A stretch of 30,983 nucleotides of DNA from a virus. Below the pieces are notes generated by a model. That model was given only the letters and a program-made list of their open reading frames with translations. It was not told the origin of the DNA and did no database searches. Positions 1 through 30,983 of the stretch are shown one piece after another. Made by a program: the position numbers and the translations under genes. Numbering within the stretch: the stretch's first letter is position 1; each line of letters begins with the position of its first letter. The stretch covers positions 1 through 30,983 of the IMG/VR virus record IMGVR_UViG_3300005663_000154; one strand, written 5' to 3'.

Positions 1-19
1 AATGCCGGAGGTGGAGTGA
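1..19 (+). CDS. 3' end of an upstream gene (partial)
   Basis: A reading frame open from the window edge ends with a TGA at 17-19 that overlaps the ATG of the next gene. Its last codons read Glu-Val-Glu-stop. The same 15-base junction (GGAGGTGGAGTGATG) recurs at 465-479, where it is clearly the end of one gene and the start of the next. By analogy an upstream gene ends here. Nothing can be said about its product. Confidence 0.35.
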
Positions 20-477
20 TGAAATTTGCACTATGTAAATGCGGCAACCCGTTACCCTGGGTAGACGTTAACAATGGGGAAACCAGAAGATCTAATCTAT
101 GTGGGAGCTGTATCACACGTGAAGCATTAGATATTCTGGGTCCTATACTCATAGCAGGAGCCAAGGTACTCGGAAAATATGAACTACCTGACAAGTACGA
201 AGATAATTATTCTGACCACGACGGCAGGCGATGGGTGACGGTAGCTTATGCAAACGCCATGATGAAAAGTGCGGATCCAGAGGAGAAAGTTCCTACCATA
301 GTTGGTATTGATTACGGTGAAGAAGGTGGGGACCGTAGTATACTTGCCTTGCGAAAAGGGGATCGGTTGATTGGGGTATTTGAGGCTACAGGTGAGGTGT
401 GCCTTGGATCTCAGCAACGAACAGGGCACCAATACATTTACGATGCTGATGGTAACGAATTTAAGGAGGTGGAGTGA
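19..477 (+). CDS. zinc-ribbon-like hypothetical protein
   Basis: The protein has 152 residues from ATG 19; a GTG at 16 is a less likely start. GGAGG at 7-11 sits at good spacing. Cysteines at residues 6, 8, 28 and 31 look like a small zinc ribbon. A later segment (about residues 95-121) reads like the first strand of an RNase H/actin-like fold: Gly-Ile-Asp98-Tyr-Gly, then Gly-Gly-Asp105-Arg-Ser, then a hydrophobic strand. That resemblance is weak and the rest of such a fold would not fit in the remaining length. The stop overlaps the start of the next gene, so the two are translationally coupled. I do not recognise the family; the function is unknown. Confidence 0.7.
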   Translation: MKFALCKCGNPLPWVDVNNGETRRSNLCGSCITREALDILGPILIAGAKVLGKYELPDKYEDNYSDHDGRRWVTVAYANAMMKSADPEEKVPTIVGIDYGEEGGDRSILALRKGDRLIGVFEATGEVCLGSQQRTGHQYIYDADGNEFKEVE

Positions 478-632
478 TGCTATTCATATTTTCAGTTATC
501 TCCTTAGCTGCATTGCTTGCGCTAGTTGAAATGACAATACTCGATTGGCTACTAGACGATCTTGCACCGTGGCTCTTTGTTCCTTTGTTTTTGATGGCCT
601 TGGCACCGGCTCACTGGTTCATGATGCCCTAA
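477..632 (+). CDS. small hydrophobic membrane protein (51 aa)
   Basis: The ATG at 477 overlaps the TGA of the preceding gene (475-477) and has a strong Shine-Dalgarno, AAGGAGG, at 463-469. The 51-residue product is almost wholly hydrophobic. One predicted membrane segment covers about residues 2-18 and a second about residues 31-46, separated by a short acidic stretch with two adjacent Asp residues. This suggests a two-pass inner-membrane protein. The role is unknown; early phage membrane proteins of this kind may act in host takeover or exclusion, but nothing here shows that. Confidence comes from the coupled start and the clean hydrophobic pattern. Confidence 0.6.
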   Translation: MLFIFSVISLAALLALVEMTILDWLLDDLAPWLFVPLFLMALAPAHWFMMP

Positions 633-650
633 TCACCAGGAAGTGAAACT

Positions 651-893
651 ATGTACAAATATGAGTTGTTCGAAAGTAACGGCAGATCTATAGGTTACTT
701 GCTACTGCCTCATTACATCTACCCGGAGACCGTGATTACTGACGAAGGGATCTCGGTACGGTTCGTCGGCTTTACTGAGGATGAAACTCAGCGGGTAATT
801 GAAATCGCTTGTGACAATATTGAGTGCAACCAAATGGAAGAGGCATATCTGCGGTTATTAGCTGACAGGTTCACTGAGGAGGTGAAACTATGA
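651..893 (+). CDS. hypothetical protein (80 aa)
   Basis: The 80-residue product starts at ATG 651 behind AGGAAG. It is acidic, with a beta-rich N-terminal half and a helical C-terminal half. There are two Cys residues near the middle (about 54 and 59) but no metal-binding pattern. The stop codon overlaps the next start (ATGA at 890-893), so it belongs to the same coupled operon. I do not recognise the family. Confidence 0.6.
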   Translation: MYKYELFESNGRSIGYLLLPHYIYPETVITDEGISVRFVGFTEDETQRVIEIACDNIECNQMEEAYLRLLADRFTEEVKL

Positions 894-1333
894 GAGTAGT
901 TGCAATACTGGAAACAATGTGGGACTGGCGTGGTCAGACCAGTGAGGCAGGATATAGGGAAGCACCTCGATACTTTCGTATTAATCCGAAAAACTATAGT
1001 GGCCGACGACTCTATAAACTGGTTGGTCCTGATGCCAGGTTGTTGGTGACTAATGCTTGTAGGGAATTGGCTACCTCTGCCAAGGGTCACGGTAAACCTG
1101 ATCCTATATGGCTAGCTGAGAACCTGCAGAAGCTTGATACACTAGACTCTGGTTTTGACGTGCTTCTGGTCTGTGGGAAGGTAGCGCAAAAGTGTTACCA
1201 GGAATGTGCATACCGGGCTCTCGTTAGAGCCAGAGTGATTGAGATACCGCACCCGGCAGCACGGGGACATTGGAACGCCAAAACTATTGCTGAAACAGCA
1301 GAGCAGATTCAATCCATAGTTTCAGGATCATAG
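890..1333 (+). CDS. uracil-DNA glycosylase superfamily-like protein
   Basis: The 147-residue product starts at ATG 890 behind GAGGAGGTG. Three short motifs resemble the uracil-DNA glycosylase fold. A strand ending Leu-Val-Thr-Asn-Ala-Cys (about residues 51-56) matches the family-4/5 'TN(A/V)' strand. A Leu-Leu-Val-Cys-Gly-Lys-Val-Ala strand-turn (about 91-98) follows. Near the C-terminus Ile-Pro-His-Pro-Ala-Ala-Arg-Gly (about 119-126) resembles the His-Pro-(S/A) active-site loop. No clear catalytic Asp motif precedes these, so it may bind rather than excise, or be a distant relative. It is shorter than typical enzymes (around 200 residues). The 3' end overlaps the convergent primase gene by 25 bp. 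The call rests on motif shape only. Confidence 0.45.
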   Translation: MRVVAILETMWDWRGQTSEAGYREAPRYFRINPKNYSGRRLYKLVGPDARLLVTNACRELATSAKGHGKPDPIWLAENLQKLDTLDSGFDVLLVCGKVAQKCYQECAYRALVRARVIEIPHPAARGHWNAKTIAETAEQIQSIVSGS

Positions 1334-3780
1334 CCAGGGGTATACCGGCGCGCTCGCTTTGTAACTGATGGACCAGTACCTTCATGGATACGGTCCATCA
1401 TGCGCTGTCTTGCTATGATCACTTTCTCCCGGTATTCACTGAACCGTTGGAACAGACTCGGGTTGATGGCCCACTGAGCATAGTGTGAGTGTTCCTTGGA
1501 CCCGTCATCCAACCGCACCACCCAGCCAGCGTGTATCAACTCCTCCATTGATGCGATGATCATGCGTTCCGCTTCCCAGATGTTGTTACCTTCGATCTGT
1601 CGGCGCGCAGAGCGTTTAATGTCGGATAGGGTCACGGTCTCCCTGTCACAGTGCTGGATGACAAACTCAGCAATCCTGTTATCAAAGCTATCAACCCCGG
1701 CGATATCTCCCAGGGCATAGCGGAATGCCGGAATCACATAAGTCTTGATCACCTGAACCACGCGGTTCACGATATCTACTTGCACACTCGGATTGAATGG
1801 CGACTCGATCAGGTGGAACAGGAGAATCAATCGACCCGCAGTCCCTTCCAGTTTACCGAATGCAGTCATGTACTCCGTGGGTGAATTGAGCAGACGTTCA
1901 TCCTGTTTTGAGTCTTCATACCATCGTTGGAACTCCCGATAAGCGGCGTGCGCGCCGACTGACAACGTGTAGTTCATCACCGGCAGTGCAAACACTAATC
2001 GTAGCGTGTTCTCCCAGGTAGCAGAGCTATTAGCGAAGTCAGGCACCGGGTGCCCCAGGCGCGTCTGATCAGGGCGTAGCGGTGCCAGGATGAACCGTTG
2101 CAGCAGCCCATCAGATGAGAGATTTTCCAGACTCTCTGTGAACACCTTGGGCTGGATATTCCCAACGATCGACACGGCCAGGTTCTCGCAGATTATCGAC
2201 CCGGCACCCACACGATCCATTTCATATCGTTCCGACTCATAGGATACTACCCAAGAGGAACGATCCTCGCCTGAGTTTCTATCTCCCATCTTGCGTGCCC
2301 AGGATGCCATTTCATCAAGATGACAAAGCAAGCCGCGGGGCCGCTCGGCAGCATGACGTACCAGCTTTTGGCTCGTAATGTCCTGCACCGTGATTCGCAG
2401 CGGCACTGGTTGTGGTGGCAGGTCGGGCACCAGGGGTGCCTGGTCCGATCCAAGCATCGCTTCAGCCGATGATGAAAAGTCCAGGAACGCTTTCTTGGCG
2501 ACCGAGTACATGGCTTCGTGACCTTCCCAGTTCAGCATCTCCTTTCGGAACCTCGAGCGATCATCGGCCTCAATGTTTTTGATTGGCTTGAGCATCGGTA
2601 GGGACCCTGGGGACTTCTTATCGGCGGGATCTCCAATGGTCATCAACCAAAGCACCGGGGGTACCCTGAACCCAGGCATAAGCTCGAGCCTGATCTCAGC
2701 GTCCACAACGCCGCAGATTGCCCCCAGTCCGGCGAAGAGGGGTACCAGGGGATCACATCCCACTGAATCAGAGATCTCCTGTGCGCGCACTGAGAGCACA
2801 CTAGGCCACAGATCCAGATCCATTTCAGGGGGCACCGGGCGAAATCCCTCGAGTATGTCCACAGGGGTCATGGGTGGAATGGCGCTAAACAAGCTCGTGG
2901 CGTCCATGACCGGACGCTGCCAGCCATTGTCTGCTGCCAGGTGAAACAGGGTGCCCAGCTTGATCATGACCCCCTTGGTGATTCGAAAGCTGCCCCATTG
3001 GGTTAGGAGGTCGTGTTTACCTGGATACTTGGTCTCGCTTTGACTGGACCAATCATCCCACAGGGTTAGTCCCTGGTTCTCTTGGTCTGTCTGATTCCCT
3101 GCCCAGTGCAGCGCCATGCCCACATCGATCCAGTCATCACGGGAGCAGTCGGCTGGAATATGGTCCAGGGCGTCCCTGATCTCTTCCCAGGAGGCGTCTA
3201 CCTGTCCCCCGGTGTTGATTGTCCGCTCCTGATCCTTCGCCAGCAGAGCGCGCCAGTGGTCCAGGAGAGGCATCGGGATCATAGGTAGTTGGTCCCAGGT
3301 TCCCAGGCCAGCCCATTGATACGGTTGCCCGGTGTCCGGGTGGATCGATGGTGGCAACACATCCTGGACTGTGAGTCCGTTGGCCGTAGCACAGCGCAGG
3401 TTGTAAATTGCCTGCTTGTTGACCGAGATCTGCTTGGATGTCAGGGTCAGGCCAAAGGGCATGCTGTAGAGTAACTTCCCGTGTCCCGGTCTATCCGAGT
3501 CGATGATCACGGCGTCCGGTGCATCGTAGAGTGCCTGGAGATTGATCTGTTGTGGAAGCAGCGTAGTGGTAGCCGTTGCCCAGTCATCAATATCCAGGGC
3601 CATGGTGCCGCTGTAGGCATGGGCCAGTCCGATGCCGTATCCAGGGGAGAGGTCAGCCTGGGAAGTCAGAGCATGATCACGGGTGTTCCACTTTTGGGTG
3701 CGTGGACCCTTGGTACCCGGTTGTATTGGCACCAGGGACCAACCGTGCTGAATGTAGGCATCTACCGTGTTTGGCATCAT
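1309..3780 (-). CDS. primase-polymerase with PriCT and DUF3987 helicase-like domain
   Basis: This 823-residue replication initiator should unwind DNA and prime synthesis. Residues 1-175 form an archaeo-eukaryotic-type primase-polymerase. They carry the Asp63-x-Asp65 metal pair, a Gly-His100-Gly-Lys motif, and the Pro-Pro-Ser-Ile-His-Pro...Tyr-x-Trp signature (143-156) of bifunctional phage/plasmid prim-pols. Residues 195-290 match a PriCT-type C-terminal primase domain with Trp-x-x-Val/Ile-Gly-Met-Ala-Leu. From about 320 onward it resembles DUF3987. There is a Walker-A-like loop around Gly383-Asp-Pro-Ala-Asp-Lys-Lys389-Ser390 and a Walker-B-like Leu-Asp488-Glu489. The ATG immediately follows the stop of a 17-codon ORF. 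ATG at 3777 is an equal candidate start. It is transcribed opposite to the polymerase operon. Confidence 0.85.
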   Translation of the reverse strand: MMPNTVDAYIQHGWSLVPIQPGTKGPRTQKWNTRDHALTSQADLSPGYGIGLAHAYSGTMALDIDDWATATTTLLPQQINLQALYDAPDAVIIDSDRPGHGKLLYSMPFGLTLTSKQISVNKQAIYNLRCATANGLTVQDVLPPSIHPDTGQPYQWAGLGTWDQLPMIPMPLLDHWRALLAKDQERTINTGGQVDASWEEIRDALDHIPADCSRDDWIDVGMALHWAGNQTDQENQGLTLWDDWSSQSETKYPGKHDLLTQWGSFRITKGVMIKLGTLFHLAADNGWQRPVMDATSLFSAIPPMTPVDILEGFRPVPPEMDLDLWPSVLSVRAQEISDSVGCDPLVPLFAGLGAICGVVDAEIRLELMPGFRVPPVLWLMTIGDPADKKSPGSLPMLKPIKNIEADDRSRFRKEMLNWEGHEAMYSVAKKAFLDFSSSAEAMLGSDQAPLVPDLPPQPVPLRITVQDITSQKLVRHAAERPRGLLCHLDEMASWARKMGDRNSGEDRSSWVVSYESERYEMDRVGAGSIICENLAVSIVGNIQPKVFTESLENLSSDGLLQRFILAPLRPDQTRLGHPVPDFANSSATWENTLRLVFALPVMNYTLSVGAHAAYREFQRWYEDSKQDERLLNSPTEYMTAFGKLEGTAGRLILLFHLIESPFNPSVQVDIVNRVVQVIKTYVIPAFRYALGDIAGVDSFDNRIAEFVIQHCDRETVTLSDIKRSARRQIEGNNIWEAERMIIASMEELIHAGWVVRLDDGSKEHSHYAQWAINPSLFQRFSEYREKVIIARQRMMDRIHEGTGPSVTKRARRYTPGYDPETMD

Positions 3781-3834
3781 TCAAGACTTAGGCACTTTCC
3801 AGATGTTCTTTAATTTGTCTGCCAGGTTACTCAT
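3781..3834 (-). CDS. 17-codon mini-ORF, possible leader peptide of the primase gene
   Basis: An ATG at 3834 has a good Shine-Dalgarno (AGAGGAACC) directly behind the stop of the deoxyribosyltransferase-like gene. It opens 17 codons rich in Lys. The stop TGA (3783-3781) abuts the primase ATG at 3780. The arrangement suggests that ribosomes translating the mini-ORF re-initiate on the primase gene, setting its level. Its first codons lie in a 29-bp repeat whose other copy (4394-4422) has ATA in place of this ATG. Whether the peptide itself has a role is unknown. Confidence 0.4.
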   Translation of the reverse strand: MSNLADKLKNIWKVPKS

Positions 3835-3842
3835 TTTGGTTC
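3814..3842. repeat. 29-bp direct repeat, copy A
   Basis: This stretch is 28/29 identical to 4394-4422 in the same orientation; only the base at 3832 (C versus T) differs. Copy A carries the Shine-Dalgarno and first codons of the 17-codon ORF. The two copies bracket the deoxyribosyltransferase-like gene, as if that gene arrived or was duplicated with this flank, or as if the repeat is a shared translation or control element. Confidence 0.75.
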
Positions 3843-3844
3843 CT

Positions 3845-4312
3845 CTAAAATAAGGTGTGGCCACATGTTGGGCATTCAAAGTACATCCCACAAGCAGGGC
3901 ATAAGCTATGAACAAATCCGTCGATAGTATCAAAATGTTCGATATCAATAAGATGATGGAAGACGGTTTCCCTGGGCCCAATGATAGTTATTCTCTGCAC
4001 ATTATTGATTTTAAATTTCATCATAGCGTAAGCATGGGCATGTTCAATTAATCGACCGCCGCGACTATTGTTTCTTGGGTTCTCCATCAAGGAGATGCAC
4101 CACTGACAATCTTCCACATCACTCAGGTCTTCATTTGCAAATCTTAGCCGTGTTTCATTATCAGCTTGCTCAGACATCCCTACAGGGAGAATATGATCAG
4201 TGTCTGGTAATGTCCATCTACTGACTATCGTGTGACCATGGGTCTCCAGGATCTTACCAAGAGCGTGACACTCATGCCTGCGACTGAATCTTGCTGTAAA
4301 ATATACTCTCAT
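3845..4312 (-). CDS. nucleoside 2-deoxyribosyltransferase-like protein with C-terminal zinc ribbon
   Basis: The 155-residue product starts at ATG 4312 behind CAGGAATT; the frame is open further upstream, but through the decayed repeat. The N-terminus (Val-Tyr-Phe-Thr-Ala-Arg-Phe-Ser-Arg-Arg) fits the first strand and loop of the nucleoside 2-deoxyribosyltransferase fold. Gly-His-x-Ile-Val-Ser-Arg-Trp, then Glu-Asp-Leu-x-Asp-Val, then Arg-Gly-Gly-Arg-x-Ile-Glu90-His follow in family order. Glu90 sits where the catalytic Glu lies. A Gly-Pro-Arg-Glu-x-Val-Phe-His loop follows. Unusually, residues 138-150 add a Cys-x2-Cys...Cys-x2-Cys zinc ribbon. It could exchange or hydrolyse nucleoside bases for phage nucleotide metabolism, or be a base-modifying or sensing relative. 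It lies just upstream of the primase in one operon. Confidence 0.65.
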   Translation of the reverse strand: MRVYFTARFSRRHECHALGKILETHGHTIVSRWTLPDTDHILPVGMSEQADNETRLRFANEDLSDVEDCQWCISLMENPRNNSRGGRLIEHAHAYAMMKFKINNVQRITIIGPRETVFHHLIDIEHFDTIDGFVHSLCPACGMYFECPTCGHTLF

Positions 4313-4393
4313 GATAATTCCTGTTTGGGGTTTATCGGGAACAAAACACAAAAGGTATCTAATATCCTTTCTCAGCTGTCCGATCTTAAGGTC

Positions 4394-4422
4394 TTTGTCT
4401 GCCAGGTTACTTATTTTGGTTC
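4394..4422. repeat. 29-bp direct repeat, copy B
   Basis: Second copy of the repeat at 3814-3842, with one mismatch. Here the repeat holds the stop codon of the preceding gene (TAA at 4409-4407). The position matching the mini-ORF start codon reads ATA on the minus strand, so the mini-ORF appears to have lost its start. The frame after it stays open into the deoxyribosyltransferase-like gene. Confidence 0.75.
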
Positions 4423-4769
4423 TCTTCGGATGCTCCGCCATCAATGCTATCAACGTAATCAACGTAATCACATAGTACACAACATGACCCATTACAACCT
4501 GTAACCACGCTGTTCATGTTTTTGCATTCGGGACAAGTATCACCATTAAGGTGCCCCACGGCCAAATCTAATCTCAACTTCAACTCAGCTACCTTATCTT
4601 CCAATTCAGTCATGCGCCGTGGATCTGGGATTCTCAAAGCCCAATAGGTGCCCCGCTTCACCCACTCCCCTATTTCAATTCCCTGCTTTTGTGAGTCTTC
4701 GATTTCAACAAAGCGTCCAGATTGATTTCCAGGCGGTCCATCAAACAGTATGTCTATATAGTTGTTCAT
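4407..4769 (-). CDS. Cys-rich coiled-coil hypothetical phage protein
   Basis: The 120-residue product is first in the minus-strand operon. Residues 1-47 form a compact domain I have seen as a recurrent hypothetical in phages, with an Asp-Gly-Pro-Pro-Gly turn, a Gly-Arg-Phe-Val-Glu strand and a Trp-Ala-Leu-Arg-Ile end. Residues 53-73 form a short coiled coil. Residues 79-100 hold six Cys (79, 82, 92, 96, 97, 100) consistent with a zinc-binding knuckle. A Tyr-Val-Asp repeat follows, encoded by a 9-bp tandem repeat near 4448-4468. The start is ATG 4769 with CAGGAATTTG upstream. Function unknown; the zinc knuckle suggests nucleic-acid or protein binding. Confidence 0.65.
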   Translation of the reverse strand: MNNYIDILFDGPPGNQSGRFVEIEDSQKQGIEIGEWVKRGTYWALRIPDPRRMTELEDKVAELKLRLDLAVGHLNGDTCPECKNMNSVVTGCNGSCCVLCDYVDYVDSIDGGASEENQNK

Positions 4770-4796
4770 CTATTTCAAATTCCTGTACACGAATGT

Positions 4797-4826
4797 TTGA
4801 CAAGCGTAAACGAAATAGAATACACT
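4797..4826 (+). promoter_or_regulatory. sigma70-like promoter for the replication operon
   Basis: A perfect -35 TTGACA (4797-4802) is followed after 18 bases by TACACT (4821-4826), which matches four of six -10 positions. It lies in the only divergent intergenic region of the window (4770-4851), 26 bases before the ATG of the ribbon-helix-helix gene. A Shine-Dalgarno TGAGGA lies at 4839-4844. No comparably good promoter for the minus-strand operon was seen; TTGCAA with a weak -10 is the best candidate. Confidence 0.6.
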
Positions 4827-4851
4827 TGCAACAACATCTGAGGATTAGCTA

Positions 4852-5046
4852 ATGTCAACAACCGAAAACTTGGACGCTCTTATTGCGGTAAGGGTCTCGA
4901 AAAAGAGTCGCAAGGCGTTCCAGCGCAAGGCTGATCGATACCCAGGGACATCCTCAGATGTGCTCCGCGAGATCATTGAGGCATTTGTCGATGACCGCAT
5001 TACAATCACCCCCGATCCTAAAAAGGAAAGTCTCTATGTCTCTTGA
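4852..5046 (+). CDS. ribbon-helix-helix (CopG/Arc-type) DNA-binding protein
   Basis: The 64-residue product is first in the replication operon. A beta strand (about residues 9-15, Leu-Ile-Ala-Val-Arg-Val-Ser) and two helices (16-30 and 34-50) are joined by a Pro-Gly-Thr-Ser turn, the ribbon-helix-helix layout. Such proteins bind as dimers in the major groove through the strand and usually repress their own promoter. Sitting just behind the divergent promoter region, it is a natural candidate to control both outward operons; that is inference. The start at 4852 follows TGAGGA. Its end overlaps the next gene by 11 bp. Confidence 0.65.
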   Translation: MSTTENLDALIAVRVSKKSRKAFQRKADRYPGTSSDVLREIIEAFVDDRITITPDPKKESLYVS

Positions 5047-5476
5047 AACTGAACTCCACAAATTAACCGAAGCTATGCTGGCGCTGGCAAGTGCCACTAC
5101 CGTATCACCGGCTACTCCTGCTGCTCCCGCTACCCCAGTTCCTGGTGTTCCCGCCACCCCGGTTACCTCGGCCACACTTACGCCTGTTGCTACCCCTGCA
5201 TTAGCTGCAGTTCCTGCCAGTCCAGTGATGCCAGCAGCCCCAAATCTGGAAACTCTTGCTACGCCTGTCGCACCTGTGCCCGGTGCTGTGCCATTCACTG
5301 ATGCCAAGGGACTGGTTGACTGGGTGATGACGAAGTACAGAGACCTGGGTCCAGTTCAAGGTGTCCTGATTCAAAATGTGCTTGTCGGCATGGGCTACCA
5401 GAACATCAACGAAGTGAAGCCGGAGCACTATCCTCAGCTGCACCAGGAAGTTGAAATGATCAAAGCACCCGCGTGA
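5036..5476 (+). CDS. hypothetical protein with Pro/Ala/Thr-rich linker
   Basis: The 146-residue product starts at ATG 5036 behind AAAAGGAAAG; an in-frame start at 4958 would lie inside the preceding gene without a ribosome site. Residues 1-20 form a helix, about 22-85 are a disordered linker made of repeated Pro-Ala-Thr-Pro-Val units, and about 88-146 form a compact C-terminal domain (Val-Asp-Trp-Val-Met...Gly-Pro-Val-Gln-Gly-Val-Leu). A similar Pro/Ala tail ends the DUF2815 protein two genes downstream. The layout suggests a tethering or adaptor protein of the recombination/replication complex. I do not recognise a named family. Confidence 0.65.
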   Translation: MSLETELHKLTEAMLALASATTVSPATPAAPATPVPGVPATPVTSATLTPVATPALAAVPASPVMPAAPNLETLATPVAPVPGAVPFTDAKGLVDWVMTKYRDLGPVQGVLIQNVLVGMGYQNINEVKPEHYPQLHQEVEMIKAPA

Positions 5477-5586
5477 TCTGGGGCATTAGTGCAGTTGGCC
5501 GTCCTCTCTACCGTCTGGCACAGAGGTGGGAGAACAGCCGTTCGCGCACCGTTATGGATTCACTATTGAATAAAGGAACCAAGGTT

Positions 5587-6876
5587 ATGAGTGATCATGC
5601 TCTTCTATCTCCCTCTAGTCGCCATCGGTGGAGTCAGTGCCCCGGTAGTGTTAAAGAGGAAGCGAAATATCCTGCCGAGGAGTCAAACCCAGCAGCAATT
5701 GACGGTACTCATAGTCATACGCTGCTGGAGCACTGCATCAAAGATGGACTATCGGACCCAACTACCAAAGTCATTCAAAAAATGACAGACCATGAGGGTG
5801 AGTTCACCGTTGACATGGAGCGCGCCATTAGGGTCAAGGTTGCTATTGATTACATCAAAGCCCGAGTTGAGGAATACAACGGGCTGTGCACTGTCTTCAG
5901 TGAGCAGAAAGTCACTCCCCGGTTTCTTGTCCATCGAGGTGATATGCATGGCACCCTGGATGTACAAATCATCGGGGGCGATATAATTGAGATTATCGAC
6001 TACAAAGATGGCTTTGTGGGAGTTGAGGTTATTGATAATCCGGCAATTGAACAATATGCGCTTGGGGTAGTTTCAGGGTATGCTGAGAAAGAAGAACCAG
6101 TCCCTGTTAAAACATTTCGAATGACTATCATCCAGCCCAAACTTGCTCTTACCGGTGGAGAAGTCATCACCTCACATGAAGTATCCGTGGATTATATTAT
6201 CGGTCTCATCACTCCGATAGGTGATGAAGCTGATGCAACTGACGCAGATGATGCGCCCCTTGTAGCTGGTTCAGTTCAGTGCAAATGGTGCTGCGCGACC
6301 GGGTGTGTGGAACGAGCAAGTCAGGCAATGGCTGATATGGATTTTCAGTTTCCAGTTGTTGCGCCAGGCGATGACGTGACGCAGCAGGTAGTTAGTCGAG
6401 ATGCATCGGTAATGACCAACCTTCAAATTGTTCAGATCATTGAAGCAGCCCCTCTGATGCGTCAGCTTCTGGAGTCAGTTGACAAAGAAGCCCTGCGTCG
6501 AATGACTGCTGGTCAGGATATGCCTGGTGTCAAAGTTGTCAACGGTCGTGGCTCACGCAAATGGGCATTGAGTGAAGAAGACATGCTACCGAAGCTGACT
6601 AAGATGGGTATCCCGAAGGCAGTGCTTCTACCAGCATCTTTTGTGTCACCGGCCCAGGCAGAAAAACTGACTTGGGAAAAGAGAGACGGTACCCCTATGC
6701 AAGTGAGCGAGAAGCAATTGAAACGATTGAACGATGAGTATATTGTTCACATGGCTGGTAAGCCGACAGTTGCTTTTGAATCAGATAGCCGAGTGGCTGT
6801 CGTAACGAATGCGGCACCGATGTTTGATGCTGTTGAAACTCCGGTAATTGTCGCAACGCCGGATTGGTTAACGTAA
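5587..6876 (+). CDS. DUF2800 family PD-(D/E)XK nuclease with Fe-S-like cysteines
   Basis: The 429-residue product starts at ATG 5587 behind AAAGGAACC; the frame is open further upstream without a ribosome site. The N-terminus carries the DUF2800 signature Leu-Ser-Pro-Ser-Ser-x-His-Arg-Trp...Cys18-Pro-Gly-Ser. The nuclease core shows Asp125, then Asp138-Tyr-Lys140. Cys232, 235, 236 and 240, with Cys18, echo the cluster that staples Cas4/AddB-type nucleases around an Fe-S centre. Together with the DUF2815 neighbour this is a phage recombination pair: the nuclease would resect DNA ends and the partner would coat the single strand. The C-terminal 130 residues are less recognisable. Family assignment is firm; exonuclease polarity is not known from sequence. 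Confidence 0.85.
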   Translation: MSDHALLSPSSRHRWSQCPGSVKEEAKYPAEESNPAAIDGTHSHTLLEHCIKDGLSDPTTKVIQKMTDHEGEFTVDMERAIRVKVAIDYIKARVEEYNGLCTVFSEQKVTPRFLVHRGDMHGTLDVQIIGGDIIEIIDYKDGFVGVEVIDNPAIEQYALGVVSGYAEKEEPVPVKTFRMTIIQPKLALTGGEVITSHEVSVDYIIGLITPIGDEADATDADDAPLVAGSVQCKWCCATGCVERASQAMADMDFQFPVVAPGDDVTQQVVSRDASVMTNLQIVQIIEAAPLMRQLLESVDKEALRRMTAGQDMPGVKVVNGRGSRKWALSEEDMLPKLTKMGIPKAVLLPASFVSPAQAEKLTWEKRDGTPMQVSEKQLKRLNDEYIVHMAGKPTVAFESDSRVAVVTNAAPMFDAVETPVIVATPDWLT

Positions 6877-6904
6877 ATCAAGTAATGTAATCGAGGTAAT
6901 TCAA

Positions 6905-7600
6905 ATGAATGATGTAATTATGCTAAGTAATGTACGACTGTCATTTCCACATCTTGCGGAACCACAGCGTCAGAAAAATGAAATTACAGGTGTGGAACGA
7001 GTTAGCTACAACGGTGAGTTCATCATGCCGGAAACTGATCCGGGGTTTCAGTCGTTCCTGCAGAAGTACGGGCAACTTGCCCTCGCCGACTGGAAGGAAC
7101 ACTCACAACAGGTAATGGGTTTGATCACCAATGATCGGAAACTGCGGTGCTTTGGCCGTGGTGAAGAAAAGATCAACAAGAAAACGTTTCAGCCTTATGA
7201 TGGCTACGTTGGTCAGGTGTACATCACTGCAGGCAAGAACCAGCAACCCCAGGTGATCCAGGCCGATGGTAAACCTATCGATCCCACCAATACAATGCTG
7301 TATCAACAACTGACTCGTAAGATGTACGGTGGTTGCTGGATCAATGCTGCAGTCAAACCATGGTTACAGAACAATACCCACGGTCGTGCAATCCGGTGTG
7401 ATCTGATTGCTGTGCAGTTCAGTAAAGACGGCGATCCCTTTGGCGAAGCTCCAATTGACACCACGGGCATGTTCAATCAGGTGGACGAACCGGTTGCTGC
7501 TCCAATTACTCCGGGACCAGCGATGCCTGCTGCACCATTCGGTACGCCAGCGGCGACACCAGTAACTCCTGTTAGTCTACCACCGTTTATGATGCAGTAA
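6905..7600 (+). CDS. DUF2815 family ssDNA-binding-type protein
   Basis: The 231-residue product starts at ATG 6905 behind GAGGTAA. It has the typical DUF2815 beginning (Val-Arg-Leu-Ser-Phe-Pro-His-Leu). The central Gly-Gly-Cys-Trp-Ile-Asn-Ala and Arg-Ala-Ile-Arg-Cys-Asp-Leu segments are also typical; they fit an OB-fold-like single-strand binder acting with DUF2800 nucleases. The last 40 residues are a Pro/Ala/Thr-rich disordered tail ending in Pro-Pro-Phe-Met-Met-Gln. That is reminiscent of the short hydrophobic tip that SSB proteins use to recruit partners, although it lacks the acidic residues of the E. coli tip. It lies 28 bases after the nuclease gene and is followed by a UUCG-loop hairpin. 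Confidence 0.85.
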   Translation: MNDVIMLSNVRLSFPHLAEPQRQKNEITGVERVSYNGEFIMPETDPGFQSFLQKYGQLALADWKEHSQQVMGLITNDRKLRCFGRGEEKINKKTFQPYDGYVGQVYITAGKNQQPQVIQADGKPIDPTNTMLYQQLTRKMYGGCWINAAVKPWLQNNTHGRAIRCDLIAVQFSKDGDPFGEAPIDTTGMFNQVDEPVAAPITPGPAMPAAPFGTPAATPVTPVSLPPFMMQ

Positions 7601-7606
7601 GTTCTG

Positions 7607-7622
7607 GGGGACTTCGGTCCCC
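7607..7622 (+). terminator. UUCG-tetraloop hairpin after the DUF2815 gene
   Basis: GGGGAC, TTCG and GTCCCC form a perfect 6-bp GC-rich stem with a very stable C(UUCG)G loop. It starts six bases past the DUF2815 stop codon. It is followed by TGTTTCCC, only a short U run. It may be a leaky terminator or, more likely, an mRNA 3'-end stabiliser or processing barrier that keeps the upstream single-strand-binding message more abundant than downstream genes. Confidence 0.6.
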
Positions 7623-7650
7623 TGTTTCCCTGGTAATCTGTGGTGATGCG

Positions 7651-7824
7651 ATGTTCCTAGCTACATCTGCGACAATCATTCTTCTCATCTTGGTGCCGTA
7701 TACATCGGACCTGCTGTTGGTTCCAGCGGGAGGCTTTGCTCTATTATCTTTTGTGCTGGTTAATAAGGCGTGTAATCAAGTAATGTCAACTTTCATCAAA
7801 CTCTGTTCTGTAATTCTTAGGTGA
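7651..7824 (+). CDS. small membrane protein (57 aa)
   Basis: ATG 7651 is preceded by GGTGATGC, and the next gene starts within five bases of the stop after a near-identical GGTGATGT. The product is 57 residues. A hydrophobic segment (about 2-16) and a second (about 22-41) flank a short polar Tyr-Thr-Ser-Asp turn, so a two-pass membrane hairpin is likely. The tail is weakly basic with two Cys. It fills the otherwise empty interval between the DUF2815 gene and the zinc protein. Function unknown. Confidence 0.5.
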   Translation: MFLATSATIILLILVPYTSDLLLVPAGGFALLSFVLVNKACNQVMSTFIKLCSVILR

Positions 7825-7828
7825 TGTG

Positions 7829-8092
7829 ATGACTAATGAATTCAAACTGTTCGGAGAGGACTCAATTTGTGCTTGGTGTCACTCAGGTGATGTCCCATTG
7901 ATCGAAACACAGGCTGAACCATTGAAAGACGACAAAGTGCATATTTGTGAACTTTGCTACACAACAACAGCAATCGGTTCAAGACTTCAGTATCCTGCAA
8001 GAGACCCTGACAGCTACGGCGAGCAGCAGGTAGTTAGAGCAATTGCCCAAGCAGCAAATTTTATTGTAAATCAATTAAAAAATAATGCGTGA
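7829..8092 (+). CDS. zinc-ribbon hypothetical phage protein
   Basis: The 87-residue product starts at ATG 7829 (GTG 7826 is the alternative). It begins with the recurrent phage pattern Glu-Phe-Lys-Leu-Phe-Gly and carries Cys-x2-Cys (about residues 13-16) and Cys-x2-Cys (about 44-47). These are spaced as a treble-clef or ribbon zinc site. The C-terminal third is helical. Similar small proteins sit beside phage replication genes, but no activity is known to me. The stop overlaps the polymerase start by 8 bp, so the two are translationally coupled. Confidence 0.65.
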   Translation: MTNEFKLFGEDSICAWCHSGDVPLIETQAEPLKDDKVHICELCYTTTAIGSRLQYPARDPDSYGEQQVVRAIAQAANFIVNQLKNNA

Positions 8093-9953
8093 CTACATCT
8101 ATGATTTGGAAACCTACGTTAACGTATTCACTATGGCAGTGGAACACGCTGACTCAGGACTCCGGTGGTCATTTGAAATCAGTGACTGGTGTAACGACTC
8201 CAAGGAGATCATAGCCTTTCTCCAGTGGCTCAAGGATCAGGGTGCCCGGATGGTAGGGTTCAATAACCTGGCATTCGATTACCCGATCCTACATATGCTG
8301 GTTCGTATGGGTCACAGTGATGCACTCACCCTGTATCAGAAGGCACAATCAATCATCGAAACTCAGAACAACGACAAATGGGCCCATCAGGTCAAACTGT
8401 CTGATCGGTTCGTTGAGCAACTGGATCTCTTCAAGATTCATCACTTCGATAACATGGCACGGGCTACCAGTCTAAAGGTACTGGAGTTCAATATGCGCTC
8501 CGAGACCATTGAGGATCTACCATTTGATGTCGGTACCACTCTGACCGCAGAACAGGTGCCAGTGCTCAAAAGATACAATGCCCACGATGTCACTGAAACC
8601 AAAAAGTTCTACTTCAAATCGCTGGAGATGATTCGGTTCCGGGAGGAACTGACGACAAAGCATCAGCAGGATTTTATGAATCACAGTGATCCCAAGATTG
8701 GTGAGAACTACTTCATCATGGAGTTAGAGAAGGCCGGGGTACAGTGCTATGACTACGGTCCCGATGGTCGCACACCCAGGCAGACCAGACGTGCATCGAT
8801 TGCACTCAAGGATGCCATACTACCGGGGATCGTGTTCCAGCAGCCTGAGTTCACTAGAGTAATGAACTGGCTTAAGGAGCAAGTAATTACTGACACCAAA
8901 GGCGTATTCAAGAACCTTCATACCATGCCTGTTAATTCTGAAATTAAATTTGTATTCGGCCTAGGTGGAGTTCACGCAAGCATTGAAAACGAAATCGTTG
9001 AGGCTGAAGAGGGAACCACAATTCTGGATGTCGATGCCACCAGCTACTATCCTAAGCTTGCCATCGTCAACCGGTTCTATCCGAATCACTTGGGCGATAC
9101 CTTCTGTGACATTTATGAAAAATTATTTGAACAACGGAAAAAATATCCAAAGAAGTCTGCTGAATCTCAGATGCTGAAGCTGGCGCTAGTTGCCAGCTTT
9201 GGTAAATCCAATAGTCCGTTCAGTGTATTCTATGATCCCATGGTTACGATGAGGATCACGCTCAACGGTCAGTTGCTCCTGTGCTTACTAGCCGAGGGGT
9301 TGATGGGGATCCCTGGCCTACGGCTGCTCCAGTGCAACACAGATGGTGTATCGGTGAAGGTGCCTAACGGTCAGTTGCCATTGGTAAAGAATGTCTGTGA
9401 TGCATGGGAGAAGCGTACAGGGATGAACCTGGAGTCGGCTGAGTATTCCCGGATGTTCATTCGAGATGTGAACAACTACATCGCTGAGTACGTGAACGGT
9501 GATGTCAAGCGCAAGGGCACCTATGAACATGCGCCACCAGGTGAACGTGCGCCATTAGGCTGGCATCAGAATCTATCGGCCCTGGTGGTTCCCAAGGTCA
9601 CAGAGAAGGTGCTGCTTGAAGATGCACCGATTGCAGAGACCGTGAGGAACTGGCCAGACTTCATGGACTTCATGCTGCGGACTAAAGTTCCCAGGAACAG
9701 TTATCTGGCTCTGCGGATCGGTGAAGAGCAGACCCGGCTGCAGAATACCACGCGGTACTATGTTGCCGAGGGTGGGGGTAACCTGATCAAGTGGATGCCG
9801 CCGCTCGCAGACTGGAAAGAATGGCGTAGCATCGGCATCGATGCAGGATGGGGTGTACAGGTTTGCAATGACATCAAAGATGCTGGGAGGTTGCCCGTGG
9901 ATTTTGAATATTATATCCGCGAAGTTGAGAAAAGGGTTTTGATTTTAAAATGA
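8085..9953 (+). CDS. compact family-B-like DNA polymerase with 3'-5' exonuclease
   Basis: This 622-residue polymerase copies the phage genome. The N-terminal DEDDy exonuclease is complete: Exo I Asp7-x-Glu9, Exo II Phe-Asn-Asn...Phe64-Asp65, and Exo III Tyr164-x3-Asp168. The palm has motif A Asp317-Ala-Thr-Ser-Tyr-Tyr-Pro323 (family B DxxSLYP) and motif B Lys365-x6-Phe-Gly373. Motif C reads Asn-Thr-Asp420-Gly rather than Asp-Thr-Asp. Only about 42 residues separate motifs A and B, so there is no room for the TPR2 insertion of protein-primed polymerases. With a prim-pol in the same window, RNA or DNA priming is likely. It is small for family B (usually over 750 residues unless phi29-like). It is translationally coupled to both neighbours. 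Confidence 0.85.
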   Translation: MRDYIYDLETYVNVFTMAVEHADSGLRWSFEISDWCNDSKEIIAFLQWLKDQGARMVGFNNLAFDYPILHMLVRMGHSDALTLYQKAQSIIETQNNDKWAHQVKLSDRFVEQLDLFKIHHFDNMARATSLKVLEFNMRSETIEDLPFDVGTTLTAEQVPVLKRYNAHDVTETKKFYFKSLEMIRFREELTTKHQQDFMNHSDPKIGENYFIMELEKAGVQCYDYGPDGRTPRQTRRASIALKDAILPGIVFQQPEFTRVMNWLKEQVITDTKGVFKNLHTMPVNSEIKFVFGLGGVHASIENEIVEAEEGTTILDVDATSYYPKLAIVNRFYPNHLGDTFCDIYEKLFEQRKKYPKKSAESQMLKLALVASFGKSNSPFSVFYDPMVTMRITLNGQLLLCLLAEGLMGIPGLRLLQCNTDGVSVKVPNGQLPLVKNVCDAWEKRTGMNLESAEYSRMFIRDVNNYIAEYVNGDVKRKGTYEHAPPGERAPLGWHQNLSALVVPKVTEKVLLEDAPIAETVRNWPDFMDFMLRTKVPRNSYLALRIGEEQTRLQNTTRYYVAEGGGNLIKWMPPLADWKEWRSIGIDAGWGVQVCNDIKDAGRLPVDFEYYIREVEKRVLILK

Positions 9954-10537
9954 ACAGAGAATATTTTCTAGGTATTAACAAAGATGGGAAGGTGGAATTC
10001 TCACCGACAGGTGCTCATGTAACCGTGACCGAGGATGGATGGATACGGGCATCATGGGGTACTTCAATAAATAAGGAGAGTGAGATGAGTGAATTATTCG
10101 AAAAGTTAGCAGCAGTTCAGCATGACATTTGGGCGTCCTGGCAACGGTGGGTTCATGAGAACAAGATGACGGAGGATTCATTCGGTGATCTAACCGTTCA
10201 AAGAGTGGAGTACAAGCGCTGGCAGCGCCAAATTAAAACGCCATATGATGATCTAACCGAGTCAGAAAAAGACAGTGACCGGGAACAGGTTCGTAAATTC
10301 TGGGATCTGATTCAACCGAATGAAGCGAGTCTGGTTGTCAGTGAATTAGGTGATCTGATGACCATTAGAATGGCGCTTACCATGTACATTATGGATCTCA
10401 ATCGGACCGGTTTAGGCAATGATGAAATGGGTAAGGGGATCTGTCGAGGTTACATTGCACGGTCGGAGCGATTGATTGTAGCGATTTCTAAGCTGGAAGA
10501 CGCCGTGTTGCAAACCCTTAATGACCAAGATGCTTGA
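9950..10537 (+). CDS. hypothetical phage protein, possible two-start gene
   Basis: The frame begins at ATG 9950, overlapping the polymerase stop (ATGA), and encodes 195 residues. A second in-frame ATG at 10085 has a much better ribosome site (AAGGAG at 10073-10078) and would give 150 residues. The part after the second start has a recurrent phage motif: helix, Ile-Trp-Ala-Ser-Trp, then Trp-x-Arg-Gln-x3-Thr-Pro-Tyr-x2-Leu-Thr-Glu-Ser-Glu-Lys-x-Ser-Asp-Arg, reminiscent of RyR-type domains. The first 45 residues form a separate beta-rich stretch. Either a full-length and a short product are both made, or two former genes are fused. Function unknown. Confidence 0.65.
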   Translation: MNREYFLGINKDGKVEFSPTGAHVTVTEDGWIRASWGTSINKESEMSELFEKLAAVQHDIWASWQRWVHENKMTEDSFGDLTVQRVEYKRWQRQIKTPYDDLTESEKDSDREQVRKFWDLIQPNEASLVVSELGDLMTIRMALTMYIMDLNRTGLGNDEMGKGICRGYIARSERLIVAISKLEDAVLQTLNDQDA

Positions 10538-10823
10538 AAAAGATATCGAGTCCCGAGTGTGCCGGTACGCCAAGTCCAAGGGACTCGATCACTACAAGTT
10601 TAACAGTCCCGCTCGTGCTGCTGTACCGGATCGTTTGTTCATTACTCCCAGTGGTTTCATATTCTTTGTCGAGTTCAAAGCAGAGGGGAAGAAGCCAACG
10701 ACAGCGCAGCTCCGGGAACATGTGCGCCTACAAAAACGGAATGTACGGGTGTTCGTGATCGACAACGTAGATGAAGGTAAATTTGTGATTGATTTAATGG
10801 GTGGTAAAAATGAAATGGTTTAA
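10521..10823 (+). CDS. VRR-NUC domain nuclease
   Basis: The 100-residue protein consists of a single VRR-NUC domain, a PD-(D/E)XK-type nuclease family that cuts branched DNA such as Holliday junctions or flaps. The core is Val-Pro-Asp37-Arg, Phe-Val-Glu51-Phe-Lys53, and Thr-x-Ala-Gln63, followed by Val-Arg-Val-Phe-Val-Ile. Stand-alone VRR-NUC proteins of this size are typical of phages. It overlaps the preceding gene by 17 bp and the next by 14 bp. ATG 10530 is an alternative start. It probably resolves replication or recombination intermediates before packaging. Confidence 0.85.
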   Translation: MTKMLEKDIESRVCRYAKSKGLDHYKFNSPARAAVPDRLFITPSGFIFFVEFKAEGKKPTTAQLREHVRLQKRNVRVFVIDNVDEGKFVIDLMGGKNEMV

Positions 10824-11154
10824 AAAGTTACTCAAAATCGTTCATGATTACGATAAAGATAGACTTACCGATAGGTCTTTTTTGTTCCAAAAAATAGAGG
10901 ATGCAGAGCAGTTTATTCGTGATAGAACCACCGTCGATGTCGATGTGGGTATCAGCCCTCAAAATCATTCCTCTCAGATTATAGTTGTTGGAAGATATCG
11001 CAACAATGACTACATTCAAACTTACCAAATGCCTGATCACGATTTCACTGCATTAGTGGAGCATTTAAGAGAGCTGAGCAAGTACGCTACCATTCAGCGA
11101 ATTGACGCACCCTATGGAATGAAAGAGATGTTCCCGAGAGATCTTAAATTCTAA
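10810..11154 (+). CDS. hypothetical protein (114 aa)
   Basis: ATG 10810 lies 14 bases inside the VRR-NUC gene; GTG 10801 is an alternative start. The product begins with a basic amphipathic stretch (Lys-Trp-Phe-Lys-Lys-Leu-Leu-Lys) and is alpha/beta after that. There is a strand-rich Gln-Ile-Ile-Val-Val-Gly-Arg-Tyr segment and a helix around Phe-Thr-Ala-Leu-Val-Glu-His-Leu. I do not recognise the family. It lies between the junction nuclease and the helicase, and its stop directly abuts the helicase start, so co-translation is likely. Confidence 0.6.
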   Translation: MKWFKKLLKIVHDYDKDRLTDRSFLFQKIEDAEQFIRDRTTVDVDVGISPQNHSSQIIVVGRYRNNDYIQTYQMPDHDFTALVEHLRELSKYATIQRIDAPYGMKEMFPRDLKF

Positions 11155-12606
11155 ATGACCACACTAACCGTTGACCTTCTCCACGGCTACGAGAAGAAAG
11201 CAGTCAATTTCCAATGTACCCAACCCAAGTCAATGCTCTGGTTGGACATGGGTTTAGGCAAGACCGTAGTCACGCTCACCTCGATATCCCACTTACTCCG
11301 CACAGGTTATCTCAACGGTGTAATCATCGTTGCACCACTCCGGGTGGTCCGCTTAGTATGGCGCCAGGAAGCCGTGAAGTGGGAGCATACCAAGCACCTG
11401 ACGTTCAGCATGGTCGTTGGCTCCAAGGATCAGCGTACCCGTGCTCTGCTACGACCGGCTGACATCTACCTGATCAACTATGAAAATCTCCAGTGGCTCT
11501 CTGAAACTCTGCAGACCTACTTCATTAAAAAGAAGCGACCGCCCCCATTCAACGGACTGGTGTGGGATGAAATCAGTAAGATGAAGAACAGCGCCACTCA
11601 CCGGGTCCGCGCAGTTATAAGCATCCTGGATCAGTTCATCTGGTCCACCGGGCTCACGGGTCAACCGGCAGCCAATGGCTACAAGGATCTCCATGGCCAG
11701 TTCCTGGTGATCGACCGTGGAGAGCGCCTGGGGGTCAGCAAGACGGCATTTCGCACTCGATTCTATAAGAAGGTAGGGCCATACAAAGAAGTGCCTTACG
11801 AGGACACAGAGGATACTATCAAGCGATTAGTTGGGGACATCACCCTAGAGATGTCGGCAGCCGACTACAACCCGCTCCCGGATCTCATAATCAACGACAT
11901 CGAAATCGAGATGCACGAAGAACTTCGGGTCAAGTACGAGCAACTGGAAAAAGAGTTCTTTACCCGACTCGATAGCGGCGTTGACATCGAGGTGTTCAAC
12001 CAGGCCAGCTTAACGAACAAATGTCTCCAGTTCTCCAATGGCGCGGTTTACCCGATCGCAGGGATGCCGCTATGGGAACCCGTACATCGATACAAAATGG
12101 ATGCCCTGGAAGGAATCATAAATGAAGCACAAGGAAGTCCGGTTCTGTGTGCCTATGCCTACCGGTCTAATGCTCAGATGATCATGGAGCACTTCAAACA
12201 CCTGGACCCGATCAACCTAACCGAGTGCAAAACCGAAGCATCCCTTATCAACGCAATGCACCGTTGGAAAACGAATACCTGTCCACTCATGATTGGGCAT
12301 CCTGCCAGTATGGGTCACGGGATCGATGGCCTACAAGACACCGGACACATCTTGGCATGGTTCGGAATGAACTGGAGTCTGGATCTGGTTGAGCAGTTCA
12401 ACGCCCGAGTGCGGCGGCAAGGCCAAGGTGTCCCGGTGATCTGTCACCGAATCTTGATGCAGAACACCTTGGATCAGGCTCAGATATTAGCACTGCATGA
12501 AAAGGCAACGACTCAAGAAGGGTTGCGAAATGCCATCAAGCAGTATCGACTGACGAAGGAGTCTACTTCCGTCGCGTCATCGATCCATATCCAGTCTTCG
12601 ATTTAG
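11155..12606 (+). CDS. SNF2-type superfamily 2 helicase/translocase
   Basis: This 483-residue ATPase probably remodels replication or recombination intermediates. Motif I is Met-Gly-Leu-Gly35-Lys36-Thr37. Motif Ia is Val-Ala-Pro-Leu-Arg-Val-Val. Motif II is Trp-Asp138-Glu139-Ile-Ser, where most SNF2 proteins have Asp-Glu-Ala-His. Motif III follows as Thr-Gly-Leu-Thr-Gly-Gln-Pro. A C-terminal motif VI, Gln-Phe-Asn-Ala-Arg-Val-Arg-Arg-Gln-Gly-Gln, is clear. It is close to the minimal size for the fold, as is usual for phage SNF2-like proteins next to VRR-NUC genes. It is the last gene of the plus-strand operon. Its final 44 bp overlap the convergent small basic-protein gene. Confidence 0.9.
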   Translation: MTTLTVDLLHGYEKKAVNFQCTQPKSMLWLDMGLGKTVVTLTSISHLLRTGYLNGVIIVAPLRVVRLVWRQEAVKWEHTKHLTFSMVVGSKDQRTRALLRPADIYLINYENLQWLSETLQTYFIKKKRPPPFNGLVWDEISKMKNSATHRVRAVISILDQFIWSTGLTGQPAANGYKDLHGQFLVIDRGERLGVSKTAFRTRFYKKVGPYKEVPYEDTEDTIKRLVGDITLEMSAADYNPLPDLIINDIEIEMHEELRVKYEQLEKEFFTRLDSGVDIEVFNQASLTNKCLQFSNGAVYPIAGMPLWEPVHRYKMDALEGIINEAQGSPVLCAYAYRSNAQMIMEHFKHLDPINLTECKTEASLINAMHRWKTNTCPLMIGHPASMGHGIDGLQDTGHILAWFGMNWSLDLVEQFNARVRRQGQGVPVICHRILMQNTLDQAQILALHEKATTQEGLRNAIKQYRLTKESTSVASSIHIQSSI

Positions 12607-12718
12607 TAGTACGACCTCGACCAACCTTGGCTTTTGGTTTAGCTTTGGCCGTTGCTGCTGGTTTGGCTTTTACCCCTTGCTTCGGGTTACGCATTCCAAC
12701 TTTACGTGGTGGTATCAT
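12563..12718 (-). CDS. small Lys/Arg/Ala-rich basic protein (51 aa)
   Basis: ATG 12718 follows a strong Shine-Dalgarno (AAGGAG) placed in the last codons of the endolysin gene, whose stop is one base away. The 51 residues contain about a third Lys and Arg. Ala-Lys-Pro units recur in the middle, like histone-H1 or nucleoid-protein tails. It is the last gene of the late operon and overlaps the helicase gene tail-to-tail by 44 bp. It may bind DNA or RNA in late infection or be packaged. Low complexity makes homology calls unreliable. Confidence 0.55.
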   Translation of the reverse strand: MIPPRKVGMRNPKQGVKAKPAATAKAKPKAKVGRGRTTKSKTGYGSMTRRK

Positions 12719-12719
12719 T

Positions 12720-13118
12720 TTACTTTCTCCTTTTTGCAAAGTGTGGTCTATCACATCTTTCTTTAGTCCAAAATCCGCCCCATTTGATCTGTACCCCAAC
12801 GTCACCGCCAGCATGGAACATTGCTTTAGCAAGCAGAGAGTAATCGTTAGGATCATGCGACGTGTGCCCATCAACCCAAGGATACAAATCAACTGCTAAC
12901 ACTCCAGTTCTATCATCATCCTCTTTCAGATGATCACTATCCATTGTCCAGGAGACCCCATCATCGATATTCTGCCGCTGTTGCAAAGGGGAGCGTTGGG
13001 TTTCAATCACTGAGAAATCGACTTCAGAAATCTCAAAGGCGCGCATCACGACTTGTTTGATATCGTTGCAACCACCTTCAAGATTCGAACGTGAGGCTGT
13101 ACCCGGTGAATAGCTCAT
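12720..13118 (-). CDS. endolysin, M15-type L-alanyl-D-glutamate peptidase-like
   Basis: The 132-residue product should cut the peptide stem of peptidoglycan. The order of motifs is that of short M15C/VanY-like phage endolysins. There is an N-terminal helix with Phe-Glu-Ile-Ser-Glu-Val-Asp-Phe, then Ser-Asp-His63, then Ala-Val-Asp77-Leu-Tyr-Pro-Trp. Trp-Gly-Gly-Phe-Trp leads into Arg-Pro-His126-Phe. His63, Asp77 and His126 are the expected zinc ligands. The loop after His63 carries extra acidic residues (Lys-Glu-Asp-Asp-Asp-Arg) compared with the usual Ser-x-His-x3-Gly-x-Ala-x-Asp. No signal peptide is present, so release needs a holin. Its ATG overlaps the stop of the holin-like gene. Confidence 0.8.
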   Translation of the reverse strand: MSYSPGTASRSNLEGGCNDIKQVVMRAFEISEVDFSVIETQRSPLQQRQNIDDGVSWTMDSDHLKEDDDRTGVLAVDLYPWVDGHTSHDPNDYSLLAKAMFHAGGDVGVQIKWGGFWTKERCDRPHFAKRRK

Positions 13119-13303
13119 TTCTTGATCTTCCTCCAGATGCTGATACCGGCAGATGCCAGGAAAACAACAAAGGTAATTATCACAATGTAGTCCGATGCCG
13201 GGTAATCGAAAATAAGATATTGCAACAAAGATTTCGGTGGGGCTTGCGCCACGGCTATAACCGTAGTTCCGAGTGCTGCTTGGGTAGCGATGCTGTCAAT
13301 CAT
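13115..13303 (-). CDS. holin-like membrane protein (62 aa)
   Basis: The 62-residue product has one strong membrane segment (about residues 39-56) followed by a basic tail (Trp-Arg-Lys-Ile-Lys-Lys). Before it is a moderately hydrophobic Ala-rich stretch (about 7-20). Size, charge and position directly before the endolysin with an ATGA overlap fit a small holin, which would open the inner membrane to release the endolysin. A spanin or other lysis accessory protein is possible. The call rests on topology and context, not on a conserved motif. Confidence 0.6.
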   Translation of the reverse strand: MIDSIATQAALGTTVIAVAQAPPKSLLQYLIFDYPASDYIVIITFVVFLASAGISIWRKIKK

Positions 13304-13318
13304 GGGCTTCCTTATGAC

Positions 13319-15307
13319 TCAATAGGTCAATGAATTTTCATTCACCGGATTCTGACTTAGGTTGTTAGTTACACCAGCCGCTGCGCCACTGATGACTGGT
13401 TGTACAGCAGGCGACCATGTTGTAGGGTTTGTCAGTATCTTCAATATGCGACTACGTTCAGCTGCAGGTAATGCCCCCATTAGATCAGCAGTTCCTTGGG
13501 GCGTTTTAAGCGCCTCTGTCAAAAGCCTCATCGTTTTTGTACCGATACGTTGTTCCAGAACTTCCATTCCGAGTTTAGCCGTGACAACAAATCGATTCAA
13601 CCAAGTAGGAAGGTAGGTTTTGCCAACGTTCTGCTGTAACAGTTCTTCAAGTGCCTTGGCACCCGCAGTAGCCTGTTCCTTCATAGCTGCGTCACGGATC
13701 ACGGTGGACGCTACTTCACGAAGTGATGCAATCTCACCCGCAGAAACTTCTTTGGCGATATTGTAACTACCAGGACCGAGTACCTTTTCCACCACTTGTG
13801 GCGAGTTCCCTTCGACCAATTTGATAAACTGCTCCGGGGTGTTCTTGAACAACTCAAGCGCCTTGCCGAACAGTTTGGTTTTAGCAATCTCTTTCATCCC
13901 GGCAGCATAATCAGCCAAATATTTTCCGTACCCAACGCCACCGGCATCCTCAATAGCCCGCACAAGCACCGGTTTAATGTCCATAACAACCTGGGCCGCA
14001 TGGTTATTCGCCTGCTTTTGACTGATACCAGGACGCAGACGTGCAATCACTGCATTGACTGAATTCTTGCGGATTGCATCCAGGGCAGCTGCATCGATGA
14101 TTCCACCCTTCCCGGTCCATTCAGCCAGATCATCTGCAATTTGACGCAGGGCACCCTCTATCAGATCGTTACCCGCAGTACCCGGTGTTCGCAGTTGCCG
14201 GATAGTTTGAATCAGAGCGTCCGTTCTCAACGGCTTCAGCCCATAGCTTTCCATCACATCGAGTGCAACCTTGGCAAACGTCCTGCCTTGCCCGAGATCC
14301 AGGGATGCAGTTGCAGCATCACTTGACCACTTTTCTGCTTTCACTGCCAGTTCACCGGCATAAGTGTAGCGCGGCACATTCGGCAGCCCGGAAGCAGGAG
14401 ACGTTCTTTTAGCTGCTTTCGTAGCAACACCTTTCAGATACTCCAGACGGCGAACCTTGTCACCTGCTTCGGTAGCCGCTTCAGTCGCCCGCACAACCTT
14501 TGCCTCCAGGCCAACGCCAGCTCTTGATGCCTGAGTTGCAATACGCAGTTCAGTTTCCAGTACAGGAACCAACCTATCGTTCAGCGCATTCTTCGCAGTC
14601 TTCTCAACAACCCGGACATCGGTCGCAGTTGACCCCTTCGCCAGTTGCTCAAGGGTATTTAACGATTGTTGTCTCTCTCCCTTTGCCTGCTTTCGAACAT
14701 ACCGCAGCGCCTCGGGCTCACCTCGTAGCCTTCGCTTCGACAGGGCCTGGAACGTGGGTTCATCGGCCACTTCGGCCACTACCTTCGCAGCAGTGACATC
14801 AGGTGATCCTCTTCGAAGTGCATTCACGGTCCCTGCAACATCTTCAACTGAACTCCTGAGAATATTCGTTGCCCGAGTCTTGGCTGCACTGAATAGATCG
14901 ATCCCTTTGCCGACAACCTTACCCACAACTCTACCGACCACCGGACCAGCTGCTTCAAAAGTACCGCCAAGCGCCACATCAGCCACAGAACTGAGTAACC
15001 GTTCCCCAGGTCCGCGGGGATCGGGAGTACCAAGATACTCATCGGCTATTCTCAAACCAGTCTTGGCGATCCCATACCCAAGGCCGGCGCCGCCTACTGC
15101 ACCACCAAGGCCAAGAGGCGCACCAACCACACCACCCATCATAATCCCACCAATTTCAGCTGCAGGAGCCACGTAGGGCCGTATATGCTCTTCCCACATA
15201 GTCATGGAATCTATGGGTTCAGGCGCAGCAAGCGGCTCCTGAGTCCCCAGGTACGCATCAGGATCGAAGTCCTGGGCAAGATAGGCATCGGGATCAAAAT
15301 CTGCCAT
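13319..15307 (-). CDS. P22 gp16-like DNA ejection protein
   Basis: The 662-residue protein is third of the three ejection-type genes, as gp16 is in P22 (609 residues). It opens with a tandem Phe-Asp-Pro-Asp-Ala-Tyr-Leu repeat (about residues 4-21). A Gly/Ala-rich hydrophobic stretch (about 50-85) could insert in membrane, and most of the rest is Ala- and Lys/Glu-rich helix and coiled coil. In P22 such proteins leave the capsid with the genome and form a conduit across the envelope. No transglycosylase motif is visible. The start at 15307 lies three bases after the upstream stop. The assignment relies on order, size and composition. Confidence 0.65.
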   Translation of the reverse strand: MADFDPDAYLAQDFDPDAYLGTQEPLAAPEPIDSMTMWEEHIRPYVAPAAEIGGIMMGGVVGAPLGLGGAVGGAGLGYGIAKTGLRIADEYLGTPDPRGPGERLLSSVADVALGGTFEAAGPVVGRVVGKVVGKGIDLFSAAKTRATNILRSSVEDVAGTVNALRRGSPDVTAAKVVAEVADEPTFQALSKRRLRGEPEALRYVRKQAKGERQQSLNTLEQLAKGSTATDVRVVEKTAKNALNDRLVPVLETELRIATQASRAGVGLEAKVVRATEAATEAGDKVRRLEYLKGVATKAAKRTSPASGLPNVPRYTYAGELAVKAEKWSSDAATASLDLGQGRTFAKVALDVMESYGLKPLRTDALIQTIRQLRTPGTAGNDLIEGALRQIADDLAEWTGKGGIIDAAALDAIRKNSVNAVIARLRPGISQKQANNHAAQVVMDIKPVLVRAIEDAGGVGYGKYLADYAAGMKEIAKTKLFGKALELFKNTPEQFIKLVEGNSPQVVEKVLGPGSYNIAKEVSAGEIASLREVASTVIRDAAMKEQATAGAKALEELLQQNVGKTYLPTWLNRFVVTAKLGMEVLEQRIGTKTMRLLTEALKTPQGTADLMGALPAAERSRILKILTNPTTWSPAVQPVISGAAAGVTNNLSQNPVNENSLTY

Positions 15308-15310
15308 AGG

Positions 15311-16579
15311 TCATTTTCCCAATCGTGTCTTGATTTCAACAGCTCGGGGATCCTCTGGATTCGCGTTAGCCCAGTCCAGTGCCTGTTGGTCGATTGTACT
15401 TAGCTTAGGCGCACCATCTGAATCAACCACTCTCGCACGTTTCTCAGCCCGTGCTACCCCGTTGCGAATGATCTGCCGAAACTCCATAGCCGCTTTTACA
15501 AAAGCACTCTCACTCTGTGATAGTCGCATTCGTTCGATTGCGGTAGTAGCCTTGTTACCCTCAACCTCGGTAATCTGACCACCACCTTTCAGGGTCTCAA
15601 ATGCCGTCAGGAACGCTGCACCGGTCATCTGATCGAACAGTGCCTGGAAGTTAGCAGCTTCGGTGCCGGGGATGAATCTTTGGCCCGGTGCCCAGGTAGC
15701 ACCCACCACGGATTCAAATCCAGGATGCTGTGGAATCCCTTTGTCTTCGTTGCCAATCATCTGATCAATGACATCCAGACTCTTGTTAGCTTCCTGAATA
15801 ACCTTCGGCAGCTCTCGTTCTGCGACTGCCTGATCTTCACCAATCTCCTTACCCGCTGCTTTTGCGGCGGCTATTTGTTGCTGAAATTCGGGATCTGCAT
15901 CCATATCCAGTTTCATCTGACGAAGGGTGTTGGCTTCTTTCTGACGTTCATTTCTCATTTCAGCAGCAGTCAATCTCACCTCTTGGCCGCGCCGTTGAGT
16001 TTCCAGTCTCGCCATTGCAGTTTCATTTTTCAGTACATTCTCTGCACCGACCTTGGACTCCTGAATCAACTTATTAAATGCTTCCGGTCCTTTTTCTATC
16101 GCTTCTTGAATCCGCTGCATTGATTTCTCAGGCGTAACACCTCTTGAGGTTAGCCAGGGTCCTAGAATTGGATCAGCATGATTACCTTCATGCCAGCTCA
16201 TGTAATCTTCTGGACCGGTTACACCGTCTAACGTTTGACGAGAGGCTTCCAGTCGTTTGATGATGAGTTCACTTTGTGTCTTTTGCCGAGTGAACTCCGC
16301 TGTTTCTTGATTCGAAAGCGATGTAGCAAGATCGGCGCCCGACTTACCAAATCGAATCAATCCTTTGCGAAAGTTTGGTGATCCAAGATCTGCGCCTTTA
16401 AGATATTGGCGCAATTGATTCTGTTCCTCGACAGTCTTCTCATAAGTTTCCAACTTCATTTCAGCCAAAGCATTTGCTTGCTGACTGGATTTAATTGCTT
16501 GATATTTCCCCATCTGATTAAGAGGAGATTCAAGTTGTAACGGTCTTACCCGAAGTGCAATTGAAGGATCAATAGGCAT
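15311..16579 (-). CDS. P22 gp20-like DNA ejection protein
   Basis: The 422-residue protein is rich in Gln, Glu, Lys and Ala with long predicted helices and coiled coils (notably about 25-60 and 190-260). It sits between the gp7-like and gp16-like genes, the place of gp20 in P22 (471 residues). A more globular C-terminal part (about 290-400) contains an Ile-Thr-Glu-Val-Glu-Gly-Asn-Lys-Ala-Thr segment that I associate with phage internal proteins. Shine-Dalgarno GAGGAT precedes ATG 16579. It is expected to be ejected into the host with DNA. The call comes from context and composition. Confidence 0.6.
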   Translation of the reverse strand: MPIDPSIALRVRPLQLESPLNQMGKYQAIKSSQQANALAEMKLETYEKTVEEQNQLRQYLKGADLGSPNFRKGLIRFGKSGADLATSLSNQETAEFTRQKTQSELIIKRLEASRQTLDGVTGPEDYMSWHEGNHADPILGPWLTSRGVTPEKSMQRIQEAIEKGPEAFNKLIQESKVGAENVLKNETAMARLETQRRGQEVRLTAAEMRNERQKEANTLRQMKLDMDADPEFQQQIAAAKAAGKEIGEDQAVAERELPKVIQEANKSLDVIDQMIGNEDKGIPQHPGFESVVGATWAPGQRFIPGTEAANFQALFDQMTGAAFLTAFETLKGGGQITEVEGNKATTAIERMRLSQSESAFVKAAMEFRQIIRNGVARAEKRARVVDSDGAPKLSTIDQQALDWANANPEDPRAVEIKTRLGK

Positions 16580-16588
16580 AGTTTATCC

Positions 16589-17272
16589 TCACGCACCCAT
16601 ATAAGGAGGCGTACCCTGTTGTGATTGCAGCAGTTTCATGTACTTCTGATTTTGCCAGTAGTTTAACCCGGTACCCAGGGCAGAAGTGAGCGCATTCGCT
16701 GTACCAACGTACCCGGATGCACGAGCGTTGGCAGCCCCGGTGATTGCCTCAGTGGCTCCCTGAGTATATCGACCAGTGGCTGCACCTATTCTGCCTACCG
16801 AAGTTTGACCAACCCCCGCCAGACTTTGAAGCGGTTGTAACCGTGCTTCACGATTGGACTGATAACGATTAAAGGCATTGGTGTACTCACCACTGGCATA
16901 CTCTTGTCCATATCGAGTTGCTGCTTTAAGCGCACGACCTGAAACCAAATCACCCCTGACAGATGCTTGTCGATCCAGGGACTTCAGTCCTTCTTTAAGT
17001 CGAAACTGGTATCCAGGTTCCTGCTCAAGATCGGCGCCGGTAAACTCACCGGTAAACTCACCGCCAGGTTCCAGGCCAGCAGTAATTCGTGCCAGAGCAT
17101 TAACCCCGGCTTCTTGCCAAGGTGCCTCACGCTCCTTTTGCTCCTGGAACATCTGGTACTCAAGATCACCTGCCTTTTCTGCTGCTTTGGCTTGAGTCTT
17201 ACCTGCTTTCCCGGAGGCAACTGCTCCAATGACAGCAGTTCCTACAATAGCTCCTGCTACCCAAAAAGTCAT
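16589..17272 (-). CDS. P22 gp7-like DNA transfer/ejection protein
   Basis: The 227-residue protein matches P22 gp7 in length (229) and layout. It has an N-terminal Gly/Ala membrane-type helix (about 3-21), then a charged helix, then the characteristic Pro-Gly-Tyr-Gln-Phe-Arg-Leu-Lys-Glu-Gly segment. Gly-Arg-Ala-Leu-Lys-Ala and Tyr-x-Asn-Ala-Phe-Asn-Arg-Tyr follow. Families of this type are packaged in the virion and ejected first to help build the DNA channel. The start overlaps the cupin-like gene stop (ATG 17272, stop ending 17269). A Glu-Phe-Thr-Gly duplication is seen near residue 73. Confidence 0.8.
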   Translation of the reverse strand: MTFWVAGAIVGTAVIGAVASGKAGKTQAKAAEKAGDLEYQMFQEQKEREAPWQEAGVNALARITAGLEPGGEFTGEFTGADLEQEPGYQFRLKEGLKSLDRQASVRGDLVSGRALKAATRYGQEYASGEYTNAFNRYQSNREARLQPLQSLAGVGQTSVGRIGAATGRYTQGATEAITGAANARASGYVGTANALTSALGTGLNYWQNQKYMKLLQSQQGTPPYMGA

Positions 17273-17724
17273 GGTGTCACCTCAATTGACTGTTTCTTAG
17301 CCACATTGCCTAATTCGAACATACTATTGGGGTCATCTTCAACTAATTCATTCTCAGCGTCTTCGATAGTCAGTGAGTCCGTGCGATGGAATGTCATGCA
17401 CAGCGCGTCTGTAACCGCGTACACGGCACGTTTGGTGCCAGGCTTACTAGATATCAACTTGGGACCGGTGATCTCCTGTACCCCATCGTCCGTGGTGATC
17501 GCCACGGTTCCTGAGACAATCAGGTAGAAGTGCTCTTTCTTGTGAACCTTGCCGATCACCAGGACCCCTGCTGGCCGGAATACTTCTCGACAGTACATGC
17601 CAGCATGAAACGTGTGAGTGGTCTCCGGTTCGAACTGAGGCATCTTGGACACCTCGACCTGAAGCGCATTGACCTGATCGATCATGGGCACCTGGGAGTT
17701 TGGTTGTTCGATTTTTTTATGCAT
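17269..17724 (-). CDS. cupin-fold phage protein
   Basis: The 151-residue protein has a cupin core. There is Tyr-Cys-Arg-Glu-Val-Phe-Arg-Pro-Ala-Gly, Leu-Val-Ile-Gly-Lys-Val-His-Lys-Lys-Glu-His, Val-Ser-Gly-Thr-Val-Ala-Ile, and later Pro-Gly-Thr-Lys-Arg. The His-x3-Glu-His arrangement could bind a metal. Similar single-cupin proteins occur next to ejection genes in other short-tailed phages. The position equals P22 gp14, whose role is poorly known. The start is ATG 17724; ATG 17685 is an alternative because the upstream ribosome site is distant. A capsid accessory or assembly role is only inferred. Confidence 0.7.
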   Translation of the reverse strand: MHKKIEQPNSQVPMIDQVNALQVEVSKMPQFEPETTHTFHAGMYCREVFRPAGVLVIGKVHKKEHFYLIVSGTVAITTDDGVQEITGPKLISSKPGTKRAVYAVTDALCMTFHRTDSLTIEDAENELVEDDPNSMFELGNVAKKQSIEVTP

Positions 17725-17729
17725 AAAAG

Positions 17730-17918
17730 TCAGGTGTCCTTGTTGTCCTGGTCCCCTTGATTCTCTGGGTCTCTGCGCTGGTCATCTAGCTGCTGAATGC
17801 AGGCTGTGAGTTTGGCGCAGAGCATAGCACTTGCCCTGGCTTGCGCTGTAAATACTCTTGTTTTTTCTTCCATCATTGCTAACAGATTTTCATAGTCTGA
17901 CTTGCTTAGTAAATTCAT
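17730..17918 (-). CDS. small helical hypothetical protein (62 aa)
   Basis: The 62-residue product starts at ATG 17918, with TAGGAG overlapping the stop of the tail-fibre gene. It is predicted as one long amphipathic helix (about 5-46) with two Cys, followed by a very polar tail rich in Asp, Gln and Arg. It could be a tail-fibre chaperone or an assembly partner given its position, but there is no motif to support that. Its stop lies five bases before the cupin gene start. Confidence 0.5.
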   Translation of the reverse strand: MNLLSKSDYENLLAMMEEKTRVFTAQARASAMLCAKLTACIQQLDDQRRDPENQGDQDNKDT

Positions 17919-17919
17919 A

Positions 17920-20427
17920 TTATGCTCCTAGCGCACCATGTACTAAAAAGGCATCAATTAATGCGTGAACATGTTGTGCAAGTACTTCAAGTGTTACTGT
18001 TGAAGTAGCAAAACCGGTTCTAGTTTGTGTTCCAGTTGGCGAAGTCCAACCTGTATCTCTATTTCTTATTACCTGAGTTCCATCTACAAAGTAAGCGTCA
18101 GTAGTATTTATTGAACTTACAGCAACTTTTCCACTTCCAGCTATACGAAGTAATCTAAGATCTCCAGTGCCGTTATCTATATTAATGCCCCATTCCTCTC
18201 CTGCTCCATTAACTAGTCGTGTATGATTAGAACTACCATTATATATCCGTGCAGTCTCACTAATTATAGCGTCTCGTGCTGCTAGTGCTGTTGTTGCATT
18301 TGATCCAATTGCTATCGGAGTGAATGCAAATTTATTGAACAATCCTCGCGTGTCGTGATAATAAAGACTTGCACCTGTATTAATAGTCGGGTTCGGAGCA
18401 TTATTGTCCTTGTCAAGCTGCCAAAAAATATTGTCATGTGAAGCAACCGTTGCCTCCGGCGTTCCTTCCGCAACGAAAGGCCCGACATAACCGATACTAA
18501 AGAAATAATTGTGTCTTGCCGTTAATGCATTGACCGAGCCAGCACGAAGGATCCCAGCTTCACCGGCGCCCCTTGCTGCTCTAAAGATCCGAGTGAGTTG
18601 AAACGTATTGTTATCAGTCGGGCCAACATCAAGACCGATACCGTTGAAGTGTTTGAACGATAGGTTCTCGAACCAGTTAAAACTCGTGTTCGCGATAGAG
18701 TCCCCACCGAGGCGCAAACAGGCTCCTGCTTCCCTAAAGTGCTCCCATTGAATGTTTCTAATTTGATTGTGTTGGCAATCTCTTGCCTCACCCAAGGTAG
18801 CCACTACACTCATTTCAAAACCGGCATCGGTGAAGTCGAGAAAACCAAGATCAGAATATTCACAGTAACTGGTAGATACGACATCCAAGCCGATTGCTGC
18901 ACTGGTATCAGCTACTCCGCTCGCTAGATTCACATCGGTAGTTACAATCGTTGTTGTTGAAGACACTACGACAAATCCGTTAGGACCCGTACCACGAATA
19001 GCAGCACTGATGGTTACTACTGCCCCACTGGAATTAGCGTAATAGTTCGGAGAGGAAGTAAACGCATTGATGTTTGTAGCAACGTTTGTTGCGGTTACAG
19101 TTAGACTCGTATCGAAGGCTTCCGCGCCACTCATGATCTGAATGCTATTGACTGTTATACCATCAACACTACCACCTCCACCACTATCCAGTGTCACGGT
19201 GCCATTCGAATGAGTTGGGGCATTGGCGTCGAACTTTATTTTCTTAACACCACAGGCTCTCAGCGATTGGTTTCCGCCACCAGAGACAGCCGTCACTTGA
19301 AGTATTGTCCCGCCAGCAGACCCGGTCCATTTCAATCCAGTAGTAGCAGGCTCGCCTCCAAGGTCATGAAATCCGCCTGCTGGTGCGCCACCTTCAATTA
19401 TTACACCTCGACTATTTACTACCAATCCTGTCGCAATAGCATAGGTTGACGCTGGTAGAAATACTGTACCTCCCCCTGCGGCTTCAACAAAATCAATAGC
19501 TGCCTGTATCGCTGTGGAATCATCGGTTGAGCCATCGCCTACTGCACCAAACGATATAACATTGAACTTACCTGGAAACGATCCAATACCTAATGTCAAA
19601 TCAATATTGTCATCGGGCATCGTGAGCACCCGTACCGTGCTATTCGAGATAGCGCCCACATCGATGCGCATCTCTTTATTGGTACCGAATGTCACCAGCG
19701 AGGTCGAATCGGGTACAGGCAATGCCGCGGCCACATTGGCTGTATCGGTTACATCTGCGTTGGTCTCTATGCCGTCCAGCTTGCTGCCGTCCACCGACAG
19801 ATCCCGACCATCCACTGTCTGAGTGCTGAGCATGGTGATGTTACCGGTCATCTGTCCGCCGCCCCTGGATAGAGCGGCAGCTGCTAAGGTGCCCTCTGCC
19901 TCAGTAGCAAATGATCCTGTGCCTGGCGTGAGATCAATGTCCGCGTCCGCCATGGTAATCGTGCGTGTATTACCTGCAGTGATACCACTAGCATCTACAT
20001 CAATCTCCTTTGTCGGGTCAGCGACGTTCTGTATGGCGAAGACGTTATCGGGGAATATGGTCAATGCAGCCCCGGCACCTCCGGCGACATGGCTTGGAAA
20101 GAATCCCGTAAGATCTATATTCTCTACCAAGGTTAGCTGGCCACCTCCAGCTGCTAAGTATCTATAGACAAGCTTGGCAATCAAGAAGCCTGAACCTCTA
20201 TATGCTGCAGGGATTGTATAGGTACCAAACTTGGAGCCATCAGTAATGGCAGCTGCATCGCTGTTATAGAAGTCGCCAGGAAGATTCACAAACACCTTGC
20301 AATCTCCCGCGTCCTGAGACACCACTCCCCACACTACCCAGATAATACGATCATTGTTGGACGCGGCGTTTCCTGAGCTGTCCACCCGGAAATTATAGAG
20401 ATCCTTTCCTGCTGTGTACGCTGTACT
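17920..20427 (-). CDS. tail fibre/tailspike, C-terminal part (split by frame change)
   Basis: This open frame continues the protein of 20426-21091 in the +1 frame and lacks its own credible start; the first available start codon in frame is a TTG far inside the upstream gene. The 835 residues begin with a fibre-type domain (Trp-Val-Val-Trp-Gly-Val-Val...Asp-Cys-Lys-Val-Phe-Val-Asn-Leu-Pro). Two copies of a fibre repeat follow (Lys-Glu-Ile-Asp-Val...Arg-Thr-Ile-Thr-Met...Asp-Ile-Asp-Leu-Thr). Next comes a pectate-lyase-type beta-helix start (Phe-Gly-Ala-Val-Gly-Asp-Gly-Ser-Thr-Asp-Asp-Ser-Thr-Ala-Ile-Gln). A long beta-helical region and a distinct C-terminal cap follow. It likely recognises or degrades surface polysaccharide. 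It may be made by frameshifting, or be broken. Confidence 0.7.
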   Translation of the reverse strand, partial: STAYTAGKDLYNFRVDSSGNAASNNDRIIWVVWGVVSQDAGDCKVFVNLPGDFYNSDAAAITDGSKFGTYTIPAAYRGSGFLIAKLVYRYLAAGGGQLTLVENIDLTGFFPSHVAGGAGAALTIFPDNVFAIQNVADPTKEIDVDASGITAGNTRTITMADADIDLTPGTGSFATEAEGTLAAAALSRGGGQMTGNITMLSTQTVDGRDLSVDGSKLDGIETNADVTDTANVAAALPVPDSTSLVTFGTNKEMRIDVGAISNSTVRVLTMPDDNIDLTLGIGSFPGKFNVISFGAVGDGSTDDSTAIQAAIDFVEAAGGGTVFLPASTYAIATGLVVNSRGVIIEGGAPAGGFHDLGGEPATTGLKWTGSAGGTILQVTAVSGGGNQSLRACGVKKIKFDANAPTHSNGTVTLDSGGGGSVDGITVNSIQIMSGAEAFDTSLTVTATNVATNINAFTSSPNYYANSSGAVVTISAAIRGTGPNGFVVVSSTTTIVTTDVNLASGVADTSAAIGLDVVSTSYCEYSDLGFLDFTDAGFEMSVVATLGEARDCQHNQIRNIQWEHFREAGACLRLGGDSIANTSFNWFENLSFKHFNGIGLDVGPTDNNTFQLTRIFRAARGAGEAGILRAGSVNALTARHNYFFSIGYVGPFVAEGTPEATVASHDNIFWQLDKDNNAPNPTINTGASLYYHDTRGLFNKFAFTPIAIGSNATTALAARDAIISETARIYNGSSNHTRLVNGAGEEWGINIDNGTGDLRLLRIAGSGKVAVSSINTTDAYFVDGTQVIRNRDTGWTSPTGTQTRTGFATSTVTLEVLAQHVHALIDAFLVHGALGA

Positions 20428-21091
20428 ATGATTCGGTGAAGAACGTGGTGAGATTAGTTGTGCCACCGCCCGAGCTGTCGAAAGCCGGAAAATCGTGTAG
20501 ATGCAACTGCAAGACTTCGCCGGCAGCCACTGCAATCGTTAGTGCGTCGGGTGAGGGACCTGTATCAAGCGTTGGTGTGCATAGTGTGCCATCCGACCAT
20601 GTTGCTGGCTGCGCACGAATCCACTCATTCATTTCCTGTAGATGCCCATCTTCTGTCGTATCATTCCAGATATGATCAGTGTGTAGATGTGTCTTAAACG
20701 TCCCATATGTAGCTACGCGAGCGGCACTTGGGATAAGAAACTCGCCGATTGGAATAAACTCTTCTGTAGTAGGAAAGCCTGATGTTGACTTGGTTAGAAC
20801 TGCAGGAGTAGCCTTTCGGATGTAGACGAAATTGATCTGGGGCGAGATGTCAGAGCCGAGCGTGAGGGCAATAGTCTTAGCCCCGACGAGGATGATAGGC
20901 CCAGCATCAAATAGCATTGTTACATTGCCACCGCCGTCCTGTTCAACCGTGAGCGTGACTACTCCTGCTGCGCTCGTAACAACAGCAGAGAGGGTCTCGA
21001 CAGTAAGCCCTATATAGAAATTATAGGCGGTACTTACAATCGAACCTACAAGATTCGGTAGCTGGACGAGAGGAAGCTGGTTATGCAGCAT
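20426..21091 (-). CDS. tail fibre, N-terminal part (split by frame change)
   Basis: The 221-residue product starts at ATG 21091, overlapping the end of the previous gene. It is beta-rich and has a His-rich Leu-His-Thr-Asp-His-Ile-Trp-Asn-Asp-Thr segment (about 138-147). It ends in Leu-His-Leu-His-Asp-Phe-Pro-Ala-Phe-Asp-Ser-Ser, then stops at TAG 20428-20426. In fibre proteins I know of this type, that segment runs on into the Trp-Gly-Val-Val domain that is present here in the next frame. A one-base change or frameshift near 20428 would give a 1056-residue protein. The N-terminal part probably attaches to the tail hub built by the gp4- and gp10-like proteins. Confidence 0.7.
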   Translation of the reverse strand: MLHNQLPLVQLPNLVGSIVSTAYNFYIGLTVETLSAVVTSAAGVVTLTVEQDGGGNVTMLFDAGPIILVGAKTIALTLGSDISPQINFVYIRKATPAVLTKSTSGFPTTEEFIPIGEFLIPSAARVATYGTFKTHLHTDHIWNDTTEDGHLQEMNEWIRAQPATWSDGTLCTPTLDTGPSPDALTIAVAAGEVLQLHLHDFPAFDSSGGGTTNLTTFFTES

Positions 21092-21447
21092 TAGGCAATC
21101 CTGTTCACATAGCCAGTAATATTGATGGCCGATGCCGCGTCACTGAAAGCCTTAACAAGCAACCCTCCATTCAGCATCTGTCCAGTTGCTATCGGCATAG
21201 GCGGACTGTTGGCTTGAATAGGCAGTGCCTTAACCAGAAGGTTGCCGGGATCTGACACCCCTCCCCACTCGATTGTCAGCAACACGGGTTGTCCTGTAAC
21301 ATTCGTAGCCCAGAGATAAATCTCCTCGAAGTCCGTGGCACTATCGACTGCAGTATGAATTGCCGTTCCTGGCGTAGCAGTTTGAACTACAATTATCGGC
21401 GTACCACTTGTCGATTCGCTCAACAAAAATCTGGTAAAATTTGCCAT
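21091..21447 (-). CDS. conserved phage structural-region protein (118 aa)
   Basis: The 118-residue beta-rich protein starts two bases after the stop of the 56-residue gene. Motifs Gly-Asn-Leu-Leu-Val-Lys-Ala-Leu-Pro-Ile...Ser-Pro-Pro-Met-Pro-Ile and the ending Ile-Thr-Gly-Tyr-Val-Asn-Arg-Ile are ones I recall in hypothetical proteins between gp10-like genes and tail fibres of short-tailed phages. It fits a tail hub, adaptor or trimeric decoration protein, but its role is not established. Its stop overlaps the fibre start. Confidence 0.65.
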   Translation of the reverse strand: MANFTRFLLSESTSGTPIIVVQTATPGTAIHTAVDSATDFEEIYLWATNVTGQPVLLTIEWGGVSDPGNLLVKALPIQANSPPMPIATGQMLNGGLLVKAFSDAASAINITGYVNRIA

Positions 21448-21449
21448 AA

Positions 21450-21620
21450 TTATGGTCCGAAAACTTGGTTCCGTAAAATAGATTGATCACCAACATCCTG
21501 ACCGCTCCCAGTCGAATGGAACAAGCTCAAAAAGAACCGATACCATTCACGAGAAATCAGCCCAGTACGAGGATCATTAAACGGAACCCGAGGTGGTACG
21601 ATATTGGTAATATCAGCCAT
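21450..21620 (-). CDS. small conserved tail-region protein (56 aa)
   Basis: The 56-residue ORF from ATG 21620 overlaps the end of the gp10-like gene by 8 bp and ends two bases before the next ATG. Its start, Met-Ala-Asp-Ile-Thr-Asn-Ile-Val-Pro-Pro-Arg-Val-Pro-Phe, then Asp-Pro-Arg-Thr-Gly-Leu-Ile-Ser-Arg-Glu-Trp-Tyr-Arg-Phe-Phe, is a pattern I recognise in short proteins at this locus in many phages. The Pro-rich head and aromatic core suggest a structural peptide that docks on the tail. Function unproven. Confidence 0.7.
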   Translation of the reverse strand: MADITNIVPPRVPFNDPRTGLISREWYRFFLSLFHSTGSGQDVGDQSILRNQVFGP

Positions 21621-23046
21621 CGGTTTCACTCGCGCTCAATTCTGCACCCATTATCGCAATCTTTATTGGATCGGTACCTGATATCTCATACACCCGATCA
21701 CGAAGTTTCGTTGTCATACCCAACCGACGCCAAAATGTGCGATGCTTAAATTCACCAAGCGCCCCCATTGACTTCCAATGTTCATTTGACCAGTTGTGCC
21801 CACCATCATCCGACCACCGAAGCATTACTTGTGGATCACTACCTTGGCCAGTCACTAACCCGACACCTGTTTCATAATCCAATTGAACGCTATGATGTGC
21901 CTTACGCTTGAGATCATTTGCGCCTGGTGGCAATGCTCTCCAGGATCTCAACCATTTTTGAATATCGCCATTGTCAGCATAGACATCTAAATCAAAAGCG
22001 TAAATGTTACCATTGTCCGCGTCACCTACAATGATCTCATTATTGAATGCCATTTGACAATTGCTTTGGTGCCGAGTAAATACGCCTCCTCTAAAGCCCG
22101 CTCGTTCATGCCATGCTTCAGTAGAAACATCGTACACCCAGGTTGCATCGGCTGATGGAAAAATCAGCACATAAAACGAATGTCCATCTTGCTGGTAGGT
22201 ATAGCCTATAGTGCCACTAAGATCACCATATTGTTGGATCTGCCATTCAACCGCGTGAGTCGAAATACGCTCCCCTGAATAACCACTTGAACGATAAACA
22301 ATTCCCTGTCCTCTATCGTCCGCGCCCAACCAAAATAACCCGTTATCCATCTTGACAATTGAGTATGCGGCAGCACACCCAAATTCAATGTACACACCTT
22401 GTATCGGTGCAAGAGGAAAATCAGTTAATCCGGCATTATAGTAAACTTCAATACTGTTAGAACCAAAAAACCATGCCTCTTGATGATCAACAAATAACCC
22501 AACTAGCTTATCAGGAGAACCCGCGATACCTGAAAAATCAAGTGGGTCAACAGAGGTGCCATCGAGTAAAGTAGTCACCCATGCTATCTGACTGTTGGGT
22601 TGATTGAACACAAAGAACCCATCAAGGTAACCAACAGTTACGGCACCAGCAAAATCAGAATCCGTGATTTGAGCAAACACAGCAGTGGAAGCATTGTAAA
22701 TATAACTAGGGCCATTACAGGCAACAAATAATTGAGTTCCGTTATCTGCCATACTTACAGAAATAGGTGAACCGGAGATGGTACCTAACAATGTCGCTGT
22801 ATACCCGGTATCGATACTGTAAAGTTCATTCCCACTAGCAACATACCCTATGCCACCAAAAGTAGAAAGTTCACGAATAGGGCCACTACCTACAGTAGCA
22901 AGTAATCGAAGTCCAGGAGCACGATTTAAAAAAGCAGGTTCCTTACCACCTTCAGGCACAATCTCTGGAAACAAATTAACCATGCGATTATTTGCAGCAT
23001 TGATACTGCGAGTCACATAAGTCGAGCCGAGAATCGGCGTCTTCAT
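21613..23046 (-). CDS. P22 gp10-like packaged-DNA stabilisation (tail hub) protein
   Basis: The 477-residue protein matches P22 gp10 in length (472), order and character. It opens with Pro-Ile-Leu-Gly-Ser-Thr-Tyr...Arg-Ser-Ile-Asn-Ala-Ala-Asn-Asn-Arg-Met-Val-Asn-Leu-Phe-Pro-Glu. A long series of propeller-like strands follows (Gly-Tyr-Val-Ala-Ser-Gly, Leu-Phe-Val-Ala-Cys-Asn-Gly). A Gly-Ser-Asn-Ser-Ile-Glu-Val-Tyr-Tyr-Asn-Ala-Gly motif and a C-terminal Trp-Ser-Asp-Asp-Gly-Gly-His-Asn-Trp-Ser are also present. In P22 a hexameric gp10 hub sits under gp4, plugs the portal exit after packaging and carries the spikes and needle. Start and stop overlap both neighbours. Confidence 0.85.
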   Translation of the reverse strand: MKTPILGSTYVTRSINAANNRMVNLFPEIVPEGGKEPAFLNRAPGLRLLATVGSGPIRELSTFGGIGYVASGNELYSIDTGYTATLLGTISGSPISVSMADNGTQLFVACNGPSYIYNASTAVFAQITDSDFAGAVTVGYLDGFFVFNQPNSQIAWVTTLLDGTSVDPLDFSGIAGSPDKLVGLFVDHQEAWFFGSNSIEVYYNAGLTDFPLAPIQGVYIEFGCAAAYSIVKMDNGLFWLGADDRGQGIVYRSSGYSGERISTHAVEWQIQQYGDLSGTIGYTYQQDGHSFYVLIFPSADATWVYDVSTEAWHERAGFRGGVFTRHQSNCQMAFNNEIIVGDADNGNIYAFDLDVYADNGDIQKWLRSWRALPPGANDLKRKAHHSVQLDYETGVGLVTGQGSDPQVMLRWSDDGGHNWSNEHWKSMGALGEFKHRTFWRRLGMTTKLRDRVYEISGTDPIKIAIMGAELSASETDG

Positions 23047-23756
23047 TAGATGTTTCCAGCAAAAACATTGTATCGCTGACGACCTGATACTATCTGACTG
23101 GGGAACGACATCACATCATCAGGATTATTGATTCGCTTGAGACTTCGCTTACTGGTCATTGCGATCCGCGATACATTAGAAGATGGCTCCACACCAAATT
23201 CACCAGCAAGTTCCACTGCCAAATTGTATCGAAAGGCCCGGAGATACCCTGGAGGAAATACCAAACTGGTTGCCGAGGTTGTCGGTTGAGCCAGTTCCAA
23301 TACCGAAATGAAATGCCATTCAAGCGCCCGAATTGCCACAGGATAGATCGACATATTGATATCAGGATTAGCATCGTCTACCCATAACAATTGTGGATAA
23401 GTGCTGGTTACAGTTTTGACCGAGATTTGATTGTACTGTTGATCATTGATGAGCCCTATTCCATATGACACGCCAGTTGAAGTGTCAATGAAATAAGTAG
23501 AGTCATCCAGATCGACAGGTCGAGTGCCGACAAAATCACCCGTGGGGCCAAAGGTACGGTCTTTCGTACTTGCAGGCCAAGTGAATGTTTGATCCTGGGT
23601 AGTGTATACAGCAAGACGCTCGATACTCCATGAGTCGAGCATCTGGTTAAGAGCACTCAGGGAATCAATGGTAGTATCAGAAGAAGGTGATTCACCTTCC
23701 GCAAGCTCACCAATCAATCTCAGTGCACCCTTAATCTGATCAAGAGCAGTCGTCAT
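23046..23756 (-). CDS. P22 gp4-like tail accessory factor / head completion protein
   Basis: The 236-residue protein directly precedes the gp10-like gene, as gp4 does in P22. It begins with the typical helices (Ala-Leu-Arg-Leu-Ile-Gly-Glu-Leu-Ala-Glu-Gly-Glu). Leu-Asn-Gln-Met-Leu-Asp-Ser-Trp-Ser follows, and near the end there is Ala-Phe-Arg-Tyr-Asn-Leu-Ala-Val-Glu-Leu-Ala-x-Glu-Phe-Gly. It is longer than P22 gp4 (166), with extra strands in the middle. In P22 it binds the portal, seals the head and makes the platform for gp10; P22 gp4 also has reported muramidase activity, which cannot be judged here. Confidence 0.85.
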   Translation of the reverse strand: MTTALDQIKGALRLIGELAEGESPSSDTTIDSLSALNQMLDSWSIERLAVYTTQDQTFTWPASTKDRTFGPTGDFVGTRPVDLDDSTYFIDTSTGVSYGIGLINDQQYNQISVKTVTSTYPQLLWVDDANPDINMSIYPVAIRALEWHFISVLELAQPTTSATSLVFPPGYLRAFRYNLAVELAGEFGVEPSSNVSRIAMTSKRSLKRINNPDDVMSFPSQIVSGRQRYNVFAGNI

Positions 23757-23766
23757 TCAGAACCCC

Positions 23767-24033
23767 TTATTTGGCTTTAGCCTTGGATTTCACCTTTGGC
23801 CTTGGGGCAACCTTTGGACCAGTATCTGGCACAGGATCTGGTACGGGCTCCGGTATAGGATCTGGCACAGGGTCTGGTTTCAGAAAATCAGGTTCCCCAA
23901 GCTTCTCAGGTTCCTGTATAGGCACGTTAGGATCATACTCAACCCACCCGTTCAGTTTATCGGCATCTGCCTCAAGACTGGAACAGGCGACCTTCAGGCC
24001 ATGTTTCGAATGTCTAAGGTAAATAGCAGCCAT
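23767..24033 (-). CDS. small protein with Pro-Asp/Pro-Glu repeat and Lys-rich tail
   Basis: The 88-residue product has a folded-looking head of about 47 residues (His-Gly-Leu-Lys-Val-Ala, then Glu-Ala-Asp-Ala-Asp, then Asn-Gly-Trp-Val-Glu-Tyr). It then has a tandem Asp-Pro-Val/Ile-Pro repeat (about residues 53-70) and a Lys/Ala tail (about 75-88). Similar heads are common in short phage proteins in the capsid region. The proline repeat would be an extended rod, and the basic tail could touch DNA or the membrane. The gene overlaps the next by one base in this operon; its role is unknown. Confidence 0.55.
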   Translation of the reverse strand: MAAIYLRHSKHGLKVACSSLEADADKLNGWVEYDPNVPIQEPEKLGEPDFLKPDPVPDPIPEPVPDPVPDTGPKVAPRPKVKSKAKAK

Positions 24034-24236
24034 CAGATCGACCTCAATTTTGGTTTCGATTTTGAAAGAGTCAAAAAGTCAGGAACCTCGGGCTCATCTT
24101 CCTGTCTTTGAATTTCCGCAAGCAAGACCTCGCAGTCCTGGGCAGCACCATCAAGTGTGATTGCTTCACGCCTTACGTGCTCAAGTCTACTTCTCAAGTC
24201 TGCGAGTCGTGCTTGAAGAAACTCTTTGGTGATCAT
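24033..24236 (-). CDS. small coiled-coil hypothetical protein (67 aa)
   Basis: The 67-residue product has one long coiled-coil helix (about residues 4-45) with Leu at heptad spacing, then an acidic Pro segment and a basic end. It overlaps the preceding gene by ATGA (24236-24233) and shares its last base with the next start, so it is fully translation-coupled. This is typical of small assembly helpers in the head operon. No recognisable family. Confidence 0.5.
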   Translation of the reverse strand: MITKEFLQARLADLRSRLEHVRREAITLDGAAQDCEVLLAEIQRQEDEPEVPDFLTLSKSKPKLRSI

Positions 24237-25015
24237 GCGTCATTGCTTGTTGAATAAATGTTGATCCATCCAGCGCTACCATTTGGTGTGATAACTCGAA
24301 GCCGCGCAGCAAAAGTACTGGCTGCTGAACCCCCATCGGAAACAAGTATAGTATCAGCACCGGCAGTCAATCCATTGAAGTCAAACAAATTCGTAAATCC
24401 GTTAGTACTGGAGTTGCTAAGTTCAAATACAGAACTCACAGCAGCCTGCGCTGATGCATCAGTGTTCCGAATTCGAATGCCGACCGTATTAGGTGAACCG
24501 GTAGCATTCTCAATGGACATATTGACATCGATACCCACGGCCTCAGTGCTGATGGTACCGTAGTCTTCTATCCGAATATCAAGACCTTTTATGGTATCAA
24601 CAGTACTCCCGCTATCATTACGAGAACCGATATTTATGCCACTGATCCAACTAAGTTCGTCACCCCTGTTACGTGCTGAAATATCTATACCTCGAACAGC
24701 ACCCTCGGCAGATGAGTTAGCATATCGATTAGTCGCTGATAACTTCAAAGCAGCATCAGGATTACCGTCCCATGTAGTAGCCTGGTCAGACGCTCGATTC
24801 AATGAAAGTGAAATAGCACCTTGGCGTAAAGGACGACCGGCAAGTGCCTCAACATCGAATTTAACACCTCGACCGCTATCGCCTCCAACGACTTCACGAG
24901 TGAATACTGGAAAGCCATCCTCATCTATAGCAAAGGAGTTCGCTCCCGAAACAATCGATACTGAAGAAAGCAGGGGGTCTCTATAAGCAACCCCGATTGG
25001 TTTTGTATCTGGCAT
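24233..25015 (-). CDS. putative beta-solenoid capsid-region protein
   Basis: The start is ATG 25015 behind AGAGGATAA; an upstream TTG-type start at 25057 lacks a ribosome site. The 260 residues contain at least five turns with Gly-Ile/Leu-Asp/Asn-Ile (Gly109, 126, 144, 161, 179), spaced 17-18 residues apart, each followed by Arg/Asn/Ser. That regular spacing is the mark of a beta-solenoid or beta-helix. The C-terminal part has a Phe-Asp-Phe-Asn-Gly-Leu segment and a strand-rich end. Its place between decoration-like and gp4-like genes suggests a virion surface or decoration protein. I do not recognise a named family. Confidence 0.6.
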   Translation of the reverse strand: MPDTKPIGVAYRDPLLSSVSIVSGANSFAIDEDGFPVFTREVVGGDSGRGVKFDVEALAGRPLRQGAISLSLNRASDQATTWDGNPDAALKLSATNRYANSSAEGAVRGIDISARNRGDELSWISGINIGSRNDSGSTVDTIKGLDIRIEDYGTISTEAVGIDVNMSIENATGSPNTVGIRIRNTDASAQAAVSSVFELSNSSTNGFTNLFDFNGLTAGADTILVSDGGSAASTFAARLRVITPNGSAGWINIYSTSNDA

Positions 25016-25062
25016 GAGTTTATCCTCTAAAAGAGTTGCCCCAGCGAACCGGGGCACTCAGG

Positions 25063-25479
25063 TTACGAAATGCGATACAGCGTCCAAGCGCCTGCGGCTG
25101 TCTTACGCGCACGGAACGTGGCAGATGAACCAGCATTCGTGGTAATCGGAATAGTCACCATGCCGACCAGGGTCCATCCGGTACCAACAACAATTGTAAT
25201 AATACCGCTGGAGGTCCCCAGATTGATAATGGTAAAGTCAAACGTACCATTGACTTTTACAGCATTGGTTAACGCTGCCTCAAGAAGTGTTACAGTCGGC
25301 AATGTGTAGTTCACTGCCGAGGTACCCGCAGTACCAACCAAGAGACCACCTAGGATCTGAGCAGCAGTCAGTGTATCGGTTGTAGTCGCGGTTTGAGGTG
25401 CAGGCTGCACACCTAATAGAGTCTCATCGAGATTACCATCGCCTATTTGACGACCGGCACCTGATTTTGCAATTGCCAT
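25063..25479 (-). CDS. putative head decoration protein
   Basis: The 138-residue beta-rich protein follows the coat gene by 46 bases and has a strong site (AAAGGATAAA) before ATG 25479. The pattern is Gly-Asp-Gly-Asn-Leu-Asp-Glu-Thr-Leu-Leu-Gly, then Thr-Leu-Thr-Ala-Ala-Gln-Ile-Leu. Phe-Asp-Phe-Thr-Ile-Ile-Asn follows, and it ends Phe-Arg-Ala-Arg-Lys-Thr...Trp-Thr-Leu-Tyr-Arg. It recurs in proteins found just after P22-type coat genes and often treated as decoration or head fibre base proteins. Position and expression signal fit a high-copy virion component that stabilises the shell. The exact role is inferred. Confidence 0.6.
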   Translation of the reverse strand: MAIAKSGAGRQIGDGNLDETLLGVQPAPQTATTTDTLTAAQILGGLLVGTAGTSAVNYTLPTVTLLEAALTNAVKVNGTFDFTIINLGTSSGIITIVVGTGWTLVGMVTIPITTNAGSSATFRARKTAAGAWTLYRIS

Positions 25480-25525
25480 GATATTTATCCTTTCAAAAAA
25501 TGATCAAGAAGAGTTGCCGGTTAAT

Positions 25526-26734
25526 CTAGCCCCATAAACGAGTAGCCATTTCAGGCCGAATCGTATTAAACCCATATAAGACATCCACGCGACATGGCAT
25601 CCGGTCATTGTTGATATCGTACTGGCGCACAATCCTCATACTGATTCCGTTGTGAACTGCACGAGCGGCCATATCCACGCCCTGTGGCAGAAGCAGATCA
25701 GCGGTCACAAAAGCAATCGCATCCTTATGATAGATCAGATTCTGCGGATACAGAGTCGCAGACGACCCCATTGGGGTGATTACAGCTGATGTCTGCGGAA
25801 ATGCGTCAATCGTCGCTAGGGCATTTCCTGCCGTATACATAGCCGGTGAAATCGACAGAGTTACACTGGTAGTTGATATCCAGCTTGCATCTGCGGTTAC
25901 GGTAAACTGCTGCAAAGAACCCGTGCTCTCACGAGTCTGAGGATTAACAGCGTTTACACTCGCAATCGTGAACACATCACCTTCATTAAAAGTACCGGTG
26001 CCACTACTGAAAGTAATCGGCAGTGTCGTTTGTCCCTGCGTTGTGATCGTTGCGGCATTGATCGGAGATGTTGGTAGCGTGCCGACCGTATGCTGCTTGA
26101 TCGACTGGGACATATTGATCTCGTCATATCCCAGAACACCCACTCCCATCATGCCATTTTTAAACTGATTGGAAATAGTACCAGTGGGATTGAAGAGACC
26201 CTTCAGTCCTTCAACCAGTCCAGCATTACCAGCCGGATTCACGGTCGCATAACGCGGGTTCATCATTGCAGCCATTTCATTCAACTTCTGTTGACCCTGT
26301 AACAGAACCAAGGAAGTCCCTGGAGTCGTACCAGGTGTGCCTACGGACTGATAAATATTCTTGTAGACATTGGCAAGGTCAGCATCGACGCTGGACGCCA
26401 GCTGACTGATACGCGGCTTCAGGATACGATCAGCAAAGTCATCCAACTCCAGTGCCAATTCAGCAGAAGTGAAATTAATGCCGACATGCTTCTGGGTTGC
26501 GACCGCAAGAGTCGTGTTCTGCTCGTTTTCATCCTGAACCTGAAGCGCAGCCCCATCGGTAACCAGGGTACGATCAGGCAAACGAATCCGAAGTGTTGAG
26601 CCAATTTTGGCCCCTTCGACAGCGTAACTATCATCATACTGCCGATTGACATTTCGACAGAGCACCAAATTGTTCTCAAGAATCTCAAGAGCCTTCCTGG
26701 TGATCATATCAATGGTTAAAATGCTATTCGCCAT
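25526..26734 (-). CDS. major capsid protein, P22 gp5-like coat family
   Basis: The 402-residue protein builds the icosahedral shell. Its start (Ala-Asn-Ser-Ile-Leu-Thr-Ile...Ala-Leu-Glu-Ile-Leu-Glu-Asn-Asn-Leu) and Asp-Asp-Ser-Tyr-Ala-Val-Glu-Gly-Ala-Lys-Ile-Gly are family hallmarks. So are Ile-Asn-Phe-Thr-Ser-Ala-Glu-Leu-Ala-Leu, the Asn-Met-Ser-Gln-Ser-Ile segment and the ending Asp-Val-Leu-Tyr-Gly-Phe-Asn-Thr-Ile-Arg-Pro-Glu-Met-Ala. Residues about 230-315 match the immunoglobulin-like insertion (I-) domain that P22 coat adds to the HK97 fold. P22 coat has 430 residues. A strong AAGGATT site precedes ATG 26734, 23 bases after the scaffold gene. Confidence 0.9.
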   Translation of the reverse strand: MANSILTIDMITRKALEILENNLVLCRNVNRQYDDSYAVEGAKIGSTLRIRLPDRTLVTDGAALQVQDENEQNTTLAVATQKHVGINFTSAELALELDDFADRILKPRISQLASSVDADLANVYKNIYQSVGTPGTTPGTSLVLLQGQQKLNEMAAMMNPRYATVNPAGNAGLVEGLKGLFNPTGTISNQFKNGMMGVGVLGYDEINMSQSIKQHTVGTLPTSPINAATITTQGQTTLPITFSSGTGTFNEGDVFTIASVNAVNPQTRESTGSLQQFTVTADASWISTTSVTLSISPAMYTAGNALATIDAFPQTSAVITPMGSSATLYPQNLIYHKDAIAFVTADLLLPQGVDMAARAVHNGISMRIVRQYDINNDRMPCRVDVLYGFNTIRPEMATRLWG

Positions 26735-26757
26735 GAGATAAATCCTTCAAGAAAAAG

Positions 26758-27552
26758 TTAGAGGTTCTGCTCCTCCAGCTTCTTTCTCTGACGTTTCCTG
26801 TCGGCCTCAATCCACTCCGAAGTGCTCATTGAATCAATTGATCGTGGATCAGTTGTGTCGTAAACCGGAGTTGAAGAGGAGCCAGGTTTCACCGGAGCAA
26901 TAGGCGGCGGTGCAGACGTTGTACGTTTCTGCGGAGGATCGGCGACCAATGCGGCCTCAATCTTCCCAATTTCTCGCGCTTGCGAAAGCGGTGGCAGACG
27001 GGAAATACGAGCTGCTTCCTTTAGATTGGTACCCAAGTGATAAGCAATCTCAGGTCCAATTTCGGAAAAACGGATTGTCTGAGCCATTGCCTCAGTGACT
27101 GGTAACTTCGGATTATATGCAACTTGTTCAAAGTCGTCATACTTCTCCCGAATCACTTCCTCACGTTCATTATAGGCTTCATCAATCTCTGCCTGCTGCG
27201 TCTGAGCTTCCCTTTCCTGTACCAGTTTATCAGCCTTATGCTCTACCACTGCTTCAGTATGTTCTTCAGGCGTGTCAAACTGATCTGCCGATGGGACTTC
27301 TGTAGGTGCAGATCGTACCTGCACTTTCTTAGCAGCCTGCTCTCGTTCCCACTGTCGCCTTCCTCTCGCAAGACGCTTACCAACAACAGCATCAAGTTCC
27401 TCCTGAGTAAAGGTTTTAACTTCATCAGGGATTACTTCAGTTCCTACCTCTGCTGGCGTTTCGACCGGTGTTGTTTCCACTTCGGTTGCAGGAACGACCG
27501 TTGTTTCCTGATCCGGCGCGGCTGGTGTTTCCGCTGGTTGAATTTCACTCAT
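26758..27552 (-). CDS. scaffolding protein, P22 gp8-like
   Basis: The 264-residue protein is directly before the coat gene, as gp8 is in P22 (303 residues). Residues 1-45 are acidic and disordered, rich in Glu, Thr, Pro and Val. Then comes Phe-Thr-Gln-Glu-Glu-Leu-Asp-Ala-Val-Val-Gly-Lys-Arg-Leu-Ala-Arg, a signature of phage scaffolds. A long charged coiled coil spans about 60-165. The C-terminus is Lys/Arg-rich (about 245-264), like the coat-binding helix-turn-helix of P22 scaffold. It directs procapsid assembly and leaves before packaging. A promoter-like sequence and two inverted repeats precede it. Confidence 0.8.
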   Translation of the reverse strand: MSEIQPAETPAAPDQETTVVPATEVETTPVETPAEVGTEVIPDEVKTFTQEELDAVVGKRLARGRRQWEREQAAKKVQVRSAPTEVPSADQFDTPEEHTEAVVEHKADKLVQEREAQTQQAEIDEAYNEREEVIREKYDDFEQVAYNPKLPVTEAMAQTIRFSEIGPEIAYHLGTNLKEAARISRLPPLSQAREIGKIEAALVADPPQKRTTSAPPPIAPVKPGSSSTPVYDTTDPRSIDSMSTSEWIEADRKRQRKKLEEQNL

Positions 27553-27558
27553 AACTCT

Positions 27559-27590
27559 GAATCCTTGGATTCCCTGGTCTATCGGACCAG
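27559..27590 (-). promoter_or_regulatory. two adjacent inverted repeats upstream of the scaffold gene
   Basis: GAATCC-2-GGATTC (27559-27572) and CTGGTC-5-GACCAG (27574-27590) are perfect 6-bp inverted repeats side by side in the scaffold leader, between the candidate promoter and ATG 27552. The first overlaps the AAGGA ribosome site. As RNA they could form two hairpins, the nearer one masking the ribosome site. As DNA they could be an operator. No T tract follows on the minus strand, so a terminator is unlikely. Confidence 0.5.
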
Positions 27591-27603
27591 TACGATTTTC
27601 TAT

Positions 27604-27633
27604 ATTTTGATCACTTTCACATTAATTTGTCAA
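27604..27633 (-). promoter_or_regulatory. candidate promoter for scaffold and coat genes
   Basis: On the minus strand a perfect TTGACA (27633-27628) is followed after 18 bases by CAAAAT (27609-27604), four of six matches to the -10 box. It lies in the longest gap of the late operon (27553-27663, AT-rich). This would give the scaffold/coat block its own strong transcription start inside the late operon. Confidence 0.5.
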
Positions 27634-27663
27634 GTTAGTATTGATTTGGTAAAAATCTAGAAA

Positions 27664-29346
27664 TTAATACTTCCCTATCCGTATCAATAACTCAACCGAT
27701 GCAGTCACACTGCCTGACGTGCCATTGAAAAATCCAACCTCAATCTCATTTGCAACCCCGGTAACGCTTTTCAATTTAGTCAATGTCAATCCCTGCAGGT
27801 CCAGTGGTGTGAAATCCAAGATCTGAGAACTGCCGTCCGACAAGGGGCTGTAGACAAACCACGTCACACTAGCTTGTGACGCTAAACCTGATACAGCAAA
27901 ACTGCATTTCATGGTATTGCTCGTTACCGGAGTGCCACTGTTAAAACTCGCTCGATTGTTAGATGTAGCTTGAGCAGCAATCAGTCCGCTCCCGCTCGGA
28001 CCACCTTGATTCAAACCGAAATCAATTTTGTTGTTGATACCTGTAAATAGAAACTGACCGTAACTAGCCATGTTTTCTGCAAAATGCAGGAACCAGCGAA
28101 CATTGTTCAGAGTCGCTGCTGACTCAATATATTTAGCAGAGGCATGAAAGCCACCAAACCAGTCCAATACATTCCAGGTTATTCTCGACAGATCTGAATC
28201 ACTGTCATTGACCAAACCACGAGCCGTAGTCAGTGCAACGCTGGGATCGATTGCGCTGAATGTAAAGGTGTTACTGTCCCAGTTCGGTGTCAATCCAGAG
28301 CCACTGAATCTGACCGTGGCTATGTTAACCGATGAGAAGTTGCAATAGATCTGGTTGCCTTGCATAACATTACCGTTAGCATCGGCGCTCATCACAATAG
28401 CATTGTCTGAATCGTTGATAGCCTGAACCTTTACATTGTTATCCAGACAGGTTGCATGAGTCGCAGAGACGGTCTCTAAGACTAATGCTCTGGTACACCG
28501 TGCAATGGTGTCAAGTTCCAGTGTGAGCAATGACGCGCCCTCTAATAACACGCCATCGGAGAAGTCTGAGACACGACCCAGATGGATAGGCGTTAGATGG
28601 TTGGCACTGGCAAAAGTAAATCCGGTGCCGGACCCCTCGCCTGCACCTTCAAATCCTGCACCACTGGCATCAAATGATCCATTGCTCCCGCCGAATGTAA
28701 CACCGCCGCCCGTCATGCGGTAATTACCAGATGAAGCAGGTACTCTGACATTTTGACCCGAATTGATAGCTCGTTGAATTGGTATTGAGTCATCCGTTGA
28801 CCCATTTCCCAGTGCGCCCATTTGTTTAGGGGTCACAAAAGCCTCAGCAATAACAAATTCTTTTCCGTCTAAATCATAAAACTTACCAGTTAAATGCGGC
28901 CAGCTCCCAGCCTTCGCTAGAGTAGTCGTTCCGGTATAGGACAACACAGATCCAGATTCGGGAGTCCGGTTACCATCCAGATAGTTGGTCCTGATCAGAT
29001 GACCAGTGATGATACTGGAATGACTCGCTGCGGCAGCATCACTGCCCTTTTCATAAGCAGAGGTGTTAACTACCTGGTTGGCGTTGACATTATCAACAGT
29101 CCATACCGCACCATCTGTCGATGTCGTCAACACATACTTATAAGGCAGGGGATCAAGCCATATGTCTGCTTCCCCAAGTGAACCCAGGATTATGGGATTT
29201 GTGTTAGCGGTATCTCGTGTTGAATCAGTATAAGTCGTTAATTTCGTAACGGTGCCAGCGATATAAGTAGTCAGTTTTCCACCAACTACTGGATCACCAT
29301 TACCATCAAGAAATTGCAACTTTGGTGCAGGTGAGAGAGTTACCAT
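27664..29346 (-). CDS. tailspike-like protein with beta-helix
   Basis: The 560-residue protein begins with a tail-attachment domain seen in many tailspikes. This is Pro-Ala-Pro-Lys-Leu-Gln-Phe-Leu-Asp-Gly-Asn-Gly-Asp-Pro-Val-Val-Gly-Gly-Lys-Leu, then Thr-Tyr-x-Ala-Gly-Thr, then Ile-Ile-Leu-Gly-Ser-Leu-Gly-Glu-Ala-Asp-Ile-Trp-Leu. At about residues 171-192, Lys-Gln-Met-Gly-Ala-Leu-Gly-Asn-Gly-Ser-Thr-Asp-Asp-Ser opens a pectate-lyase-like right-handed beta-helix. About 480-560 form a beta-sandwich-like end. It should bind or degrade host surface polysaccharide. Unusually it lies before the scaffold gene rather than after the ejection genes. Catalytic residues cannot be assigned by eye. Confidence 0.8.
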   Translation of the reverse strand: MVTLSPAPKLQFLDGNGDPVVGGKLTTYIAGTVTKLTTYTDSTRDTANTNPIILGSLGEADIWLDPLPYKYVLTTSTDGAVWTVDNVNANQVVNTSAYEKGSDAAAASHSSIITGHLIRTNYLDGNRTPESGSVLSYTGTTTLAKAGSWPHLTGKFYDLDGKEFVIAEAFVTPKQMGALGNGSTDDSIPIQRAINSGQNVRVPASSGNYRMTGGGVTFGGSNGSFDASGAGFEGAGEGSGTGFTFASANHLTPIHLGRVSDFSDGVLLEGASLLTLELDTIARCTRALVLETVSATHATCLDNNVKVQAINDSDNAIVMSADANGNVMQGNQIYCNFSSVNIATVRFSGSGLTPNWDSNTFTFSAIDPSVALTTARGLVNDSDSDLSRITWNVLDWFGGFHASAKYIESAATLNNVRWFLHFAENMASYGQFLFTGINNKIDFGLNQGGPSGSGLIAAQATSNNRASFNSGTPVTSNTMKCSFAVSGLASQASVTWFVYSPLSDGSSQILDFTPLDLQGLTLTKLKSVTGVANEIEVGFFNGTSGSVTASVELLIRIGKY

Positions 29347-29648
29347 TATCCTGCCTCCAGCACCGGTGAGTCATAAACCCCGATCGAATATTCTTCTGTC
29401 ATCATGGTGGATAGTTTTATTATCTTCGTATCTGATACTTCTTCATCCAAAAATTGGAATCTCAAATGAGCATATCGCGTACCATCTGGGAAGACTGTTG
29501 CTCTGCCTTTTGTGGTGAACGTTCGGCCATTCGCTATCTCTCTGACTTCGGCTTTGAAAGCTTCCAGTCTACCGAGTACGGCTTGTTTCAACTGTTGGTC
29601 ATTATTCACAGTTTCAGTTTGGTAAACGTCTACGTTTTCTCTAATCAT
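29346..29648 (-). CDS. hypothetical protein between two receptor-binding genes (100 aa)
   Basis: The 100-residue product starts at ATG 29648 overlapping the stop of the lectin-like gene. Its own stop shares a base with the tailspike start. It has an N-terminal charged helix (about 16-38) and a beta-rich second half (Gly-Arg-Ala-Thr-Val-Phe-Pro-Asp-Gly-Thr-Arg-Tyr-Ala-His-Leu). Tight coupling on both sides suggests a small linker, adaptor or chaperone for the two large tail proteins. Family not recognised. Confidence 0.6.
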   Translation of the reverse strand: MIRENVDVYQTETVNNDQQLKQAVLGRLEAFKAEVREIANGRTFTTKGRATVFPDGTRYAHLRFQFLDEEVSDTKIIKLSTMMTEEYSIGVYDSPVLEAG

Positions 29649-30983
29649 GTTGAATACTTCGCTGCTAGGAAATTCTGGATACGTGAAATCTCACCACTGT
29701 TATGCGCACTATCAAAGACTAGGAGTTCTAGGAATAGGCCGGGAAATGTTAGCGTCCCATCGAGCTTTATTAAAACCGACCCAAAATCCCAATTTCCAGA
29801 ACCAGCATCACCGGTTACGCTACCTACGTCAGAAACGGTTAATTTCGTTGTTGCGTCTCCGTTAAACTGCGAGGTTATAACTCTTAATTCATTGTCATAC
29901 GCTGGTGACATTTCAAGAGTCGTACCACCTTGAAATATCGAATATTTGTCACTATTGGCGTCATTTGTTCGAACTACTATCCTATTGCCGGCATTCAAAC
30001 GAGCATCAAACAGCACTTGATTTGCTCCAGGTGCAGCCAGCGTAGGCTTGAACACCGCATACACAGTGACCGGGCTGTTAATCAGCTGCCCTGATGTTGT
30101 CTCCAGACCCACACTGCCTCGTGAGTAGATACCGGTATGACCTGTGTTATTGACAAAAGCATCGCCGTTTACAGTCCATACCTCACCTGTTGTAGAGGAT
30201 GTCCAGGTATCTGTGTCTATTGCTACGCCTGCATCGGCATCGGATGGGTTGAAATCTACTACTAATGTGCCGTCAATGCCGTTAAAGATTTGTGCACGAT
30301 AAACTTTTCCTGCTGAGACTTGAATTGAACCAAGAAACAAACCTCCAATTTCAACAGGAGAAGCACTATCGTATATTGATGTTGTCCCTACAATTGTTAC
30401 GGTAGCGCCTAGTTGAGTCCATGTTGTTACGTCGGCGGAGTCAGCCACATCGTCGGTAGAAGTGTAAAATATAACAACATGATTACCAGCACCATCATCT
30501 ACATCCATCGTAGCTCTAAACCATATTACAGTACCAGCTGCAATCCCAGTCGCAATAGTAGAAGAGGTGACTATTTGATTCCCTGATGTTCCATCCGGGG
30601 AATGAACTAATTTCAACGCAGCGGTGTTACCAACCTCAAGCCAGTATGATCGATTGTTTGTATCTTGCGCCTTTGCTATCAGTGTATTATTTGCCGCAGG
30701 AGTATAATCAAATAACGCTACAAGAGTACGTATATCTATATCGCCTGTAATTCGATTTGCAGGAGCACTAGGAGTACTAAGATTATCCCCAGCAGCTCCA
30801 GGTAGCAGAGCAACACCACTATCTAATGTGCTTAGGTTTGCGTCTGTGCCTACTACTGTGTCTAAGTCATAGGCTGGGCCACCGTACTTGCGATTGAGCC
30901 ACCCAGTTACAGGATTTGTACCACTGATACTGTCAGGATCAAAGCCCGCTAGAGCCGAATTCAAAAGTCGCCCTAGCCCTGAC
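29645..30983 (-). CDS. concanavalin/LamG-like tail protein (5' end outside window)
   Basis: The frame is open to the window edge; the TTG at 30964 is not a convincing start because the codons before it are open and protein-like, so the gene is partial. At least 445 residues are visible. Two jelly-roll lectin-type domains seem present. The first (about residues 60-215) has Leu-Val-Ala-Leu-Phe-Asp-Tyr and Trp-Phe-Arg-Ala-Thr-Met-Asp-Val-Asp-Asp-Gly-Ala-Gly-Asn. The second (about 290-439) has Val-Tyr-Ala-Val-Phe-Lys-Pro and ends Glu-Ile-Ser-Arg-Ile-Gln-Asn-Phe-Leu-Ala-Ala-Lys-Tyr. Such LamG folds bind sugars on phage fibres. It precedes the tailspike in the same coupled operon. Confidence 0.7.
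   Translation of the reverse strand, partial: SGLGRLLNSALAGFDPDSISGTNPVTGWLNRKYGGPAYDLDTVVGTDANLSTLDSGVALLPGAAGDNLSTPSAPANRITGDIDIRTLVALFDYTPAANNTLIAKAQDTNNRSYWLEVGNTAALKLVHSPDGTSGNQIVTSSTIATGIAAGTVIWFRATMDVDDGAGNHVVIFYTSTDDVADSADVTTWTQLGATVTIVGTTSIYDSASPVEIGGLFLGSIQVSAGKVYRAQIFNGIDGTLVVDFNPSDADAGVAIDTDTWTSSTTGEVWTVNGDAFVNNTGHTGIYSRGSVGLETTSGQLINSPVTVYAVFKPTLAAPGANQVLFDARLNAGNRIVVRTNDANSDKYSIFQGGTTLEMSPAYDNELRVITSQFNGDATTKLTVSDVGSVTGDAGSGNWDFGSVLIKLDGTLTFPGLFLELLVFDSAHNSGEISRIQNFLAAKYST

Follow-up and report, generated by a model that had tools for sequence, protein, structure and literature searches.

The minus strand of IMG/VR virus record IMGVR_UViG_3300005663_000154, analyzed here over 30,983 bases (the window), carries a tail-fibre or tail-spike gene whose coding sequence is divided between two reading frames, and the question is whether this arrangement reflects (i) two adjacent genes, (ii) one gene expressed by recoding or switched by phase variation, or (iii) one gene interrupted by a mutation or by an error in the consensus. 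The record agrees with the first-pass annotation on the basic geometry: the frame 21091-20426 closes at its TAG inside a fibre domain, the peptides WVVWGVV and VFVNLP are encoded in the +1 frame, the two frames overlap by about 110 bases (more than 100 had been claimed), and the joined reading yields the 1056 residues given there (221 + 835). The N-terminal part is homologous to the first part of a fibre domain found in 23 other IMG/VR contigs, and the C-terminal part to the second part of that domain. The stop-to-stop frame containing the C-terminal part (20538-17923; 872 codons) is the longest in the window; its first in-frame ATG lies at 19953, 475 bases beyond the TAG, in keeping with the annotation's remark that no ATG occurs for hundreds of bases, and the GTG and TTG codons nearest the junction have no well-spaced ribosome-binding site.

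Features of the split fibre gene and its surroundings (positions in the window)
Feature	Position	Strand	Remarks
N-terminal part of the fibre/spike gene	20426..21091	minus	221 codons; ATG start; TAG stop at 20428-20426
C-terminal part of the same gene	17920..20427	minus	Open for 835 codons in the +1 frame; no plausible start of its own
Frame-change interval, in a variable linker of the domain	20428..20479	minus	Profile score 363.9-366.6 bits within, lower on both sides
Fibre domain broken by the frame change; no Pfam model	19906..21052	minus	Alignments A1 and A2
Start of pectate-lyase-like beta-helix (PF12708), as in tail spikes	19396..19566	minus	E 3.8e-10
Variable adhesin slot, gp10-like gene to short-tail-fibre-like gene	17725..21612	minus	Length varies among relatives

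Homologues were collected from IMG/VR by protein-pattern scans, first using the two halves separately and then a small alignment, and this search recovered the 23 other contigs that bear the domain. One of them (L102), truncated by the end of its contig, was left out, leaving 22 informative homologues that carry both halves. All 22 have one uninterrupted open reading frame across the junction: 21 in the standard code, including the near-identical pair L105 and L107, and one (L104) in a 598-codon frame that is open over both halves only when TGA is translated as glycine (code 25). Against a profile of 19 intact homologues, the joined reading scored 366 bits and the N- and C-terminal parts 203 and 159 bits, respectively; the higher joined score indicates that the two reading frames once formed a single tail-fibre or spike gene. 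The annotation's central claim, that a +1 change within the domain divides one fibre gene, is thus upheld, both by the homologues and by the comparison of the joined protein with them that it had proposed. Two tandem genes, the second with its own start, might be read from two long frames overlapping as these do; however, every informative homologue is one gene, which is the opposite of the naturally separate genes that the annotation had named as grounds for abandoning its claim, and the late ATG and the bare GTG and TTG codons leave the second frame without the start and ribosome-binding site that translational coupling would call for. We consider this reading close to negligible. The split is confirmed as a real feature of the record, beyond chance, because the same homologous proteins are matched by the two halves, one after the other, and because it is the only genuine frame change among those window genes that have relatives.

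The position of the frame change is less sharply defined than its existence. When the switch was moved through the overlap, the homology profile gave a flat optimum from 20479 to 20428, all of it within about 3 bits. This stretch encodes a linker, between the motifs PAF and TAY, that varies in the alignment; the window's linker exceeds that of its relatives by 3-5 residues. By codon usage the position at the stop was best, but a broad stretch lay within a few bits of it, and so weak a preference does not by itself locate the switch. The annotation had placed the switch near 20428, at TCA-T-AGT; that site is possible, but it is not pinned, since the whole of 20479-20428 is equally good by homology. 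Homology also told against the slippery-looking TTT-C (20491) as the switch point, which scored 355 versus 366 bits and was discarded. The event is a net change of 3n+1 bases that need not be a single base and, given the longer linker, may be larger.

Programmed +1 frameshifting near the UAG, yielding a short and a long fibre, was the first of the annotation's candidate explanations, and a downstream frame that is intact and has no start of its own is what such a mechanism would leave, as is a codon capable of re-pairing within the overlap. That codon is the TTT-C at 20491, the only one of 38 overlap codons at which full +1 re-pairing is available. A switch there, however, falls 11 bits under the homology optimum, and the codon that follows TTT is not rare: CCG occurs at 13.4 per 1000, more often than the shifted codon CGG (10.2 per 1000), whereas PRFect requires the reverse, a shifted codon commoner than the codon after the slip site (PMC10885494). 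At the stop itself, UCA in the P-site pairs with CAU at 0/3 positions, which bears out the annotation's own reservation about poor re-pairing. For the UAG to serve as a slow A-site codon, a slippery P-site codon would be needed as well. Neither kind of stimulator was found: there is no Shine-Dalgarno (SD)-like sequence 5' of UCA-UAG and no stable RNA fold around or downstream of the site (z +1.1 and +0.7 relative to shuffles), and the window yielded no matches when scanned for Rfam families and tRNAs. In the +1 shift of prfB, the elements are an SD-like sequence, CUU UGA, and a following C (PMC13245932); the present site resembles that system in having a +1 change adjoining an in-frame stop, and differs in having UCA rather than CUU, UAG rather than UGA, no SD-like stimulator, and no conservation, as none of the 22 homologues shares the break.

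The structure predicted for the domain also argues against a purposeful short product. In an AlphaFold2 model made from a homologue (mean pLDDT 77, a moderate confidence, with the last 60 residues unreliable), the junction falls in a loop that precedes a strand, and because this position lies inside the better-predicted part, a 221-residue product would end within the predicted folded domain and would lack roughly its last third. Taken over all of this evidence, programmed frameshifting is very unlikely. Some cases of forward recoding have no recognized motif (PMC10885494), and a motif-free +1 recoding private to this lineage, by which one gene would give both a truncated fibre of 221 residues and a spike of 1056, keeps some room because identity to the homologues in the domain does not go above about 50%; this version, too, we rate as very improbable.

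The surroundings of the gene bear on the remaining alternatives. The structural genes on the minus strand resemble those of a P22-like podophage and include those for a scaffold, a major capsid protein, a gp4-like adaptor, a gp10-like head-closure protein (PHROG 578), a short-tail-fibre-like protein, and DNA-ejection proteins. By its gp10-like protein the closest isolate is Phage DSL-LC05 (72% identity), in which the structural gene order is the same. The split fibre gene sits in a variable adhesin slot that is about 3.9 kb long in the window, ranges from 745 to 5669 bases in 60 relatives (from L005-L084 and L108), and is occupied by different genes in Phage DSL-LC05; it is a length-variable, replaceable adhesin cassette. 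That the gene is an adhesin in a variable slot speaks for phase variation, which the annotation had also suggested for this receptor-binding gene and which could proceed by slippage at repeats or by inversion. The junction, however, contains no homopolymer, tandem repeat, or inverted repeat, and hence no tract on which such switching could act; we regard phase variation as extremely unlikely. A homopolymer or repeat suited to transcriptional slippage is likewise absent at the junction.

We conclude that, in the linker at 20479-20428, the spike gene of this P22-like podophage has very probably been hit by a singleton net 3n+1 indel, or that the consensus contains an equivalent error there. The homologues are continuous across the break, no other case was found among them, and because no relative shares the frame change, an ordinary one-off indel is most likely, rather than a novel mechanism for producing two fibre proteins. 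For the sequence as it stands, translation would end after 221 residues, in mid-domain, and the spike-like remainder would not be made. The lesion is recent or artefactual, as the 835 codons beyond the break contain no further stop and their first part retains homology. The mutation and the assembly error that the annotation had listed as candidates both survive as branches of the singleton-indel explanation.

Of these two branches, we slightly favor, as a matter of judgement, a sequencing or assembly error in the consensus of this metagenomic contig, in which case the gene would be intact in the phage. The break is a singleton bridged by intact homologues, the rest of the frame is undamaged, it is the one such break in the window, and a comparable break exists in a related contig; on the other side, the site has no error-prone homopolymer or repeat. 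Antonov et al. (2013, PMC3711429) expect that an unclustered frame break bridged by homologues stems from a sequencing error and not from a genuine indel. The present case resembles the singleton frame-disrupted genes of that survey in its single occurrence, its continuous homologues, and its want of a recoding motif, and differs in that the survey covered complete prokaryotic genomes, whereas ours is a metagenomic phage contig without reads. The other branch, a real and recent inactivating indel in the spike gene, we judge to be a serious possibility at somewhat less than an even chance. The phage, or a subpopulation of it, would then make the truncated 221-residue product and either rely on other adhesins or have lost a host. 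Such a loss could be survivable, because the slot is a replaceable cassette, filled by other genes in the close relative DSL-LC05, and because other candidate adhesins are encoded at 27664-29346 and 17269-17724. Yet so long a downstream frame free of a second lesion means that the indel would have to be very recent, and a DNA pattern that spanned the junction and allowed a gap of variable length found no second contig with the break in IMG/VR, from which near-identical records may have been withheld.

Among the relatives, one comparable frame break was found in 337 gene-locus pairs (314 kb aligned, 80 related contigs), in the capsid gene of L056. At 1 per 314 kb, an estimate based on that single event, the chance of a break in a 31-kb record is about 1/10, and one such break in a scan of many windows is unremarkable. 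The L056 case (L056:3-1014) is a homologue of the major capsid gene with an adjacent frame change, and is possibly another contig error. Elsewhere in the window, apparent frame changes at 21489-21742 and 26519-27042 were rejected as plus-strand reading frames that run antisense to minus-strand genes and cross gene boundaries.

The consequences of the frame break are mainly for annotation: gene callers will list a short fibre plus a spike that lacks its head, and a naive reader would take the pair for recoding. A real indel would mean that the record catches a single instance of spike loss, in a phage whose adhesin cassette is replaceable. Of more lasting value is the fibre domain, which is present in the window and in 23 other IMG/VR contigs (L085-L107), and for which there is no Pfam model, one member's weak DUF match apart. 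No homologue was found among GenBank phages, whether searched with DNA, with both protein halves, or with a consensus-like domain query, or among GTDB genome contigs. The match of the domain to PHROGs is weak and partial, and its matches in a viral library are long proteins, mostly of uncultured phages and mostly without described function. In a fold search of the PDB nothing reached E 0.001; the top hit was a cyanophage tail fibre (E 0.0024). The domain is recognizable by the motifs SPQINFVY, QPATW, LQLH, VNDxxTPY, VVWGVVSEDxGDCK, and NLP, and it represents an undescribed fibre-domain family.

Downstream of the domain, the protein has the character of a tail spike. The PF12708 match exceeds its cut-off (40.4 versus 27 bits) and covers 57 residues, the beta-helix start only; the C-terminal part also matches the tail-spike families PHROG 7458 and PHROG 2234. 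In these respects the C-terminal part is like the pectate-lyase-fold tail spikes of podophages; the N-terminal part differs from them in being a domain that has no Pfam model and inside which the frame is interrupted. In L104 (L104:2-1402; IMGVR_UViG_3300033153_009453), the homologous fibre gene has in-frame TGA codons at conserved glycine positions, which suggests that this contig comes from a Gracilibacteria/Absconditabacteria phage sharing the fibre domain with standard-code phages.
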